From assembly GCA_034520365.1 (NCBI GenBank), contig JAXHNP010000006.1, positions 799,001-863,000 on the forward strand: 64,000 bases of DNA, written 5' to 3'. Each line of letters opens with the position of its first letter. The stretch's first letter is position 1. A program made the translations under genes and the position numbers. This DNA is from Desulfobacterales bacterium (lineage in GTDB: Bacteria; Desulfobacterota; Desulfobacteria; Desulfobacterales; Desulfosalsimonadaceae). Shown here piece after piece: positions 1 through 64,000 of the stretch. The notes below the pieces were generated by a model. It was not told the DNA's origin and did no database searches. It saw only the letters and a list, made by a program, of their open reading frames with translations.

Positions 1-1
1 G

Positions 2-1300
2 GTGGCCTGTGCATCGCCTGAGGAGGCCAGGCAATATTTCACCGATCTGAGCACCCAGCTTTATGTTGATCCCGGAGACCGCGAAGATATTCTCACCCAG
101 ATCAAGGAAAAGGGCTATGCGGAAAATGTCGAATACGAGGCGTACCGGGCCGACGGGAGCACCTTCTGGATGCTGGTAAATGCCCGGATCAACCGTCGGA
201 TTTCAGAGGATGACTTTGAAATCGAGGGCTTTGCCGCAGACATCACCCAGCGCAAGCAATACGAGGAAAAACTGCTGGCTTACCAGATGGCGATTGAAAG
301 TTCCGGGGATTTTATCGCGATTGTGGATGAGAACTATGTCTATCAGGTAGTTAATTCTGCCTATGCAGCGCTTCAGGGCAGGCCCAAACATGAGATCGTC
401 GGCCGGCCGGTGGCGGCCATAATGGGTGAAAATTTTTTTCAAACTGCCATTAAGTCTTCCTTGGATCGGTGCCTGGCCGGAGAAAATCTGTATATTGAGG
501 AGAAACGGCTGCATCCGAAACTCGGCGTGATTGATTTGGCGATCAGTTATTACCCCTTGCGCTCAGAGGAACAGATCATTGGTGTTGTGGCCCTGCTGCG
601 GGATATTACCGAATACAAGGCGGCTGAATCCGAACTTATAGAATCCCGGGAGCAGTTGCGCGGGCTTTCGGCGCATCTTGAGGAGGTCAGAGAAAAAGAA
701 CGCGCAGAAATCGCCCGGATGCTGCATGACGAACTCGGGCAGGCCCTGACCGGTTTACGGATAGACACCCTGCAGCTGGGCCAAAAATTGCGGGCAGTCA
801 ATCCGGAACTGGCGGAAAGCACGGATTCAATGGTCACGCTGATTGATTATTTGAATAATAAAACCCGGCAGCTGGTAGCGGATCTGCGGCCGGGCATGCT
901 GGATGATCTCGGCCTGATTCCGGCGCTTGAGTGGTATGTGGATCATTTTATGCAGCGTACCGGCATTCATTCTGTTTTCAGCACCAATACCCCTGAGCAG
1001 GAATTGGCTGATGAGACGGCCACCGGCATTTACCGGATCTGCCAGGAGGCACTCACCAATGTCTATCGCCATGCCGCCGCAAGCCGGGTGGAAGTCGAAC
1101 TGACCGTCGGTGATGGACAGATCGCTTTGGAAATACGGGATAACGGCGTTGCTATTGATCTGCAGCGCATTAACACCCAAAATTCATTCGGAATCCTCGG
1201 CATGCGGGAGCGCGCATGGGCCCTGGGCGGCACGCTGACTGTGGATCGGGCCCGGCCGTCAGGGACCACCGTTCGGGTGCAGGTGCCGATCAGTTTGTAG
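2..1300 (+). CDS. PAS sensor histidine kinase, NarX/DegS type (5' end outside window)
   Basis: This is the C-terminal part of a cytoplasmic two-component sensor kinase. The visible protein begins inside one PAS domain (residues 1-85, ending in the usual ITQRKQ linker). A second PAS follows at about 90-210, then a HisKA_3 dimerisation helix with the phosphoacceptor in ARMLHDELGQ (about 235-245), and an HATPase domain ending in GILGMRERAWALGGT. HisKA_3 kinases usually phosphorylate NarL-type regulators. The nearest downstream regulator (1539) is a bare receiver without a DNA-binding domain. The frame is open to the window edge and starts mid-domain, so the apparent GTG at 2 is not the true start. 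Repeats follow the stop directly. Confidence 0.9.
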   Translation: MACASPEEARQYFTDLSTQLYVDPGDREDILTQIKEKGYAENVEYEAYRADGSTFWMLVNARINRRISEDDFEIEGFAADITQRKQYEEKLLAYQMAIESSGDFIAIVDENYVYQVVNSAYAALQGRPKHEIVGRPVAAIMGENFFQTAIKSSLDRCLAGENLYIEEKRLHPKLGVIDLAISYYPLRSEEQIIGVVALLRDITEYKAAESELIESREQLRGLSAHLEEVREKERAEIARMLHDELGQALTGLRIDTLQLGQKLRAVNPELAESTDSMVTLIDYLNNKTRQLVADLRPGMLDDLGLIPALEWYVDHFMQRTGIHSVFSTNTPEQELADETATGIYRICQEALTNVYRHAAASRVEVELTVGDGQIALEIRDNGVAIDLQRINTQNSFGILGMRERAWALGGTLTVDRARPSGTTVRVQVPISL

Positions 1301-1510
1301 GGCCGGCCACCGTGCCTGCCCCAATATTGATCGGGTTTTCCCCATGCGTAGGGCAGGCCACCGCGCCTGCCTGAAAAAGCGGTCGGCGCAGTGGCCGACC
1401 CTACATAGAGCATGCAACCGCAATTATCCAAAAAGCCGACCCAACGTAGGGCAGGCCACCGTGCCTGCCAAAAAAGTAGGACGGGCCACCGGGCCCGCCT
1501 GAAAAACTTG
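1299..1510. repeat. Cluster of five REP-like GTAG palindromes
   Basis: This intergenic stretch holds about five imperfect palindromes of the type GTAGGGCAGGCCACCGTGCC followed by TGCC. Arms differ between copies (GGCAGG/CCTGCC, GTCGGC/GCCGAC, GGCGGG/CCCGCC) but stay largely complementary. Some copies are inverted relative to their neighbour. No promoter or gene is evident apart from the ribosome-binding region of the receiver gene at its right end. Confidence 0.8.
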
Positions 1511-1538
1511 TCAAATCGAATAAAGCGGGGTAAAAATA

Positions 1539-1916
1539 TTGAAGATACTTATTGCAGATGATTCCGGTATTATCCGGGATCGGGTAAAAGCGGCCATCCA
1601 TGGCATTTCAGCCACGGATCAGATTTATGAGGCCAGCACCATTGAAGACACCCTGAACCGCCTCGATGCCGTTTCCCCCGATGTGGTCATTCTTGATCTC
1701 CGCATGCCGGACGGCAGCGGCACGGATGTGCTCAAAACCATAAAAGCCTATCCTGATCCGCCGGTTGTCATCGTGTTCACGAGTTATCCATATCCCCAAT
1801 ACCGACGAAAATGCATGGATTTGGGGGCGGATTATTTTTTCGATAAATCCAAAGATTTTGAGAAGCTATCGGCGCTTATCGAATGGATACACGTTGATGC
1901 CGGCCCAAGTGCCTGA
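1539..1916 (+). CDS. Single-domain response regulator (CheY-like receiver)
   Basis: This 125-residue protein is one receiver domain with no output domain. The acidic pair is D7-D8 (LIADDSG). The phosphoacceptor Asp lies in VVILDLRMPDGSG near residue 53, the conserved Thr in VFTSYPYP near 82, and the Lys in FFDKSKDF near 103. All residues needed for phosphotransfer are therefore present. The start is a TTG preceded by AAGCGGGG. No ATG exists in the frame before the first beta strand. It lies between a HisKA_3 kinase and a hybrid kinase and could be the phosphate acceptor of either (inference). Confidence 0.85.
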   Translation: MKILIADDSGIIRDRVKAAIHGISATDQIYEASTIEDTLNRLDAVSPDVVILDLRMPDGSGTDVLKTIKAYPDPPVVIVFTSYPYPQYRRKCMDLGADYFFDKSKDFEKLSALIEWIHVDAGPSA

Positions 1917-1962
1917 GAAACGATTGGTTTTTCATTAGACGGAAAGAAAGGAGCTTTGTGAA

Positions 1963-4959
1963 ATGGCAGCGAGCAAGCCGGTCAGGCCCATCAAAATTCT
2001 CCTGGTAGAAGGCAACCCCGGGGCCGTGGATCTTGTTGCCGAGATGCATGCCGAACTTGCATCAGCCGAATATCATATTAAAAAAACAGAAAAGCTGGCC
2101 GATGCCCTTGGGCAGTTGCAAACCGATTTTTATGATATTGTTCTGCTGGATCTGAACCTCCCGGACAGCCGGGGCCTTGAAACACTGCAAAGCCTTAAGG
2201 GGGCGGCCCCCCTGATGCCGGTTGTGGTGATGACCAACCTTGATGACGAGGAAACCGGCCTCGCCACCGTCCACGAAGGGGCCCAGGATTATCTGGTAAA
2301 AGGCAGAATCGACAGCGCCGTGCTCCGGCGGGTAATCCGATACGCCATTGAACGGCAGGAATCGGTCAGGCAGATTCAGCGCTTAAACAATATCTTGTCC
2401 GCCATCCGTCATATCAACCATCTGATTGTCCGGGAAAAAGACCGCCAGCGCTTAATTGAGCAAGGCGTACGCCCCATGGTGGATTTCGGCGCCTGGGATA
2501 CGGCCTGGATTGTGCTTTTTGATAATTCAGGCCAGCCTGAAGCCTGGGCCGAAGCCGGGATCGGGGAGGCCTTTTCCGGGTTGATCGAAGGGTTTAAGCA
2601 GGGCCGTCCCCCGGCATGCGCCCGGGAACTTTTTGCACAGGGCGCTGAAGAGATATTTTTCAGCCATGACCGGCATTCGGTATGCGGGGAATGCCCCCTG
2701 GAACCGCAAATCCAGGGCGGCACCTGCATGAGCTGCCGGCTTCGAAATAACGGCCAGGAATTCGGCATGATCACCGTGGCCCTGAAAACCCAGGCCGCGC
2801 AGGAAAATGAACTGGAACTGGTCAAGGAGGCGGCCGGCGATATTAGCCTGGGGCTTCACGGCATCCGCATCGAGGAGCAGAAAAATGCCGCAGAGGAGCA
2901 GTTTCAGCGGATGTTTTATGAATCCACCTTTCCGGTCATGCTCCATGCCGAAGACGGCGAAGTCCTTGCCGTCAATAAGGTATGGCGGGATCTGACCGGC
3001 TATCGCCATGACGAAATTCCGACCATCGGGGACTGGACCGAAAAGGCTTACGGTGAGCAAAAGAATGAAATAAAGGCCAGTATCGAAGAGCTTTATGAGC
3101 TAAACCGGCGCCGGGATGAAGGTGAGTTTGTCATCCAAACAAAAGACAGACAACAGAGAACCTGGCGGTTTTATACCACCCCCCTGGGTGGTCTGCCGGA
3201 CGGCCGGCGCATCGTCATGAGCCAGGCTGACGATGTCACGGAACAGAAACAGGCGAAAATCTATCGGGAGCACTATATCCAGGAGCTCCAATTGGTGAGC
3301 GATACGATTATCCAGGGCAGCCGGGTGACAGACATTGATGCCCTGTGTCAGCTCCTGGGTGAAACGATCCATGGGGTCAATCCCCGGGCATATGTGCTGG
3401 TTTCTTTGTATGATCGAAAAGAGAAAGCGATCAAGCTGAAGTCCATGCATGGCCTGGAGGCATTGATGGACGGGGCGACAGATTACCTGGAGATGCTCCG
3501 GGATATTAATTTAAGGCCTGAGGAAATGGGCGAAGAGGCGGAGCTTTATACCACCGGACTGCTTGAACAGATTCCGGGCGGGCTATATCAGCTTATGGCG
3601 GAAAAAATTCCAATGGAAACATGCCGGGAGATGGAAGCCCTGCTGGATATCGGCTCGGTATATACCATCGGTTTTGCCCTTGACGACAGGCCCTATGGGG
3701 GGGTGTCCCTGCTTTTAAAAAAAGGTGAGGACCTTGGGTTCCGGTATGCCATTGAAACCCTGGTTAGCCATTTTTCGGTGATTATCAATCGGCAGCAGAC
3801 AGAAGAAGAACGAAAAATGCTTGAATCCGAGCTTCGGCAGGCCCAGAAGCTTGAAGCCATCGGCACCCTGGCGGGCGGCATCGCCCACGATTTCAACAAC
3901 ATCCTGACCGCCATCATCGGCTATTCCGAATTGCTGCTGGAAGATGCGGAAAAGGGAACCCTCTTTGAACAAAATCTCAGCCAGATTTACGCGGCCGGGG
4001 CCCGGGCCAGGGATCTGGTCAAGCAGATCCTCACCTTCAGCCGACAGACAGAGTCGGATATGGTGCCCCTGAATGTCAATCTGCTGGTCAAGGAATCCAT
4101 GAAGCTGCTCCGGGCATCGCTGCCGAAATCCATTGAAATCAAACAGGAGATAGAAACCGACATTTTAGTCAGCGGCGATCCGGGGCAAATTCACCAGATC
4201 ATCATGAATCTCTGCACCAATGCCGCACAGGCCATGGAAAACAGTGGGATAATGACAATCCGGCTTCGAAAAGTGGACCTGGATGCGCACTTTACCGCCT
4301 CGCACTTCGGCATGAAACCCGGGAAACACGTGGCTTTGAGTGTCTCGGATACCGGTCCCGGTATTGACCCGGGGCTTATTGACAAAATTTTTAATCCGTT
4401 TTTTACCACAAAATCTGAGGAAAAAGGCACGGGTCTTGGGCTTTCGGTTGTTCATGGCATTGTTGAAGGCCATCACGGTATGATCGATGTGGCAAGTCAG
4501 CTGGGGCAAGGCAGTGAATTCATCGTTTACCTGCCGGCTGCCGAGTTTGCGCCAACCCAAACAAAAGCAACAGAAAAAGAACTCCCCAAAGGTTCAGAGA
4601 GAATTTTGTTTGTGGATGATGAGCATCCGATTGCCGAGATGGTGGAGCAGCAACTGATAAACCTTGGCTATACCGTGGAGGTCCGCACAAGCAGCATTGA
4701 AGCATTGGAACGGTTCCGGGAAAGTCCGGGGGATTTCGATCTGTTGATTACGGATATGGCCATGCCCGAGATGACGGGTATTATCCTGATCAAAGAGGCT
4801 CGCCGCTTGCGCCCGGATCTGCCGGTTATTCTCTGTACCGGCTTCAGTGAACAGATCAATGAAGAAATGGCAAAAGAAATGGGTGTATCCGCATTTCTGC
4901 TAAAACCCATTGTCCGGGACGAAATGGCAGCCGCGATCCGTGAGGCATTAGACACCTGA
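1963..4959 (+). CDS. Hybrid sensor kinase REC-GAF-PAS-GAF-HisKA-HATPase-REC
   Basis: This is a 998-residue cytoplasmic hybrid histidine kinase. An N-terminal receiver spans about 10-130, but its acidic pocket reads LLVEGNPG where EDN or DDD is usual, so one metal ligand is missing. A GAF-like segment (about 135-310) carries a Cys cluster, CGECP and TCMSC, around residues 240-257. PAS is at about 320-430 and a second GAF-like region at about 440-620. HisKA has the phosphoacceptor His in GGIAHDFNNIL, and HATPase has GTGLGLSVVHGIV. The C-terminal receiver (ILFVDDEHP, LLITDMAMPEM) is complete. An AAAGGAG Shine-Dalgarno (SD) sequence precedes the ATG. The Cys cluster could bind a metal or sense redox (inference). 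Confidence 0.9.
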   Translation: MAASKPVRPIKILLVEGNPGAVDLVAEMHAELASAEYHIKKTEKLADALGQLQTDFYDIVLLDLNLPDSRGLETLQSLKGAAPLMPVVVMTNLDDEETGLATVHEGAQDYLVKGRIDSAVLRRVIRYAIERQESVRQIQRLNNILSAIRHINHLIVREKDRQRLIEQGVRPMVDFGAWDTAWIVLFDNSGQPEAWAEAGIGEAFSGLIEGFKQGRPPACARELFAQGAEEIFFSHDRHSVCGECPLEPQIQGGTCMSCRLRNNGQEFGMITVALKTQAAQENELELVKEAAGDISLGLHGIRIEEQKNAAEEQFQRMFYESTFPVMLHAEDGEVLAVNKVWRDLTGYRHDEIPTIGDWTEKAYGEQKNEIKASIEELYELNRRRDEGEFVIQTKDRQQRTWRFYTTPLGGLPDGRRIVMSQADDVTEQKQAKIYREHYIQELQLVSDTIIQGSRVTDIDALCQLLGETIHGVNPRAYVLVSLYDRKEKAIKLKSMHGLEALMDGATDYLEMLRDINLRPEEMGEEAELYTTGLLEQIPGGLYQLMAEKIPMETCREMEALLDIGSVYTIGFALDDRPYGGVSLLLKKGEDLGFRYAIETLVSHFSVIINRQQTEEERKMLESELRQAQKLEAIGTLAGGIAHDFNNILTAIIGYSELLLEDAEKGTLFEQNLSQIYAAGARARDLVKQILTFSRQTESDMVPLNVNLLVKESMKLLRASLPKSIEIKQEIETDILVSGDPGQIHQIIMNLCTNAAQAMENSGIMTIRLRKVDLDAHFTASHFGMKPGKHVALSVSDTGPGIDPGLIDKIFNPFFTTKSEEKGTGLGLSVVHGIVEGHHGMIDVASQLGQGSEFIVYLPAAEFAPTQTKATEKELPKGSERILFVDDEHPIAEMVEQQLINLGYTVEVRTSSIEALERFRESPGDFDLLITDMAMPEMTGIILIKEARRLRPDLPVILCTGFSEQINEEMAKEMGVSAFLLKPIVRDEMAAAIREALDT

Positions 4960-4984
4960 AAAGTGGTTAACGGCTGAGGAGCCC

Positions 4985-5350
4985 AAACCCTGATTCGGCG
5001 GGCGCAGTGGTTAATGGCAGGCATGGTGGTTAATGGCGGGCGCAGGGTCGGCCGCCGTGCCGGCCGACAAATGGGCGGGCACGGTGACCCGCCCTACAAT
5101 AGGAGATGCCAGGGACCAACCGTCGTAGGGTCGGCCACCGTGCCGGCCCAAAATGATCGGCAAGCACGATGCTTCGCCATACAGCAGGATGTGCCTGCGG
5201 CCCAAACCGTCGTAGGGCCGGCCACCGCGCCGGCCAAATTGATGGCGGGCACGGTGACCCGCCCTACAGCAGGATATCCCAGGGACCAACCGTCGTAGGG
5301 CCGGCCACCGCGCCGGCCGATAAATGCGGCCACCGCGCCGGCCCAACAAC
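4985..5350. repeat. REP-like palindrome cluster upstream of the RAYT gene
   Basis: About eight palindromes occur, many as head-to-head pairs in which a copy ending CGCCCTAC and a copy beginning GTAGGG flank a conserved spacer (AGGATATCCCAGGGACCAAC or AATAGGAGATGCCAGGGACC). This is the layout of bacterial interspersed mosaic elements. Arms alternate between the GGCGGG, GTCGGC and GGCCGG types. The cluster ends about 35 bases before the transposase start codon. Confidence 0.85.
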
Positions 5351-5385
5351 GCCAATGAACACATGACTGTTCAAAAATAAATTTA

Positions 5386-5853
5386 ATGGCCCGCAGAAGA
5401 AAAAACATACGGCTTCCGCGAGAACAATACGAAATCCCCGCCCGGATTTTCAGCATGACCATTTGTACATTTAACCGCCGTCCCTTATTTCAAAACGAAA
5501 ATTACGCCCAAAAAATAATTCACACACTGCAATCCGGCCCCTTTGGCGAACAGACAAAACGCTATGCGGTTTGCCTGATGCCGGACCATCTGCATATAAT
5601 GATTTCACCGGTTACAGGCAATTTGATGGATGCCATAAACAGCTGGAAAAGTTACACCGCCAATCTTTTGATGAAAAACGGGTTGACCGGCACCTGCTGG
5701 CAAAGAGGGGTTTATGATCATGCCCTGCGAAAAGAAGAGGATATCCGGGTCGTTGCCGAGTATATTGTAAACAATCCCGTTCGCGCCGGTATAGTGGATC
5801 GATGGCAGGAATATCCATATTCATGGCACCGATGGATGGCGGATATGCCATGA
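5386..5853 (+). CDS. REP-associated tyrosine transposase (RAYT, Y1/HUH type)
   Basis: This 155-residue single-strand DNA endonuclease/transposase belongs to the IS200/IS605-like Y1 superfamily. The HUH metal motif is H68-L-H70 in LMPDHLHIMI. The catalytic Tyr is Y126 in AEYIVNNPVRAG, the signature C-terminal helix of RAYTs. A basic N-terminus (MARRRKN) and the typical FNRRPLF strand are present. In enterobacteria and pseudomonads, RAYTs recognise a GTAG tetranucleotide 5' of REP hairpins. Here the gene is bracketed on both sides by GTAG-headed palindromes, as expected for a REPtron. The gene has no terminal inverted repeats of its own and appears intact. Its role in spreading the window's palindromes is inferred. 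Confidence 0.9.
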   Translation: MARRRKNIRLPREQYEIPARIFSMTICTFNRRPLFQNENYAQKIIHTLQSGPFGEQTKRYAVCLMPDHLHIMISPVTGNLMDAINSWKSYTANLLMKNGLTGTCWQRGVYDHALRKEEDIRVVAEYIVNNPVRAGIVDRWQEYPYSWHRWMADMP

Positions 5854-6002
5854 TTGCCGGCCGGTTTGATCGGCCGCTATGCCGGCCGATGTCATGGCGG
5901 GCACGGTGGCCCGCCCTACAATGGGATTTGCCAGGGAATAACCGTCGTAGGGCCGGCCACCGCGCCGGCCAAATTGAACGGCCACCGTGCCGACCGATAG
6001 AG
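5853..6002. repeat. REP-like palindrome cluster downstream of the RAYT gene
   Basis: Several palindromes follow the transposase stop. They include a GGCGGG-type copy ending CCGCCCTAC, the spacer ATGGGATTTGCCAGGGAATA, and an inverted GTAGGG-GGCCGG-type copy. Together with the cluster before the gene they flank the transposase. Confidence 0.8.
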
Positions 6003-6018
6003 AGAGACCATTGATACA

Positions 6019-6903
6019 ATGAACCAGGACCCGACAAAAAACAAACCCGCCGAAGGGGCTTCGGAGAAAAAAAGCCGAAACGGATGTGCGTCACATCGAG
6101 TGGATGCTCGCCCCGAAAAAAACGGCAGAGAGTGATTTTGCGCCCGAATACGGCGATTTGAGCCTGCTCAACGAAACCGGAATAATCCTGGCTACGGTAG
6201 GAAAGGAACAGCTCCGGGATATGGCCACGGAATACCTTGATCTGCTCGAAACCTCCACGGCCATATACGAAACCAGCGGCGATTATGCCCTGGGATTGTT
6301 TTCTTCGGGCTGGTGCCGAATGATGGACGCCGCTTCCCGAAGACTATGCCATACCGACGATAACCGTGCAGCGCTCAATAGCGGTAAATGGCTGTGCCAT
6401 GAATCCTGCTGGCAGGAGGCTTCTCTGCCGGCCATAAAAAGGGGCAAGCGGTGGACGTGGCCTGCCACGGAGGAATCCGGTTATATGCGGTACCCATTCG
6501 GGCCGGCGGCGCAGTTGTGGGGGCCATCAACTTTGGCTACGGCGACCCGCCCACCGATGAAGAGACGCTGCAGGCGCTTGCCGAAAAATACCGCCTTTCC
6601 GTCGAAGATTTGCGCAAACAGGCCCAGACCTACCAATCCCGGCCCCGATTTATTATCGATTATGCCAAGGAGCGCATTCAAAAAGCGGCTTTGTATCTGG
6701 GCTACATCATTGAGCGCAAGCAGGCCGAGGACGAACTCCGCCGGCTAAAAGCGCATCTCGAAACCGAAGTGGCAGAAAAAACAAGGGAGCTCAAAGAACG
6801 GGTGGCCGAGCTGGAGCGCTTCCGCGATGCCACCATTGAACGGGAGTTCCGGATAAAAGAACTGCGCGATGAGATCGCGCGTTTGAAAGCCGGCACTTCG
6901 TGA
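6019..6903 (+). pseudogene. PocR-type sensory domain protein, two frameshifts
   Basis: Reading across two frame changes gives a PocR-like ligand-binding domain followed by a coiled coil. It has YALGLFSSGWCRMMD, then KWLCHESCW, then in another frame GGIRLYAVPIRAGGAVVGAI and a GYGDPPTDE segment. A homologous domain is intact in the kinase at 14719-17718. The ATG at 6019 leaves frame in an A7 tract at 6067-6073, and the frame changes back in AAAAAGGGG at 6436-6444. Both sites are homopolymers, so sequencing error is possible. However, the next two genes are also damaged, which favours real decay. The C-terminal EVAEKTRELKERVAELERF coil normally leads into a kinase. Confidence 0.75.
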
Positions 6904-7971
6904 GGCCCGGATGGCTGACATATCTTCTGGCGGCTTGGCTGCTTTTTGTCCCGGCCGGCGCCTTCAGCCAGGAAAACGGACATATTGAGGCCCCGGTTTC
7001 CCCGCAGGACCGCATCGTCATCGCCTCGGAACCCGATTATCCGCTACACTGTTATCCCGCTTTTGATTGTCGGCGGCGGCATCTCCATCCTGTTTCTCCA
7101 GAAGGCGGTCAAAAGGCGCACCAAAAGCTTGAACAATCTGAAGGATGACCTCGAAGCCCAGGTGGCCCAGCGAACCGCGGAGCTCCGGGAAAAAGTGGAA
7201 AAATTAAACAACAGCCAGCAGGCCATGCTCTATATGGTGGAAGACCTCAATCAAATGACCGCCGAGTTAAAAGAGGAACGCCGCAATCTGGAACTGGCCA
7301 ACCAGGAACTGGAAGCATTTGCGTATTCGGTCTCCCACGATTTGCGGGCCCCGCTTAGGGCCATTGACGGCTATGCCCGGTTCCTGCTGGAAGATTACGC
7401 ACAACAGCTTGATAATGAAGGCAGGCGCTTTATCGACACCATCCGGCAGAATGCCGTCCGCATGGATAAACTGATTTCCGATCTGCTGAGTCTTTCCCGG
7501 ATTTCAAGAGCTGAAATGAATTTTTCCCCAGTTGACATGCGGGCCATTGTCGAATCCGTGTACCAGGAATTGGCAAGTGAATCTGAGAAAACTGCATTTG
7601 ATATCCATATCGATCGCTTGCCGCAAGTCGCATGTGATATTACATTGATTAAGCAGGTCTGGCGCAATTTAATCGGCAATGCCTTGAAATACAGCGCCAA
7701 ATCGAATATCAAAAAAATCGAAATTGAGGCTCAGCAAAAGGATAGAGAGGTGATCTTTTGCATAACCGATTATGGCGCCGGATTTGATGAGCGATATGCG
7801 CACAAACTGTTCAGCGTGTTTCAACGGCTGCACAAGGATGATGAATTCGAAGGCACCGGGGTGGGGCTGGCCATTGTTCAGCGGATTATCCACCGCCACG
7901 GCGGCCGGGTTTGGGCCCGCGGAAAAATCGATCACGGGGCGGCGTTTTTCTTTACACTGCCCCGGCAGTGA
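6900..7971 (+). pseudogene. Histidine kinase with its periplasmic solute-binding domain deleted
   Basis: The GTG at 6900 overlaps the previous stop and opens a good signal peptide (LTYLLAAWLLFVPAGAFSQ). RIVIASEPDYPL follows, the start of a family-3 solute-binding domain. Near 7045 the sequence jumps, out of frame, to a membrane segment (TVIPLLIVGGGISILFL), a coiled coil, HisKA (FAYSVSHDLRAPLRAIDGY) and HATPase (GTGVGLAIVQRIIHRHGG). About 200 residues of sensor are missing compared with the related architecture at 11091-14621. The kinase half is open from about 6946 and could be translated from an internal start, but its natural leader is lost. Confidence 0.75.
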
Positions 7972-8007
7972 CGATGCGCTTCGGGTCGTCATTCAAGGAG
8001 ACAACCC

Positions 8008-8193
8008 ATGGAAAACTTAAATGAAGTGGAAATTCTGCTGGTGGAGGACAATCCCAATGATGCCGAAATGGCCATGCGGGCCCTGAAAAAACACAACCTT
8101 GCCAACAACGTCCTGGTGGTGGGCGACGGCGAAGAGGCCCTGGATTTTCTGTATGCCCGCGGGCCATACGAAAACCGGCAATGTCAGTTTTGA
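8008..8193 (+). pseudogene. 5' remnant of an Rcp1-like response regulator
   Basis: A proper ribosome-binding site (AAGGAG) and ATG start a receiver of the Rcp1/CheY type that commonly follows phytochrome-like kinases. [20 protein letters not shown] and [19 protein letters not shown] are visible. The match stops after about 55 residues, before the phosphoacceptor Asp. The sequence then runs out of frame into a kinase fragment. A complete member would have about 145 residues. It probably was the partner of the kinase ending at 7971. Confidence 0.75.
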
Positions 8194-8875
8194 CAAAGAC
8201 TACTGCGCCGATCACGCGGGATTTGTGCCGGGCGACTTTACCCTTCTGGCGGTCAGTGATGACGGTTGCGGCATGGATTTGGAAACCCGGGATAAAATAT
8301 TTGAACCGTTTTACACGACCAAGGGTTTGGGTGAAGGCACCGGCCTGGGCCTTTCCACGGTATATGGCATTGTCAAGCAGAACAATGGATTCATTAACGT
8401 CTACAGTGAGCCGGAAAAAGGCGCCACCTTCCGGATTTATCTGCCCCGCCATGCAGGCGAGTCAGGCGCGCTTGAAACGGAATCCGCGGTTAAAACCCCG
8501 CCGCACGGCAGCGAGACCGTGCTGATCGTTGAGGACGAAACGCCGGTGCTAAATCTTGCCAAGACCATGCTTGAAAAACTGGGCTATACCGTTCTGGATG
8601 CGGCCACGCCGGAGCAGGCCATGAAAAAGGCCCGGGAACATGGCGACAGCATTCATCTCCTGATCACCGATGTTGTCATGCCGGAAATGAACGGCCGGGC
8701 GCAGGCTGAGCAACTGCAAGCCCTGTATCCGGAGTTAAAGGTATTGTTCATGTCCGGTTATACGGCCAACTTCATCGCCCACCGGGGCGTGCTGGCTGCG
8801 GGCGTGCATTTCATTCAAAAGCCGTTTGCCAAAATCGACCTGGCGGTCAAGGTGCGCAAGGCCCTGGCGGATTGA
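8176..8875 (+). pseudogene. 3' remnant of a hybrid histidine kinase (HATPase end plus receiver)
   Basis: From about 8178 the sequence matches the last third of a hybrid kinase like the one at 11091-14621: [39 protein letters not shown], then a full receiver (VLIVEDETPVLN, LLITDVVMPEMNG, FIQKPFAK). The PAS, HisKA and N-box parts are absent. The junction with the Rcp1-like fragment lies within about 15 bases of 8176, so one deletion fused two genes out of frame. Translation from an upstream ATG at 8099 would give an unrelated N-terminus and no phosphoacceptor His. Confidence 0.75.
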
Positions 8876-8935
8876 TCTATAATGGACTGTTGGGGGAATT
8901 AATAATCATTCAATGCAGCTCGGGGAGGATCTGAC

Positions 8936-9373
8936 ATGACCAACCAATGGGAAAAGCAGCGCAAATATAAACGGGTATTTTTTTCCAGGCAGCAAGGGCT
9001 TACCGCATTGTTTGCCCTGCCCGGTATCCAAAGCACCATTCCGGTTAAAATAATGGATTTAAGCCTGGGCGGCATGGGCTGTGTTTTAATCCGGCATCCC
9101 AACCTGACGTTTAAGGAAGGCGATCACCTGACGCTGATTGAATTGCATGACCTTGAAAGACGGCGCATTCCAGCCGATATTGCGGTTGAAATCCGCTGGG
9201 TGATCGATATGGAGAGATTTCAAAGCATCGGCCTCGGCTGCCGATTTTCCGATACGCCGCCGGAACTGGAAAAGAGCCTGCAGTCCTTTATTGAACAAGG
9301 CCCATCCGCGGATGAGATCAAGCCGCAAACCACGGATTCCAAGGATTTTGTCAAAAAAAAAATCGCCGGATGA
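8936..9373 (+). CDS. PilZ domain protein, probable cyclic-di-GMP receptor
   Basis: This 145-residue soluble protein has the two cyclic-di-GMP motifs of PilZ: RKYKR at about 10-14 (RxxxR) and DLSLGG at about 40-45 (D/NxSxxG). The beta-barrel continues to VEIRWVIDMERFQSIGLGCRF. An SD (GGGGAGG) precedes the ATG. Two GGDEF enzymes occur within 15 kb and could supply the ligand, though no direct link is visible. It is the first intact gene after the decayed kinase run. Confidence 0.85.
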   Translation: MTNQWEKQRKYKRVFFSRQQGLTALFALPGIQSTIPVKIMDLSLGGMGCVLIRHPNLTFKEGDHLTLIELHDLERRRIPADIAVEIRWVIDMERFQSIGLGCRFSDTPPELEKSLQSFIEQGPSADEIKPQTTDSKDFVKKKIAG

Positions 9374-9384
9374 ATCAGACGGGG

Positions 9385-9795
9385 TCAATTTGTTCCGCCT
9401 GTTTTTCGGGCGGGCTTGACGGCGGGCTTTACGGCGGGCACAGTGGCCCGCCCTACAATGGGATGTGCCAGGGACCAACCGGCCTATGGTCGGCCGCCGC
9501 GCCGACCGACAAATGGGCGGGCACGGTGACCCGCCCTACGCCTGGGGAAAAACCCGATTAATATTGGGACGGGCGCGGTAACCCGCCCGACAAATGGGGA
9601 AAAACCCGATTAATATTGGGGCGGGCATGGTGACCCGCCATACGAATGGAGAAAACCCGATTCATCGTAGGGTCGGCCACCGCGCCGACCTAAATTGATG
9701 GCGGGCACGGTGATACGCCATACAATGGAATGTGCCAGGGACCAACCGTCGTAGGGTCGGCCACCGTGCCGACCTAAGCCGACCATATTGAACGG
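9385..9795. repeat. REP-like palindrome cluster with a degenerate MITE end
   Basis: The cluster starts with GTCAATTTGTTCCGCC followed by TGTTTTTCGGGCGGGC. This resembles the left end of the MITE family (GGTAAATTTGTTCTATC, then TTTTTCAGGCGGGC). About eight palindromes follow with the recurring spacers ATGGGATGTGCCAGGGACCA and GGGAAAAACCCGATTAATAT. No right MITE end is present. The cluster lies between two convergent genes. Confidence 0.75.
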
Positions 9796-9802
9796 CCTCA
9801 TT

Positions 9803-10816
9803 TTAACCCGCTTGATTGAAGGCCTGCCATAACAGTTCGATGATATCTTTCATATACGGCACCTGGTTTTCTTCCCGGATTTCATTTAATGCCATTTTTT
9901 CTTCTTTGGATTGATTGATTTTGGCTGCTTCTTTTTCAGCCACAGCCCGAATTGGATTTTCATTGACCGCCTCCCGGAAAATTCGGGAGAGCGCGATCCG
10001 AAGCAGGCTGGATCGTTTGAGCCCCATATTATCCATTGCCCATCGGAATTGTCCTGCGTCTATGCCCTGAATTTGTCTAATCACGGCTTCTTCCAGCTCA
10101 GCCAATGTTCTTGGCTGGCGAACTTTAACCCTTCCGGAGGAAATCAGGGAATTTAATATCTGGTATGCGGTAAAATCGTCGAATCCGCTTTTGTCAAAAA
10201 TTTGCCGTACCGTTGCCTGGCCGTTGAGCAGTGACAAAATACGCCATTCATCCGCTTTAAGTTTAATTTCGCCCCTGCCGCCTGTTTGGCCGGAAATTTT
10301 AGGGATCGCCGCGTCGCTCGGTATCTGTTTCTTTAAAATCCCCATTTCTTCGATCCGGCGGGAGGCATCAAGCAGAATATTCATGGTATCCAGTTTATAC
10401 TCGATGGCTCCCTTCAGGTTGAGCGGGGCGTCCATATATTCAAATTTACCGGTACCCCACAACAAAACATTATATACCGTGTTTTCGGCCTGCTTTAGAA
10501 GAAAGGCATTGAGCCGCTCCAGGGAGAGGTAGCCCTGCTCCACGAGCGTTTTGCCAAGCCGTTCCTTCTTTTTTAAACTAAGCGTCAAACACTCATCCAG
10601 CACTTGCTGCGAGATCAGGCCGTTTTCTTTCATAAGCTCGCCCAGGCGGTTATTTTTTCGGGTTTCCGTGGCAAACACAATATCCCCGTCATGAAGAAAG
10701 ACCTGGACCGTATTGGTCTCGGATTTAATAACCAGTCTGCCGGTGCGCTGCTCGTATGCCAGCATTCGCAAAAGTGCGCTCAGCTCGAATGTTTCCAGGT
10801 TGCCGGTTAGCGACAT
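9803..10816 (-). CDS. DUF4388 (PATAN) domain protein
   Basis: This 337-residue protein has an N-terminal PATAN/DUF4388 domain: MSLTGNLETFELSALLRML, then GRLVIKSETNTVQVFLHDGDIVFA and a LGELMKENGLIS helix pair, to about residue 170. The C-terminal half is helical (ILSLLNGQATVRQIFDKSGFDDF, a winged-helix-like segment also seen in PATAN proteins). PATAN proteins are associated with two-component and Ras-like GTPase signalling in deltaproteobacteria. The target here is unknown. It is transcribed away from the kinase at 11091. Confidence 0.8.
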   Translation of the reverse strand: MSLTGNLETFELSALLRMLAYEQRTGRLVIKSETNTVQVFLHDGDIVFATETRKNNRLGELMKENGLISQQVLDECLTLSLKKKERLGKTLVEQGYLSLERLNAFLLKQAENTVYNVLLWGTGKFEYMDAPLNLKGAIEYKLDTMNILLDASRRIEEMGILKKQIPSDAAIPKISGQTGGRGEIKLKADEWRILSLLNGQATVRQIFDKSGFDDFTAYQILNSLISSGRVKVRQPRTLAELEEAVIRQIQGIDAGQFRWAMDNMGLKRSSLLRIALSRIFREAVNENPIRAVAEKEAAKINQSKEEKMALNEIREENQVPYMKDIIELLWQAFNQAG

Positions 10817-11090
10817 AAATGCTCCCTGAGTTTAAAAATTTTATTCAACCTATAATAATAGAACCTTAAGCTTATATCAACAAGGAATCATTTGTTGCTT
10901 TGTCCACTCCCCTGCTTTTTGATAACTATTTATCCTTCCCTATAAATTTTTGCATATTACAGTCTTGAAGTTATTATATATAAACGATAAGTTACAAAAC
11001 GATATGCCAAAAATTCAGAAGGCTAAAAGCGCGAGTGTCTGCAGCTCTAAGTCATTTAACTTCCCAGATTACATCCAAAGACTTTCAAAC
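10817..11090. other. Divergent intergenic region, A/T-rich
   Basis: This region separates the leftward PATAN gene from the rightward BvgS-like kinase and must contain both promoters. It is markedly A/T-rich (runs such as TTATATATAAACGATAAG). I do not see a convincing paired -35/-10 box. An alternative TTG start at 10950 or ATG at 11004 for the kinase lies inside it. Confidence 0.4.
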
Positions 11091-14000
11091 ATGCACCTAA
11101 GCTTCAAGCACCCATACATACCGCACAAGTTCTTTATCGCAACAATTCTTGCCATCGCTTTATTGTTTTTTTACACGCCCGCCAATTCAGCCGAAAAAGC
11201 TGATCCCCCTTTGCTTTCCGCCGCTGAAACCAACTATCCCCCATTCTCCATTGTTGACCCGGAGGGACGGGCAAACGGTTTCTCGCTTGAACTGATGCGG
11301 GCGGCGCTTAACGCCATGGGCAGAGATGTGACTTTCCGAACCGGTCCCTGGGCCGAGGTAAGGGGGTGGCTTGAACATGGCAAAGTCAAAGCTCTGCCAG
11401 TTGTGGGGCGAACAACTGAGCGGGAATCCATCTTTGACTTCACCTTCCCCTATATGTCCTTGCACGGCGCTCTTGTCGTGAGAACTGAAGCAAGAGGTGT
11501 TCGGGGAATGGGCGACCTCGAAGGCAAAACCGTTGCCGTCATGAAAGGCGACAATGCCGAGGAATACCTGCGCCGAAAAGATCATGGGGTGGAAATCAAA
11601 ACCACAAACACGTTCAAGCAGGCATTGCAGGAACTTTCCGAAGGTCGCTACACGGCAGTGCTCATTCCCTGGCTGGTGGCGCTTCGCCTGCTCCAGGAAA
11701 ATGAACTGCTCAATCTGCGGATAGTCGACAAACCGGTTGAAGATTTTCGCCAGGATTTCTGTTTTGCGGTAAAGGAAGGCGACCGCGAGACGCTGGCCTT
11801 GTTAAATGAAGGCCTTTCCATTGTCATGGCAGACGGCACCTATCGCCATCTGCATGCGAAATGGTTTGCCGCTTTGCAGCTGCCAAGGAACCGTCGGATT
11901 GTCATTGGCGGGGATCACAATTATCCCCCTTTCGAGTATATTGACGAAAACGGCAATCCCGCCGGATTCAATACCGCCATTACAAAGGCCATCGCCAATG
12001 CGCTGGGCCTTGATATAGAAATCCGGCTTGGCCCCTGGGCCGAGATTCGGGATGAACTCGGTGCGGGCAAAATCGACGCCATACAGGGTATGCTCTATTC
12101 ACCCGGGCGGGACCTCACTTTCGATTTTACGCAGCCCTATACGGTAAACCATTATGTCAGCGTCACAAGAAAGGGTGAACGCCCCCCGCCGGAAACGGTT
12201 GAAGCGTTGAGCGGGCAGCGGATTGTGGTTCAGAAGGGCGATATCATGCATGATTTCGTTCTGGAAAACGGGCTCGAAGATCAGGTGGTCACCGTTGCCG
12301 CACAGGAGGATGCGCTGGAAAAGGTGGCATCAGGAGATCGCGACTGTGCTTTAGTCGCCCGGCTGACAGCCTTGTATTGGATCGATAAAAAGGGATGGCA
12401 GAATTTAACGTTAAGCCAGCAGCCGCTGCTTTCACCGGGCTATGGATTTGCCGTGCCGCATAATCAAAAGGCCTTATTGTCCCATTTCAGTGAGGGGTTG
12501 AAGCTCATCGAAAAATCCGGTGAATATCAGCAGATCCGGCGGAAATGGCTTGGGGGCTATGAAGATTTGCCCCCCACTTTCTCCGAAGTTTTCCGATATA
12601 TCGCCTGGGTGGTTGTGCCGCTGATTTTAGCTGTTTTAGCGGTTTTTCTCTGGTCATGGTCTTTGCGCAAGCAGGTCAGGCGCCGAACGGCGGAATTTCA
12701 AAATAGTGAAAGGCAATACCGGCTCCTGGCCGATAATACGCTTGACGTGATTTGGACCATGACCCCGGAAACCGTATTTACCTATGTTAATCCGGCGATT
12801 GAACAATTAACCGGTTATACCCCTGAGGAATGGATCGGCAGCCGTTTGTCAGACCACTGCAGTGAGGCTGAATTTGCTAAATTGGCCGCGATTATTGCCC
12901 GGGAAATTGATAAAGGCCTGGCTCATCAGGGCGCCGTATTTGAAACGGAGATTTATCGAAAAGACGGCTCAGCCGTTGCCGTGGAAATTCACGGCACGAT
13001 TATTTTCGATGAAAATGCCGCGCCGGTCAGACTCCAGGGCGTTACCCGCGAGATCACTGAGCGTAAAACGGCCGAGCAGGCGCTGCGTGATAGCGAGCAA
13101 AAATTTCGGCTTCTGGTTGAAAGCTCGCCGGATGCGATTTTCGTCCAGACCAATGGCCGGTTTGCCTATTTGAACCAGGCGGCAGTCACGCTTTTCGGGG
13201 CCAGCGCTTCCGGCGATTTAATCGGAAAACCGGTATTAGACAGCTTTCATCCGGACTATCATAATATCGTGCGCGAACGGATTCGCCTGTTGAATCAGGA
13301 AAAAATGGCAGTGCCGTCCATTGAGGAAACTTATCTGCGAATGGACGGCAGTCCCGTGGATGTTGAAGTGAAGGCCGTCCCCTTTCGCTATGAAGAAAAA
13401 GACGGCGCACTGGTATTCGTCCGGGATATTTCCGAGAGAATTAAAAAAGAAAAGGCGCATCAGCAGTTGCAGGAACAATTTGTACAGGCGCAAAAAATGG
13501 AATCCGTGGGCCGGTTGGCGGGCGGGGTGGCCCATGATTACAACAATGCGCTCAGTGTTATCATTGGCTATACGGAGATGGCTTTGGATAAGGTTTCTCC
13601 GGATGAACCATTGTATGCGGATTTGGAAGAGATCTTCTCGGCGGCCAAACGCTCATCGGCCATCACCCGGCAATTACTCGCGTTTGCCCGGAAACAAACC
13701 ATTTCACCGAAAGTGATCGATTTAAATGACACAATTGAAAACATGCTGAAGATGCTCCGGCGTCTGATCGGAGAGGATATCGCCCTGGCCTGGCGGCCGG
13801 GGTCCCAGCTGTGGCAGGTAAAAATGGACCCGGTTCAGGTCGATCAGATACTGGCCAATCTGTGTGTCAACGCAAGAGATGCCATCACCGGTGTGGGCAA
13901 AATTACCATTGAGACACAAAATGTGACGTTCAACGAGGAATACTGCAGAGAACACGTGGATTTCCTGCCCGGCCAATATGTCCTGCTGGCGGTCAGTGAC

Positions 14001-14621
14001 GATGGCTGCGGCATGGATAAAGAGACTTTGGAAAGTATTTTTGAGCCCTTTTACACGACCAAAGGCCTTGGCGAGGGAACCGGGCTGGGACTGGCCACCG
14101 TATACGGCATCGTTAAACAAAATGAGGGGTTTATCAATGTCTACAGCGAACCGGAAAAAGGCAGCACTTTTAAAATTTATTTGTCCCGTCATATCGGTGG
14201 TGAAAGGGAAGGGGCGGAAACAGAGATAGGGGCGGAAACACCGGTGGGTCGAGGTGAGACTATTCTGCTTGTTGAGGATGATTTGTCAATTCTGAATCTC
14301 GGGAAAATGATGCTTGAAAAGCTTGGCTATAAAGTTCTTTGTGCGAAAGATCCGAATGAGACAATGGCCATTACCGAGACTTATGCGGACGAAATTCATC
14401 TTTTGCTCACCGATGTGGTGATGCCCGGGATGAACGGCCGGGAACTGGCTGAAAGATTGGAAACGTTTTATCCGGGGCTTAAGGTTCTTTACATGTCCGG
14501 CTACACCGCCAATGTCATTGCTCACAGAGGCGTGCTGGAAAGCGGTATGCATTTTCTTCAAAAGCCCTTTTCCAAAAGGGAGCTGGCTATTAAGGTGCGA
14601 GAAGTATTGGATCATCGATAA
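11091..14621 (+). CDS. BvgS-like hybrid kinase: two SBP_bac_3 domains-TM-PAS-PAS-HisKA-HATPase-REC
   Basis: This is a membrane sensor kinase with tandem periplasmic family-3 solute-binding domains (LLSAAETNYPPFSIVD and IVIGGDHNYPPFEYID). A transmembrane segment (YIAWVVVPLILAVLAVFLW) follows, then two PAS domains, HisKA (GGVAHDYNNALSVIIGY), HATPase (GTGLGLATVYGIV) and a complete receiver (LLVEDDLSILN, LLLTDVVMPGMNG). The ligand is unknown; the fold binds amino acids or similar small molecules. The ATG at 11091 puts a signal peptide (FFIATILAIALLFFYTPANSA) at the N-terminus. The same frame is open back to a TTG at 10950, which would bury the signal. This intact gene shows what the broken genes at 6900-8875 used to look like. 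Confidence 0.9.
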   Translation: MHLSFKHPYIPHKFFIATILAIALLFFYTPANSAEKADPPLLSAAETNYPPFSIVDPEGRANGFSLELMRAALNAMGRDVTFRTGPWAEVRGWLEHGKVKALPVVGRTTERESIFDFTFPYMSLHGALVVRTEARGVRGMGDLEGKTVAVMKGDNAEEYLRRKDHGVEIKTTNTFKQALQELSEGRYTAVLIPWLVALRLLQENELLNLRIVDKPVEDFRQDFCFAVKEGDRETLALLNEGLSIVMADGTYRHLHAKWFAALQLPRNRRIVIGGDHNYPPFEYIDENGNPAGFNTAITKAIANALGLDIEIRLGPWAEIRDELGAGKIDAIQGMLYSPGRDLTFDFTQPYTVNHYVSVTRKGERPPPETVEALSGQRIVVQKGDIMHDFVLENGLEDQVVTVAAQEDALEKVASGDRDCALVARLTALYWIDKKGWQNLTLSQQPLLSPGYGFAVPHNQKALLSHFSEGLKLIEKSGEYQQIRRKWLGGYEDLPPTFSEVFRYIAWVVVPLILAVLAVFLWSWSLRKQVRRRTAEFQNSERQYRLLADNTLDVIWTMTPETVFTYVNPAIEQLTGYTPEEWIGSRLSDHCSEAEFAKLAAIIAREIDKGLAHQGAVFETEIYRKDGSAVAVEIHGTIIFDENAAPVRLQGVTREITERKTAEQALRDSEQKFRLLVESSPDAIFVQTNGRFAYLNQAAVTLFGASASGDLIGKPVLDSFHPDYHNIVRERIRLLNQEKMAVPSIEETYLRMDGSPVDVEVKAVPFRYEEKDGALVFVRDISERIKKEKAHQQLQEQFVQAQKMESVGRLAGGVAHDYNNALSVIIGYTEMALDKVSPDEPLYADLEEIFSAAKRSSAITRQLLAFARKQTISPKVIDLNDTIENMLKMLRRLIGEDIALAWRPGSQLWQVKMDPVQVDQILANLCVNARDAITGVGKITIETQNVTFNEEYCREHVDFLPGQYVLLAVSDDGCGMDKETLESIFEPFYTTKGLGEGTGLGLATVYGIVKQNEGFINVYSEPEKGSTFKIYLSRHIGGEREGAETEIGAETPVGRGETILLVEDDLSILNLGKMMLEKLGYKVLCAKDPNETMAITETYADEIHLLLTDVVMPGMNGRELAERLETFYPGLKVLYMSGYTANVIAHRGVLESGMHFLQKPFSKRELAIKVREVLDHR

Positions 14622-14692
14622 AAGAGGTTTGTCAAATGGCCAGATTGTCGAAAAACAAGTGGACCATATTTGGTGCGTCCCCTTTTCTATGC

Positions 14693-15880
14693 TCTTCAGG
14701 AAAGATATTTTTCAACTATTACTGCCCTATCGCATCCCGCACCTTGACCGCTAATTCCTGCATCGAAAAAGGTTTCTGAATGAATTTAACGCCTTCATCT
14801 ATCACCCCTTTATGGGCAATCACATCAGCCGTATAGCCCGACATGTATAAAATTTTGAGTCCGGGCCGGCTCATGGCCATTCGTGAGGCCAGATCCCGCC
14901 CATTCATCTCCGGCATAATCACGTCGGTGATGAGCAAATGGATTGTTCCATTGTATGCTTCAAATAGTTGCAATGCCGCAGATGGATTTCCAGCAGTCTG
15001 AACGGTGTAACCCAGCCTTTCGAGGATCTGTCTGGACATTTGCAGCACAGGTATTTCATCTTCGACGATCAGGATGGTTTCCGTTCCCGTGGGTAATTGC
15101 CGTGTGGGCGTGGATTCTTTTGCGGGCTCCAAAGCGGATTCTTCCGTTTCAAGACGGGGCAGGTATATTTTAACAGTCGTTCCCTTTCCGGGTTCGCTGT
15201 CTACATTGATAAAGCCGTTGTGCTGTTTGACAATGCCGTATATCATAGCCATGCCGAGTCCGGTTCCTTTCCCGATCTCTTTGGTGGTAAAAAACGGTTC
15301 AAACAGATTCGCCAGCGTCTCCTTGTCCATGCCCGAACCATCATCGCTTACGGAAAGCATGACGTATTGTCCGGGAACAAAATAAGGATAAAGGTTACAA
15401 TAATCGTCATCAACCTCGACATTGTTTGTTTCTATTTTAATTTTGCCTACATCGGCAATTGCATCCCGCGCATTGACGGCAAGATTGGCCATGGTCTGGT
15501 CAACCTGGGAGGGATCTAGTTTTACCGGCCAGAGATTGTTGCCCGGGTGCCACACAAGATCAATATTTTCGCCGATCAAGCGTTGCAGCATTTTCAGCAT
15601 GCCGGAAATGGTCTCATTTAAATCGAGCTGCACCGGATTGATGGTCTGCTGCCGGGCAAAAGCCATTAGCTGCCGGACGATGTCGGCGGATTTTTTTCCA
15701 GCGGTATATATTTCCTGGATCGTTTTACGGAGAGGGTCTGACGGGTCCATCATGTCAATGGCCATTTCGGCATAACCATTTATAATGGTCAGCTTGTTAT
15801 TGAAATCGTGGGCCACGCCACCCGCCAGACGTCCGACGGATTCCATCTTCTGGGCCTGGTTGAGCTGGGCCTGGAGTTTT
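14693..15880. repeat. Duplicated kinase module, copy A
   Basis: About 1.2 kb covering the HisKA-HATPase-receiver end of the kinase gene, plus about 25 bases beyond its stop, is repeated in the same orientation at 20222-21410 with few differences. The similarity begins at CTCTTCAGGAAAGATATTTT on the downstream side and ends in the linker before HisKA. The copies lie about 5.5 kb apart. Confidence 0.8.
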
Positions 15881-17718
15881 TCCTTCTCCGCTTCGGCCTT
15901 TTTGCGGTCGGTGACGTCTCTTGCAACCCCTCGAAAACCGATCGCCTTGCCATTGGCATCTCTCATTAAAGAAACAGAGGTGTCCACATAGCATTTTTCC
16001 CCGTCTTTTCTTATAAGCGCCCAGTCAAATGTCTTTATCGAGGCTCCGGTAGTAAATACTTGATTAAATGCCTGAAAAACTTTTTCGGTATTATTTTTAT
16101 CCGTTAATTCCCTAAAGTTCATCCCCATTAATTCGGCACTTGAATAGCCGAGTATCCGGCACGCGGAATCATTAAAAAAGGTAAAATTTCCGGCTGTATC
16201 CACCTCAAAATAGCCATCTTCGATACTGTCCAATATGGTCCTGTATTTCTCCTCGCTCGCCGCAACCGCCTTTTCCGCCTGCTTGCGCTCCGTGATGTCA
16301 ATACAGGAAGCTATACTGCGATTGGTTCCGGCAATCATGTCCACGGCCAGAAAAATATTTCGCTTTTCACCGTGGCGGGTAATGAAACGAAACTCATACT
16401 GGTGTGGTGCAGGGTCCGGATTCCCGCGGCGCAAATAATGGTATTGTTTCATCCAGCCGACATCATCGGCGTGAATAAATTCGGTCCAGGATTTTTTCCC
16501 TTCCACCTCCTGCCTGGAATATCCGGACAGTGTTTCGAAATTGGTGTTAACATGCGAAATGGTGGTGTCTTCTTCAATAATGAACATGGCCGTGCCGGAG
16601 GTCTCAAATATGGCGCGATAGTAGCTCTCAGATTGCTGCAGGGCTTGTTCAGCTTGTTTTCGCTCCACTATTTCGCCTATTAAATAAGCTGCGGAACGAA
16701 TCCGTCGCTTGGCCAGTTCAATGATAAAAGGGGGACGGATTTCATAGGCATTTGAACACTCGACTAAGTCTTTTATATCTACCCCGTATTTTTTAGCCAG
16801 CTCTGACAGTCTGTTAACATCGGTTGGCGGATCTCCGTATCCGACATTAATTGTCCCGATCACCTCCCCACCGGCGAATATAGGTACGGCATAAAGGCGG
16901 ATTCCGCCCTCACATTCCATATCTACCGGCTTTGCTGTGGCAATGGATTGTTTGGCGGTATTCCAGCATGATTCATGGCACAACCATTTTCCACAACTCA
17001 GGGCCTGTGCGCTGTCCTCTGTCTTACACAAACGATATGAAGCCTGATCCATAAACCTGCACCAGTCAGAGGAAAACAGGCCCAGGGCGTAATCGCCGTT
17101 TCTTTCATAGACGGCAACCGAGGTTTCAAGCAAATCCAAAAAGTCGTCTGCAATATTTTTAAGCGTTTCTTCTCCTGCCGCATCCAGTATCTTCCGGCTG
17201 GTATTGAGTTTTGTCAAATCCCCGTAAGGGGGGACATAAGGCTCCTCTAAAGCGCGGCGTGCAGCGTAAAGGGCTTTCTGTCGGCTGGAAAGCATCCATT
17301 CGATTCTTTGCAAGCCTTTTTCGGTCTGTTTGCGCTCGGTGATATCTTCAATGGCAAGGAGGATAAGCCGTTCTTTTCCGGACTTTCTGTGAATTTCCCG
17401 GGCATTGACGAGCATGGTGCGCCGGCCGAGGTCGGCAAATTCCTGTTCAACCTGGTAGTCATCAAGGGTTGTTTTTTGAGGAAGGAGAGTTTCGAGCAGA
17501 TCCCGCAGTTCCGGAATGTCCCACTGTTTGTTGTCCAGGTCATAAATCAGTTGCCCCTCGGTCTCTTCAGGCTTTACCGTAAAGGCGTCATAAAAGGAGC
17601 GACTGGCTGAAATTACCCTGAGATCCTGATCCAGAATGATCAAGGGGTCACGCACGGTGTTGATGATGCTCTCGGCGTATTCGCGGGCTTCCCCGTCTGA
17701 ATTCTTAAACGCTGTCAT
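14719..17718 (-). CDS. Hybrid kinase PAS-PocR-PAS-PAS-HisKA-HATPase-REC
   Basis: This is a 999-residue cytoplasmic hybrid kinase. It has PAS at about 10-125 and a PocR sensory domain at about 165-345 (FSSDWCRFMD, KWLCHESCW, GGIRLYAVPIFAGG). Two more PAS domains follow at about 360-475 and 485-610. HisKA has GGVAHDFNNKLTIINGYAEM, then HATPase, and a receiver ends in FIQKPFSMQELAVKVRDAIGQ. From HisKA to the end it is nearly identical, also in DNA, to the kinase at 20249-22381. The PocR domain is intact here and frameshifted at 6019-6903. No membrane segment is present. Confidence 0.9.
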   Translation of the reverse strand: MTAFKNSDGEAREYAESIINTVRDPLIILDQDLRVISASRSFYDAFTVKPEETEGQLIYDLDNKQWDIPELRDLLETLLPQKTTLDDYQVEQEFADLGRRTMLVNAREIHRKSGKERLILLAIEDITERKQTEKGLQRIEWMLSSRQKALYAARRALEEPYVPPYGDLTKLNTSRKILDAAGEETLKNIADDFLDLLETSVAVYERNGDYALGLFSSDWCRFMDQASYRLCKTEDSAQALSCGKWLCHESCWNTAKQSIATAKPVDMECEGGIRLYAVPIFAGGEVIGTINVGYGDPPTDVNRLSELAKKYGVDIKDLVECSNAYEIRPPFIIELAKRRIRSAAYLIGEIVERKQAEQALQQSESYYRAIFETSGTAMFIIEEDTTISHVNTNFETLSGYSRQEVEGKKSWTEFIHADDVGWMKQYHYLRRGNPDPAPHQYEFRFITRHGEKRNIFLAVDMIAGTNRSIASCIDITERKQAEKAVAASEEKYRTILDSIEDGYFEVDTAGNFTFFNDSACRILGYSSAELMGMNFRELTDKNNTEKVFQAFNQVFTTGASIKTFDWALIRKDGEKCYVDTSVSLMRDANGKAIGFRGVARDVTDRKKAEAEKEKLQAQLNQAQKMESVGRLAGGVAHDFNNKLTIINGYAEMAIDMMDPSDPLRKTIQEIYTAGKKSADIVRQLMAFARQQTINPVQLDLNETISGMLKMLQRLIGENIDLVWHPGNNLWPVKLDPSQVDQTMANLAVNARDAIADVGKIKIETNNVEVDDDYCNLYPYFVPGQYVMLSVSDDGSGMDKETLANLFEPFFTTKEIGKGTGLGMAMIYGIVKQHNGFINVDSEPGKGTTVKIYLPRLETEESALEPAKESTPTRQLPTGTETILIVEDEIPVLQMSRQILERLGYTVQTAGNPSAALQLFEAYNGTIHLLITDVIMPEMNGRDLASRMAMSRPGLKILYMSGYTADVIAHKGVIDEGVKFIQKPFSMQELAVKVRDAIGQ

Positions 17719-17934
17719 TTCTTTGTTCCTGTAAATTTTGTTTTGTAACCCAAAACCTATTTACTTGGTGCTATCTTTTAAATCCTCATCAGGCAACTGA
17801 AGTAACCGGGAGTATAATATAGTTTGGATTTTTCCGGCAAATGCAATACATATTTTTAAATATAACGAAAGTATAGGTGTTTTGCAAAAACAGGGCCACG
17901 GATTTTAGCCTTTTGCGTACCCTTTTTATCACCG
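17719..17934. other. Intergenic region upstream of the 17718 kinase
   Basis: A/T-rich DNA without hairpins lies between the kinase start and the repeat cluster. It presumably holds the kinase promoter. I can identify no clear promoter boxes and no small gene. Confidence 0.35.
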
Positions 17935-18535
17935 CGCGGTAAATGTGTTCTATCGATTTTTCAGGCGGGCACGGTGGCCCGCCTTACAATGGGATATGCC
18001 AGGGATCAACCGTCGTAGGTTCGGCCGCCGTAGCGACCGACAAATGGGCGGGCACGGTGTCCCGCCCTACAATGGGATATGCCAGGGACCAACCGTCGTA
18101 GGGCCGGCCACCGTGCCGGCCTAAATTGACGGCAGGCACGATGGCCCGTCATACAGCAAGATAGCTCGGGATTTGGTCATCGTAGGGTCGGCCGCCGTAG
18201 CGACCGACAAATGGGCGGGCACGGTGACCCGCCCTACAATGGGATATGCCAGGGACCAACCGTAGTAGGGTCGGCCGCCGTGCCGATCGACAAATAGGCG
18301 GGCACGGTGGCCCGCCGTACAATGGGATATGCCAGGGATCAACCGTCGTAGGGCCGGCCACCGTGCCGGCCTAAATTGACGGCAGGCACGATGGCCCGTC
18401 ATACAGCAAGATAGCTCGGGATTTGGTCATCGTAGGGTCGGCCACCGTGCCGACCAAAGTGATGGGCCACCGCGCCGACCTTAAATGCGAACAACCCCAT
18501 GGTTATAAGGTTTTTCGCCAGAACAAATTCATCGG
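17935..18535. repeat. Large REP cluster inside degenerate MITE ends, with a 250-bp tandem duplication
   Basis: The left boundary GCGGTAAATGTGTTCTATCG and the right boundary CCAGAACAAATTCATCGGG are degenerate forms of the MITE terminal repeat. Between them lie about ten GTAG palindromes. A block containing GCCGGCCTAAATTGACGGCA, then CATACAGCAAGATAGCTCGG and a hairpin, occurs at about 18115 and again exactly 250 bases later. The cluster has therefore grown by unequal exchange or slippage. Confidence 0.8.
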
Positions 18536-18566
18536 GCGGGTCGTATTTTTACCGGTTTTGGGGAGA

Positions 18567-20183
18567 TCAAAACACCACCTGGTTTCTTCCCCGGAACTTG
18601 GCTTCGTAGAGTTTACGGTCTGCTTCAACAAGCAAATTCTCCAGAGAGAGCTCGGACCTATATTCACAGGCTCCCGCGCTTATTGTTACTTTTCTTGGCA
18701 CAGAAAACCGGTTTTCTCCAATAGCGGCTTGAATTTTTTGTGCAATTGTAGCGGCGCCTTCCAGGTTTGTTTCCGGGCAGAGGATCAAAAACTCTTCCCC
18801 GCCCCAGCGTGCCAGCCTGTCGGTGGCGCGAAGCATTGAACTGACGATATCCGCCACTTCTTTAAGCACCTGATCGCCTGCATCGTGCCCGTACGTGTCA
18901 TTGATGCTTTTGAACCAGTCAATATCAAATATGATGATTGAAAATGTAGCGGCATACCGCATGGTTCGCTGATACTCTTTTTCCAGCGCTTCATTAATTT
19001 TCCGGCGGTTTAGCAGGCCCGTGAGATAATCGGTTTGGGAAAGCCTTTCAAGCACTTGATTTTTGGCCTCCAGTTCCTGATTCTTTTGAAACAGGGCCCG
19101 CTCGGTTAATTGTTCTATGGCATTTGCGATTGAATCAATCTCGTTATGCCGGGAAGTTGCGGGAGGATCTGCCTGATTAGGATAATCTGTTTGCGGAGAT
19201 CCTGATATTGCGGCTTTAACCCGCTGTTCCAGCGTTCTCAAAGGGGCGATTATATTATTGCTGAGCGTTCGGCTAATAATTTGTCCGACCAGCAGGCTCA
19301 CTGCTATAACAACCGCAATGCTGAGCAAAATCCTGACTATTAAAAACTTAAGTATTTCGTATTTATTAATAACCGTAACCACAATCCAGCCCAGGGATTC
19401 CAGCCGGGAGTGGTAGGCGATTTTGCTTTGTTGTTTAAAGGTATAGCCCGAACGGCCGGCAGAACTGGAAAAGTCATCTTCAGTATCCACAATTTTTTTG
19501 AATTCCTTGCCTCGAAGGTTCTCACGATGGTGAATGATAACCGTCCCTTCCTCATCAACCACGAAACTATACGAAGAAGAATACGCCGGATCACGCTCGG
19601 AAAGGATTTTTGTAACCGCGTCCATGGATGAGTCTATGGTCATTACTCCCTGAAGATTACCGGTATCGTCGGTCAAAACCTTGCTGAAGGATACCAGCCA
19701 CTCCCTGGTTTTGGCCTCCCGGTAAGGGATACCGCCGGATATATCCGGTGACGCCTTTAAGGCCGCCAAATACCATGGCCGTTTTCTCGGATCATAGCCC
19801 TTTGGTGGTGTATAGTCATTGATTAAAAGCGTTCCATCCTCATATCCGGAATAAATGTAGTTGATATTTGGAAGAAATTTCTTGAGGGTTTCAAAGAGCG
19901 ATAGGGCCTTTTCTTTATGCGAAAGAGGATCTTCAACCGCGTAAATCACCTCCGGCTTCCGGGCCAGAAACTGTACGGCGGACCTCAGCGGTGTAAAGTG
20001 TCCCTGTATATAGTTGGTAGCGGCTTGGTTCTTATTACGAATAACTGCGTATGCGCTGTTTATTCCATTATAGTATAGAATCGCGGACATCAGGATTCCA
20101 AAAAGCAGAACCATGACCAAAGAAAGAAACAGTATATTTACAAACAGCCATTTTTTAAGTGTTCTGATTCGTTGCCGCTTCAC
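18567..20183 (-). CDS. dCache-HAMP-like-GGDEF membrane diguanylate cyclase
   Basis: This 538-residue inner-membrane enzyme probably makes cyclic di-GMP. TM1 is at about 10-35 (FVNILFLSLVMVLLFGILMSA). A double-Cache sensor (about 40-285) carries the classic YDPRKRPWY motif. TM2 is at about 290-315. A HAMP-like and coiled-coil linker leads to GGDEF at about 370-535 with the active-site signature RWGGEEFLIL. The product-inhibition site RATD is five residues before GGEEF, so allosteric feedback should work. It lies between the two kinases that share a duplicated module. Confidence 0.9.
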   Translation of the reverse strand: MKRQRIRTLKKWLFVNILFLSLVMVLLFGILMSAILYYNGINSAYAVIRNKNQAATNYIQGHFTPLRSAVQFLARKPEVIYAVEDPLSHKEKALSLFETLKKFLPNINYIYSGYEDGTLLINDYTPPKGYDPRKRPWYLAALKASPDISGGIPYREAKTREWLVSFSKVLTDDTGNLQGVMTIDSSMDAVTKILSERDPAYSSSYSFVVDEEGTVIIHHRENLRGKEFKKIVDTEDDFSSSAGRSGYTFKQQSKIAYHSRLESLGWIVVTVINKYEILKFLIVRILLSIAVVIAVSLLVGQIISRTLSNNIIAPLRTLEQRVKAAISGSPQTDYPNQADPPATSRHNEIDSIANAIEQLTERALFQKNQELEAKNQVLERLSQTDYLTGLLNRRKINEALEKEYQRTMRYAATFSIIIFDIDWFKSINDTYGHDAGDQVLKEVADIVSSMLRATDRLARWGGEEFLILCPETNLEGAATIAQKIQAAIGENRFSVPRKVTISAGACEYRSELSLENLLVEADRKLYEAKFRGRNQVVF

Positions 20184-20221
20184 CCGAGACTGCCACTCTT
20201 CTTTAAAATCAACTTGCTATC

Positions 20222-21410
20222 CTCTTCAGGAAAGATATTTTTCAACTATTACTGCTCTATCGCATCCCGCACTTTGACCGCTAATTCCTGCATCGAAAAC
20301 GGTTTCTGGATGAATTGAACGCCTTCATCTATCACCCCTTTATGGGCAATCACATCAGCCGTATGACCCGACATGTATAAAATTTTGAGTCCGGGCCGGC
20401 TCATGGCCATTTGCGAGGCCAGATCCCGCCCATTCATCTCCGGCATAATCACGTCGGTGATGAGCAAATGGATTGTTCCATTATATGCTTCAAATAGTTG
20501 CAATGCCGCAGATGGATTTCCAGCAGTCCAAACGGTGTAACCCAGCCTTTCGAGGATCTGTCTGGACATTTGGAGCACAGGTATTTCATCTTCGACGATC
20601 AGGATGGTCTCCGTTCCTGTGGGTAATTGCCGTGTGGTTTCCTTTGCGGGCTCCAAAGCGGGTTCTTCCGTTTCAAGACGGGGCAGGTATATTTTAACAG
20701 TCGTTCCCTGTCCGGGTTCGCTGTCTACATTGATAAAGCCGTTGTTCTGTTTGACAATGCCGTATATCATAGCCAGGCCGAGGCCGGTTCCTTTCCCGAC
20801 CTCTTTTGTGGTAAAAAATGGTTCAAACAGATTCGCCAGCGTCTCCTTGTCCATGCCCGAACCATCATCGCTTACGGAAAGCATGACATATTGTCCGGGA
20901 ACAAAATAAGGATAAAGTGTACAATAATTTTCATCAACCTCGACATTGTTTGTTTCTATTGTCATTTCTCCCACATCGGCAATTGCATCCCGCGCATTGA
21001 CGGCAAGATTGGCCATTATCTGGTCCGCCTGGGAGGGATCTAGTTTTACCGGCCACAGGTTGTTGCCCGGGTGCCACACAAGCTCAATATTTTCGCCGAT
21101 CAAGCGCTGGATCATTTTCAGCATGCCGGAAATGGTGTCATTTAAATCGAGCTGCACCGGATTGATAGTCTGTTTCCGGGCAAAAGCCATTAGCTGCCGG
21201 ACGATGTCGGCGGATTTTTTTCCAGCGGTATATATTTCCTGGATCGTTTCGCGGAGGGGATCTGGCGGGTCCATCATGTCGATGGCCATTTCGGCATATC
21301 CATTTATAATAGTAAGTTTGTTATTGAAATCGTGGGCCACGCCACCCGCCAGCCGTCCGACGGATTCCATTTTCTGGGCCTGAGCGAGCTGCTTTTGAAG
21401 CTTTTCGCGC
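20222..21410. repeat. Duplicated kinase module, copy B
   Basis: Direct repeat partner of the segment at 14693-15880. Differences are scattered, and one in-frame codon block is shortened near 20635 (the linker before the receiver). The repeat begins just past the stop of the kinase gene. Confidence 0.8.
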
Positions 21411-22381
21411 TCCTCCTCGGCTCGCTTGCGATCGGTGACATCCCAGACAGTCGATACCACCAGATTGTTTTCGGGCAAGGGAATGTTCTTGGCTGTTATA
21501 TAAAAAGGTTCCTTTCCAGGACGTGAAACCGGGATATCTTCCCAGTACATTCGCTCCGGGTCGTTGCTGGCGTAATCCTCAAGCACCCTTTTTTTGATCT
21601 GTTCTCTGAACGTTGCATCCGTATAGACAACTTCCCAGAAATCGTTCGGTGCAGCCAATGCGTCCCGTGTGGTTCGGTAGAATCTGGCGAAATTCTCGTT
21701 CATGTAGGTGAAATGGACTTCTGGATCGACTGAGTTGACGGCGACTCCCACTGGAAGGTTATCCAGGGTGGCTTTGATAAAAGCTTCCCGTTCTTTCAGC
21801 TTTTCAATAGCCTGCTTACGCCCGGTGATATCTCTTGCACTGAATACGATTCCTTGAGGGATACCATTTTCATCTTTAATAAAATTTCCAATGGTTTCAA
21901 ACCAGATGTAGTTGCCGTCTTTGCACTTGTATCGATATTCAACCCTGCGAGGATAGCCCGATGCAACGAGTTCATTAAATTCCTCCAGTATGCGCGGGTG
22001 ATCTTCCGGATGCACAAAATCCATCACATTTTTTCCGATCAGGAAACCAGGCTCGTAACCCAGGATCTCATGGGCTTTTCCGGCAAAAGTGAAATGGCCC
22101 TCCATATCGGTCAGTGCGACCATATCCAACATGTTCTCGGTGACGATCCGGAACAGCGCAGCCTGATCATCCCTTTCTTCAAGCTGGCTCCGCAGCTGCT
22201 CGTTTTGTAACTCGGCCTCAATCTGCTTTACCTGCATTTCGTAAAACTGTTGTTGAATTTCTTCGAGTGTCATGGAAGCAAAATCAGGAAAGGGGATGGC
22301 TTTGATTTTTTGCTCTGCTTGTTCGCGGATTGAGGTCGAATTGGATTGCACGCGTGGCGGGTGGTTCTTTTCATCCGTCAT
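20249..22381 (-). CDS. Hybrid kinase PAS-PAS-HisKA-HATPase-REC
   Basis: This 710-residue cytoplasmic hybrid kinase has an N-terminal helical segment rich in Glu and Gln (about 30-75). PAS follows at about 75-195 (MLDMVALTDMEGHFTFAGKAHEILGY), with a second PAS at about 200-320. HisKA has GGVAHDFNNKLTIINGY, then HATPase (GTGLGLAMIYGIV) and a complete receiver (ILIVEDEIPVLQ, LLITDVIMPEMNG). The catalytic part is almost the same as in the kinase at 14719-17718, while the sensory parts are unrelated. The pair therefore looks like one output module joined to two different inputs. Confidence 0.9.
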   Translation of the reverse strand: MTDEKNHPPRVQSNSTSIREQAEQKIKAIPFPDFASMTLEEIQQQFYEMQVKQIEAELQNEQLRSQLEERDDQAALFRIVTENMLDMVALTDMEGHFTFAGKAHEILGYEPGFLIGKNVMDFVHPEDHPRILEEFNELVASGYPRRVEYRYKCKDGNYIWFETIGNFIKDENGIPQGIVFSARDITGRKQAIEKLKEREAFIKATLDNLPVGVAVNSVDPEVHFTYMNENFARFYRTTRDALAAPNDFWEVVYTDATFREQIKKRVLEDYASNDPERMYWEDIPVSRPGKEPFYITAKNIPLPENNLVVSTVWDVTDRKRAEEEREKLQKQLAQAQKMESVGRLAGGVAHDFNNKLTIINGYAEMAIDMMDPPDPLRETIQEIYTAGKKSADIVRQLMAFARKQTINPVQLDLNDTISGMLKMIQRLIGENIELVWHPGNNLWPVKLDPSQADQIMANLAVNARDAIADVGEMTIETNNVEVDENYCTLYPYFVPGQYVMLSVSDDGSGMDKETLANLFEPFFTTKEVGKGTGLGLAMIYGIVKQNNGFINVDSEPGQGTTVKIYLPRLETEEPALEPAKETTRQLPTGTETILIVEDEIPVLQMSRQILERLGYTVWTAGNPSAALQLFEAYNGTIHLLITDVIMPEMNGRDLASQMAMSRPGLKILYMSGHTADVIAHKGVIDEGVQFIQKPFSMQELAVKVRDAIEQ

Positions 22382-22626
22382 GGCGATCTCCTGGGATGGT
22401 CAGGCCAAAAAATCCATTCAGCAGATATGGCCTGTATGGGTCTCCGGCAAAGCTTCTTATAAATCCTTTAGGGCGCCCGCTATGCTTTAGCACTCTGCGA
22501 TTAAGCCTGTTTTTCTTAGGGGTTATCATCTATCATAACTGAATCAATTCCGGGTTGCAATGGTAACGTTAGATTTTTACGTAAGAAAAGAAGGGCAGGC
22601 CACCGTGCCTGCCTGAAAAACTCGCC
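22382..22626. other. Intergenic region with one REP-like hairpin
   Basis: This holds the upstream region of the 22381 kinase. A single palindrome (GGGCAGGCCACCGTGCCTGCC, 22593-22613) followed by TGAAAAACT lies just after the end of the GGDEF gene. It could act as that gene's transcript end. Nothing else is visible. Confidence 0.5.
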
Positions 22627-23217
22627 CTATCCTGCGTTTTTTACAACCCGGTTCCGCCCCGCCGCTTTGGCCCTGTATAGTGCTTTATCAGCCAGCAGCA
22701 GCAGCAGCTTGTCTTTGCTGGCGGCATTTTCATTATGAGCGGTCACGCCGATGCTTGCCGTGTAAAAAATTTCTTTTTCTTCATAGATTGCAGGGGTTCG
22801 CTCAATTGTCAGCCTCAACCTTTCGGCCAAGGTCGCCGCTTCTGCGAGGCGGGTGTGCGGTAAAAGCAGGCTGAATTCTTCACCCCCCATCCGGGCGGGC
22901 ATATCCGGCTGCCGAAGATGGTTTTTAAAGATTACCGCCATGTGCTGTAAGACTTCATCCCCGGCGGCGTGGCCGAGTGTGTCATTGACACGCTTGAAAT
23001 CATCAATGTCAAGCGTCAAAACTGAAAAAATGTGTCCGTACCGGTTAGCGCGTTCGAGTTCGCTATCAAGCGCGTCCATGAAGTACCGGCGGTTCCAGAG
23101 GCCGGTCAGCTCATCTGTGGTGGCCAGCTTGTTCGCCCGCGCGATGGCGACCTTGAGCTCTTCATTCGCTCTTTTCTCGCGCAGGAATTGTTGTTGACGG
23201 GCAAAGGTCGCAGCCAA
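22627..23217 (-). CDS. GGDEF diguanylate cyclase with a degraded GAF N-terminus
   Basis: The 196-residue open frame is a GGDEF domain with MPARMGGEEFSLLLP and a preceding short coiled coil. The RxxD position reads RQPD, so the I-site is plausible. The available start is a TTG inside a helix (NLAATFARQQ). The frame upstream, to a TAA near 23347, still encodes the end of a GAF domain (GRLIGFLGFIDTTEERIF, then a TEHALLSLAADN helix). A further GAF strand (MCMVLQTPINPA) lies in another frame. The gene probably lost its sensor by a frameshift. Whether the remaining cyclase is expressed is unknown. Confidence 0.75.
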   Translation of the reverse strand: MAATFARQQQFLREKRANEELKVAIARANKLATTDELTGLWNRRYFMDALDSELERANRYGHIFSVLTLDIDDFKRVNDTLGHAAGDEVLQHMAVIFKNHLRQPDMPARMGGEEFSLLLPHTRLAEAATLAERLRLTIERTPAIYEEKEIFYTASIGVTAHNENAASKDKLLLLLADKALYRAKAAGRNRVVKNAG

Positions 23218-23416
23218 ATTATCGGCGGCAAGACTCAGCAGGGCATGTTCGGTATCCGTAAAAATACGCTCCTCAGTGGTGTCAATGAATCCGAGAAATC
23301 CGATCAGCCGCCCTTTCGGCCGGATTGATCGGCGTCTGCAGAACCATACACATTATTTCGAGTTTCGAGGGGCGCTCCATACTGATTTACTGTCGGTTCA
23401 AGGGGGGAGGTGGATT

Positions 23417-23986
23417 TCAGCCCGATTTGCGCATTACATGCGACTTGAGATAGCATCGCCCCCTTTTGTCCCGCACATCAAGAACCGCGTGCCGCAGCAC
23501 CATCACCGGGATGCCGCCCTTGAGGCCGACGGTCAGATCGTAGCGCGAAAAGGCCAGAACCACCCCCCGGATGATCTCGCCCTCCAGCAGCGTAAAAAAT
23601 AATACCTCCCGCTGCTGCATCAGGGGAAAAAGGGTTTTGTTTTTGATGTAATGGCGGTTTTTCGGGGAAATGATCGGTTCCAATCCACGCGCCGCGATCT
23701 TTTTATCCGTTTTGATCCGCTTGCCGGCGGCCCCGGCCTGGGATGCCGGGTAGAGCAATTTGATATTGATTTTATCGATTTCCTGCTCCGTCTCTCCATC
23801 AGCGCTCAGCACGACCTGATAAGGGGAATTGGCAACCATCCGGGCCTGGATGATATTCCGGCCGTGCAGGTGATAGACCCAGGGCGATGGATCATTCAAC
23901 GCCGCATCAAATACCGATTTTTCGTAATTGTCTTTCAGATATTGCCTTAACGTACCGAAATTCTGCATCCCTGTTTCTTTTCTCAT
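23417..23986 (-). CDS. Tandem Sm/Hfq-like protein
   Basis: This 189-residue protein appears to contain two Sm-like folds. The C-terminal half (about 125-180) reads VLFFTLLEGEIIRGVVLAFS, then RYDLTVGLKGGIPVMVLRHAVLDV. This follows Hfq's pattern of a glycine-containing strand, a basic turn and the Sm2 motif, with LRHAV (H166) where Hfq has YKHAI. The N-terminal half (about 25-80) shows a weaker copy (WVYHLHGRNIIQARMVANSP, YQVVLSADG, INIKLLYP). Hfq is an RNA chaperone of about 80-100 residues with one Sm fold per chain. A two-fold chain could form a half-sized ring (inference). An ATG with a moderate SD starts it. Confidence 0.6.
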   Translation of the reverse strand: MRKETGMQNFGTLRQYLKDNYEKSVFDAALNDPSPWVYHLHGRNIIQARMVANSPYQVVLSADGETEQEIDKINIKLLYPASQAGAAGKRIKTDKKIAARGLEPIISPKNRHYIKNKTLFPLMQQREVLFFTLLEGEIIRGVVLAFSRYDLTVGLKGGIPVMVLRHAVLDVRDKRGRCYLKSHVMRKSG

Positions 23987-24508
23987 AATGGTGAACTTAA
24001 TAAAGATTACCGGCGGATGTCAACTATTAGGATTGCACGATAAATTTGTTCTGTCTTTTTTCAGGCAGGCACGGTGGCCTGCCCTACATACTCCGGGATT
24101 TCCAATCTTGCCGCATCTACTTTTCTTAGGCAGGCACGGTGGCCTGCCCTACGGCTTAGGCAGGCACGGTGGCCTGCCCTACATACGGCCACATGCGTCG
24201 TAGAGTCGGCCACCGTGCCGACTAGTTGTCCGTTAACAGGACCGTGGTTATGGGTTTTGCGGTTAGAACAAATTAGCCGTGTCACGGACCCCAACATACC
24301 TAAACTTGTCTTGGATAAACTAGTGATTGCACATAGCAGCTATGAAGCTTCAGTTATACTGGACTATACGCCGCTAAGGACTCTCAAACACTATACGGAT
24401 TCTTTCAGTTTTAAAGATGCCCCCAATATATTGATGTGGGACTGTTAACTGAACTTTGGCGCGGGATCCAAATTCATCGATCCAGATTCATTAGCGGCGG
24501 CCTGAGGC
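23987..24508. other. Intergenic region holding a MITE copy and unexplained sequence
   Basis: The left half is the MITE at 24036-24281. The remaining bases to 24508 (for example TGAAGCTTCAGTTATACTGG) show no repeat. An open frame of 124 codons across the MITE and this stretch is mostly repeat-encoded and is not credible as a gene. Confidence 0.4.
24036..24281. repeat. MITE-like element, long variant
   Basis: The left end CACGATAAATTTGTTC and the right end GAACAAATTAGCCGTG are near-perfect inverted repeats of the family. Inside are three GGCAGG-type palindromes, an inverted GTCGGC-type copy, and the CTGTCCGTTAACAGGAC-type segment shared with the copy at 38496. The flanks do not show a matching duplication, so the two ends may derive from different copies. 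Confidence 0.75.
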
Positions 24509-25219
24509 TTATGATTTCTTAAAATACAGCACGAGGCTCTTGCCCAGTACGGGGTTTAGGAGGGTGTCCATAAAGCGCGTGATTTTCGGCTTTTTCATGA
24601 TATCCCAGGTGAGGAGCCGATGGTAGAGGTTGATTGGCTGGATGTCGTCTCTGGTCGGTCCCATCAGGCATTTGAGCCACCAATAGGGGGTGTGCAGGCT
24701 GTGGGCAAAATGGGTGGTCCGGAACACAGCGCCGCTGTTTTCAAATAGCTGCCGGATACCGTGCTGGGTGTAAATCCGGACATGGCCGCCGTTTGCCGAA
24801 TAATAGGCGGTGGAGAGTTTCCAGCAGATTTTTTCCGGATAATACCGGGGCACACTCACTACAAGGTCTCCGCCAGGTTTGAGCACCCGCAGGATCTCGT
24901 TTGAAGCCCTTCGGTCATCCGGGATATGCTCCATTACCTCCGAGCAGATCACCAGATCAAAAATTTCGGCGGGAAAGGGTAAGGACAGGATATCGCCGGC
25001 CGCGCATCCCCAGCTGCCGCCGCCGTGTGCGCCGATGGCCTCATGATATGCCAGCCGGCCCCGGGCTTCATGGACATCCTTATAATTGGCATCCACCCCT
25101 ATGACGGTCACACCGTCGCAGGCATAAGCGCGGCAGCAATGTCTGCCGCTGCCGCAACCGATATCCAGAATTTTATCCCCGGGCCGCACCCGGATCCGGT
25201 TAAAATCAACGGTAATCAT
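24509..25219 (-). CDS. Class I SAM-dependent methyltransferase
   Basis: This 236-residue soluble methyltransferase of the UbiE/Methyltransf_11 type has motif I at about 18-26 (ILDIGCGSGRH). The acidic loop after beta-2 is GVDANYKD, and motif II/III includes FDLVICSEVMEHIPDD and LRVLKPGGDLVVSVPRYYPE. The substrate cannot be told from sequence. It overlaps the upstream glycosyltransferase by 14 bases, so the two are translationally coupled and probably act on the same sugar or lipid-linked product. There is no membrane segment. Confidence 0.85.
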   Translation of the reverse strand: MITVDFNRIRVRPGDKILDIGCGSGRHCCRAYACDGVTVIGVDANYKDVHEARGRLAYHEAIGAHGGGSWGCAAGDILSLPFPAEIFDLVICSEVMEHIPDDRRASNEILRVLKPGGDLVVSVPRYYPEKICWKLSTAYYSANGGHVRIYTQHGIRQLFENSGAVFRTTHFAHSLHTPYWWLKCLMGPTRDDIQPINLYHRLLTWDIMKKPKITRFMDTLLNPVLGKSLVLYFKKS

Positions 25220-26444
25220 TGATCACTTGAGAATAGGCAGCGACTGTGCGCTTTGCCGCCGCCTGCCAGGTCAGGTGGTTTTGTACCCGGCGGTAGCCGG
25301 CGTCACTTAATTTTTGGGCGTATTCCGGATGATCAAGCACTGATACGAGGGCCCTGGCCAGCGCCTCCGAATCCTTTGGCGGAACGAGGATGCCGGCATC
25401 GCCGACAACCTCCGGAAGCGCCCCGCCCGTTGTGCTGATCACCGGAACCCCGCAGGCCATGGCTTCCCCCGCAGGCAGCCCGAAGCCCTCATAGACTGAT
25501 GGCACCACGGAAACCGTGGCCCGGGCGTATTGCCGCACAAATTCCTCGTAGCTGATGCGGCCTGTGAAGGTCACCAAACGGCCGATGCCCAGCTTACGGA
25601 TCAGTTTAATGACCATGCCGTTTTTTTTGGGCGTGCCCACAACAATTAATCGGATGTCCCGCCTGGCCGAAATTTTAGCGATAGCCTCCAGCATGTAGTG
25701 CAGACCCTTTAACGGGGTGTCTGCACTGTTTGTGACGATGATGCGGTTGGCCTGCCGGGGGATGTCTTCTATCGGATAGAAAAAATCCGTATTGATGCCG
25801 TTGGGCACCACGGAAAATCGGTCCTCATCAATATCAAAGGCCCGGCTGATATCCGCGCGGGCGCATTTTGATACGGTAATGATCCGGGGCATGCAACGGG
25901 CCACCCGTTTCTGCATATCCAGAAAGGAATGCCATCGCAGTTCTTTTAGCTTCTGCCACAAATGCGGCGCGGTTTTTACCGCGATCTCCCGGTCCACCGT
26001 GATGGGGTGGTGGATGGTGACGATGGTGGGCAGCATTTTTTTGATGCCCCACAGCCCGTAGGCCAGGCTCTGATTGTCATGGATGATATCATATTTTTGT
26101 TTATTCGCTTTGATGTATCGGGCCGCCCGGAGGCCGAAGGTAAACGGCTCCGGAAAGCCCATGGTGGAAACCCCCAGCCATTCGATCAGATTGATCATGT
26201 TTTTGAGTTCATAAGTTTTCGGCACACGGAAAAGATTGTCCGGGTTATAGAGGTCCAGGCCGGGGAGCTTGACCAGGTGTACCCCCGGATCCGTTTCCGG
26301 GTAGGGGGGGCCGGAGATCACTTCCACGCGGTGTCCGAGGGCTGCAAGCGCCCGGCTGAGGCTTTTTACATATCCGCCCTGTCCGCCGCAGTGCGGGTTG
26401 CTGCGGTAGCTTAAAATGCCGATGCGAAGGGGATGTTTGGGCAT
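25206..26444 (-). CDS. GT4-family glycosyltransferase
   Basis: This 412-residue retaining glycosyltransferase has the GT-B fold. The N-terminal domain begins IGILSYRSNPHCGGQGGYVKS (glycine-rich acceptor loop). The C-terminal domain has GTPKKNG, the RISYEEFVRQYARA segment and VPSVYEGFGLPAGEAMACG, the E-x7-E sugar-nucleotide motif. Homologues transfer hexoses to polysaccharide or lipid acceptors. The donor and acceptor here are unknown. It is first in a two-gene leftward unit with the methyltransferase. Confidence 0.88.
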   Translation of the reverse strand: MPKHPLRIGILSYRSNPHCGGQGGYVKSLSRALAALGHRVEVISGPPYPETDPGVHLVKLPGLDLYNPDNLFRVPKTYELKNMINLIEWLGVSTMGFPEPFTFGLRAARYIKANKQKYDIIHDNQSLAYGLWGIKKMLPTIVTIHHPITVDREIAVKTAPHLWQKLKELRWHSFLDMQKRVARCMPRIITVSKCARADISRAFDIDEDRFSVVPNGINTDFFYPIEDIPRQANRIIVTNSADTPLKGLHYMLEAIAKISARRDIRLIVVGTPKKNGMVIKLIRKLGIGRLVTFTGRISYEEFVRQYARATVSVVPSVYEGFGLPAGEAMACGVPVISTTGGALPEVVGDAGILVPPKDSEALARALVSVLDHPEYAQKLSDAGYRRVQNHLTWQAAAKRTVAAYSQVINDYR

Positions 26445-26565
26445 ACTATTATTTGACGCCTGATCTTTTCTTCTCTATACTGACGGTTATAATCAAGTTT
26501 CCCTTAGAGTAAAATACTTCAAATACTGATGCATTGTAAATCCGTCAAGCGTTTTATGGGGTTTT
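26445..26565. other. Divergent intergenic region between glycosyltransferase and pyrD
   Basis: A/T-rich spacer. It probably contains promoters for both directions but has no box I can assign. It runs into the heptamer array at 26566. Confidence 0.35.
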
Positions 26566-26621
26566 CCCTAAACCTTAAACCTTAAACCCTAAACCTTAAA
26601 CCTTAGACCCTAAACCCTGAA
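26566..26621. repeat. Heptamer array (CCCTAAA/CCTTAAA) x8 directly before pyrD
   Basis: Eight in-phase 7-base units occur: CCCTAAA, CCTTAAA and close variants, the last being CCCTGAA. The array ends four bases before the pyrD ATG and occupies the place where a Shine-Dalgarno sequence would lie. No GGAGG-like stretch is present. Confidence 0.85.
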
Positions 26622-26625
26622 AAAA

Positions 26626-27543
26626 ATGGAAAATCCCCTCTCAATCGATATCGGCGGGCTTTTACTTGAGAACCCGGTGATGACCGCCTCCGGCACATTT
26701 GGATTCGGCAGGGAGTTTGAGCCGCTGGTTGATTTAAACCGCATGGGCGCGGTGATTGTCAAGGGGCTTTCCCGGGAGCCATCCCCGGGCAATCCCCCGC
26801 CCCGGATTATTGAAACGCCCTGCGGCATGCTAAATGCCATTGGTTTAGAAAATATCGGCATTGACGTCTTTATCCGGGACAAACTCCCTTTCCTCCGGCA
26901 ATTTTCATGCGCCGTAATCGTCAATGCCTATGGTAAAACACCGGAGGATTATGCGGCGGTGGCGCAGCGCTGCGAGGGGGTTGAGGGCATTGACGCCCTT
27001 GAAATCAATATATCATGCCCGAATGTGAAAGCCGGCGGGGTGAGTTTCGGGGTGGATCCGGCGGCCGCCGCAGAGGTGGTTTCTGCGGTCCGGGAGAAAA
27101 CCGACAGACCGATGATCGTCAAACTATCCCCGAATGTGACCGATATCGTCTGTATTGCCGAGGCCGTGGCGGCGGCCGGTGCGGATGCGCTCTCTTTGAT
27201 TAATACCCTGACCGGCATGGTCATTGATATCCATAAACGGCGCCCCAAACTTGGCAATATCACCGGGGGGCTCTCCGGTCCGGCCATCAAGCCGGTTGCC
27301 CTTCGAATGGTCTGGCAGGCGGCACAGGCGGTAAATGTGCCGGTTATTGGCATTGGCGGGATTAATACAGCCGAGGATGCCCTGGAGTTTATCATTGCGG
27401 GGGCTTCTGCGGTTCAGGTGGGCACAGCCAATTTCACGAATCCGGCGGTCACAATGGAGGTCATCGAGGGCATTGGATCGTTTCTTCAGCAGCAGGGCAT
27501 CAATCATATTAAGGACCTGATCGGCACGTTGAAAACGGATTAA
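26626..27543 (+). CDS. pyrD: Dihydroorotate dehydrogenase, catalytic subunit (class 1B)
   Basis: The enzyme oxidises dihydroorotate to orotate in pyrimidine synthesis. The 305-residue flavoprotein is a TIM barrel with ENPVMTASGTFGFG at the start, the active-site loop NISCPNVKAGGVSFG (Cys as catalytic base, typical of class 1), VKLSPNVTDI, and the FMN phosphate segment VPVIGIGGINTAEDA. Class 1B enzymes pair with a PyrK iron-sulfur subunit, which is not next to the gene here. The start is fixed by homology (ENPLSIDIGGLLLENPV). The ribosome-binding position is taken up by a heptamer array. Confidence 0.93.
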   Translation: MENPLSIDIGGLLLENPVMTASGTFGFGREFEPLVDLNRMGAVIVKGLSREPSPGNPPPRIIETPCGMLNAIGLENIGIDVFIRDKLPFLRQFSCAVIVNAYGKTPEDYAAVAQRCEGVEGIDALEINISCPNVKAGGVSFGVDPAAAAEVVSAVREKTDRPMIVKLSPNVTDIVCIAEAVAAAGADALSLINTLTGMVIDIHKRRPKLGNITGGLSGPAIKPVALRMVWQAAQAVNVPVIGIGGINTAEDALEFIIAGASAVQVGTANFTNPAVTMEVIEGIGSFLQQQGINHIKDLIGTLKTD

Positions 27544-27647
27544 AAAAAATGCTATCCACATCCGGGGGTCCTGTGGTATATAATTTACTTAAACCAAACG
27601 GTGTTTGTTTCATTAAACGACAATTTAATCAAAAAAAGGAGTCTACT

Positions 27648-28841
27648 ATGCTGAAACGAGTAATTATTGCCATGATGGTCGTTTTAATGATGGCGAGTGT
27701 ATCTTATGCGCGGGAATATGAAGGCATTGAGATACCGGAGACCCATGAAATCGGCGATACGGTCCTTTTATTAAACGGCGTAGGGGAGCGTTCCGTATTC
27801 ATGCAGGAGGTTTATGTCGTCGGGCTATATTTAACGGAGCCCGAAGAAGACTACCAAGCAGTGTTAGAAGCAGATGAGCCGATGGGTATCAAACTGCATG
27901 TCACTAATGCCTTTTTTGCAAGCAGTGAAAGGGTTATGGATGCTTTATACAAAGGATTTCGAAATAATATGCCGAAGGGCGATTTGACTCCGATTGAAGA
28001 CAAGGTCGAAAAATTCAACCAGTGTTTTTCCGGTGAAATTGCAAAGCACGACGTCTTTGACATTGTCTATTTACCGAATAATGGCGTGACAGTCAGTAAA
28101 AATGGTGAGCCGCAAGATACGGTTCCGGGCTATGAATTCAAGAAAAAGGTTTTTGGTATATGGATCGGTGAGACCCCGGTTCAAAAAGATATGAAGACTG
28201 CGATGCTGGCCGGTGATGTTTCGGATAAGGCCCTTACCATGCAGGAGGAGAAGCTCGCGCAGCTTGAGAAAGAAAAAGAAAAGCGCCTGGCCCAGGCTGA
28301 AGAAGCCAAAGCCGCCGCGGCAGCCGAAAAGAAAAAAGCTGAAGAGGCAGCCGCCGCAGCTAAAGAAAAAGCCGCCGCCGAAGCCAAAAAAGCGGCTGCT
28401 GAGGCCAAAGCAGAGGCTGCCGCCAAAGCTGAAGCGGCCAAGGCAAAAGCGGTAGCGAAAAAGGAAAAGGTTGAAGAAACGGCTTCCGGTGTTATCTCAA
28501 AGGATAAATTTGTCTCCGCGGATATATATTTTACCCTGGGCGGCGACAGTTTAAGCGCTGAGGCCAAACAGAAACTGGATAAAAAGGCGGCCTGGCTCAA
28601 AGCCAACCCGGATGCCATGGTGCTTGTCGAAGGCCACTCAGATGCCCGGGGCCCGAAGGATCTCAACTATCGACTGGCTGAAGAGCGTGCCAATAGCGTT
28701 AAAAATTATCTCGTTGAAGCGGGTGTTGATGGAAACCGCCTCGGCGTGATCAGCTACGGCGAAGAGCGGCCCATCGCCGCCGGCGACAATAACGCGGCCT
28801 GGGCGAAAAACCGCCGGGTGCATCTGCGGATTATTGAATAG
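27648..28841 (+). CDS. Chalcone-isomerase-like domain fused to an OmpA peptidoglycan-binding domain
   Basis: This 397-residue secreted protein starts with a signal peptide (MLKRVIIAMMVVLMMASVSYA) after a strong AAAAAGGAG. Residues about 22-185 match the bacterial chalcone-isomerase-like family (YEGIEIPETHEIGDTVLLLN, GERSVFMQEVYVVGLYL). Residues about 200-290 are an Ala/Lys/Glu-rich helix of the TolA type. Residues about 290-397 are an OmpA C-terminal domain (VLVEGHSDARGPKDLNYRLAE, NRRVHLRI). The OmpA part should bind peptidoglycan and hold the first domain in the periplasm. The function of bacterial chalcone-isomerase-like domains is unsettled. The fusion is uncommon in my knowledge. Confidence 0.85.
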   Translation: MLKRVIIAMMVVLMMASVSYAREYEGIEIPETHEIGDTVLLLNGVGERSVFMQEVYVVGLYLTEPEEDYQAVLEADEPMGIKLHVTNAFFASSERVMDALYKGFRNNMPKGDLTPIEDKVEKFNQCFSGEIAKHDVFDIVYLPNNGVTVSKNGEPQDTVPGYEFKKKVFGIWIGETPVQKDMKTAMLAGDVSDKALTMQEEKLAQLEKEKEKRLAQAEEAKAAAAAEKKKAEEAAAAAKEKAAAEAKKAAAEAKAEAAAKAEAAKAKAVAKKEKVEETASGVISKDKFVSADIYFTLGGDSLSAEAKQKLDKKAAWLKANPDAMVLVEGHSDARGPKDLNYRLAEERANSVKNYLVEAGVDGNRLGVISYGEERPIAAGDNNAAWAKNRRVHLRIIE

Positions 28842-28848
28842 AATCGGA

Positions 28849-28930
28849 TGTCATTTCGAGCGAGAGCGAGAAATCTTTTAATTGTTTGACTTTTAAAGAT
28901 TTCTTGTCGATGGCGCGCCCCGAAATGACA
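28849..28930. repeat. Palindromic intergenic repeat (TGTCATTTCG...CGAAATGACA)
   Basis: An 82-base imperfect palindrome with ends TGTCATTTCG and CGAAATGACA and inner arms AGAAATCTTT and AAAGATTTCT. It looks like a small non-autonomous repeat unlike the GTAG family, lying just after the OmpA fusion gene. Only one copy is seen in the window. Confidence 0.6.
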
Positions 28931-28951
28931 AGCGTGAGGCCCTATGTAAAT

Positions 28952-28992
28952 AAAAAGGGGAAGGCCGGTTTCAACGGCTTTCCCCTTTTTTT
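28952..28992. terminator. Bidirectional rho-independent terminator
   Basis: GGGGAAGGCCG and CGGCTTTCCCC form a stem around the loop GTTTCAA. Runs of A lie on the left and T on the right. It sits between the convergent OmpA-fusion and leuA genes and can stop transcripts from both sides. Confidence 0.85.
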
Positions 28993-29044
28993 CTTTTCCC
29001 TCACAGGCGGCCTACAGGCCGCTTGAAGAAGCCTGAAACTGCTG

Positions 29045-30583
29045 CTACAGGCCGCCCTCCGTGTTGGGCGGATTTTGTTTCAGGTATTCCAGGCGGTTTA
29101 ACCCATTGACATAGGCGTATGCACTGGCCGTAATAATGTCCGGGTCCGTGCCGCGGCCCAGCGCGATAAGCCCGTTTTCCTTGAGCCGCACGGTCACTTC
29201 GCCCTGGGCGTCCGTGCCGTCAGTGAGCGCATTGATGGAAAAGCGCATAAGCTCGGACCGGGTCTGCGTCATTTCGGCAATGGTGTGGTATGTGGCGTCA
29301 ATCGGACCGTTTCCGGTGCCCGTGCCCCTGATGACCTTGCCGTTGATCGAGATTTTGACGCTGGCGGTCGGAAAGACCGTGGTGCCGATGGAAAGATGGA
29401 GATATTCCAGGGAATAAATGTCCGAGGTCCGAAGGATGCCTTCATTGACGATGGCTTCTATATCCTCGTCATGAACGACCTTTTTCTTGTCCGAAAGGGA
29501 CTTGAATTTTTCGAAAACGATTTTGATCTCGTCCTCGGAGAGATCATAGCCCATGTTTTTTAAATATTTTCGCAGGGCATGCTTTCCCGAATGCTTGCCC
29601 ATGACCATCCGGTTACTGGTAAGCCCCACGGTTTCCGGTTTCATGATCTCATAGGTCATGGGGTTTTTTAATACCCCGTCCTGATGGATGCCGGCTTCAT
29701 GGGCAAACGCATTGGCCCCGACAATGGCCTTATTCGGCTGCACCATGATACCGGTGATCATGCTGACCAGCCGGCTGGTGGGGTGAATGCGCTGGGTTTG
29801 AATGCCGGTGGTCACCGGCACATAGGTGGGCCGGGTATGAAGCGTCATGACCAGCTCTTCTAACGAAGTGTTGCCGGCCCGCTCACCGATGCCGTTCACC
29901 GTAACTTCCGCCTGCCGGGCCCCGGCATGAATCGCCGCCAGGGTGTTGGCGGTGCCCAGGCCCAGGTCGTTGTGGCAGTGCACGCTAAGGATGGCCTTGT
30001 GGATGTTGGGCGTGTTTTTCATCACATAGGTGATCAGTTCGCTGAATTCATTGGGAATGGCGTAGCCCACGGTATCCGGCAGATTGACCACCCGGGCGCC
30101 GGCATCAATGACCGCCTCAAAAATCTGGCAGAGAAAATCCGGATCACTCCGGGAGCCGTCTTCTGCGGAAAATTCCACGTTATCCGTAAACGAGGCCGCG
30201 TATTTGATGGCGTCTACGGCGGTGTTCAACACTTCTTCCCGGGACATATTGAGCTTGTAGGTCATGTGGATGTCAGAGGTCGCCAGAAACGTGTGAATCC
30301 GGGGCCGATTGGCATGGGATACCGCCTTCCAGGCCCGGTCAATGTCTTTGACCGAAGCCCGGCAGAGGGCGGCGATTTCAGAGTTGACCACCTTTTTGGC
30401 CACCTCCGAGACTGCCTCAAAATCCCCTTCAGAGGAGGCGGGAAACCCGGCTTCTATGACATCCACCCCCAGTTTTTCCAGCTGGGTGGCAATGCGCACC
30501 TTTTCTGCCACATTCATGCTGGCGCCGGGCGACTGCTCCCCGTCCCGCAGGGTGGTATCAAATATATATAATTTCTCCTTCAT
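29045..30583 (-). CDS. leuA: 2-isopropylmalate synthase
   Basis: The enzyme condenses acetyl-CoA with 2-oxoisovalerate, the first step of leucine synthesis. The 512-residue protein has the DRE-TIM catalytic start YIFDTTLRDGEQSPGASM. HCHNDLGLGTANTLAA (metal ligands) and GERAGNTSLEELVM follow, and the C-terminal LeuA dimer/allosteric domain runs from about 390 (TVFPTASVKISINGK). It is the last gene of the ilv operon, overlaps cimA by four bases, and ends 53 bases before the terminator at 28952-28992. Leucine feedback through the C-terminal domain is expected from family knowledge. Confidence 0.95.
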   Translation of the reverse strand: MKEKLYIFDTTLRDGEQSPGASMNVAEKVRIATQLEKLGVDVIEAGFPASSEGDFEAVSEVAKKVVNSEIAALCRASVKDIDRAWKAVSHANRPRIHTFLATSDIHMTYKLNMSREEVLNTAVDAIKYAASFTDNVEFSAEDGSRSDPDFLCQIFEAVIDAGARVVNLPDTVGYAIPNEFSELITYVMKNTPNIHKAILSVHCHNDLGLGTANTLAAIHAGARQAEVTVNGIGERAGNTSLEELVMTLHTRPTYVPVTTGIQTQRIHPTSRLVSMITGIMVQPNKAIVGANAFAHEAGIHQDGVLKNPMTYEIMKPETVGLTSNRMVMGKHSGKHALRKYLKNMGYDLSEDEIKIVFEKFKSLSDKKKVVHDEDIEAIVNEGILRTSDIYSLEYLHLSIGTTVFPTASVKISINGKVIRGTGTGNGPIDATYHTIAEMTQTRSELMRFSINALTDGTDAQGEVTVRLKENGLIALGRGTDPDIITASAYAYVNGLNRLEYLKQNPPNTEGGL

Positions 30584-32196
30584 GGTATGACTCCATTTGT
30601 TTTATCTTTGGCCAGCTTGAACTGGAAGCTGTCTGCCAGCGCCTGCCAGGTGGCTTCTATGATATCTTCAGAGACGCCGATGGTGCTCCAGAGCTGCTCT
30701 TCATCCCGGGATTCAATCAGCACGCGGACCTTTGCGCCCGTGCCTTCGCTGCCGTCTAACACGCGCACCTTAAAATCTACCAGATGCACCGGGTCCAGTT
30801 CATTGGCATACACATGGTTTAGTGCCTTACGCAGGGCGTTATCCAAAGCGCTCACCGGCCCATGGCCTTCGGCGGCCGTAATTTCTTTGACATTGCCGAC
30901 CCCGATCTTGATCAGGGCATGGGAGTAGCAGGGCTGATCCTTGTCCTTTTCAATGGTGACCCGAAAAGAATCCAGCTCAAAAAGCGGCTCAAACTGCCGG
31001 GTCAGTTTTTCCATTAAAATTTTAAATGTGCCGTCCGCCACATCAAACTGATAGCCTTCCTGCTCCAGGCGTTTGACTTCAGCCACGATGTCACTGGTGC
31101 TCACCCCGTGGGAGTTGATATCAATCCCCATTTCTTTGGCTTTGTATTCCACATTGCTTTTGCCGGCCATATCCGAGACCAGCACCCGCCGCTCGTTGCC
31201 CACCAAACCGGGATCCATGTGTTCATAGGCCCGGGGTTCCTTCATGATGGCGTTGACATGGATGCCGCCTTTATGGGCGAATGCGCTTTTTCCCACAAAC
31301 GGCCGGGAATGAATGGGCGGCATGTTGGCAGTCTCGCTCACATAAAGGGAGACCTTGCGGAGTTTTTTGAGATTTTCTTCCCCAATACAGGGATGGCCCA
31401 TCTTTAACTGGACAATCGGAATAATAGAGGTCAGGTCGGCGTTGCCGCAGCGTTCGCCATATCCGTTGATGGTCCCCTGCACAATAACCGCCCCGTTACG
31501 GACCGCGGTGATGGTATTGGCCACCGCAAGTCCGGAGTCATTGTGGGTGTGAATGCCGAAACGGATTGCTTGGGCGGTTTTTCCGACCTCCGGGTCATCG
31601 AACAGGGCATCGCGGACCTCTGTCATGATCTGCTCGATTTCATGGGGCAGGGTGCCGCCGTTGGTGTCACAGAGCACCAGGGCATCCGTGCCGCCCGAGA
31701 CCGCCGCCTTCAAAGTCTTTACCGCATATTCCGGGTTGTCCTTGTATCCGTCAAAAAAATGCTCGGCATCATAGTGGACTTCCAGATGATGCTGTTTCAG
31801 GTATTCCACCGATTCCCGGATAATCGCCAGATTATCATCCATCTGGATGTTTAAAATCTTTTTGACATGCAGATCCCAGGTTTTACCGAAAATGATGCCC
31901 ACCGGTGCGCCGCTTTCAATAATGGCGTTCAGGTGCCGGTCTTCGGCCGCTGTAATGCCATGCTTGTGCGTAGCGCCAAAGGCGGTGAGCCGGGAATTCT
32001 GAAAGGTTTCGGATTTGGCCATGCCGAAAAATTTTTCATCCCGTTCATTGGAGCCCGGCCAGCCGCCTTCGATATAATGAACCCCCAGTTCATCGAGTTT
32101 TTTGGCGATCTTTAGCTTGTCGATGGCGGAGAAATTGATGTTTTCTCCCTGCGTGCCGTCCCGTAACGTGGTATCATAGACCAGTACCTGTTCCAT
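30580..32196 (-). CDS. cimA: (R)-citramalate synthase
   Basis: The enzyme condenses pyruvate and acetyl-CoA to citramalate, giving 2-oxobutyrate for isoleucine without threonine deaminase. The 538-residue protein is of the long CimA class: [20 protein letters not shown] at the start, [28 protein letters not shown] and [13 protein letters not shown]-terminal regulatory domain follows ([21 protein letters not shown]). The GWPGSNERD segment separates it from LeuA (AGFPASSEGD in the neighbour). It sits between ilvC (gap of 24 bases) and leuA (overlap of four bases), so one operon serves all three branched-chain amino acids. Confidence 0.93.
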
Positions 32197-32220
32197 GATG
32201 AGTATCTCCAGTATTTTTAT

Positions 32221-33273
32221 TTATTTTCCCCGCCGATCAGGCCGCAGGGACCTTACCGCAGCGCCGGTTGTCCACATTTCGGAATTCTTGATGGCGTCGA
32301 GTTCCTTGTTTAATTTTTCGCGGTAATCCGGCGCACTGTTGGCCTCCAAAACCCGCTGGGTCTCTTTTCCGGAGGCAACGCTCTCATAGAGGTTTTCAAA
32401 AACCGGCATGACTGCATCCCGGAACTTGGGCGCCCAGTCCAGCGCGCCGCGCTGGGCTGTGGTGCTGCAGTTTGAAAACATCCAGTCCATGCCGTTTTGA
32501 TCGACTAAGCGAATCAGGCTCTGGGTGAGTTCCTCTACGGTTTCGTTAAAGGCCTCGCTCGGGGAATGCCCGTTTTTGCGAAGCGTATTGTATTGGGCCT
32601 CCATGACACCGGCCAGACACCCCATGAGCACGCCGCGCTCTCCGGTCAGGTCGCTGAACACCTCTTTCTGAAAGGTTGTGGGAAAGAGATAGCCCGAGCC
32701 GATGGCAATGCCCAGCGCCAGGGTTCGTTCTCTGGCCCGGCCGGTGTAGTCCTGCTCAATGGCAAAACTCGAGTTAATGCCGTTTCCGGCCAGAAAATTC
32801 TCTCTCACGCTCCGGCCGGAGCCCTTGGGCGCAACCAGAATGACATCCACGTCCGCCGGCGGAATTACCTTGGTCTGGTCTCTGTAGACAATCGAGAAAC
32901 CGTGGGAAAAATAGATGGCATCCCCGGGATTCAGACATTCTTTAATCTTCGGCCAGGTAGCGACCTGGCCCGCATCTGACATCAGCTCCATGATGATGGT
33001 GCCCTTTTTGGCCGCCTCTTCAAGCGGGAACAGGGTTTTTCCGGGGACAAACCCGTCGCTTTTCGCCTTCTCCCAGTACTCGTCGCCTTCAAGCTGGCCG
33101 ATGATGACCTCCAGGCCGTTGTCTTTTAAGTTCAGCGCCTGGGCCGGGCCCTGCACGCCGTAGCCCAAAACCACGATGGTTTCATCCTTTAAGATTTCCC
33201 GGGCCTTGTCATTGGGAAACTCATCCGAGGTAATTACTTCTTCGGTTACACCGCCGAAATCGATTTGTGTCAT
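32221..33273 (-). CDS. ilvC: Ketol-acid reductoisomerase with an acidic cofactor loop
   Basis: The enzyme converts acetolactate or acetohydroxybutyrate to the dihydroxy acid, using a nicotinamide cofactor and Mg. It has 350 residues, the short class I size. The Rossmann motif is VVLGYGVQGPAQALNLKDNG. The loop after beta-2 is IIGQLEGDEYWEKA. Typical NADPH enzymes carry Arg and Ser residues there (for example REGSKSW), while Leu, Asp and Tyr occupy those positions here, so NADH preference is likely (inference). Metal ligands are in DLTGERGVLMG and the C-terminal SNCSTTAQRGALDW. A 138-base gap with heptamer repeats separates it from ilvN. Confidence 0.93.
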   Translation of the reverse strand: MTQIDFGGVTEEVITSDEFPNDKAREILKDETIVVLGYGVQGPAQALNLKDNGLEVIIGQLEGDEYWEKAKSDGFVPGKTLFPLEEAAKKGTIIMELMSDAGQVATWPKIKECLNPGDAIYFSHGFSIVYRDQTKVIPPADVDVILVAPKGSGRSVRENFLAGNGINSSFAIEQDYTGRARERTLALGIAIGSGYLFPTTFQKEVFSDLTGERGVLMGCLAGVMEAQYNTLRKNGHSPSEAFNETVEELTQSLIRLVDQNGMDWMFSNCSTTAQRGALDWAPKFRDAVMPVFENLYESVASGKETQRVLEANSAPDYREKLNKELDAIKNSEMWTTGAAVRSLRPDRRGK

Positions 33274-33321
33274 TTGGGTTCCTCCTTGGTTGAATATGAT
33301 TAAATTTTTAATTTTTAGGTC

Positions 33322-33410
33322 TTTGATATTGGGTATTAGGTTTTAGGTATTGGGTATTAGGCGGTTTTTAGTTGCTAACGCCTAATACCCAACTGCTAAT
33401 ACCTGCCAAG
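33322..33410. repeat. Inverted heptamer array between ilvN and ilvC
   Basis: Units such as GTATTAG, GTTTTAG and GTATTGG run rightward, then return as CTAATACCCAA and CTAATACC. The segments GGTATTAGGCG-like and CGCCTAATACCCAA can pair around TTTTTAGTTGCTA. The array lies inside the operon and may form an mRNA hairpin between ilvN and ilvC. Confidence 0.7.
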
Positions 33411-33411
33411 C

Positions 33412-33900
33412 CTACTTTTTCTCCCGATACAGGGCAATGCTGCCGGTCCTTGCAACCTCACGAATCCCGAACGGCCGGAACAGGTTCAGGATGGCAGAGA
33501 TTTTTTCATCATCACCGGTTATTTTGACGGTAAAATGGTCCTGGCCCACGTCAACCACCTGGCCCCGAAAAATGTCGGTAATCCGCAGGATTTCCGCCCG
33601 GTGCTGCTGGACGGCGTTGACTTTGATGAGCACCATCTCCCGCTGCACATACTCCTGGCCGGTGAGATCAAACACCTTGATCACGTTAATGAGCTTGTTG
33701 AGCTGTTTTTTGATTTGCTCGATGATCATGGGGTTGCCCTTGGTGGTCATGGTAATCCGCGATATGGCCGGATCCATGGTTTCGGCCACGCACAGGCTTT
33801 CAATGTTGTACCCCCGGCCGGAGAAAAGTCCCACAATCCGGGAGAGCACGCCCGGTTCATTGTCCACCAGAATAGATAGTAAATGTCGTTTTTCATTCAT
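33412..33900 (-). CDS. ilvN: Acetolactate synthase, regulatory small subunit
   Basis: This 162-residue regulatory subunit begins with an ACT domain (HLLSILVDNEPGVLSRIVGLFSGRGYNIESL), the valine-binding fold. The C-terminal half (about 85-160) activates the large subunit (FRGQVVDVGQDHFTVKITGD, FGIREVARTGSIALYR). It follows ilvB with a 12-base gap. The length is that of the IlvH/IlvN long type. Confidence 0.93.
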   Translation of the reverse strand: MNEKRHLLSILVDNEPGVLSRIVGLFSGRGYNIESLCVAETMDPAISRITMTTKGNPMIIEQIKKQLNKLINVIKVFDLTGQEYVQREMVLIKVNAVQQHRAEILRITDIFRGQVVDVGQDHFTVKITGDDEKISAILNLFRPFGIREVARTGSIALYREKK

Positions 33901-33912
33901 ATAAGCACCTCA

Positions 33913-35604
33913 TTAAACCAGCAGCATGTTTTTAATCGGGGCCCCGGCAGGCACCATCGGATAGACGCATTCCTCCTGCTCAACCACAAAGTCCATGATT
34001 ACCGCCCCGGGATGGGCCAGGCCTTCGGATAAGACCTTCTCCACTTCCTCCGGTGTTTTGGCCCGCAATCCTTTGGCGCCATAGGCTTCGGCCAGTTTCA
34101 CAAAATCCGGCGTGTGATGGAACTGGGTGGAGGCGTAGCGCTTCTCATAGAAAAGCTCCTGCCACTGCCGCACCATGCCGAGAAAACAGTTGTTCAGGAT
34201 CACCACCTTGACCGGCAGGTTATATTGGACGGCAGTGGCCATCTCCTGGATATTCATCTGAATGCTGCCGTCGCCGGCCACATCCACAACCAAATTGCCC
34301 GGAGCCCCCACCTGGGCGCCGATGGCCGCAGGCAGCCCAAAGCCCATAACGCCTAAACCGCCGGAGGTGATAAACCGGCCCGGCTCGCGGAAATGATAGT
34401 ATTGCGCCGCCCACATCTGGTTCTGGCCGACCTCGGTGGTGATGATGGCATCCCCATGCGTCAGCTCAAAAAGCTTGTCAATCACGTACTGCGGCTTGAT
34501 GATATCCTCTCCCTGCTTGTAGGCCAGCGGCGTGGTGCGCCGCCATTCATCGATTTGGGTCAGCCACTCCTGGCGGTCCTCCAGGAGATCCGCGTAATCC
34601 TCATTTTCGATCAGCTCATTTAATTGCTTAAGCGAAATTTTGCAGTCCCCCACCACGGGCACGGACACCTGAATGTTTTTCTGGATGGAGGTGGGATCGA
34701 TATCAATCTGCACGATCTTGGCGTTGTTGGCGAATTCGTCGGTTTTGCCGGTTACGCGGTCGTCAAAGCGAACCCCCACCGCTATCATCAGATCGCAGTC
34801 CGTGACCGCCATATTCGCCCGGTAGGTGCCGTGCATGCCGAGCATTCCGAGCCACAGCGGATCGGTGCCGGGAAATCCCCCAAGCCCCATTAAGGTGCTG
34901 GTCACCGGAATCTGCGCTTTTCTGGCAAATGCGGTCAGCTCTTCGTGGGCTTTGGAGAGCACCACGCCGCCGCCGGAGAAAATCACCGGTTTTCTGGCTG
35001 TCCGGATCAGGCTGACCACTTTTTTGAGCTGCTTGATGTTCGGCTCATAGGTCGGATTATACGATCGCAGCCGGACCTCCCCGGGCGGAGAATAATTGGT
35101 GGTGGTGTTGACCACATCTTTGGGCAGATCGATCAGCACCGGCCCGGGGCGTCCGGATCGGGCGATATGAAAGGCCTCTTTGACTGTACGGGCCAGATTT
35201 TTCACATCACTGACCAGGTAATTATGCTTGGTGCAGGGCCGGGTGATGCCGACAATGTCGACTTCCTGGAACGCATCATTGCCGATCAGCTTGGTGGGCA
35301 CCTGGCCGGTAAAAATCACCATGGGAATGGAGTCCATATAGGCCGAGGCAATGCCGGTGACCGTGTTGGTAGCCCCCGGTCCGGAGGTTACCAGGGCAAC
35401 GCCCACCTTGCCGCTGGCCCGGGCATAGCCGTCCGCCGCGTGTACCGCCCCCTGTTCGTGCCGCACCAGATAGTGGCTAATCTCGGTCTTTTGCAGCGCG
35501 TCATAAATATCAATCACTGCCCCGCCGGGATAACCGAAAATGGTATCCACGCCTTCTTCTTTTAACATCTCCATCAGGATTTGTGCCCCAGTGAGCTTAC
35601 TCAT
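33913..35604 (-). CDS. ilvB: Acetolactate synthase, catalytic large subunit
   Basis: This thiamine-diphosphate enzyme joins two pyruvates, or pyruvate and 2-oxobutyrate. The 563-residue protein has the catalytic Glu region [17 protein letters not shown] and [20 protein letters not shown]. ThDP binding is seen at [20 protein letters not shown] (GDG, then N after about 26 residues) with [19 protein letters not shown]. It lies 21 bases after ilvD and 12 before ilvN. It is cytoplasmic. Confidence 0.95.
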
Positions 35605-35625
35605 AGTCGCCTTCCTATATAATCA

Positions 35626-37296
35626 TTAAGATTTCATTATTGCGCCTTTATCCGCAGACGACACCATCTTCGCGTATCTGGCCATATAGCCTTTGGTAAT
35701 TTTGGGCGCCGGCGCCTGCCATTTTTCCAGACGTTTATCGATTTCCGCGGAGTCGACCTTTAAGGTAATGGTTTTTGCCGGAATATCAATCGATATGGTA
35801 TCCCCCTCATTCACCAGGGCAATCGGGCCTTTCTGCATGGCTTCCGGGGATGCATGTCCGATGGCCGCCCCCCGGGTGCCGCCGGAGAAGCGGCCGTCCG
35901 TGATAAGCGCCACATCCGCATCCAGCTGCATACCGGCAATGGCGGAGGTTGGGGTGAGCATCTCGCGCATTCCCGGGCCGCCCATGGGACCCTCGTAGCG
36001 GATGACCACCACATCGCCTTTATTGATTTTTCCGTCAAGAATCGCCTCGGTTGCCGCTTCCTCGGAGTCAAACACCCGCGCCGGCCCTTCATGGCGCAGC
36101 ATACCTTCCACAACTGCGGACTGCTTTACCACACACCCGTTCGGCGCCAGATTGCCGAACAGGACAGCTAAGCCTCCTTCTTTGTGATAGGGGTTTTCAA
36201 TCGGCCGGATCACATTTTGATCCAGCACCCGCGCGGATGCGAGGTTTTCCGTGACCGGGCGGCCGGTGACCGTCATGCACTCCGGGTGGATCAGGCCGGC
36301 TTCGTTTAAAACCTTCATAACCGCGGGGATCCCCCCGGCATTGTTAAGGTCCTCGATATGGTGCGGACCGCCCGGACTCAGAGAGCACAAATGCGGCGTC
36401 CGGTTGCTCACGGTATTGATCCGGTCCAGTTCCAGGGGCCAGCCGATTTCATGGGCAAGGGCGGTTAAATGGAGCACCGTGTTGGTTGAGCAGCCAAGTG
36501 CCATATCCACGGCGAGCGCGTTTTCAAACGCGTTTTCGGTTAAAATTTGACTGGGCGTAATCTGCTTTTCAAACAGTTCCATCACCTTGATGCCGGCCGT
36601 TTTGGCAAGCCGAATCCGGGCCGACATCACCGCCGGGATGGTGCCGTTGCCGGGAAGTCCCAGGCCGATTACCTCGGTTAGGCAGTTCATGGAATTGGCG
36701 GTAAACATGCCGGAGCAGGACCCGCAGGTAGGGCAGGCCGCATCCTCAATGGCCGTCAGCTGGGATTCCTCCATTTTGCCAGAGCGCACCGCGCCCACCG
36801 CCTCGAATACGGAAATCAGGTCGACTTTTTCCCCGGGTTTTTCCGGGTGGCGGCCGGCCAGCATGGGACCGCCGCTGATCACCACCGTGGGCAGATCCAG
36901 CCGGGCGGCCGCAATCAGCATGCCGGGCACAATCTTATCGCAGTTGGGGATCATGACCATGGCGTCCAGGGCATGGCCCCGGGCCATAACTTCGATGGAG
37001 TCCGCGATCAGTTCGCGGCTGCCCAGGGAGTATTTCATGCCTTCGTGGTTCATGGCGATGCCGTCGCAGACGCCTATGGTGCCGAATTCAATCGGGGTCC
37101 CGCCCGCCATTAAGATGCCGGTTTTAACCGCTTCGGTGATTTTGTCTAAGTTCACGTGGCCGGGCACAATGGAATTGACCGAATTGGCCACCCCGACTAA
37201 AGGGCGTCGGATTTCCTCATCCGTATACCCCATGGCTTTAAACAGCGAGCGGTGCGGCGCGCGCGCGAGTCCTTTTTTGGCATTGTCACTTTTCAT
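35626..37296 (-). CDS. ilvD: Dihydroxy-acid dehydratase
   Basis: This iron-sulfur enzyme makes the 2-oxo acid precursors of valine and isoleucine. The protein has 556 residues from the ATG at 37296, preceded by GGAGGATTTCGGG. An earlier in-frame ATG at 37314 falls in the T-run of the attenuator terminator and is unlikely. Cluster cysteines are in [14 protein letters not shown] and [21 protein letters not shown]; the second motif, [15 protein letters not shown], is also present. The active-site segment is [19 protein letters not shown]. First structural gene of the operon, directly behind the attenuator. Confidence 0.95.
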
Positions 37297-37312
37297 CCCG
37301 AAATCCTCCATC

Positions 37313-37347
37313 AAAAAAAAACCGTTATCAGCAAGTGCTGATAACGG
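37313..37347 (-). terminator. Attenuator terminator of the ilv operon
   Basis: Reading leftward, CCGTTATCAGC (segment 3, 37347-37337), the loop ACTT and GCTGATAACGG (segment 4, 37332-37322) form a perfect 11-bp stem followed by nine T residues. It ends 17 bases before the ilvD start. Confidence 0.9.
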
Positions 37348-37378
37348 TTTTTAAGGTTAATTTCCTTTTTAATTCAAG

Positions 37379-37464
37379 TGATTATCAACACCTGCGGTCC
37401 CGGTCGGCGTAGCCTACGCCTACAGTAAGGCCAATAATAAGTATCAGGTTGTTGTTGATAATCA
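37379..37464 (-). promoter_or_regulatory. ilv attenuator pairing segments 1 and 2
   Basis: Segment 1, TGATTATCAAC (37464-37454), lies within the leader codons. It is perfectly complementary to segment 2, GTTGATAATCA (37389-37379), which spans the leader stop codon. Segment 2 can alternatively pair through GTTGATAA with TTATCAGC of segment 3 (one G-U pair), which would break the terminator. Ribosome stalling over segment 1 at Leu/Ile/Val codons would favour the 2:3 antiterminator. Confidence 0.8.
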
Positions 37465-37480
37465 GCTTAAATCGTCTCAT
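37385..37480 (-). CDS. ilv leader peptide
   Basis: This 31-codon reading frame has an ATG 7 bases after AAAGGTGACC-like SD bases and a TGA at 37387-37385. The core reads NNNLILIIGLTVGVG: three Leu (plus one earlier), five Ile (two earlier) and two Val, encoded as CTG ATA CTT ATT ATT GGC CTT ACT GTA. The last residues are charged (ADRDRRC). Its place before mutually exclusive hairpins and ilvD marks it as the sensing peptide of a translation-coupled attenuator. The enterobacterial ilvL and ilvB leaders work this way; the peptide sequence itself is not one I recognise. Confidence 0.85.
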   Translation of the reverse strand: MRRFKLIINNNLILIIGLTVGVGYADRDRRC

Positions 37481-37505
37481 TTGGGTCACCTTTGAATATT
37501 TTTAT

Positions 37506-37534
37506 CTCGTAACAGTATAGTTTATGCTTGTCAA
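37506..37534 (-). promoter_or_regulatory. Probable ilv operon promoter
   Basis: Reading leftward, TTGACA (37534-37529) is followed after 17 bases by TACGAG (37511-37506), a consensus -35 with a weak -10. Transcription would start near 37499, about 20 bases before the leader ATG. The MITE target duplication ends exactly at the -35 box. Confidence 0.5.
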
Positions 37535-37544
37535 GAACCTTTTT

Positions 37545-37696
37545 CACGGTAAATTTGTTCTATCTATTTTTCAGGCGGGCACGGTGGCCCGCCCTACGCG
37601 ACAATGCCGACATTTTGTAGGGTCGGCCACCGTGCCGACCTTACATGCATGAAACCCCATGGTTATGGGGTTTCTCGTCAGAACAAATTTACCGTG
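37545..37696. mobile_element. MITE-like element, 152 bp, with target duplication
   Basis: Ends CACGGTAAATTTGTTC (37545-37560) and GAACAAATTTACCGTG (37681-37696) are perfect 16-bp inverted repeats. Inside are an inverted GGCGGG-type palindrome, a GTAGGG-GTCGGC-type palindrome and a CCCCATGGTTATGGGG hairpin. Flanks GAACCTTTTT (37535-37544) and GAACCCTTTT (37697-37706) match at 9 of 10 positions. No coding capacity. Confidence 0.85.
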
Positions 37697-38424
37697 GAAC
37701 CCTTTTGCGGTTTTTGGAACTTATCCCGATACCACTCAATCGTCCGTGCCATAAATGCTGCCTGATGGTTTTCATCGCTCATTGGGTGATCCCCGTTTTC
37801 AAGCCGTACCAGCTCCACGGGCGCGCTTGCCAGTTTATAGATTTCCAGGGCATTCTCATAGGGGACGATCGGATCCGCATCCCCGTGAAACAGCAGCAGG
37901 TTTGAAACCCCGGCAAGCCGGTCGGAAATATCAAAAAACAGTTGTTCCCGGTTCAGGGATTCAAGAACAGGCTGCTGGGCGGCATCATTGATATAGGGCG
38001 CCCGGATGGCCTCGCTTCGAATCGGGGCGGCCACGGTGACGATCGCCCGGGGGTTGATTTCGGAGGCAGCGGCCAGAACCGCGGCACCGCCCAGGCTGCT
38101 GCCGAAAAGAGCGATCCGGCCATCGGTGATATCCATATCCAGAAGGTTTGTGATCGCGTCCATCAAATCCCGGCACCGGCCGTCAAATGTGGTGACTTCG
38201 GCAAACTGGCCCTCGCTTTGCCCGCATCCCCGGTGATCAAACCGGAAATAGCCGATCCCGATTTCATTGCACTTCTCCGCCAGGGCGATTTGTTTGGGGG
38301 ATTCGCCATCGCTCATCAGTCCGTGGGCGCCCACCACAATCGGCGGCTTAGCATAATCCGGGAGGTGAAGCGTGCCGTGGATTTTTAAGCCGTCAGAGTC
38401 GAACCACACAGTTTCTGTCGTCAT
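37678..38424 (-). CDS. Alpha/beta hydrolase
   Basis: This 248-residue cytoplasmic serine hydrolase has the oxyanion region VVGAHGLMSDGES. The nucleophile elbow is GSSLGG (about 107-112), the acid lies in FHGDADPIVPYENA, and the His is in NGDHPMSD. Members act as esterases, acyl-peptidases or thioesterases; the substrate is not predictable. The last six codons (STVNLF) and the stop derive from the terminal repeat of the MITE at 37545-37696, so the insertion replaced the original C-terminus. The catalytic triad is unaffected. Confidence 0.88.
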   Translation of the reverse strand: MTTETVWFDSDGLKIHGTLHLPDYAKPPIVVGAHGLMSDGESPKQIALAEKCNEIGIGYFRFDHRGCGQSEGQFAEVTTFDGRCRDLMDAITNLLDMDITDGRIALFGSSLGGAAVLAAASEINPRAIVTVAAPIRSEAIRAPYINDAAQQPVLESLNREQLFFDISDRLAGVSNLLLFHGDADPIVPYENALEIYKLASAPVELVRLENGDHPMSDENHQAAFMARTIEWYRDKFQKPQKGSTVNLF

Positions 38425-38495
38425 TATTTCCCCTTGATGTGATTTTTCAGAATAACCGGGATTGCATTTTTATCCAATTCTAATTACTTTAGCCT

Positions 38496-38642
38496 CACGG
38501 TAAATTCGTTCTGTCTTTTTTTAGGCAGGCACGGTGGCCTGCCCTACGACGACATGCGTCGTAGAGTCGGCCACCGTGCCGACTATCTGTCCGTTAACAG
38601 GACGGTGGTTATGGGCTTTGCGGTTAGAACAAATTAGCCGTG
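38496..38642. mobile_element. MITE-like element, 147 bp, perfect 10-bp target duplication
   Basis: Ends CACGGTAAATTCGTTC and GAACAAATTAGCCGTG are inverted repeats. The flanks are ACTTTAGCCT (38486-38495) and ACTTTAGCCT (38643-38652), an exact direct duplication. Internal parts are an inverted GGCAGG palindrome, a GTAGAG-GTCGGC palindrome and CTGTCCGTTAACAGGACGGT. Confidence 0.88.
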
Positions 38643-38719
38643 ACTTTAGCCTTTTTTGCAAATGTGGTTTGTCAAATATAAATATACCGGCAAAATTTGC
38701 AGATTTTTTATTATTTTTC

Positions 38720-38768
38720 AAACCCTAAACCCTAAACCCTAAACCCTAAACCCTAAACCTTAAACCCT
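38720..38768. repeat. Heptamer array (AAACCCT) x7 before the rRNA methyltransferase
   Basis: Seven in-phase units, five of them identical AAACCCT, end 12 bases before the ATG at 38781. The short spacer TTATTTATTTCT has no Shine-Dalgarno. The unit equals the plant-type telomere heptamer, but the flanking genes are plainly bacterial. Confidence 0.85.
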
Positions 38769-38780
38769 TTATTTATTTCT

Positions 38781-40169
38781 ATGCGGATTAAAAAAGGACA
38801 GGAAATTGAGCTGGAAATAACCGACCTGGCCTTCGGCGGCCGGGGAATTGCCAAGGTGGACGGGTTTACCGTATTTGTCGACCAGGCGGTGCCGGAGGAT
38901 CGGGTCGTGGCCCGGGTTTTTAAGCGAAAGAAAAATTATGCCGAGACCCGGGCGGTTTCTTTGATTGCCCCGTCGCCGGACCGGGTCGATCCCCCGTGTC
39001 CGTACAGCCACTGGTGCGGCGGCTGCAAATGGCAGTTTCTGGACTATGACAAGCAGCTTGAATACAAGCAGCGGCATGTCTCGGAATCCCTGGCCCATAT
39101 CGGCGGCATTAAAGGGGTTTGGGTGCATCCCACCCGGACCTCGGATCAGGTGTTTCATTACAGAAACAAAATGGAATTCTCCTGTTCAGATCGGCGGTGG
39201 CTGCTGCCGGAGGAATTGGGCGACGAGCGCATTGATATCGGTTTTGCCCTGGGCCTGCATGTGCCGGGTACCTTCCACAAGGTGCTTGATATTGACCGCT
39301 GCCTGCTGCAGCCGGATACCGGCAATCAAATTTTAAATGATGCCAAAAGCTACATGAAAACCTCAAGACTGCCGGCCTACGGGCTAAAAACTCACAAGGG
39401 GTTCTGGCGGTTTCTGATGCTAAGGCATTCGGTGGCATATGATCAGTGGCTGGTCAATATTGTGACTGCTTCCGAATCTGTGGCGGACGTCAAGCCCCTT
39501 GCGGAAGAACTAATGGGCCGGTACCCGGAAGTGGTTTCCGTGGTCAACAATATCACGGCTAAAAAGTCCGGCGTGGCCACCGGCGACTATGAGGTCCCGC
39601 TGGCCGGGGAGAATTGCCTGAAGGAGTGCATCGGCCCCTATGAATTCGAGGTCTCGGCCAATTCGTTTTTCCAGACCAATACACGGGGGGCGGAGATCCT
39701 CTATCATACCGTAAAACAATACGCGGATTTGTCCGGCAGTGAAACCGTGCTCGATCTTTACAGCGGCACCGGCACCATCCCCATTTTTCTCTCTGATTCG
39801 GCAAGGGCCATTACCGGCATTGAGATTGTGGAAAGCGCGGTGGCGGATGCGGAAAAAAACTGCCGTTATAATGATATTTCAAACTGCGAATTCCTGGTGG
39901 GGGATATCAAGACCCGGCTCTCCGATATTACCGAAAGACCGGATGTCATGATTATTGATCCGCCGCGGCCCGGGATGCACAAGGATGTGGTAAAAAACGT
40001 GCTGGAAATGCGGCCCTCCCGGATCGTCTATGTATCCTGCAACCCGGCCACCCTGGCCCGGGATCTGTGGATGCTCTCCGACCGGTATCGGGTGGACGAG
40101 GTGCAGCCCGTGGACATGTTTCCCCATACCTATCATATTGAGGCGGTGGCAAAGCTTGAGAAGCGATAA
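38781..40169 (+). CDS. rlmD: 23S rRNA (uracil-5-)-methyltransferase, RumA/RlmD family
   Basis: This 462-residue enzyme methylates C5 of a uridine in RNA. A TRAM domain is at about 1-60 (KKGQEIELEITDLAFGGRGIA). The iron-sulfur motif is PPCPYSHWCGGCKWQ with a further Cys at DIDRCLLQP. The methyltransferase domain has VLDLYSGTGTIPIFL and DPPRPGMHK. The catalytic Cys lies in IVYVSCNPATLARD and the general base Glu in TYHIEAVAKL. The E. coli RlmD target is U1939. The family also holds RlmC and archaeal tRNA enzymes, so the exact site is uncertain. The next gene, trmO, starts 10 bases later. Confidence 0.88.
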   Translation: MRIKKGQEIELEITDLAFGGRGIAKVDGFTVFVDQAVPEDRVVARVFKRKKNYAETRAVSLIAPSPDRVDPPCPYSHWCGGCKWQFLDYDKQLEYKQRHVSESLAHIGGIKGVWVHPTRTSDQVFHYRNKMEFSCSDRRWLLPEELGDERIDIGFALGLHVPGTFHKVLDIDRCLLQPDTGNQILNDAKSYMKTSRLPAYGLKTHKGFWRFLMLRHSVAYDQWLVNIVTASESVADVKPLAEELMGRYPEVVSVVNNITAKKSGVATGDYEVPLAGENCLKECIGPYEFEVSANSFFQTNTRGAEILYHTVKQYADLSGSETVLDLYSGTGTIPIFLSDSARAITGIEIVESAVADAEKNCRYNDISNCEFLVGDIKTRLSDITERPDVMIIDPPRPGMHKDVVKNVLEMRPSRIVYVSCNPATLARDLWMLSDRYRVDEVQPVDMFPHTYHIEAVAKLEKR

Positions 40170-40179
40170 AGGAGATTTT

Positions 40180-40599
40180 ATGCCAATCGAATTTGAACCC
40201 ATCGGCACTTTTCACACGGAGGCCACAGATATCCCGAGACACTGGAGTGTCTCTGATGTGACCGGCCGGATTGTCATTGATGAGAACTATGTCAAAGGGC
40301 TAAAGGATATCCAGCCCGGCCAGAAAATCATCGTTTTGTTTCATTTCCACAAAAGCGCAAAGTTCGATCCTCAAAAGCTGATCCAGACCCCGCCCCACCG
40401 CCAGCAGGCCATGGGCGTCTTCAGCATCTGCTCCCCCTTTCGGCCAAATCCCATCGGCCTCTCTGTTTTGGAAGTTATAAATATTGATAAAAATATTATT
40501 TCCGTCAGACGGGCGGATATGATCGACGGCACCCCGATCCTTGATATCAAGCCCCATATCGAGGACAAGCACGACTGTCCGAGTTATGCAAACGATTGA
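40180..40599 (+). CDS. trmO: tRNA N6-threonylcarbamoyladenosine methyltransferase, TrmO/TsaA type
   Basis: This 139-residue beta-barrel methyltransferase of the YaeB/TsaA family is expected to methylate t6A37 in tRNA. Family marks are IGTFHTEATDIPRH, IVLFHFHKS and the PFRPNPIGLSVLEV segment, followed by GTPILDIKPH. The ATG at 40180 follows AAAGGAG, and the gap from the rRNA methyltransferase stop is ten bases, so the two RNA-modification genes form an operon. The length is at the short end for the family but the core is complete. Confidence 0.88.
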   Translation: MPIEFEPIGTFHTEATDIPRHWSVSDVTGRIVIDENYVKGLKDIQPGQKIIVLFHFHKSAKFDPQKLIQTPPHRQQAMGVFSICSPFRPNPIGLSVLEVINIDKNIISVRRADMIDGTPILDIKPHIEDKHDCPSYAND

Positions 40600-40749
40600 T
40601 GCCAAGGCAATTTGATAAAAATTAAGGTTTTGTGATTTTATCTCCTGTTGTTATTTCCCCAAACCGATGCTATTTTATAAACAGGCGTAAATATTATTTG
40701 ATATCGTTTACCAGGTTTTATTCAGGGGCGTTAAGGAAAGGAGGGGGGT

Positions 40750-41655
40750 ATGCGACGGCAGTTCCGAAATATTTTCTGCGCGACGGATTTTTCCGAGTTT
40801 GCCGATGCGGTGCTGGCCTATGGGGTGGCCATGGCCAAGCGCTTTGAGGCCAACCTGTATGTCTGCCATGTGGTTGATTTGCCGACGGTTTCCGCATACG
40901 GCGAGGCGGTGTTTGATCCGATAGAATATCAGCAGCGGTTCATGGATACGGCCCGGCAGGAGATTGACCGGCTGCTGGGCGATACCGATGTAATGTATCA
41001 GCCGCTTATCTCCATCGGCAATACCACGGATGAGATTGCGCGGCTGGCCAATGAGTATATTGCGGACCTGGTCATTACCGCTACCCACGGCAGATCCGGT
41101 ATAAAGCGCTTTTTTCTGGGAAGCGTCACTGAACGCCTGATGCGTACCCTTCCATGTCCGCTGCTGGTGTTAAGGGGCTCTGAGGAGTTTACCGACCGCT
41201 CAGCGACCAAGCAGTTTCCCTTCAAAAAGATTCTGGTGGGATGCGATTTTTCAGAGGATTCGGATCTGGCCCTGGATTACAGCCTCTCCATGGCCCAGGA
41301 GTTTGAAAGCGAACTCCATCTCGTGCATGTGGTGGAGCCTTCCGGATACAAGGATCTTTTCAAGCTGCCCCAGGAATCCGGTGATAAGTTTAAAGAGGAA
41401 CTCTACGATATGGTCAAGGAGAAGCTGAATTCACTGGTTCCCAAGGAAGCCCTGGCCTGGATTAAGCTGGAGACCAAGGTTTTGGTGGGCAAGCCCTATG
41501 CCGAATTGATCCGGTATGCCCAAATGAGTGCTATCGATATGATCGCTTTGGGCATACGGGGGCACGGGATGGTGGAGGAGCTTCTGGTCGGCTCCACCAC
41601 CGACCGGGTAATCCGTCAGGCGCCGTGTCCCGTGTTATCAATTTGTCCGGAATAG
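40750..41655 (+). CDS. Tandem universal stress protein
   Basis: This 301-residue protein consists of two UspA domains (about 1-145 and 155-301). Each begins with a strand and an ASP-like turn (ATDFSEFADAVLAY and GCDFSEDSDLALDY). Each ends with the ATP-binding G-x2-G-x9-G-S/T pattern (THGRSGIKRFFLGSVTERLMR and GIRGHGMVEELLVGSTTDRVIR). ATP binding is therefore likely in both halves. A strong AAAGGAGGGG precedes the ATG. Usp proteins help survival under starvation and oxidative stress. Monocistronic as far as can be seen. Confidence 0.9.
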   Translation: MRRQFRNIFCATDFSEFADAVLAYGVAMAKRFEANLYVCHVVDLPTVSAYGEAVFDPIEYQQRFMDTARQEIDRLLGDTDVMYQPLISIGNTTDEIARLANEYIADLVITATHGRSGIKRFFLGSVTERLMRTLPCPLLVLRGSEEFTDRSATKQFPFKKILVGCDFSEDSDLALDYSLSMAQEFESELHLVHVVEPSGYKDLFKLPQESGDKFKEELYDMVKEKLNSLVPKEALAWIKLETKVLVGKPYAELIRYAQMSAIDMIALGIRGHGMVEELLVGSTTDRVIRQAPCPVLSICPE

Positions 41656-41669
41656 GGGGGTTGGGGGTG

Positions 41670-42440
41670 TTAATTTTGGGCCGCTGTTTTTGATTCATGC
41701 CAGCCCGTGTCCGAAAGGATCGCCCCGCGCTGGCTGATGACCACCTCCCGGATGGGCACTTCGCTTCCGGCGATTTCCATGCCTTTTTTGACAATACCCG
41801 GCAGCCCCGAGCAGCAGGGCACCTCCATGGTAACGATGGTGATGCTGTTTAATCCCGCCTGCCGGATTACATCGCCAAACTTTTCTGCATAGCCGTCCTT
41901 ATCATCAAATTTGGGGCATCCAATCATAACGGCTTTACCGTCCAGCAGATCCTGATGGAGATTGGGATAGGCCACGGCCACACAGTCGGCAAGCACGAGC
42001 AGATCCGCATTCTTCAAAAACGGTGCGTTGGCCGGCACCAGCCGGATCTGCACCGGCCAGTGGGACAGCCGGCTGTCGGTTGGCCCGTGTTCGGCGGATT
42101 CCGCCTGCGATGCGGAAACCGGCGTTAAATTCTTTATTTGGCTGGACGGGCAGGTCCCCGGCCCCGCGGATGGGTCGCAGGCGGTCTGGTTTTCCATCTG
42201 TGCCAGGTGGTTTTCAACAGCCGCCTCGTCAAACTCTTCGGCTTCGCGGTCAACAATATGAAGGGCGCCCTGGGGGCATTCGCCGATGCAGGCGCCGATG
42301 CCGTCGCAGAGGTTCTCCGAGATGACCCGGGCTTTGCCGTCAATTATTTTGAGCGCGCCTTCGGCGCAGGCGATCACGCACTGGCCGCAGCCGTCGCAGA
42401 GTTGGTCATCGATTTCAATGATTTTGCGTGTGGTTTTCAT
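41670..42440 (-). CDS. 2[4Fe-4S] ferredoxin-domain protein
   Basis: This 256-residue protein has two cluster motifs at the N-terminus (CDGCGQCVIACAEG and CDGIGACIGECPQG, about 15-60). The first is a standard CxxCxxCxxxC site; the second reads CxxxxACxxxC and lacks one Cys (CDGIGAC). A C-terminal domain (about 130-250) contains ADCVAVAYPNLHQDLLDGKAVMIGCPKFDD and EVPCCSGL, Cys-rich loops that could hold another metal. It follows the HD gene by 23 bases in a leftward unit, divergent from a sigma-54 activator. An electron-transfer role is inferred. Confidence 0.85.
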   Translation of the reverse strand: MKTTRKIIEIDDQLCDGCGQCVIACAEGALKIIDGKARVISENLCDGIGACIGECPQGALHIVDREAEEFDEAAVENHLAQMENQTACDPSAGPGTCPSSQIKNLTPVSASQAESAEHGPTDSRLSHWPVQIRLVPANAPFLKNADLLVLADCVAVAYPNLHQDLLDGKAVMIGCPKFDDKDGYAEKFGDVIRQAGLNSITIVTMEVPCCSGLPGIVKKGMEIAGSEVPIREVVISQRGAILSDTGWHESKTAAQN

Positions 42441-42463
42441 ATGTCCTCCGTTATTTTCTTGAT

Positions 42464-43189
42464 CTACAGCAGCACCTGCCGGACGATCGATTTTCCGGTT
42501 TCCGTGTAAAACTGATTTTCTATGATCCGCTCGGCATGCTCGGCGGCCATAGGCTGCTCCTTATGCTTTTCCGCCAGGTTGGTGATCAGGTCCGCATCAT
42601 AGAGAACCTTGAAATTCTGGGTTTCCTCATCCCTTGGATGATGGTGGCGGCCGATGATATCGCAGACCTCTTCGATCAGTCCCTCTGCAGCGCCCAGTTT
42701 TTCAAGGATCTCCCTGGCAATGGGCGGTCCCTCCTCCTCCTGATAACGGGCGGCGGTTGAATTGTGCTTTTTTTCGGCTTCATGGATACCGATGTCATGT
42801 AAGTAGGCGGCAGCCATAATCACCGCCATGTCGCCGCCCTCCTTGGCCGCGATTTTTTCGGCATGCCGGGCCACGCGGGTGGCATGACCGATCCGTTTGA
42901 AATCGTTTCTGAAGTATTTTTTCACTTCAATGGCGATCCGGTCTTTCAGGAGTTCGTCGCGCTCGGCCAGAAGCTCCGGCGGCATGTTTCCGATGCACTG
43001 TTCCGCAAATTTACAGTAAGCCGCGCATCCGAAGTCCATGTTCGGATTGACAAACTGGTGCCCGCAATGCGGGCATCGCCGGGTGGTATCATCCTTGAAG
43101 AATTCGACCCGGTTCTCGCATTCCGGGCAGTCCACCTCAAAAATCGCAGTGGGTTTCCAATATCGGCTGTCCTGTCCGGGACATTTCAT
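42464..43189 (-). CDS. Zinc-ribbon HD-domain phosphohydrolase
   Basis: This 241-residue protein starts at the ATG at 43189 after AAAGGAGG. A longer frame from 43261 has no ribosome-binding site. A zinc-ribbon (CPECENR, CPHCGHQ) is at about 20-45, and further Cys lie in FGCAAYCKFAEQC. The HD domain at about 95-200 has GHATRVARHAEKIAAKEGG, AAAYLHDIGIHEAEKKH and IIGRHHHPRDEE, the metal-binding His/Asp set. Substrate unknown. It is first in the operon with the ferredoxin gene and is divergent from the PAS/sigma-54 activator, likely its regulator (inference). Confidence 0.85.
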   Translation of the reverse strand: MKCPGQDSRYWKPTAIFEVDCPECENRVEFFKDDTTRRCPHCGHQFVNPNMDFGCAAYCKFAEQCIGNMPPELLAERDELLKDRIAIEVKKYFRNDFKRIGHATRVARHAEKIAAKEGGDMAVIMAAAYLHDIGIHEAEKKHNSTAARYQEEEGPPIAREILEKLGAAEGLIEEVCDIIGRHHHPRDEETQNFKVLYDADLITNLAEKHKEQPMAAEHAERIIENQFYTETGKSIVRQVLL

Positions 43190-43247
43190 AATGATGCCTC
43201 CTTTCGATGTTTGACTCCTAATATAAGGCGCCATGGAAGAAATTTCA

Positions 43248-43261
43248 TTGACTTGAGTCAA
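43248..43261. promoter_or_regulatory. TTGACT-TG-AGTCAA inverted repeat, possible operator
   Basis: A perfect 6-bp inverted repeat with a two-base centre lies in the divergent region, 60 bases upstream of the HD gene start. It could bind a dimeric regulator. I found no clear -24/-12 sigma-54 promoter nearby. Confidence 0.4.
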
Positions 43262-43345
43262 AAGTTAATTTTTTTCGGTGCCTCTTTACGGGGAATCCAA
43301 GAAGAATTTGACAAAAAATCGGTGATATAATAAGAACCCACGATC

Positions 43346-44710
43346 ATGACGGAAAAAAAATTCAGGGAAATCCTCGCCAACGAAAAAAATCTGATCCGGA
43401 TTCTGGACAACCTCAAGGAGGGCATTATTGCCCATGATCTGGACCGCCGCATCTTCTTTTTTAACCATGAGGCAGAGCGCATCACCGGCTACAGTCGCGA
43501 GGAGGTGCTATATAAGGATTGCCATGAGGCCTTTGGCGGACCTTTCTGCGGCGAGCGCTGCCTGTTCCGGGAAGCCGATCACAGCATCCCGGATGATATC
43601 GGGTATCCGGTCAATATTTTGCGAAAAGACGGGCAGATCCGCAATGCCGAGATGCATGTCACTGCCATGAAAGACGAAGCCGGAGAATTCATCGGCGTAC
43701 TGGCCTTTATCAAGGATAATACGGATGTTGTTGAGCTAAAGCTTAAAACCGGTCAGATGATGGGGTATGGCGACATCGTCGGCCGGGACAGCCAGATGGT
43801 TAGGATCTATAAGCAGATTCAGGATCTGGCTGCCTATGACTATCCGGTCCATATTTACGGGGAGACCGGCACCGGCAAGGAATTGGTGGCAGAGGCCGTT
43901 CACAACCAGAGCCGGCGGGCCGGGGCACCGTTTGTGCCCATTAACTGCGGTGCGCTTCCGGAGGGGCTGATTGAGAGCGAGCTGTTCGGCCATGTCAAGG
44001 GCGCGTTTTCCGGAGCCATCCGGGATAAAAAGGGGCGGTTCGAATTGGCGAACGGCGGGTCGGTGCTGCTGGATGAGGTGGCGGAACTGCCCAAAGACTT
44101 GCAGGTGAAGCTTTTGCGCTTTCTTCAGACCGGCAAATTCGAAAAGGTAGGCGGCGAAGCGACGATTTCTGTGAATGTGCGGATCATCAGCGCCACCAAC
44201 ACCGAATTGGGCGAAGCGGTGCGCGCGAAAAATTTTCGCGAGGATCTTTATTATCGCTTAAATGTCATTCCCATCCATATCCCGCCCTTGAGAGAGCGCC
44301 GGGTCGATATCCCGCTGTTGGTGGATTATTTCTTGGAGACATTTTCCAGCCCGGCGGAAAATGGGCGCATCAGGATTTCAGATGAAGCGCTTTCCATGCT
44401 CATGGATTATGACTGGCCCGGCAATGTGCGCCAGCTCCAGAATACGCTGCAGTATTCAATCGTCAAATGCAGCAGCCGAATCATCCGGCCCAAGGACCTG
44501 CCCATGGAACTGGCTGATCAGCGGGTGGCCAAAAGCCGCCGCGGCCCGGTCAAGAAGCTGGATATTGACTCGGTGCGTGACGCCCTGGAAAAAACCGCCG
44601 GAAACAAGGCCATGGCCGCCCGACTGCTCGGTGTGGGCCGGGCCACGCTCTATCGGTTCATCAACGAATACCCCTCAGCCGTGCCGCAAACCCTGGAAAA
44701 CAGTACTTGA
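43346..44710 (+). CDS. PAS-domain sigma-54 enhancer-binding activator
   Basis: This 454-residue transcription activator has an N-terminal PAS domain (about 15-130) with a Cys pair CHEAFGGPFCGERC, which may sense redox or metal. The AAA+ domain (about 145-385) has Walker A GETGTGKE, the sigma-54 contact loop GAFSGA (GAFTGA in most members), Walker B VLLDEVAEL and the arginine region PPLRERRVDIP. A Fis-type helix-turn-helix closes it (NKAMAARLLGVGRATLYRFI). It is divergent from the HD/ferredoxin unit. The deleted sfsA converges on its 3' end and overlaps it. Confidence 0.93.
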   Translation: MTEKKFREILANEKNLIRILDNLKEGIIAHDLDRRIFFFNHEAERITGYSREEVLYKDCHEAFGGPFCGERCLFREADHSIPDDIGYPVNILRKDGQIRNAEMHVTAMKDEAGEFIGVLAFIKDNTDVVELKLKTGQMMGYGDIVGRDSQMVRIYKQIQDLAAYDYPVHIYGETGTGKELVAEAVHNQSRRAGAPFVPINCGALPEGLIESELFGHVKGAFSGAIRDKKGRFELANGGSVLLDEVAELPKDLQVKLLRFLQTGKFEKVGGEATISVNVRIISATNTELGEAVRAKNFREDLYYRLNVIPIHIPPLRERRVDIPLLVDYFLETFSSPAENGRIRISDEALSMLMDYDWPGNVRQLQNTLQYSIVKCSSRIIRPKDLPMELADQRVAKSRRGPVKKLDIDSVRDALEKTAGNKAMAARLLGVGRATLYRFINEYPSAVPQTLENST

Positions 44711-45064
44711 AGTTATAGCCGGACGCAAGCAGCTCAACCCCCTTATCCGCAGCTTTTCGAAGCTCCCGGCCGTATGCCGGATCAATATGGTCCGCCGGGG
44801 CGAATGCTTCGGCATCTGTCCGCTGAATCAGAAAAAACATGACACACCGTTCGCCTTTCTCTACCAGATGCTGCAGCCGGTCATGCTGCCTGAATTCGGA
44901 CAATGGGCAGTGACCTGCTCACCGGAATCCAGGGGCACATCCGCCAGAAACCGTTTATACCGGCGTAAAAGCGTGCCGGCATAAAGTTTTGGCCAGTATA
45001 TCGCCCCGTTTTGCCTGGATTGCATATCGTTTGCAGCGGTTTTTAAGATTTTTTCAGAAGCCAT
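44661..45064 (-). pseudogene. sfsA: sfsA with a central deletion
   Basis: The N-terminal part matches SfsA ([30 protein letters not shown]) and runs into a TAG. The C-terminal part ([37 protein letters not shown]) follows in another frame. About 120 of roughly 235 residues are missing. The junction falls at CTGCAGC, which would occur in both flanks (TGCS and LQHL), so a short-repeat deletion is likely. The C-terminus also runs into the 3' end of the activator gene. SfsA is a DNA-binding/nuclease-like protein. Confidence 0.8.
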
Positions 45065-45092
45065 ACATTTTTCCCGTCATTGATTATTGTTT

Positions 45093-45131
45093 TTGAAACA
45101 TAAATGTTTCAATGAGAAATCTTGAAACATG
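45093..45131. promoter_or_regulatory. GAAACAT palindromes, possible operator
   Basis: TTGAAACAT-AA-ATGTTTCAA (45093-45112) is a 9-bp inverted repeat. A further GAAACATG lies within CTTGAAACATGTCAAG, ten bases on. They sit 29-67 bases upstream of the decayed sfsA start. The regulator is unknown. Confidence 0.5.
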
Positions 45132-45157
45132 TCAAGATCAATTAGCGCATTTTTAGG

Positions 45158-45224
45158 TAATTTAATCGTACTCGAAAAAATTAAAAGCCGATCACGAGTA
45201 CGAGTACGAGCACGAGTACGAATC
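45158..45224. repeat. Left copy of a 67-bp inverted repeat flanking the redox island
   Basis: The segment containing AATTAAAAGCCGATCACGAG and then GTACGAGTACGAGCACGAG recurs as its reverse complement at 48770-48836 with a few mismatches. It ends in a hexamer run (ACGAGT)n. Confidence 0.8.
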
Positions 45225-45225
45225 A

Positions 45226-45285
45226 GTAGGGTGGATAAGCGATAGCGCATCCGCCAAATGTTTCGAGTTCACGGTTCATAGTTCA
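45226..45285. repeat. GTAGGGTGGATAAGCG hairpin plus GTTCACG heptamers
   Basis: A second palindrome family with a GTAG head and arms GGTGGAT/ATCCGCC around AAGCGATAGCGC is followed by GTTCACG-type heptamers. The same combination recurs at 59740-59806. Confidence 0.7.
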
Positions 45286-45374
45286 CGGTTTAAAAGTCTC
45301 GGTGGCTTTGGCAAAGGCTTCAAAAAAAAGGCCATTTCCTTTAAGTCTCCCTTTCGTAATTTAAGATTTTTGGC

Positions 45375-45623
45375 ATGCAAATTGAAATCCAATTTGGCAT
45401 AAGGAAAAAAGGGGACAGTTTCTTGAAAACCTGCAATGAAAATATCCAAAAAACCATTGAGCTTGCAGAAGCGATGCTGAATCTGGCCGAGAAGGGGGAT
45501 CTGGATCGAGAAGATGTGGGGTGCGGTGTGCTCTACGGCATCCTTCGGGATGCGGCCTATCGGATTAGGAAAACCGCCGAGGCGGAGAAAGAGACACACA
45601 TGCATAAGGGCAAATGGCTTTAG
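45375..45623 (+). CDS. Small helical protein of unknown function
   Basis: The reading frame of 82 residues encodes a charged helical protein (NIQKTIELAEAMLNLAEKGDL, VLYGILRDAAYRIRKTAEAEK). The first ATG lacks a good SD. A TTG at 45423 has AAAAGGGG before it and would give 66 residues starting at KTCNENIQ, so the true start is uncertain. I do not recognise the family. It precedes the desulfoferrodoxin gene by about 170 bases and is probably expressed separately. Confidence 0.65.
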   Translation: MQIEIQFGIRKKGDSFLKTCNENIQKTIELAEAMLNLAEKGDLDREDVGCGVLYGILRDAAYRIRKTAEAEKETHMHKGKWL

Positions 45624-45794
45624 CTTTTAGCGTGTAAACAATTTGTATTGGAAAAATCAATCTGAACCATTATTTTTTATCAAGAGCGCTGGCGGATTGG
45701 CCAGACAACTTAAAACGCCCGGCGCTATAAACCAGGAGTCGGGGCTTTTGATTTAAACTGATTATGCAACCCATTGTTCTGAAGGAGGAGAATT

Positions 45795-46175
45795 ATGACG
45801 CAACACCTGGAAGTCTATAAATGCGAACTGTGCGGCAACATTGTTGAGATGCTTCATGCCAGTGACGGCACCCTGGTCTGCTGCGACCAGGCAATGACGC
45901 TGATGGCTGAGAACACCGTGGATGCGGCAAAGGAAAAGCACGTCCCGGTGATTGAAAAAACCGACAAGGGAATTAAGGTAAAGATCGGCGATGTGGCCCA
46001 TCCCATGGAGGAGAAGCATTATATCGAATGGATCGAGTTGATTGTGGATGGCAAGAGCTATATGCAGTTCTTGAATCCGGGGGATGCGCCTGAGGCCTTT
46101 TTCGAAATATCCGCCGGTCAAGTAACCGCCAGGGAATACTGCAATATTCATGGCCACTGGAAAAACAGTCAATAA
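45795..46175 (+). CDS. dfx: Desulfoferrodoxin (superoxide reductase)
   Basis: The protein reduces superoxide to hydrogen peroxide without making oxygen, a defence of anaerobes. The 126-residue two-centre type has centre I cysteines C10, C13, C29 and C30 (YKCELCG, LVCCDQ). The catalytic centre II ligands are His in [23 protein letters not shown] and EYCNIHGHW (Cys plus His). The Glu-Lys loop EKHVP is intact. A strong GAAGGAGGAG precedes the ATG. A rubredoxin-like gene follows after 11 bases, matching the need for a rubredoxin electron donor. Confidence 0.96.
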
Positions 46176-46186
46176 GGGGGGTGAGG

Positions 46187-46354
46187 ATGATGGCCAGTTG
46201 GAAGTGCTCAAATTGCGGGTATACCTTCGAGGCGGACGCACCGCCGAAGCAATGCCCGTCCTGCAAAGAAAAGTGTGAATTCGTGGATAATTCCTGTTAT
46301 ACGCCCGATTGCGAAGATAAAGGAACGGACGATCGGATCAAATCCAAACACTGA
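46187..46354 (+). CDS. Rubredoxin-like iron protein (55 residues)
   Basis: This small gene lies between desulfoferrodoxin and flavodoxin. The protein begins MMASWKCSNCGYTFEADAPP and has a second knuckle CPSCKEKCEF, the Cys4 iron-binding pattern of rubrerythrin-type rubredoxin domains. Two additional Cys are in NSCYTPDCED. A GGGGGGTGAGG ribosome site overlaps the start. The ATG at 46190 is an equally good start. It may deliver electrons to desulfoferrodoxin (inference). Confidence 0.85.
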   Translation: MMASWKCSNCGYTFEADAPPKQCPSCKEKCEFVDNSCYTPDCEDKGTDDRIKSKH

Positions 46355-46370
46355 ACCCAAAAGGTGAGAC

Positions 46371-46805
46371 ATGGCTAAAGCATTGGTCGCCTTTGCGACG
46401 CGGAAAGGGGAGACGGAAGTTATCGCCGGATTGATCGCGGAAGGCATGCGGTTTTCCGGCATCGAAGTGGAAGCGGTCAACGCCAATCAGATCAAGTCGG
46501 AGAAGGATCTCACGGGCTATGACGCCTATGTGTTCGGCTCTGCGACCTATCACGGGGATATGATGCAGTCCATGAAGACGCTTCTTTTCATGGCTGAAAA
46601 TGCCGAGCTTTCCGGAAAAGTCGGCGGCGCGTTCGGCGCGTTCGGCTGGAGCGGGGAGGCCCCGGATCGGATCTTTGATACGATGAAAAATATTTTCGGC
46701 ATGGAGATGGTCAGCAATCCGCTGCGTTTAAAGGCAAGCACGCTTGGCGGCGGGATGAAAATGGCTCAGGACTACGGCCGTGAAATCGCGGCCAAACTGC
46801 AGTAA
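46371..46805 (+). CDS. Flavodoxin
   Basis: This 144-residue FMN electron carrier has the phosphate loop ATRKGETEVIAG (TxxGxTE pattern). FMN ring loops follow at GSATYHGDMMQSMK and AFGAFGWSGEAPDRIF. The fold is close to the flavodoxin domain of the flavodiiron protein at 49213-50406. It starts 16 bases after the rubredoxin-like gene, in the same unit. An insertion sequence begins six bases after its stop. Confidence 0.9.
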   Translation: MAKALVAFATRKGETEVIAGLIAEGMRFSGIEVEAVNANQIKSEKDLTGYDAYVFGSATYHGDMMQSMKTLLFMAENAELSGKVGGAFGAFGWSGEAPDRIFDTMKNIFGMEMVSNPLRLKASTLGGGMKMAQDYGREIAAKLQ

Positions 46806-46810
46806 GGTAA

Positions 46811-48135
46811 TAAGTTAAAATAAAATATACAAATATGTTGACTTTTGTTTCACTTCCATACTACAGTCAAATGTATGGAAACTCAACAGAAAGAAGATCT
46901 GATCAGTCAGGTGAAAAAAAGGTTCGAGTTGATGGCGGCTCATTTGTCAGAAAAGGACAAAAGGATATGGGCTGCATCAGAAGCCAATACAATTGGCAGA
47001 GGAGGAGATACCATTGTTTGCCAGGCAACAGGTATGTCACGTGTGACCATCGGAAAAGGAAAAAAGGAACTGACGGGTAAAGCAGATGGAAGCAAAAAAC
47101 GCATACGTAAATCTGGGGGTGGGCGTAAGCGTCTGGTGGATAAAAATCCTGCATTGATTAAAGACCTTGATATGCTAATAGATCCGCTTACCAGAGGCGA
47201 TCCGGAATCTCCTCTCAGATGGACCTGTAAAAGTACCTATAAACTATCAGAAGCCCTTCGTAAAAGAGGGCATAATGTGTCCCAGAAGACTGTGTATTTG
47301 ATGCTTCAGGAAATGGGTTACAGTATGCAGGCCAATCGAAAAATTAAGGAGGGAAAACAAAGTCCGGATCGGGATGCACAGTTCAATTTTATATATGAGC
47401 AGGTAAAAGAGTTTCAAGGCGATGGTCAGCCTGTTATTTCAGTCGATGCCAAGAAAAAAGAAAATATTGGCCAATATAAAAACACCGGTATGGAGTGGGA
47501 ACCCGCCGGGCAACCAACCGATGTGAACACATATGACTTTCCGGACAAAGAGAAAGGTAAAGCTTGTCCTTACGGTATCTATGATTTGACACGTAATGAG
47601 GGATGGGTAAGCGTCGGTATAAGTCGAGATACAGCACAATTTGCGGTTGAAAGCATTCGGCGTTGGTGGAATGAAATGGGCTGTTTCAGGTATCCCGGCG
47701 CTACCCGGTTGCTGATCACAGCAGACGGCGGTGGCAGTAACGGCTACCGAGTTCGTTTGTGGAAAAAAGAGGTTCAGTCTCTGGTAAATGAATTGGGAAT
47801 TACGATCAGTATTTGTCATTTTCCGCCCGGGACAAGCAAATGGAATAAAATCGAGCATCAAATGTTTTCTTTTATGAGCAAGAACTGGCGGGGACGACCA
47901 TTAGATAGCCTTGGGACTATAGTCAATCTGATTTCAAACACCACAACCCAAAAAGGCCTGAAAATAGAGGCTGATATTGATGATACGCAATATGAAAAAG
48001 GTCTTAAAGTTGGTGATGATGAAATGGCTCAGCTAAACATTGAGCGAGCGAGTTTTCATGGTGAATGGAATTACAAAATAATGCCTCAGGAAGTCATGTA
48101 TACTGGATAAAATTTGTACACTTTATTTTAACTTA
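46811..48135. mobile_element. ISAzo13-type insertion sequence
   Basis: Terminal inverted repeats TAAGTTAAAATAAAATATAC (46811-46830) and its partner TTTGTACACTTTATTTTAAC plus TTA (48113-48135) match at 21 of 23 positions. One transposase gene fills the element. TA is present at both outer ends, consistent with a TA target. The element is A/T-richer than its surroundings and looks recently inserted. Confidence 0.85.
46875..48110 (+). CDS. ISAzo13 family transposase
   Basis: This 411-residue DDE transposase (from the ATG at 46875) is of the type annotated as ISAzo13 or Rhodopirellula transposase. An N-terminal helix-turn-helix part carries GMSRVTIGKGKKELTGKA and SGGGRKRLVDKNPALIKDLD. The catalytic core has VISVDAKKKENIG, LLITADGGGSNGYRVRLWKK (second Asp) and the downstream Glu in TSKWNKIEHQMFSFMSKNW. 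The gene appears intact. An alternative start at 46845 adds ten residues. Nothing in the flanking redox genes suggests cargo. Confidence 0.9.
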   Translation: METQQKEDLISQVKKRFELMAAHLSEKDKRIWAASEANTIGRGGDTIVCQATGMSRVTIGKGKKELTGKADGSKKRIRKSGGGRKRLVDKNPALIKDLDMLIDPLTRGDPESPLRWTCKSTYKLSEALRKRGHNVSQKTVYLMLQEMGYSMQANRKIKEGKQSPDRDAQFNFIYEQVKEFQGDGQPVISVDAKKKENIGQYKNTGMEWEPAGQPTDVNTYDFPDKEKGKACPYGIYDLTRNEGWVSVGISRDTAQFAVESIRRWWNEMGCFRYPGATRLLITADGGGSNGYRVRLWKKEVQSLVNELGITISICHFPPGTSKWNKIEHQMFSFMSKNWRGRPLDSLGTIVNLISNTTTQKGLKIEADIDDTQYEKGLKVGDDEMAQLNIERASFHGEWNYKIMPQEVMYTG

Positions 48136-48164
48136 GATACTAAGAAAGCAAGGAGGAAGATATT

Positions 48165-48350
48165 ATGACGACACCACAGCACTGCCCGGGATTCCAGCAG
48201 TTTAAAAATTTGAAGTCATTTACCTGTAATTGCCCCGAGTGCAGCGAGGCATTGGAGATTTTCTCCGATGAATTTGACAAGCCGCACAAATGCCCGAAAT
48301 GCGGCAAGGAAGTGGATTTCACCCAATGCACGCTGTCAGGCAGCGCCTGA
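48165..48350 (+). CDS. Small zinc-ribbon protein
   Basis: This 61-residue protein has two Cys knuckles (FTCNCPECSEALEIF and HKCPKCGKEVDF) and an extra Cys near each end. The pattern fits a zinc ribbon or small iron site. A consensus AAGGAGGAAGAT precedes the ATG, only 30 bases from the insertion sequence. It was probably co-transcribed with the flavodoxin before the insertion (inference). Its function is not known to me; the following cytochrome gene suggests redox work. Confidence 0.75.
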   Translation: MTTPQHCPGFQQFKNLKSFTCNCPECSEALEIFSDEFDKPHKCPKCGKEVDFTQCTLSGSA

Positions 48351-48370
48351 TGGCCGGATTGGAGCAATGC

Positions 48371-48739
48371 ATGCGAAAAATTATTTTGATTCTGACCGCA
48401 TCGGCAGTTGTGACGGCAATGAGTGTAGCCGCCTTATCAGCGGCACAGGAAACCGCACAGGAAACCATTGATAAGGGGGCGGCCGAGATGAAGCTTGAGA
48501 GCGGCCGCCTGCCGGCCGCTCCGTTCCCCCATAGACTGCATCAGGAAACGCATGATGACTGCAATGTCTGTCACAACATGTTTCCGCAAAAGCGCGGGGC
48601 CATACAGAAGCTGCAGGAGCAGGGCAAACTCAAGAAGCAGCAGGTTATGAACCAAAGCTGCATTGCCTGCCACAAGGAGCGAAAAATGGCCGGGCAGGCT
48701 TCCGGGCCCTTGTCCTGTATGGACTGCCACGCCAGGTGA
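48371..48739 (+). CDS. Small periplasmic three-haem c-type cytochrome
   Basis: This 122-residue exported protein has a signal peptide (MRKIILILTASAVVTAMSVA, cleavage near LSA-AQ). It has three CxxCH haem sites (CNVCH, CIACH, CMDCH) and spare His residues for axial ligation (FPHRLHQETHDD). The pattern resembles cytochrome c7/class III cytochromes, but the wide spacing and the KRGAIQKLQEQGKLKKQQ insertion differ from classical c3. The start at 48371 has GGAG upstream and yields the signal peptide. It probably moves electrons in the periplasm. Confidence 0.85.
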   Translation: MRKIILILTASAVVTAMSVAALSAAQETAQETIDKGAAEMKLESGRLPAAPFPHRLHQETHDDCNVCHNMFPQKRGAIQKLQEQGKLKKQQVMNQSCIACHKERKMAGQASGPLSCMDCHAR

Positions 48740-48750
48740 AAAAGCTTTAA

Positions 48751-48895
48751 TAACAGGTTTCAGGTTTCAGATTCGTACTCGTGCTCGTACTCGTTCTCGT
48801 AATCGGCTTTTAATTTTTTTTCGATTACAACGAGTACGTGTACCGTCCCGCTTGCGCGGGACTGAGTACGATTAAGTTAATTAAAATACGATTAC
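48751..48895. repeat. Right copy of the inverted repeat plus GGTTTCA heptamers
   Basis: GGTTTCAGGTTTCAG at the left edge is followed by the reverse complement of 45158-45224 (TTCGTACTCGTGCTCGTACT, then ATCGGCTTTTAATTTTTTTT). A CCCGCTTGCGCGGG hairpin and a second ACGATTAAGTT-type end follow. It lies between the cytochrome and rubredoxin genes. Confidence 0.75.
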
Positions 48896-48918
48896 GTTAA
48901 TCAAAAAAGGAGGGCGTT

Positions 48919-49077
48919 ATGGACAAATATGTATGCCAGGTCTGCGGTTATGTTTATGACCCGGAACAGGGTGATCCGGATAACGGGGTTGAGCCCGGTA
49001 CATCCTTTGAAAATCTGCCGGATGACTGGGTGTGCCCGGTCTGCGGCGCAGGCAAAGATGATTTTGAAAAAGAATAA
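48919..49077 (+). CDS. Rubredoxin
   Basis: This 52-residue rubredoxin starts [20 protein letters not shown]. The four iron ligands are in CQVCG and CPVCG, with the aromatic core and the [19 protein letters not shown] segment standard for the family. AAAAGGAGGG precedes the ATG. Rubredoxin is the usual donor to the flavodiiron oxygen reductase encoded next, and can also serve desulfoferrodoxin. Confidence 0.96.
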
Positions 49078-49085
49078 TTTAGTTT

Positions 49086-49196
49086 AGAGACCGGTTTCGG
49101 TGTTTAAAAAGGTATTGGGTATTAACATTTAGGTATTAGGTGTAGCTAATACCCAACACCTAATACCCAAATCCCAGTTAACTGAAACCGGTCTTT
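49086..49196. terminator. Hairpin after rubredoxin with an inverted heptamer array in its loop
   Basis: AGACCGGTTTC and GAAACCGGTCT are perfect arms, followed by TTCTT. The interior holds GGTATTGGGTATT- and GGTATTAGG-type heptamers that return as CTAATACCCAACACCTAATA, forming a second inner stem. It looks like a rubredoxin terminator into whose loop the repeat array was inserted. Its T-run is short. Confidence 0.65.
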
Positions 49197-49212
49197 CTTA
49201 TGGAGGCAGTGA

Positions 49213-50406
49213 ATGAAGCCAGTAGAAATTGCAAAGGGAATCTACAACGTTGGTGTGATCGACTGGAATATCCGGGATTTTCACGGATACTCCACCGAGC
49301 AGGGCACGAGCTATAATGCCTTTCTGGTGGTTGATGAGCAGGTGGTGCTTATTGATACAGTGAAAAAAGAGTTTGCCGATCAAATGCTGGCCAATATTTC
49401 CGAGGTTGTGGATCCCAAAAAGATAAATATAGTGATCAGCAATCACACGGAAATGGACCATTCCGGGGGCCTGCCCCGGGTCATGCATTACATCGGTGAA
49501 GACAAGCCGGTTTACTGCTCCAAGATGGGGCATAAGAATCTGGTCCAGCATTTTGGGGATAACTTAAATTATCAGGCAGTCGAAAGCGGCCAGGAGCTGA
49601 GTATCGGCAGCCGGACGTTGACATTTCTGGAAACCCGGATGCTGCACTGGCCGGACAGTATGTTCACTTACAGCCAGACCGATAAGATCCTGTTTTCAAG
49701 CGATGCCTTTGGCCAGCACTATGCGGGCTATGAAATGTTTGACGATGTGGTGGGCGATGCGATTATGCCGCATGCCAAAAAGTATTTTGCCAACATTCTT
49801 CTGCTGTACGCGCCCAAAATATTGAAGCTGGTGGAACAGGTCACGGAAATGGGGCTTGATATCCGGATGATTTGTCCGGATCATGGCATTATCTGGCGAA
49901 AGGACCCGGGCAAAATTATTAACGCCTATGTCGAATGGAGCCGGCAGGAGCCTGCACGGAAGGCCATTATTATCTATGATACCATGTGGAAGAGCACCAA
50001 GCTCATGGCAGAGGCCATTGCCGACGGCATTGCGGAAACCGGGGTTTCCGTAACCCCCGTGCATATCCGGAGTTCCCATCGCAGCGAAATTATGACCGAA
50101 GTCCTGGACGCCAAAGCCATAGTGGTTGGCTCGCCAACATTGAATAACGGGCTGTTCCCATCGGTCAGCGATATTTTAACCTACATGAAAGGCCTTCAGC
50201 CGAAAAACAAAATCGGCGCGGCATTCGGTTCCTATGGCTGGAGCGGGGAATCGGTCAAGCTGATTCATGACGAACTGGCGGCCATGAAGTTTGACATGCT
50301 CGATGGAGGGTTGAAAATCCAGTATGTCCCGGACAAGGAAGGCCTTGGCAACTGCCGGGCATATGGCCGAAAAATCGGTCAGGCGGTGCTTGGTCAGGCT
50401 TCGTGA
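49213..50406 (+). CDS. roo: Flavodiiron protein, rubredoxin:oxygen oxidoreductase type
   Basis: This 397-residue class A flavodiiron protein reduces oxygen (or NO) to water using rubredoxin electrons. The metallo-beta-lactamase-like domain (about 1-250) carries the diiron ligands in SNHTEMDHSGG (HxExDH), MLHWPDSMFTY, FSSDAFGQHYA and CPDHGIIWR. The flavodoxin domain (about 255-397) has YDTMWKSTKLMAEAI for FMN phosphate, and GSPTLNNGLFPSV and GSYGWSGES loops. A GGAGG site precedes the ATG. Its stop overlaps the ferredoxin GTG start, so the two are coupled. Confidence 0.95.
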   Translation: MKPVEIAKGIYNVGVIDWNIRDFHGYSTEQGTSYNAFLVVDEQVVLIDTVKKEFADQMLANISEVVDPKKINIVISNHTEMDHSGGLPRVMHYIGEDKPVYCSKMGHKNLVQHFGDNLNYQAVESGQELSIGSRTLTFLETRMLHWPDSMFTYSQTDKILFSSDAFGQHYAGYEMFDDVVGDAIMPHAKKYFANILLLYAPKILKLVEQVTEMGLDIRMICPDHGIIWRKDPGKIINAYVEWSRQEPARKAIIIYDTMWKSTKLMAEAIADGIAETGVSVTPVHIRSSHRSEIMTEVLDAKAIVVGSPTLNNGLFPSVSDILTYMKGLQPKNKIGAAFGSYGWSGESVKLIHDELAAMKFDMLDGGLKIQYVPDKEGLGNCRAYGRKIGQAVLGQAS

Positions 50407-50591
50407 AGCCCCCGGTTGTGGAGTTAAGCGAATGCATCCGCTGCGGCGTCTGCGAAGAGGTTTGCCCGGAGGTGTTCCATCTAAGCGACGCGGGGTATGT
50501 GGCGGTGGCGGAGCTTTGCGAATATCCGGAAGAATTGGTTGACGAGGCCATCAAGCACTGTCCGGCGGATTGTATTTATTGGGAAGCGTAG
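50403..50591 (+). CDS. Single-cluster [4Fe-4S] ferredoxin
   Basis: This 62-residue ferredoxin has CIRCGVCEEVCPEVF and a distal CPADC, giving one CxxCxxCxxxCP site plus a possible disulfide as in Desulfovibrio ferredoxin I-type proteins. It starts with GTG overlapping the flavodiiron stop (GTGA). An electron donor role to its neighbour is inferred. Confidence 0.88.
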   Translation: MKPPVVELSECIRCGVCEEVCPEVFHLSDAGYVAVAELCEYPEELVDEAIKHCPADCIYWEA

Positions 50592-50662
50592 GTATAGGGG
50601 TGTGGGGTGTAAGGTGTAGGGTGTAAGGTGTGGGGTGTGGGGTTAAAGGAATAGGGTGTAAA
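50592..50662. repeat. Heptamer array (GTGTAGG/GTGTAAG/GTGTGGG)
   Basis: About nine units in phase 7 run from the ferredoxin stop to the Shine-Dalgarno AAAGGGGA of the next gene. They separate two genes that would otherwise be adjacent. Confidence 0.8.
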
Positions 50663-50668
50663 AGGGGA

Positions 50669-51391
50669 ATGTCAGATAATATCGATTTAATCGGAATGAC
50701 CGGACGGCAGCTCAAAAAAAGGGTCCGCCAACTGCTTGCCTCGGATACGGATATCAATGACATATTGGATGCACTGGCCCGCATTCCCGCCCGAACGGCG
50801 GTCAATCCCTTGTTCGCCTGCTTCTATGATGGCTCGCCGCTTGTCAAATGGCGGGCGGTGGCCGGAATGGGGTTTGTGGTCGCCCGGCTGGCTGAGCGCA
50901 ATATGGAGTCCGCACGGGTCGTGATGCGGCGGCTCATGTGGAATTTAAATGATGAGTCCGGGGGTATCGGCTGGGGCTCGCCTGAGGCTATGGCGGAGAT
51001 TATGGCAAGACAGCCAAAGCTTGCCGATGAATACGGCGCCATTTTAGGCTCCTATGTGCGCCGTGATCAGAATTTTTTAGAGCATGAGGGCCTGCAGCGG
51101 GGTTCGATCTGGGCTGTCGGCCGCTTGGCAAAGGTCCGGCCCGCGCTCCTGCAGGATACGGTCGGCGATTTACGACTTTTTTTGACGTCTCCGGATGCCC
51201 ACCACCGCGGATATGCGGCCTGGTCACTCGGCAATTTAGGCGCCGCGGCGGCTGTTTCAGAGATTGAAGCGCTTTTGGCGGATAATTCGGAAATCGATAT
51301 GTTTCGCGATTTGGCGCTTGTTACAACCCATGTCAGCCGCCTGGCCAAAGAGGCGCTGGCAGCCATCGAAAACGGAAAGGGATCATGCTAG
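50669..51391 (+). CDS. DVU0298-type HEAT-repeat protein
   Basis: This 240-residue soluble helical-repeat protein resembles the family named after Desulfovibrio DVU0298. It has KRVRQLLASDTDINDILDAL, then HEAT-like units (SPLVKWRAVAGMGFVVARLA, SPEAMAEIMARQPKLADEYG, HHRGYAAWSLGNLGAAAAVS). The role is unknown. In related genomes such proteins lie near molybdenum-cofactor or redox genes (recollection, not checked). The ATG at 50669 has AAAGGGGA. It overlaps the next gene by seven bases. Confidence 0.75.
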   Translation: MSDNIDLIGMTGRQLKKRVRQLLASDTDINDILDALARIPARTAVNPLFACFYDGSPLVKWRAVAGMGFVVARLAERNMESARVVMRRLMWNLNDESGGIGWGSPEAMAEIMARQPKLADEYGAILGSYVRRDQNFLEHEGLQRGSIWAVGRLAKVRPALLQDTVGDLRLFLTSPDAHHRGYAAWSLGNLGAAAAVSEIEALLADNSEIDMFRDLALVTTHVSRLAKEALAAIENGKGSC

Positions 51392-52362
51392 TTCTCGGAT
51401 TGCAGGGAAGCCCCCGTAAAAAAGGCAATACCAACCATCTTTCGAACCTGGTGCTCGAGGCGGCCGCCGGCTGTGGCGCGGAAACCCGCCTGGTACAGGT
51501 CCCCCAAAAAAACATCAAGCCCTGTATCGGCTGCACCCAGTGTGAGCGCAAAGGGTTTTGCTCGATCGAGGATGACGATATGGCGTTGGAGATGTATCCG
51601 CTTCTCCGGCGGGCGGACCTGATTATCCTGGCCACGCCGATCTACTTCTATAACACCACCGCACAGCTCAAAGCGCTGATCGATCGGTCCCAGACCCTAT
51701 GGTCGCGAAAGTATAAACTGGGGCTTGTGGATCCGGGGCGCCCCTTTCGCAAAGGGATGATGCTTTCTGTCGGGGCCACAAAAGGCAGGAATCTTTTCGA
51801 GGGGATGACCCTGACCGCCAGGTATTTTTTCGATGCGGTGGGCGCCTCGTTTGACAGCAGCTTAACCTATCGGCACATCGAAAATATCGGGGATATGAAA
51901 AAGCATGATACGGTGGCCGATGATGTCAGAAATGAAATCGAAAAGATGGGCCCGGTCTTTCGAAGAAAAAAAATTCTGTTTGCCTGCCGGGAGAATGCCT
52001 GCCGCAGCCAGATGGCCGCCGCATTTGCCCGTTACATGGCCGGTGATGCCCTGGATGTGGACTGTGCCGGCAGTCAGCCGGCCGAACAGGTCAATCCGGT
52101 AATGCAGGAAGTTATGGCAGAGATCGGCTATGATATGGCCTTTCGCACGCCCAGCAGCCTGAATGCGGCTGTCGAAGCATCGGAGCCGCATATTATCGTG
52201 ACCATGGGGTGCGGTGAGGAATGCCCGCATGTGCCAGGCGTTGAAATGCTGGACTGGGAGCTTCCGGATCCGGCCGGCCAGTCCAAAGAATTCATGTGCC
52301 GGGTAAGGGATGAAATCCAGGCCCGGGTGGAGGCGCTGGTCAGCCGAATCATCAATAAATGA
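51385..52362 (+). CDS. NADPH-dependent FMN reductase/arsenate reductase fusion
   Basis: This 325-residue two-domain protein has an N-terminal flavodoxin-like FMN reductase (about 1-185): LGLQGSPRKKGNTNHLS, a Cys cluster CIGCTQCERKGFC as in iron-sulfur flavoproteins, and ATPIYFYNTTAQLKALIDR. The C-terminal part (about 193-325) is a low-molecular-weight phosphatase fold of the ArsC type (FACRENACRSQMAAAFARYM, with C-x5-R-S and the distal MLDWELPDPAGQS). The arrangement suggests a flavin domain that reduces a fused thiol arsenate reductase or phosphatase (inference). No ars genes are adjacent. Confidence 0.88.
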   Translation: MLVLGLQGSPRKKGNTNHLSNLVLEAAAGCGAETRLVQVPQKNIKPCIGCTQCERKGFCSIEDDDMALEMYPLLRRADLIILATPIYFYNTTAQLKALIDRSQTLWSRKYKLGLVDPGRPFRKGMMLSVGATKGRNLFEGMTLTARYFFDAVGASFDSSLTYRHIENIGDMKKHDTVADDVRNEIEKMGPVFRRKKILFACRENACRSQMAAAFARYMAGDALDVDCAGSQPAEQVNPVMQEVMAEIGYDMAFRTPSSLNAAVEASEPHIIVTMGCGEECPHVPGVEMLDWELPDPAGQSKEFMCRVRDEIQARVEALVSRIINK

Positions 52363-52520
52363 GAATCGACATAGCCCCTCAATTCAATTTTGCAGAACAA
52401 CGGACGCCCCCCTATCGGACCGATGTTTATACCAATTTATCTATTGCTAAACATTGTACTCAAAGATATACAGAGATAACTAAAACCGATTTAAATCAAT
52501 GGGGCCGGATTGAGCCATAG
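52359..52520 (+). CDS. Possible small coupled ORF (53 residues)
   Basis: An ATG overlaps the stop of the fusion gene (ATGA) and opens 53 codons (MRIDIAPQFNFAEQRTPPYR, then a polar segment to a TAG). No domain, signal or Cys motif is visible. The coupling is the only support. Confidence 0.25.
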   Translation: MRIDIAPQFNFAEQRTPPYRTDVYTNLSIAKHCTQRYTEITKTDLNQWGRIEP

Positions 52521-52522
52521 CC

Positions 52523-52860
52523 CCTTCTAAGTAACTTCACGGGTATTAGGTTTTGGGTATTAGGTATTAGGTTAATGAAATCAAGGATTTATGGTCGGCA
52601 CGGTGGCCGACCCTACGATGAATCGGGTTTTTCCCCATTCGTTGGGCGGGCCACCGTGCCCGCCTGAAAAATAGATAGAACAAATTTACCGTACCTCAGT
52701 GCCTCTAAAGTTATTTATAGGCTCGGTCCCGGGCAAACGGCCCGGGGGGAATACTTCTAAGTAACTTAACGGTTTAAGGTATCGGGTATAAGGTGTAGGG
52801 TCAATGAAATCAAGGCTTTATGATTTAAGTAGCTCACAGTTCACAGTTTCAAAAATTTAG
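52523..52860. repeat. Composite repeat block J: heptamers, REP pair and MITE right end
   Basis: The layout is CTAAGTAACTTCACGG, GTATTAGG-type heptamers, AATGAAATCAAG, then an inverted GTCGGC palindrome. After the spacer GATGAATCGGGTTTTTCCCC comes a GGCGGG palindrome, then TAGAACAAATTTACCGTACC and AAAGTTATTTATAGGCTCGG. The same order occurs at 59567-59850 and 62905-63095. A partial second copy of the left part follows at 52763-52830. Confidence 0.8.
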
Positions 52861-52861
52861 T

Positions 52862-52935
52862 GCCTAAACCCTAAACCCTAAACCCTGAAACCTGAAACCT
52901 GAAACCTGAAACCTGACACCTGAAACCTGACACCT
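52862..52935. repeat. Heptamer array (CCCTAAA then CCTGAAA)
   Basis: About ten 7-base units shift from CCCTAAA to CCTGAAA and CCTGACA along the array, an internal record of unit-by-unit spread. Confidence 0.85.
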
Positions 52936-52997
52936 ATTATTCGTATGGTCAAATTTCATGCTCAAATTTCAGCTGATTTAAAAAGGGGGATTGTCAA

Positions 52998-53831
52998 ATG
53001 AAGAAGAGATGGAAAATTATGGTGGGGCTGATTCTGATTTCCGCTTTAATCGTTTGCCCGGTTTTTGCTGCGGATGAGGCCGGTTCTTCGGGCGAAGAAA
53101 TGCCGGAGGCCGCTTCGGCATCTGAAGGCGGGCAAGAGACCGCCGCTGGAGAGCAGACAAAGCTGGAAAAGGCAAATGCGCTGCTGGCTACCAAGGAGCT
53201 GGATAAAGTCAAGCAGGCCATTTCCATTTATAAAGAGATCCTGAAAAATGATCCCCAAAATTTTGAGGCCACCTGGCGCTGTGCCAAGGCCTACCGGGAA
53301 TACGGCTATAAAGCCAAGCATAAGAGAGTCTCCGGGTGGGAAGACATCTGTGCGGAATACGGCAAAATCGGCATGGAATATGCCCAGAAGGCAATTGAGC
53401 TGAAACCGGATGAACCCCAGGGCTATTTTTTCTACGGCCTGAACGTGGGGGTCTATTCAGATGGTGTGGGCATCATCACCGCACTCAGGGAGGGGCTTAA
53501 AAACAAGACCCAGGAGAACCTTGAGAAGGCCTATGAGATCGACAAGACCTTTGACAACGGCGGTCCTATGCTCGCCCTGGGGCGGTTCTGGCAAAAGGTG
53601 CCATGGCCCTACAACGATAAAGACAAGGCCATGGAATATTACCGGGAGCTTCAGGAAACCGAATATTTCGGCCATCATGTGGAAGGCTACATCTATCTGG
53701 CGGAACTGTTGATGGACAAATGGGGAAAAAACCCCAAACAGGAGGCCCGATCGTTATTGAACGAAGCCATTGAAAGCACGGAAAATCCCTATTGGCAGGA
53801 GCGGGCCCGGGATTTGCTGGCCGAGCTGTAG
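52998..53831 (+). CDS. Exported TPR-repeat protein
   Basis: This 277-residue protein has a signal peptide (KIMVGLILISALIVCPVFA), an acidic low-complexity stretch (SSGEEMPEAASASEGGQETA), then TPR-like helices. These are NALLATKELDKVKQAISIYKEILKNDPQNFEATWRCAKAY, EYAQKAIELKPDEPQGYFFYG and ENLEKAYEIDKTFDNGGPML. It probably acts as a periplasmic scaffold. AAAAGGGGG precedes the ATG. Partners are unknown. Confidence 0.82.
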   Translation: MKKRWKIMVGLILISALIVCPVFAADEAGSSGEEMPEAASASEGGQETAAGEQTKLEKANALLATKELDKVKQAISIYKEILKNDPQNFEATWRCAKAYREYGYKAKHKRVSGWEDICAEYGKIGMEYAQKAIELKPDEPQGYFFYGLNVGVYSDGVGIITALREGLKNKTQENLEKAYEIDKTFDNGGPMLALGRFWQKVPWPYNDKDKAMEYYRELQETEYFGHHVEGYIYLAELLMDKWGKNPKQEARSLLNEAIESTENPYWQERARDLLAEL

Positions 53832-53892
53832 AAAAGGGGACGGGCGCAGACAGTCCATCCGGCTCAAACGATACTAAAATGCCGCACAGCCA

Positions 53893-54044
53893 CACGGTGA
53901 ATTTGTTCTGGCGAACAACCCCATAACCATGGGGTTGTTCGCATGTAAGGTCGGCACGGTGGCCGACCCTACAAAATGTCGGCATTGTCGCGTAGGGCGG
54001 GCCACCGTCCCCGCCTGAAAAATAGATAGAACAAATTTACCGTG
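53893..54044. mobile_element. MITE-like element, 152 bp, with 9-bp target duplication
   Basis: Ends CACGGTGAATTTGTTC and GAACAAATTTACCGTG flank an interior that is the reverse complement of the copy at 37545-37696. Direct flanks CGCACAGCC occur at 53883-53891 and 54045-54053. The right flank abuts the TTGACA of the peptide-gene promoter. Confidence 0.9.
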
Positions 54045-54053
54045 CGCACAGCC

Positions 54054-54082
54054 TTGACAGATTTTCAGGCAGAAGATATATT
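54054..54082 (+). promoter_or_regulatory. Strong sigma-70-type promoter before the peptide gene
   Basis: TTGACA (54054-54059), a 17-base spacer and TATATT (54077-54082) are close to consensus, followed by A/T-rich TATAATAATG. The start would be near 54090, giving an untranslated leader of about 100 bases. Confidence 0.75.
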
Positions 54083-54121
54083 TATAATAATGCTGCGATG
54101 AACGCAGCGGGCTAAAAAGGG

Positions 54122-54142
54122 GGTGCCGGCAATTTCGGCACC
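54122..54142 (+). promoter_or_regulatory. Hairpin in the peptide-gene leader
   Basis: GGTGCCG and CGGCACC pair around GCAATTT in the untranslated region, 45 bases before the ATG. It may stabilise the mRNA. No U-run follows. Confidence 0.5.
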
Positions 54143-54187
54143 GGATACACGGCTTAATCAATACTTTCAAGAAGAAAGGAGACAATC

Positions 54188-54250
54188 ATGAAGATTAGAA
54201 AAGTCAGAAAAGCGCCCACCGGTCTTTGCAAGTGCAAACGATCCTGCTAG
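54188..54250 (+). CDS. Candidate precursor peptide (20 residues, Lys/Arg- and Cys-rich)
   Basis: The peptide reads MKIRKVRKAP then TGLCKCKRSC. Eight of 20 residues are basic, and three Cys lie in the last seven positions (CxC-x3-C). AAAGGAGAC sits seven bases before the ATG. A near-consensus promoter lies upstream and a 15-bp hairpin with T residues follows directly, so a short abundant transcript is expected. The next genes are two radical-SAM/SPASM proteins. Such enzymes commonly modify small ribosomal peptides, so this is the best candidate substrate (inference). I do not recognise the peptide family. It could also be a regulatory leader peptide. Confidence 0.6.
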   Translation: MKIRKVRKAPTGLCKCKRSC

Positions 54251-54269
54251 CTACCAGATTTTAACTGAA

Positions 54270-54308
54270 AAAATAGCCTGTGCATGCCTTGTCTGCACAG
54301 GCTATTTT
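54270..54308 (+). terminator. Strong hairpin after the peptide gene
   Basis: AAAATAGCCTGTGCA and TGCACAGGCTATTTT form a perfect 15-bp stem around TGCCTTGTC, followed by ATTT. Partial termination here would make the peptide far more abundant than the enzymes encoded downstream. Confidence 0.8.
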
Positions 54309-54330
54309 ATTTGAGCACACACCTTTGCTT

Positions 54331-54684
54331 ATGACCAAAATCGATTTTAAGAGCTATATCTGCCGGCCGTACTGTATTTTTTTCCGGGAAGGGGAAAAAG
54401 AGGAAATGGCCTGCTACGGCGCCCAGGTGGTGGAAGCCCTGGTTGATCGGGGCGTGGTGTCTCCGGAACAGATCACGTTCGCCAAGGACCCGGCGCTTTG
54501 GCACCGGCACCGGCCCGTTATTGAACCCCATGTTTGTTTTCAATGCCCTTTTAGGGCCGAAGATTGCGATTTTCAATCCAATGCTCCCGAAGACGACATG
54601 GAGCCCTGCGGCGGCTATATCGTGCTCACCCTTCTGGTTGAGCATCGCCTGATCGATGAAAAATCCCTGGAAGCGGTGACATGA
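54331..54684 (+). CDS. Cys-rich protein of the radical-SAM cassette, unknown function
   Basis: This 117-residue soluble protein has seven Cys: CRPYC at about 11-15, MACYGA near 28, HVCFQCPFRAEDC at about 69-79, and EPCGGY near 94. The spacing suggests a metal site. The start at 54331 lies 22 bases after the hairpin and has no strong SD; an in-frame ATG at 54280 would lie inside the hairpin. It ends in ATGA shared with the first radical-SAM gene, so the two are translationally coupled. I do not recognise the family. It may be a partner or chaperone for the enzyme or the peptide. Confidence 0.75.
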   Translation: MTKIDFKSYICRPYCIFFREGEKEEMACYGAQVVEALVDRGVVSPEQITFAKDPALWHRHRPVIEPHVCFQCPFRAEDCDFQSNAPEDDMEPCGGYIVLTLLVEHRLIDEKSLEAVT

Positions 54685-55832
54685 CCTGGCAGCAAGCCTA
54701 CCTGCGCCTGGCCCCTGAGGCGGCGTTGAAGCGGCTGGAAATCCCCTATATTTATCATAGAGGAAGAGATGAGCTCTATGAGATCGATGACCGGGCACTC
54801 GATTTTTTAAGCCGGTGCGACGGCCATACAAAAGGCGAAAACCTGACGGATGACGCCGAGTTCGTCGAATACTGTATCGAAGAAGGGATTCTGGAGGCGC
54901 TTGCCGTGCCTGCGCCGATTGATATCACCATCGATCACAGCCCTTCTCCGTCCCTTCGGTACCTGGAACTCCACCTCACCCATCGCTGCAATCTTAAATG
55001 CCGGCACTGCTATCTGGGCAAATCCCGGCCGGCTGAGCTGGCGCTTTCAGAGGCCGTGGATATTACCCGGCAGTTTTCTGAAATGGGCGGACTGCGGCTT
55101 CTGATATCCGGCGGCGAGCCCATGGTTTACCAGGAGCTGGCGTCCTACCTGGAGGCTGTCAGGGATCTTAAAATCCGGCGGATCCTGTTTACCAACGGCA
55201 CCCGCATCACCCCGGATAATATCAAGCAGCTGGATGTGGATGAGATCCAGTTCAGCCTGGACGGCTGGCAAGCGGGGCATGACTGGCTGCGCGGGCCGGG
55301 GGTGTTTGAAAAAACCGTAAACGGGGTAAATATTGCGCGAAAGGCCGGCATTCCGGTCTCCTTTTCCACCATGATCCACAACGGGAATTTGACGGAATTT
55401 GACCGGATGCGCGAATTTATGGCGGAAGTCGAAGCGCTGGAATGGGGCGTTGATATATTGACGGTGGCCGGAGCCCTGGAAGGGCATGCGGATATTACCG
55501 TGCCCTATGAACAGGCCGCCCCCTTGATGGCCTATGCTTACGGCGGGGGCTATCACGGCGCATCTGAAGGCTATGCGTGCGGCCGGCATCTGATGGCGGT
55601 CATGCCGGATGGGAAAGCCGTAAAATGCGGTTTTTACAGGGATCGGCCGCTGGGCGATGCCCGGCAAAGCCTGAAAGACTGCTGGCTGAATATGACGCAT
55701 ATCCGGCTGGACGAGCTTGAATGCCGGGATTGCCCGGTACTTGAAGAATGCCGGGGCGGCTGCCGGTTCCGGGCCTCTCATCCTTTGGCGCCGGATCCCG
55801 CCATGTGCCGGCTTTACGGGATCTCCAGGTAA
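54681..55832 (+). CDS. Radical SAM/SPASM protein with a PqqD-like N-terminus
   Basis: This 383-residue iron-sulfur enzyme has residues about 1-85 resembling a PqqD/RRE-type peptide-binding fold (YIYHRGRDELYEIDDRALDFLSRCDG, FVEYCIEEGILE). The radical-SAM core has CNLKCRHCY (CxxxCxxC) near residue 104 and LLISGGEP for SAM. The SPASM domain is complete: CGRHLMAVMPDGKAVKC, then CRDCPVLEECRGGC and a last MC, giving ligands for two auxiliary clusters. SPASM enzymes typically install thioether, C-C or oxidative changes in peptides. It is coupled to the Cys-rich gene by a four-base overlap; a second radical-SAM gene follows ten bases later. Confidence 0.9.
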   Translation: MTWQQAYLRLAPEAALKRLEIPYIYHRGRDELYEIDDRALDFLSRCDGHTKGENLTDDAEFVEYCIEEGILEALAVPAPIDITIDHSPSPSLRYLELHLTHRCNLKCRHCYLGKSRPAELALSEAVDITRQFSEMGGLRLLISGGEPMVYQELASYLEAVRDLKIRRILFTNGTRITPDNIKQLDVDEIQFSLDGWQAGHDWLRGPGVFEKTVNGVNIARKAGIPVSFSTMIHNGNLTEFDRMREFMAEVEALEWGVDILTVAGALEGHADITVPYEQAAPLMAYAYGGGYHGASEGYACGRHLMAVMPDGKAVKCGFYRDRPLGDARQSLKDCWLNMTHIRLDELECRDCPVLEECRGGCRFRASHPLAPDPAMCRLYGISR

Positions 55833-55842
55833 AAAGCACTTT

Positions 55843-56769
55843 ATGCCCGCATACCTCCAGTTCTATCCCACCCTGCGGTGCAACTTTGACTGCGACTTCT
55901 GTTTTAACCGGCAGCTGCCCGACTGCGGGGATGTGTCGATCGAGAACTTCCAAAAAATGGTGTCCGTGTGCCGGGCAAACGGCATCCGGCACATTGATAT
56001 GCTGGGCGGTGAACCCACATTGCATCCCGGTTTGTTTGAAATGCTGGACCTATTGGTGGATGCGGGATTGATGAGCACCATCAGCACCAATGGCAGCCGG
56101 GTGGAGACGCTTTGGCAAATTTCCGATCGGTATTCAAGGGAATCCGTCCGCCTGGGAATATCCATGAATTCGGAAGATGTTGCCGAGCCGCTCCATCAGT
56201 ATATTCTTTCCCGCCGGCCGATCCTGAAGACGATTTTTTCAAAACACGACTTGATCCCGGACGCATTTAAATCCTATATTGGCCTTCAGGGCATTGAATT
56301 TTACCTGCTTTACCGGGACATCCTCAATTCGGCGGATCTTTTATACAGCCTGCCGTTTGAGGCGTTTTACAGCCGGCTTGTGGACATTAAAAAAGCATAT
56401 GCCGGTGTAGACGGCGTGTTCTGTTCCGGATTTCTCCCGGATCTGGCAGATTTTCCAGAGCTTGGAAATGTGCGCTGCCCGGCGGGCACCACCAAGCTCT
56501 CCGTGCTGCCGGACGGGCGGGTTTTTCCATGCTACCTGCTTTTCCGATACAGTGAATTTGAGCTTGGCAATCTGTTTGAGGATGATTTTGACACCATCTG
56601 GCAGCATCCGACACTGGAAAAATTCAGGCATTTTCAAGGCAACCCGTGCCCGCAAACCGAATGCCGGCTGCATCAGAGATGCCACGGCGGATGTCCGGCC
56701 ATCAGCTACATGTTTGACAAGAATCTCGACGCGCCGGATCCCAGATGCGTCTATCCGGTGAATCAATGA
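55843..56769 (+). CDS. Second radical SAM/SPASM-like protein of the cassette
   Basis: This 308-residue protein begins close to the core motif: YPTLRCNFDCDFCFNRQLPDC (CxxxCxxC at about 13-20), with MLGGEP for SAM. The C-terminal SPASM-like part has CPAGTTKLSVLPDGRVFPC, then C-x4-C-x5-C-x3-C (CPQTECRLHQRCHGGC) and RCVYP. The first pair is spaced wider than the usual CxxC. It lacks the N-terminal PqqD-like domain of its neighbour and may borrow it. The ATG at 55843 gives the normal length; the frame is open further upstream inside the previous gene. Confidence 0.88.
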   Translation: MPAYLQFYPTLRCNFDCDFCFNRQLPDCGDVSIENFQKMVSVCRANGIRHIDMLGGEPTLHPGLFEMLDLLVDAGLMSTISTNGSRVETLWQISDRYSRESVRLGISMNSEDVAEPLHQYILSRRPILKTIFSKHDLIPDAFKSYIGLQGIEFYLLYRDILNSADLLYSLPFEAFYSRLVDIKKAYAGVDGVFCSGFLPDLADFPELGNVRCPAGTTKLSVLPDGRVFPCYLLFRYSEFELGNLFEDDFDTIWQHPTLEKFRHFQGNPCPQTECRLHQRCHGGCPAISYMFDKNLDAPDPRCVYPVNQ

Positions 56770-56800
56770 ACCGTGAACTTTGAACTGTGAACCGTGAACC
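56769..56800. repeat. Heptamer array (CCGTGAA/CTTTGAA/CTGTGAA)
   Basis: Four in-phase units directly follow the stop of the second radical-SAM gene and precede the cupin gene. Confidence 0.7.
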
Positions 56801-56857
56801 TCAAGTTACTTTAGAAGCCCTTATTCTTAAATTGCATAAATATCTAAGGGAGCCCTG

Positions 56858-57196
56858 ATGAAGCCAATCGATTTAAGAACTCCGGCACTTTCTGCGGAAG
56901 ACGGGGAGTATATTTTCGGCAAGGAGCATACCGGCAGCCATGCCTGTTACATGATTTACGGGGTTTTAAAGCCCGGTGAAACGGATCGCCTGGTAAAACC
57001 GGGCGCGGGCCATGAGGAAATGGTGCTGGCCGCCGCCGGGGATCTGGAGGTGACAGGCGCGTTTGCCGGTCGTTTGGCCGCCGGATGCGCGTTTCATATT
57101 GAGGGGGAAGATACCGCATACCTGAGTAACCCGGGATCCGAAGAAGCGGTCTATGTTGTGGCGGGCGGACACTCTGAAGCAGGGCATCATCACTGA
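56858..57196 (+). CDS. Cupin-domain protein
   Basis: This 112-residue single-domain cupin has GAGHEEMVLAAAGDLEVTG (HEE pattern as first cupin motif) and GCAFHIEGEDTAYLSNPGSEEAVYVVAGGH (second motif with GxxxHI). A Gly-His-His-His end follows. Metal binding is plausible but the His/Glu set is not fully canonical. GGGAGCC precedes the ATG. It lies after the radical-SAM pair in the same direction and may belong to the cassette, although the heptamer array separates them. Confidence 0.75.
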   Translation: MKPIDLRTPALSAEDGEYIFGKEHTGSHACYMIYGVLKPGETDRLVKPGAGHEEMVLAAAGDLEVTGAFAGRLAAGCAFHIEGEDTAYLSNPGSEEAVYVVAGGHSEAGHHH

Positions 57197-57222
57197 GGGA
57201 TATGACCTGCGAAAGGAAAAGC

Positions 57223-57318
57223 ATGAAAAAAGGATTCAAAATCAGCCTGGCCATTCTTATTGTCGTGATGTGTGCCGGGTATTTCGGGTTAAAAGCCTAT
57301 GCCCCGCATGTGGAATGA
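57223..57318 (+). CDS. Small single-pass membrane peptide (31 residues)
   Basis: GAAAGGAAAA precedes an ATG encoding MKKGFKISLAILIVVMCAGY followed by FGLKAYAPHVE. It has a basic start, one hydrophobic segment and a short tail. The VVMC sequence does not meet the usual lipobox. Function unknown; it could be a membrane anchor or a secreted peptide. Confidence 0.6.
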   Translation: MKKGFKISLAILIVVMCAGYFGLKAYAPHVE

Positions 57319-57379
57319 GCCTTTTTTAAAACGCTTTTGCCGTGGCGGCCAGACCGCCTGCGGCAATCGGAGGGCGGAG

Positions 57380-57613
57380 ATGGATCTGGACAATTTTTTA
57401 CGACTGGTAAACAATTTCTATTACACCCATACCTATGCGGCCATCGGCATTATTGCCGCCCTTGCCATCATTGCCCTGTTCAAGCCCAAACAAACAGTTA
57501 AGGCGCTTTTGATAATTGCGGGCGTGGTCGCGGTGGGCTATATCCTGTATCTTATCGGCGGGGCGGTATGGTCCGGGTTTACAGACAAGAACCAGATGCT
57601 TCATAAATACTGA
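57380..57613 (+). CDS. Small two-helix membrane protein
   Basis: This 77-residue protein with the ATG at 57380 (GGAGGGCGG upstream) has two hydrophobic segments: TYAAIGIIAALAIIALF at about 18-34 and ALLIIAGVVAVGYILYLIGG at about 42-61. KPKQTVK between them should be on the cytoplasmic side. No family recognised. It is the last gene before a repeat and may be part of the same transcription unit as the cupin gene. Confidence 0.7.
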   Translation: MDLDNFLRLVNNFYYTHTYAAIGIIAALAIIALFKPKQTVKALLIIAGVVAVGYILYLIGGAVWSGFTDKNQMLHKY

Positions 57614-57762
57614 CGGCTTCGCAAAAAGTCCAATATCTTTGTTGCGCTGCATCCCTCGGAATTTCACGTACGCGTCAGTACGCTGCATTCCTCGGGATTT
57701 GCGCGCCGCGATCTTGAACTTTTTTCTTTGCCGTCCCGAAATCGACTTTTTACGAGTCCATC
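57612..57762. repeat. MITE-like element of a second family
   Basis: GACGGCTTCGCAAAAAGTC at the left and GACTTTTTACGAGTCCATC at the right are imperfect inverted ends (about 15 of 19). The interior has CCTCGG(G/A)ATTT repeats. It begins within the stop of the preceding gene. Only one copy is seen in the window. Confidence 0.65.
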
Positions 57763-57789
57763 AATACTAATCTTTGAAAAAGGCAGCCT

Positions 57790-58989
57790 ATGCCTCAGGC
57801 ATTCGATCTCTCAGATGACAGGTTAGCTGAAATTGCCCGTCAGATGGAGGAAAAAACGCGCGACGGGTTAAAGAAAGATGGCGGCGAGCTTCTTTGCATC
57901 CCCACGTTCGTACCCATCCGGTCCATCCCCCAATCCGGCCGCCTGTTGGCGCTGGATCTCGGGGGCACCAATGTGCGCTGCGCGCAGGTTGCCCTGGATT
58001 CGGGCCGGCTTAAATTTGAAAAAGGGCCGGTTAAAGAGCGGCTTACAAATGAGCAAGAGCGGCAGTTGGATCAGACGGATTTTCTGGACCGGCTGGCCAA
58101 CATTATACATTCCGTTGAACCGGCTTCAAATCTGCCCCTGGGATACTGCTTTTCATATCCGGCCGAACCTACAAGAGACGGGGATGCGGTTCTGCTGCGG
58201 TGGACCAAGGAAATGTTTGTTGCCGATACGGTGGGGCAAAAGATCGGTGAAATGCTGTGCCGGCACTTGGCTGGCCGGCATTTCTTTTGGCAGTGCACGA
58301 AGGTAAAAGTAATCAACGACACGGTGGCAGCCCTGCTTGCCGGCATGGGGGCGCCCGGTGCAGATGCCTATATCGGGCTCATCGTGGGGACCGGCACCAA
58401 CATGGCGATATCCCTGCCCACCGGGCGGATGCCTAAGATGACCGAAGACCGGGACGAAACCGTTGAGCTGCCGGTCAATTTGGAATCCGGTAATTTCCGG
58501 CCGCCCTTTTTGACCGAATGGGATGAAAAGCTGGACCGGGAATCCAATAATCCGGGCCAGCAGCGGTTTGAAAAAGCGGTTTCCGGCCAGTATTTAGCCC
58601 ATCTCTTTAAACTGCGTCTGCCGGAGAGCCGGATTGATACCCGGCAGGGCGCGGCAGCCGTATTTGAAAAAGCTTACGGGGCATCCGCTGAAACGGATAC
58701 GGAAAAAGAGATGGCAAAAGCGATTATCAATCGCTCCGCCCGGCTGGTGGCAGCGTCCCTGGCCGGCCTCATCTCCTTTTTAGCGACAGGTCGGGCGCAG
58801 CCGGTGAAAAAAGTTGTAATAACCTCTGAAGGCGGTGTTTTTTGGGGGCATCCGGCATATAAAGAAGCAGCCGAGTATGCATTGCGGCATTTGTTAAATG
58901 CCAAGGGCCTGTCAGGGCTTGATTTTGAGTTTTTGGCTCTTGACCATGCCAATCTGTTGGGCAGTGCCATTGCCGGGCTCTCAGAATGA
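57790..58989 (+). CDS. Hexokinase of the eukaryotic type
   Basis: This 399-residue protein is expected to phosphorylate glucose or other hexoses with ATP. Motifs are those of the hexokinase family rather than bacterial glucokinase. The phosphate-1 loop is LLALDLGGTNVRCAQV (about 53-68), the sugar-binding segment LGYCFSYPAE, and the catalytic Asp lies in VINDTVAALLAG. Further motifs are IGLIVGTGTNMA and the signature NLESGNFRPPFLTEWD, then ESNNPGQQRFEKAVSGQYLA. Eukaryote-type hexokinases are rare in bacteria. Base composition is like the neighbours, so any transfer is old. Monocistronic or followed by two small genes. Confidence 0.88.
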   Translation: MPQAFDLSDDRLAEIARQMEEKTRDGLKKDGGELLCIPTFVPIRSIPQSGRLLALDLGGTNVRCAQVALDSGRLKFEKGPVKERLTNEQERQLDQTDFLDRLANIIHSVEPASNLPLGYCFSYPAEPTRDGDAVLLRWTKEMFVADTVGQKIGEMLCRHLAGRHFFWQCTKVKVINDTVAALLAGMGAPGADAYIGLIVGTGTNMAISLPTGRMPKMTEDRDETVELPVNLESGNFRPPFLTEWDEKLDRESNNPGQQRFEKAVSGQYLAHLFKLRLPESRIDTRQGAAAVFEKAYGASAETDTEKEMAKAIINRSARLVAASLAGLISFLATGRAQPVKKVVITSEGGVFWGHPAYKEAAEYALRHLLNAKGLSGLDFEFLALDHANLLGSAIAGLSE

Positions 58990-59002
58990 AATGGAGGAGG
59001 CG

Positions 59003-59200
59003 ATGAACCCGCTTAAAACAAAAATATTTACCTATTTTACCCTAAACATCAATCCGCCCAATGAGATTCAGATCAACGAATGGCTGGCTGATCATCCGGA
59101 TATAGAAATCGTACATATGCTCCAATCCGAATCCATGGCGGAAAAAAACGGCGAGATCGAGCGCAATCTAAGTATTACCATTGTCTACCGGGAATCCTGA
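59003..59200 (+). CDS. Small protein of unknown function (65 residues)
   Basis: The ATG at 59003 follows GGAGGAGG. The protein reads as an alternating beta/alpha mini-fold (IFTYFTLNINPPNEIQINEW, DIEIVHMLQSESMAEKN, NLSITIVYRES). No domain is recognised, and there are no Cys or membrane segments. It lies 13 bases after the hexokinase and is probably co-transcribed. Confidence 0.6.
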   Translation: MNPLKTKIFTYFTLNINPPNEIQINEWLADHPDIEIVHMLQSESMAEKNGEIERNLSITIVYRES

Positions 59201-59229
59201 CTGAAAATCCATTGATAAAGGGACGGCTT

Positions 59230-59568
59230 ATGCAAGCGGAAAATTTTGTAATCGGGAAAGTCTATTTTGAAGGAAGCTTTTTGCACCCGGAGTATCCCAT
59301 CCCCGAAATTGAAACCTGGATCTATGTCGGCATGAATCTCTTCGAGGAGGAAGCGGAAGAGGAGAATGCCTATTTTTTCATCAATCCGCAGAAATACTAT
59401 GAGGACGATCTAAAGCCCGCGATCCAGGATGAGAGCTTTTTCGAGGATATTGACGGCTATTATGTGGTCAAGGAAAGCGATTTGGATGCGATCATGGATA
59501 TTGATGAACTCGCTGCCTGGCTGCCCGCCCTGAAGGGGGCGGAAAATGCGGAAGAGGTCTTCTTCTAA
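59230..59568 (+). CDS. Acidic protein of unknown function (112 residues)
   Basis: The soluble acidic protein begins MQAENFVIGKVYFEGSFLHP and contains LFEEEAEEENAYFFINPQKYYED and a C-terminal helix (DIDELAAWLPALKGAENAEE). The ATG at 59230 has AAAGGGAC. No family is recognised. It follows the previous small gene by 29 bases in the same direction. Confidence 0.65.
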   Translation: MQAENFVIGKVYFEGSFLHPEYPIPEIETWIYVGMNLFEEEAEEENAYFFINPQKYYEDDLKPAIQDESFFEDIDGYYVVKESDLDAIMDIDELAAWLPALKGAENAEEVFF

Positions 59569-59880
59569 GTAACTTCACGGTTTAAGGTATAGGGTGTAAG
59601 GTGTACGGTCAATGAAATCAAGAAGTTATGGTCGGCACGGTGGCCGACCCTACGATGAATCGGGTTTTTCCCCATTCGTAGGGCGGGCCACCGTGCCCGC
59701 CTGAAAAATAGATAGAACAAATTTACCGTACCTCAGTACGTAGGGCGGATAAGCGATAGCGCATCCGCCAAATGTTTCGAGTTTACAATTCACGGTTTAC
59801 AGTTCAAAAAACTCAATGCCTTTAAAGTTATTTATAGGCTCGGTTCCTGCCGCCTGCCGCCCGCGGGCCGGGGAGGGCGC
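59567..59880. repeat. Composite repeat block L: heptamers, REP pair, MITE right end, second hairpin family
   Basis: Same order of parts as at 52523: CTAAGTAACTTCACGG, GTGTAAGG heptamers, AATGAAATCAAG, GTCGGC and GGCGGG palindromes around GATGAATCGGGTTTTTCCCC, and TAGAACAAATTTACCGTACC. A GTAGGGCGGATAAGCG hairpin (59740-59769) and GTTTACA-type heptamers are inserted before AAAGTTATTTATAGGCTCGG. No gene is present. Confidence 0.8.
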
Positions 59881-59882
59881 TT

Positions 59883-60551
59883 CTACCCAATACGCTGCTG
59901 CGCGATAAGATTCTCTAAGTGGATTTTTTTGAGGGCATCGGCGAAATGCGTAAAATCCCGGGCAGCGGCGCCGGGGTTTTGGTCAACGATATGCTGATAG
60001 CTATCCCGGATAAGATCAACCATGGTTTCAAAGTAATCGGGAAAAATCGTCAGGGTCGAATATTGTATCCGTTGGGCACTGGGCATGAGTTCCAAGGCGA
60101 TTTTCTCGACGATCGGGTTCCGGGCGGCGGCTAATATCATCTTGCCATAGTCCGTGAATCCTTCCAGGTAGATTTCATAGTCCTTTGTTTCAAGGCTTTT
60201 TTCGATCTTGTCCAAGGCTTTTTTTAATGCCTGTATTTCCTTTTTTGTCGCATTTTCCGCTGCCTTGGCAAAGACATACTGATAGATGATCGTGACAGTG
60301 TCATAGAAATTTAAAATATATTCCTCGGTTAGTTCGGTGACCTTGTAGCTGCCCGAGGCGGTACGCTCAAGGAGGCGGTTCTGCTCCAGCATGTGCAGGG
60401 CATCCCGTACCGGGCTCCGGCTGACGCCCCATTCTTTGGAAATTTTGGTCTCATAAATCATCTCGCCGGATTTAAGTTCATTCCGGATAATCTGGTTGCC
60501 GAGAATTTGCACCAGTTGATCCGAAAGATTATTGCGTGCCAGTTGTTCCAT
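59883..60551 (-). CDS. GntR/FadR-type transcription regulator
   Basis: This 222-residue regulator has a winged helix at about 8-72 (ELKSGEMIYETKISKEWGVSRSPVRDALHML) and a C-terminal FCD ligand domain of helices (about 80-215). The usual FCD metal ligands (D-x3-H...H...H) are mostly not evident: DFTHFADALKKIH offers one possible set. Such proteins sense carboxylates or acyl-CoAs. It is last in a leftward unit and starts 23 bases inside the CooC-like gene, so it is coupled to it and may regulate the unit. Confidence 0.85.
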   Translation of the reverse strand: MEQLARNNLSDQLVQILGNQIIRNELKSGEMIYETKISKEWGVSRSPVRDALHMLEQNRLLERTASGSYKVTELTEEYILNFYDTVTIIYQYVFAKAAENATKKEIQALKKALDKIEKSLETKDYEIYLEGFTDYGKMILAAARNPIVEKIALELMPSAQRIQYSTLTIFPDYFETMVDLIRDSYQHIVDQNPGAAARDFTHFADALKKIHLENLIAQQRIG

Positions 60552-61347
60552 AAAGCATCCCGTCAGTTACTGGTTTTGAGGGAAAGATTTTTATTTCCGA
60601 AAGACACTGCCGAATCGCATCCATGGCCGGCCCGTCCTCCGTCTCAAGCAAACTGGTGCCCGCCATATCCCCCTGCCGAATCATTTCGTCCTCCGGAATC
60701 CAGCCCAGGCAGGAAAGGGGCTGCGGGATGCGGAGGGTATCAAACTCTTCTTCGCCGCGGAGCCGGTTGATAATCAGGCCCGCCTGCGCATAGCCGACCG
60801 CCTGATCCGCCACTGCCAGGATGGTTCTGGCGACTTCAAGCCCCTTTTTGGACGCATCGGAGATCATCAGGAGATGGGTGACAGCTTCCATGACCCGCCG
60901 GTTGATCTGTTCAATGCCCGCTTCGCCGTCAATAACGACATAGTCAAAATTAGCGGCCAGTGACACGATAATATCCTTTAACATGTGGTTGACCTGGCAG
61001 TAGCAGCCCTCGTTTTCCGGCCGGCCAATGGCCAAAAACGCCAGGTTCTTCCGCTCTTCAAGCGCAGCCAGTATTTCATAGTCCAGGCGGGATAACACAT
61101 CCGCCTTATTCTGCGCCTCCCCGGCCTTTACCCGTTTTATCAGATCATTTCGGATTTCATCCACGGTTCTGGCCACAGAAATCCCCAGAGCCGTGGCAAG
61201 CCCCACCGCGGGATCCGCATCAATGGCCAGGACCTTTTTTTGCGGATCGGCCAGTAAAATTTTAATAATACCGGCGCTGATGGAGGTTTTTCCCACCCCG
61301 CCTTTGCCGCACAGGGCGATGATTCGTCCTTTCGCCTTATCCGGCAT
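60529..61347 (-). CDS. CooC-like nickel-insertion ATPase
   Basis: This 272-residue SIMIBI/MinD-family ATPase resembles CooC/AcsF, which load nickel into CO dehydrogenase or acetyl-CoA synthase. The deviant Walker A is IIALCGKGGVGKTSIS. Switch I is AIDADPAVGLATAL. The metal-binding CxC characteristic of CooC is in ENEGCYCQVNHML near residue 115, and Walker B is VVIDGEAGIEQINRR. No CO dehydrogenase gene is adjacent. The neighbour at 61337-62083 resembles the central domain of acetyl-CoA synthase, so a nickel or cluster client is plausible. It overlaps that gene by 11 bases. Confidence 0.88.
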   Translation of the reverse strand: MPDKAKGRIIALCGKGGVGKTSISAGIIKILLADPQKKVLAIDADPAVGLATALGISVARTVDEIRNDLIKRVKAGEAQNKADVLSRLDYEILAALEERKNLAFLAIGRPENEGCYCQVNHMLKDIIVSLAANFDYVVIDGEAGIEQINRRVMEAVTHLLMISDASKKGLEVARTILAVADQAVGYAQAGLIINRLRGEEEFDTLRIPQPLSCLGWIPEDEMIRQGDMAGTSLLETEDGPAMDAIRQCLSEIKIFPSKPVTDGMLYGTTGTQ

Positions 61348-62083
61348 GGGAGGCTGCCTTCCGTTTTTTTAAAGCCTTTCGCATGGCTCGCAGCTCCGCC
61401 ACATCGCTGCAGACCGCATTATATTCGCAGGTCGTGCAGTCAAAAGAGAGCTCTTCGGCCATTTTGTTCATTGCCCCGATAATTTTTATGGTTTCGCAGG
61501 CGATGCCCTGGATCTCAAGGACCGCTTCCCGGCTTTGGGTGATAAAGATGACCTCTGCGGCTTTGATATAGGAAAGCCGCGTAAACTGATCCAGGAGCGA
61601 ACCGCCCAGTACCCTGAACGAAAACCCGTTTTTCAGGGCCTCCCTGCTGACCCGGCTCCATTCGCGCTGGTGCTGGGAGACCCCGCGCATCATGTAGCCT
61701 TTAAGATCAAGATCATATCGGAGCAGTTCCATTTCCCGGTACCGCTCAAAGCTGTTTTCTTCGTCAAAGTCGTCTCCGGCGGCAATAATAATTTTTCCAA
61801 ATGATGCCCGCTGGTCTTTAAGATCCGGCAGGTCCGGGCCAACCACCGTGATGCGCCGGTCAACTACCCGGGCCGGGTCATTTGTCCAAAGCAGAAAAGC
61901 GGAGGATACATCATTGGGATGCCCCAGTTCCACCCCGGTATCCCCGGCCAGGACCAGGTTCTGCCGATGGGAGGCCGGCCAGCTGGCGGGGCGGGTATGC
62001 GAATATGTGGTTAACGCCCCGGCTGCCTGATACCGTTCCAGAAAATTTCGGATTTGATCGATATGTTTGTCAAACAGCTGCAT
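61337..62083 (-). CDS. Stand-alone acetyl-CoA-synthase-like domain protein
   Basis: This 248-residue protein aligns by eye with the middle of acetyl-CoA synthase (AcsB/CdhC): GVELGHPNDVSSAFLLWTND, RRITVVGPDLPDL, SFERYREMELL and HQREWSRVSREALKNGFSF. These compare with AcsB's DGKIEVIGPDID and INWLRVSKDAVAKGFRF. The C-terminal CTTCEYNAVC recalls the start of the A-cluster region (CxxC). Neither the N-terminal third nor the catalytic C-terminal part of ACS is present. The ATG at 62083 overlaps the previous stop by 14 bases; a longer frame to 62200 would lie mostly inside that gene. Its function is unknown. It may bind a corrinoid protein or chaperone a nickel site (inference). Confidence 0.7.
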   Translation of the reverse strand: MQLFDKHIDQIRNFLERYQAAGALTTYSHTRPASWPASHRQNLVLAGDTGVELGHPNDVSSAFLLWTNDPARVVDRRITVVGPDLPDLKDQRASFGKIIIAAGDDFDEENSFERYREMELLRYDLDLKGYMMRGVSQHQREWSRVSREALKNGFSFRVLGGSLLDQFTRLSYIKAAEVIFITQSREAVLEIQGIACETIKIIGAMNKMAEELSFDCTTCEYNAVCSDVAELRAMRKALKKRKAASHAG

Positions 62084-62873
62084 GCAAAGCTTCTGCTTTT
62101 TCCATGGCATACAGGGCCGCGCCCAGGGCCCCGATAATCTGGGGATCCGTTCCGTCAAGCGATCGTAATGGCAGCCCCAGGGCCTCTGACAAAGCGTCAA
62201 AGACCCCTTGATTTTTGGCCACCCCGCCGGTCATGACGACCTCCGGGGTTACCTCGATGCTTCTGGCCAGGGACGCTACCCGCCGGGCCATGGCATGATG
62301 GAGGGCGTTGATGATATCCGGTATCTCTTTTCCGTCATTTACCAGGGAGATGACCTCGGATTCCGCAAATATGACGCACTGGTTGGAGATGGAGAGTTTT
62401 TCCGCGGCTTGGGCACCGATACTGCCCATCTGGTCGAGCGGGACCTCAAGGGCCTCGGCCATCACCTCCAGAAACCGGCCGGTGCCGGAGGCGCATTTGT
62501 CGTTGTAGATAAACCGGGCCACGCTGCCGTTTTCATCAATTTTTGTGGCTTTGGCATCCTGGCCGCCGATATCAACAACCATGCGGACAGAGGGCGCAAG
62601 ATGCCAGGCGCCTTTGGCGTGGCAGGAGATTTCGGATTCAACGGCATGGACAAACGGTATCTGCTCGCGGCCGTAGCCGGTGCCAACCATATAATCGAGA
62701 TTATCAAATGTCAGGCCGGCATCGGCAAGCGCCAGCCGCATCACCTCGCTTGCCGAATCCGAGGGCCGGGGTTTGGCCCGGATCACCGCCTCGGAAAAGC
62801 GCTCGCCGTTTTTCAATATCACAGCCTTAGCCGTTAAGGAGCCCACATCGCATCCTGCTACAATCATTGGCAC
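62070..62873 (-). CDS. HgdC/BadF-type activator ATPase (copy 2)
   Basis: This 267-residue ATPase of the ASKHA fold is of the family that activates 2-hydroxyacyl-CoA dehydratases and benzoyl-CoA reductases. It transfers one low-potential electron per ATP cycle. The phosphate loop is GCDVGSLTAKAVIL, with SEISCHAKGAWHLAP, VVDIGGQDAKA and VMTGGVAKNQG. The two Cys that bridge the dimer [4Fe-4S] cluster are in NDKCASGTGRFLEVM and SNQCVIFAESEV. It shares roughly half its residues with the copy at 63147-63947. Its stop overlaps the ACS-like gene. Confidence 0.9.
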   Translation of the reverse strand: MPMIVAGCDVGSLTAKAVILKNGERFSEAVIRAKPRPSDSASEVMRLALADAGLTFDNLDYMVGTGYGREQIPFVHAVESEISCHAKGAWHLAPSVRMVVDIGGQDAKATKIDENGSVARFIYNDKCASGTGRFLEVMAEALEVPLDQMGSIGAQAAEKLSISNQCVIFAESEVISLVNDGKEIPDIINALHHAMARRVASLARSIEVTPEVVMTGGVAKNQGVFDALSEALGLPLRSLDGTDPQIIGALGAALYAMEKAEALHAAV

Positions 62874-63146
62874 ACCTCTATCCCGTCTTAATCTTAATCT
62901 TCAAAAATATGCCTCTAAGTAACTTCAGGGGTATTAGGTTAATGAAATCAAGAATTTATGGTCGGCACGGTGGCCGACCCTACGATGAATCGGGTTTTTC
63001 CCCATTCGTAGGGCGGGCCACCGTGCCCGCCTGAAAAATAGATAGAACAAATTTATCGTGTCTCAGTGCCTTTAAAGTTACTTTTACGCTCGGTCCCGGG
63101 CAACATAGCCCGGAAACATTTCCAAATATCTGTTTTAAAATTCCCG
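62874..63146. repeat. Composite repeat block M between the two activator genes
   Basis: CTAAGTAACTTCAGGGG, AATGAAATCAAG, GTCGGC and GGCGGG palindromes around GATGAATCGGGTTTTTCCCC, TAGAACAAATTTATCGTGTC, then AAAGTTACTTTTACGCTCGG. It is the same block as at 52523 and 59567. It separates the two paralogous ATPase genes and could affect transcript continuity. Confidence 0.8.
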
Positions 63147-63947
63147 CTAATTCTCCAAAACCCGGCTTGTTATCTCCTCATAGGCCATCACCGCCGCGCC
63201 GATCGCGCCCGCCATCTGCGGATCCGCCCGTCTGGCCTTTTTGATCCGAAGGCCCAGCAGTTTTTCAAGTGTGGCCACCACCCCCATGTTTTTGGCCACC
63301 CCGCCGGTCATCAGGACATCCCCTTCGGGTTTTACGGTATTGGCCAGAATGGCCACCCGTTTGGCCATGGCCGTGTTGACCCCCGCCCCGATGTCTTCAA
63401 TCGGGGTTCCGGAATTTAAATATTTGATGACATCCGCCTGGGCCCAGACTGTGCAGGTAGAAGCCAGGGTAATCGGTGAGCGCGCTTTTCTGGAGAGCGG
63501 CCCCAGTTCATTGATATCCATGCCCAGAACGTTTGCCATCACTTCAAGAAACCGGCCGGTGCCGGACGCGCACTTGTCATTGGCGTTAAACCGCTCCACC
63601 TGGCCGTCCGAATCCAGTTTCATGGCCTTGCAGTCCTGGCCGCCGATATCAATCACGGTTCGGGCAGATGGCAGCAGCCATTTCGCGCCCTTTCCGTGGC
63701 AGGAGATTTCCGAGACCGAATGATCCGCAAAGGCCATTCTGTCCCGGCCGTAGCCGGTACCGATGCAATAGGTTATATCTTCAAGGGCTAGCCCGGCCGC
63801 GTCAAGCGCCCCTTTAACCGCTGCATCCGCCGAATCCCGGGGCCGCGGTTTGGATCTCAGGATAAAACTTCCGATAATTTTATTGTGCTTCATGATCACC
63901 GCCTTTGAGGTCAGTGATCCCACGTCGCATCCGGCAACAATACTCAT
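63147..63947 (-). CDS. HgdC/BadF-type activator ATPase (copy 1)
   Basis: This 266-residue paralogue of the next gene has GCDVGSLTSKAVIM, SEISCHGKGAKWLLP, VIDIGGQDCKAMKL (extra Cys) and VLMTGGVAKNMG. Both cluster Cys are present (NDKCASGTGRFLEVM and ASTCTVWAQADV). The ATG overlaps the stop of the upstream gene (ATGA), so it is translationally coupled to whatever that gene encodes. In such operons the partner is usually a two-subunit dehydratase or reductase of the HgdAB/FldBC/BcrBC type. Confidence 0.9.
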   Translation of the reverse strand: MSIVAGCDVGSLTSKAVIMKHNKIIGSFILRSKPRPRDSADAAVKGALDAAGLALEDITYCIGTGYGRDRMAFADHSVSEISCHGKGAKWLLPSARTVIDIGGQDCKAMKLDSDGQVERFNANDKCASGTGRFLEVMANVLGMDINELGPLSRKARSPITLASTCTVWAQADVIKYLNSGTPIEDIGAGVNTAMAKRVAILANTVKPEGDVLMTGGVAKNMGVVATLEKLLGLRIKKARRADPQMAGAIGAAVMAYEEITSRVLEN

Positions 63948-64000
63948 AGCAGGCCTCTTACGGTAAAAAATTCGTCCAGTCGCTCCCTTGTCGCCTCCCA
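63944..64000 (-). CDS. 3' end of an upstream gene, possibly an HgdB/FldC-type subunit
   Basis: Only 18 codons and the TGA are in the window (EATRERLDEFF, then TVRGLL). The reading frame is open to the edge and overlaps the activator start by four bases. The identity as a 2-hydroxyacyl-CoA dehydratase or benzoyl-CoA-reductase-like subunit is inferred solely from context. Confidence 0.45.
   Translation of the reverse strand, partial: WEATRERLDEFFTVRGLL

Follow-up and report, generated by a model that had tools for sequence, protein, structure and literature searches.

The question and the locus

Does a 20-codon gene with a Cys-rich end encode the substrate of the radical-SAM enzymes encoded beside it, and if so, what would the product do? 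The question is raised by one locus in a Desulfobacterales genome, analysed here within a stretch of 64,000 nucleotides (the window, in whose numbering all positions are given). All features described lie on the forward strand. The original prediction of a peptide-modification cassette was built on a near-consensus promoter, the short gene, a 15-bp hairpin and a coupled gene set, each of which was verified in the window DNA. The sigma-70-type promoter, TTGACA-17-TATATT (54054–54082), has 11 of 12 matches to the consensus, in a scan that yielded two promoter-like sites against a shuffle mean of 0.6 (sd 1.0), and upstream promoter-like sites are found at many, but not all, related peptide genes. 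A short inverted repeat read from the sequence, CTGCG-N5-CGCAG (54093–54107), lies directly 3' of the promoter and has TCGCG/CGCGA-type counterparts in some close relatives.

The predicted precursor gene (54188–54250) is preceded by AAAGGAG (54175–54181) and encodes 20 residues, MKIRKVRKAPTGLCKCKRSC. It is followed by a terminator-like hairpin with a perfect 15-bp stem, a 9-base loop and a T-rich tail (54270–54308), recognised by sequence and folding; the 80 bases past the peptide-gene stop have a fold z of −6.1 (against 60 shuffles), and values below −2 occur downstream of 54 of 77 peptide genes. The terminator scan listed three sites, all on the opposite strand, and the hairpin is absent from that list because the scan accepts loops of 3–8 bases only. 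Next come genes for a seven-Cys protein (117 aa, 54331–54684), whose end overlaps the start of the gene for a radical-SAM/SPASM maturase (383 aa, 54681–55832), a second radical-SAM/SPASM protein (308 aa, 55843–56769) and a small cupin protein (112 aa, 56858–57196).

Conservation of the peptide gene

Two things on which the original prediction depended, a short Cys-ended ORF at orthologous cassettes and protein-level conservation of the 20-codon frame, were both found. Of 27 distinct related loci (the window and 26 others), 26 have a short ORF ending in CKC[K/G]xxC-stop, a recurrence that argues against chance; one of these copies is cut by a contig end and another has a TTG start, while the sole locus without the peptide (L039) holds merely a 66-residue piece of the enzyme. 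For 23 close peptides pN/pS is 0.18, and DNA identity is 0.77 in the peptide gene versus 0.30 in the ungapped flanks, which are at background level; the peptide set behind the pN/pS, fold and promoter comparisons omitted six duplicate loci. Met1, Ile3, Cys14, Lys15, Cys16 and the C-terminal Cys20 are invariant in 38 aligned copies and nearly invariant in others, and the length is 20 residues, or 19 in one clade. The core stays nearly invariant although the enzymes are only about 40% identical. The peptide has no hydrophobic signal segment and no match in the Pfam scan. Judged from these sequence comparisons, the cassette is genuine and its 20-codon gene evolves as a protein.

Co-occurrence of enzyme and peptide

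The enzyme-profile search covered two phyla, and peptide carriers were defined by a cut-off of E ≤ 0.01, chosen after the gap in the results had been seen, so that weak matches at E 0.03–0.05 (G154, G166, G352, G395 and G618) were not counted. On this basis, enzyme and peptide are found together in 39 of 39 carriers among the 395 genomes of the window's phylum and in 0 of the 356 others. Among 295 genomes of the Nitrospirota group, 95 have both, three the enzyme only, three the peptide only (G554, G677 and G732) and 194 neither. In the window's phylum, 35 of the 39 carriers have a peptide gene no further than 2 kb from the enzyme and four do not; in the Nitrospirota group this holds for 64 of 95, the other 31 having only unlinked copies. 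Thus 35 of the 134 genomes carrying both encode the peptide away from the enzyme. For 67 peptide matches there is no enzyme gene within 2 kb, and some genomes have several paralogous peptides. Enzyme and peptide therefore co-occur in genomes whether they are linked or not. The carriers are anaerobic bacteria of two phyla, with Nitrospirota and a cable bacterium among them as well as relatives of sulfate reducers.

The maturase and its partners

In the maturase, the CxxxCxxC motif and the SPASM cysteines at 300, 316, 348, 351, 357, 361 and 376, assigned by the SPASM consensus spacing, show no variation among the 16 sequences compared. PF04055 matched the maturase with 76 bits, and the Pfam SPASM family matched the second enzyme only; the N-terminal RRE/PqqD-like assignment comes from the predicted fold, with no Pfam PqqD match in the maturase. 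The model (pLDDT 84, pTM 0.81) has SkfB, a sactipeptide maturase, as its nearest solved fold (Z 24.0, residues 12–363 versus 12–387 of SkfB), and also matches SuiB with its peptide (Z 22.5, 7–381 versus 1–439); CteB is close. As modelled, the predicted fold matches RiPP maturases end to end, and an RRE-type fold implies a peptide substrate. The view of the short peptide as the maturase's substrate thus held in so far as the two are partners, a role indicated by co-occurrence, conservation and the PqqD-like N-terminus of the predicted fold, whereas the accompanying claim of cutting or release at the Cys-rich end found no support, as the gene clusters recurring across clades include no peptidase or exporter. 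High expression of the peptide, also part of that view, may apply, promoter-like sites and hairpins downstream of the stop being recurrent at many peptide genes.

As originally proposed, the seven-Cys protein belongs to the cassette and genuinely partners the maturase: it recurs at related loci, and in 10 genomes the two form a single fused protein. These fusions occupy two distinct regions of a tree from which short, duplicate and fragment loci had been excluded. The seven-Cys protein has no Pfam or NCBIfam family (Pfam was tested on 25 members); seven Pfam families each gave a weak match to a single member, none better than E 0.098, with Fer4_4 at 0.42. The fused protein was modelled with pLDDT 94.6 and pTM 0.92; fold searches with this model gave match lists filled by the radical-SAM domain and no evidence of a new Cys-domain fold. 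The cupin also proved to be a recurrent accessory gene of the cassette. In contrast, the supposed pairing of two essential radical-SAM enzymes found no support, since the second enzyme is an accessory restricted to loci close to the window (15 of 27), and nor did the suggestion that two small downstream membrane proteins serve export, because tblastn detected neither of them at 71 longer loci (best E 0.69).

Flanking genes show little recurrence across clades, save two exceptions. A TPR/ispE neighbourhood recurs in Nitrospirota, and an ABC-ATPase-like cluster is found at 10 loci. A DUF1284 gene beside one Nitrospirae locus is regarded as incidental because it occurs in a single genome among the loci compared.

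Unlinked paralogues beside metal genes

Of 25 unlinked peptides with His or Tyr at position 17, 21 adjoin P-type metal-ATPase or YHS genes. These counts are not independent, because the genomes are related and, at 70% identity, just three single-linkage groups account for the metal genes of 20 loci. The association is confined to H/Y17 paralogues of the Nitrospirota group; such neighbours accompany 1 of 40 other unlinked peptides and 0 of 39 enzyme loci, and CKCK forms, the window's type, lack them to the same extent. The unlinked set excluded seven weak matches, namely the five named above together with G368:C205 (partial, E 0.004) and G724:C8 (E 0.0097, internal stop). His17 also occurs in two enzyme-linked peptides (L064 and L078), and the 12-kb stretch of L078 is without metal genes. 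The enzyme-less genome G677 has both of its peptide copies within a metal cluster, so that the unmodified peptide may also be useful. Some copies beside copper-type metal pumps hint at metal binding.

Proposed function and alternatives

The cassette is probably best explained as a self-contained new radical-SAM RiPP family whose product would be a small peptide of the cytosol with a metal-binding or redox role. That the enzyme modifies the peptide is its firmest part: very probably, the basic N-terminus MKIxKV would act as a leader that docks on the RRE domain, so that CKCxxSC at the C-terminus reaches the active site. The modification would somewhat more probably than otherwise be on or next to the cysteines, with a thioether or other Cys cross-link as the likeliest form; three cysteines in the peptide are available for thioether links of the sactipeptide or ranthipeptide type. 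As a subunit or domain partnering the enzyme, the seven-Cys protein might serve in electron transfer or in presenting the peptide. With even chances, the product would be an intracellular soft-metal-binding (copper-type) or thiol-redox peptide, its retention in the cell being suggested by the near-invariant core, the lack of a recurring exporter or peptidase, and the H/Y variants in metal-ATPase clusters. More speculatively, and with the balance against it, these may be widespread, undescribed radical-SAM-made miniature metallopeptides of 20 residues, cytosolic and RRE-SPASM-cross-linked at CKC...C with a new seven-Cys domain, which buffer or deliver copper-type metals in anaerobes and whose extra Lys-to-His copies have been recruited into copper-resistance clusters.

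Such very short, near-invariant precursors with a PqqD-like/SPASM maturase are also the logic of redox-cofactor pathways of the PQQ or mycofactocin kind, in which the tiny peptide is consumed, radical-SAM chemistry being followed by excision of a small cofactor. The patchy yet conserved presence and the structural matches to PqqE 6c8v (Z 18.8 and 20.4) fit this reading, but it is unlikely: no peptidase or dehydrogenase recurs, some genomes have multiple paralogous peptides, some of them within metal clusters, and the PqqE and mycofactocin-maturase models score 76.2 bits (cut-off 381.35) and 65.3 bits (cut-off 265) with the maturase, and 49.8 and 76.4 bits, likewise below cut-off, with the second enzyme.

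Alternatively, the peptide could be an unmodified miniature metallothionein, its three thiols binding metal while the radical-SAM enzyme acts elsewhere. CKCKxxC does resemble metallothionein spacing (CxC and CxxxC), H/Y17 copies adjoin metal ATPases, and the enzyme is missing from three genomes that carry the peptide; these points are outweighed by the coincidence of enzyme and peptide (39/39 and 95/101 carriers, even unlinked), by their proximity in most of those genomes and by the RRE-type predicted fold, which makes this account decidedly improbable. Still less credit is given to an exported antimicrobial or signalling peptide, for which SkfB and CteB as close folds would speak, because the cassette has no conspicuously recurrent transporter, peptidase or immunity-like neighbour apart from the one ABC-ATPase-like cluster; moreover, antimicrobial peptides usually diversify, and the conservation of this peptide across divergent enzymes argues for a housekeeping product over a weapon. 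Finally, a Cys-sensing attenuator leader with the hairpin as regulated terminator, suggested by Cys codons ahead of that hairpin and a sub-threshold Rfam Thr_leader match (22 bits versus 55; all Rfam matches were sub-threshold), is rejected on gene order and unlinked copies and strongly disfavoured, as the linked peptide gene lies 3' of the enzyme in family f37 and in the Nitrospirota loci seen, in the latter often with a promoter-like site of its own, 67 matches are distant from any enzyme gene, and the entire peptide is conserved, beyond its Cys codons.

Novelty and comparison with known systems

In one open-licence library, no papers were found for TGLCKCKRSC or six core heptapeptides, for radical-SAM/SPASM with metallothionein, for a radical-SAM precursor peptide in Thermodesulfovibrio, or for RRE with radical SAM/SPASM in Deltaproteobacteria; the motif 'CKC' is absent from the text of PMC12710340, PMC4289311, PMC7470986 and PMC8326336. 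Sequence and model together indicate an apparently new family of enzyme-modified peptides. The near-perfect co-occurrence in two phyla, even unlinked, makes a clear maturase–substrate pair for which no description was found and which is notable for its very short precursor, and the seven-Cys domain, a family without assignment, now has a testable partner.

Among the matches listed (best 25 of 75 and best 25 of 70), all known NCBIfam radical-SAM equivalogs were far below their cut-offs, as with the sactipeptide maturase StsB (NF045574, 77.2 bits versus 625). GeoRSP systems of related bacteria have two radical-SAM/SPASM proteins and a PqqD-like part, an inventory shared by the cassette; however, TIGR04303 scores of 57.3 and 50.3 bits fall short of the cut-off of 400. 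PQQ and mycofactocin systems combine a tiny conserved precursor with a PqqD-like/SPASM enzyme, similar parts to those of the cassette, which is without a recurring peptidase or dehydrogenase partner. Metallothioneins share the cysteine spacing, whereas this peptide has just three cysteines, no Pfam match and a dedicated radical-SAM partner.

Three general features of radical-SAM RiPP systems are found: a conserved co-occurring precursor, CxxxCxxC and SPASM cysteines, and an RRE/PqqD-like domain, the last by fold only; a fourth, covalent modification of the peptide, is predicted. With maturases of the SkfB/SuiB/CteB type, the radical-SAM core and SPASM region are shared by fold, and for SkfB and SuiB the match extends over the N-terminal peptide-binding domain; identity is about 16–22%, the precursor is far smaller, and the cassette has the extra seven-Cys partner. 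Bufferins and other MNIO-modified copper-binding RiPPs are Cys-based modified peptides tied to copper homeostasis, with MNIO enzymes and Sec signal peptides (PMC12452194). They offer an analogy for the H/Y17 copies, whereas here a radical-SAM enzyme accompanies a basic 20-residue peptide without a signal sequence. No MNIO family is among the Pfam matches of nine scanned window proteins. If the metal link holds, the cassette would yield a metal-binding peptide by radical-SAM chemistry, in parallel with the MNIO-made bufferins and methanobactins.

Organization of the cassette

The original prediction of a peptide-modification cassette was borne out in its layout. A promoter (54054-54082) precedes a 20-codon peptide gene (54188-54250) and a 15-bp terminator-like hairpin (54270-54308), followed by the gene of a seven-Cys protein (54331-54684), which overlaps the radical-SAM/SPASM gene encoding the maturase (54681-55832), a second radical-SAM/SPASM gene (55843-56769), and a cupin-like gene (56858-57196). 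The source genome is 4.33 Mb in size. Right behind the promoter lies an inverted repeat (54093-54107) with the arms CTGCG/CGCAG; the matching site in some close relatives reads TCGCG/CGCGA, the arms varying yet remaining complementary, and, judged from this sequence pattern, it is a candidate 5' hairpin or operator.

Downstream of the cassette, a repeat-like stretch (57615-57770) starts with GGCTTCGCAAAAAGTCC, and another locus, L013, shows a similar start 3' of its peptide gene. The first 18 bases occur a single time within the window, and the stretch is possibly a dispersed element. It is followed by a hexokinase gene (57790-58989; PF00349, 110 bits, and PF03727, 125 bits), whose family is known mainly from eukaryotes. 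On the other side of the cassette, a single ORF (51385-52362) encodes both an FMN-reductase domain (PF03358) and an arsenate-reductase/LMW-phosphatase domain (PF01451); against TIGR02689 it scores 79.5 bits, under the cut-off of 157.6.

The peptide and its association with the maturase

The short gene encodes a genuine, conserved protein. A small ORF whose product terminates in CKC[K/G]xxC is present in 26 of 27 distinct close loci (the window and 26 related loci); the refuting outcome named with the original prediction, a consistent lack of such a peptide in orthologous cassettes, was not seen. The ORF is truncated by the contig end at L028, starts with TTG at L016, and is duplicated at L030; no peptide ORF was found at L039, where the enzyme match spans residues 272-337 only. 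Comparison with the flanking DNA revealed conservation at the protein level, as 23 close peptides gave a pN of 0.12 vs a pS of 0.69 and a mean DNA identity of 77% vs 30% for ungapped flanks. Among 38 chosen peptides, Met1, Ile3, Cys14, Lys15, Cys16, and Cys20 are invariant and the length is always 20 residues; beyond this set, L192 has Val3, L215 has two residues past the last Cys, and one Nitrospirota clade has a 19-residue version starting with MIKKV. The stretch after the stop codon folds at z < -2 for 54 of 77 peptide genes.

Maturase and peptide travel together. With cut-offs of E <= 1e-50 for the enzyme and E <= 0.01 for the peptide, 39 of 395 genomes of the window's phylum carry the enzyme and the identical 39 carry the peptide, which in 35 is encoded no more than 2 kb from the enzyme; none of the peptides of the other four (G066, G119, G269, and G353) was used in the search profile. 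The Nitrospirota group, a set of 295 genomes centred on a Nitrospirae locus, comprises 95 with both, 3 with the enzyme only, 3 with the peptide only, and 194 with neither. In 64 of the 95, a copy sits no farther than 2 kb from the enzyme, the remaining 31 having distant copies only. As for the enzyme-only genomes (G483, G488, and G742), the G483 enzyme covers residues 6-180 only, at a contig edge, and the G488 contig stops ~100 bases past the enzyme. In the peptide-only genomes (G554, G677, and G732), the enzyme match reaches E 4.7e-33 at best, vs 1e-50 or better in carriers. The coincidence has Fisher p values < 1e-50, which ignore the relatedness of the genomes. The search profile drew partly on these genomes, but not on their unlinked copies (peptide genes away from the enzyme gene). 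One genome carrying the maturase, G617, has an unlinked 19-residue peptide (L184, 4042-4095).

Variation around a fixed core

Peptide and enzyme form the fixed core, while the surrounding anatomy varies. The close loci contain the seven-Cys protein in 24 of 27, the cupin in 20 of 27, and the second radical-SAM protein in 15 of 27 (HMM E <= 1e-30), with some contigs ending before these genes; at the Ca. Electronema locus and most Nitrospirota loci examined, profiles found peptide and enzyme only, and the Cys protein occurs at 2 of 28 Nitrospirota loci (L085-L112). Its seven Cys are invariant in 25/25 sequences. In 10 phylum-sample genomes (families f36, f79, and f84), it forms the N-terminal part of a fusion with the enzyme, and these fusions occupy two distinct regions of an 88-row tree. 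It shares one ORF with the cupin in the Nitrospirota genome G573, and family f37 has a shorter Cys protein ahead of the enzyme. Of 14 cupin members, 10 match Pfam Cupin_2 at E <= 0.1 (best 5.7e-6), the window's own cupin giving no match at this threshold. As for the two small membrane proteins suggested as tailoring or export parts, a search of 71 longer loci found neither.

The linked peptide gene sits 3' of the enzyme in f37 and Nitrospirota loci; the Nitrospirota genes often have their own TTTACA-TATAAT-type site, and the best promoter-like sites of f37 are poor (7-9 of 12). In the cable bacterium Ca. Electronema (L033, 5872-7155), the pair lies between rpsB-tsf-pyrH-like and frr-uppS-like genes, as judged by eye, an unusual setting for such RiPP genes. 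Members of one protein cluster are encoded close to the maturase or the peptide at six loci of Nitrospirota (L150, L154, L155, L161, L162, and L169); the one at L169 is an Fe/Mn superoxide dismutase (PF02777).

Predicted structure of the maturase

The maturase model (pLDDT 84, pTM 0.81) has its best structural match in SkfB (Z 24.0, residues 12-363), which is also the top solved chain by sequence profile (E 4e-20). SuiB, including its SuiA-bound entry, matches full-length (Z 22.5, residues 7-381), and sulfatase-maturing and CteB enzymes reach similar Z of 22-24, with alignments confined to the radical-SAM and SPASM part. The model of the fused Cys-protein/enzyme (pLDDT 94.6, pTM 0.92) has the same neighbours. 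The N-terminal recognition domain is therefore a prediction from the fold, Pfam having given no hit for it.

Unlinked copies and a possible link to metal

In a first look, unlinked copies that have His or Tyr at position 17 instead of Lys (H/Y17) tended to adjoin YHS or P-type ATPase genes. Thereafter, 65 unlinked copies (60 of 62 Nitrospirota-group matches and five from the phylum sample) were scored by phmmer within the surrounding stretch; a match either to a single ATPase core (E 1e-20) or to the YHS domain of that ATPase (E 1e-3) counted. Such neighbours adjoin 21 of 25 H/Y17 copies vs 1 of 40 other unlinked copies (L232). At the 39 control loci, which surround the enzyme and include 8 with no peptide found close by, there are none (0 of 39). 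CKCK forms, to which the window's peptide belongs, lack neighbours of this kind. For peptides unseen in the first look, a hand count gave 14/17 vs 1/22. Stretch lengths were alike among the compared loci (median 8.0 kb). The association calls for caution: the metal-gene loci are mutually related, forming three groups at 70% identity; four H/Y17 copies have no metal-gene neighbours (L196, L214, L219, and L224); and His17 also occurs in two enzyme-linked peptides (L064 and L078).

The ATPases beside H/Y17 copies that have a readable motif show CPC (12), CPH (3), or YPC (1), and several have small proteins rich in Met or His nearby. With the motifs read in their usual sense, these features suggest copper. 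Elsewhere, an acetyl-CoA-synthetase-like gene (by eye) adjoins an unlinked peptide in two genomes (L170, 4990-5049; L178, 5370-5429), one of which is G554, without maturase.

Proposed role and relation to known systems

Most likely, the recognition domain of the enzyme binds the basic N-terminus of the peptide, and the radical-SAM core with its SPASM clusters works on the CKCxxSC end, assisted by the seven-Cys protein. As no peptidase or exporter recurs across clades among the neighbouring gene clusters, the product most likely stays inside the cell. Our best guess for its role is metal-binding or redox, and we infer that the window's peptide may share the metal role indicated by the neighbourhoods of its H/Y17 paralogues.

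The system belongs to none of the named NCBIfam families tested, and the peptide sequence had no text match within one open-licence literature collection. In its working, the cassette resembles radical-SAM RiPP systems. For the H/Y17 copies, the nearest functional analogy is with bufferins, described as MNIO-modified, Sec-exported copper chelators (PMC12452194), from which the present system differs in both enzyme and precursor.
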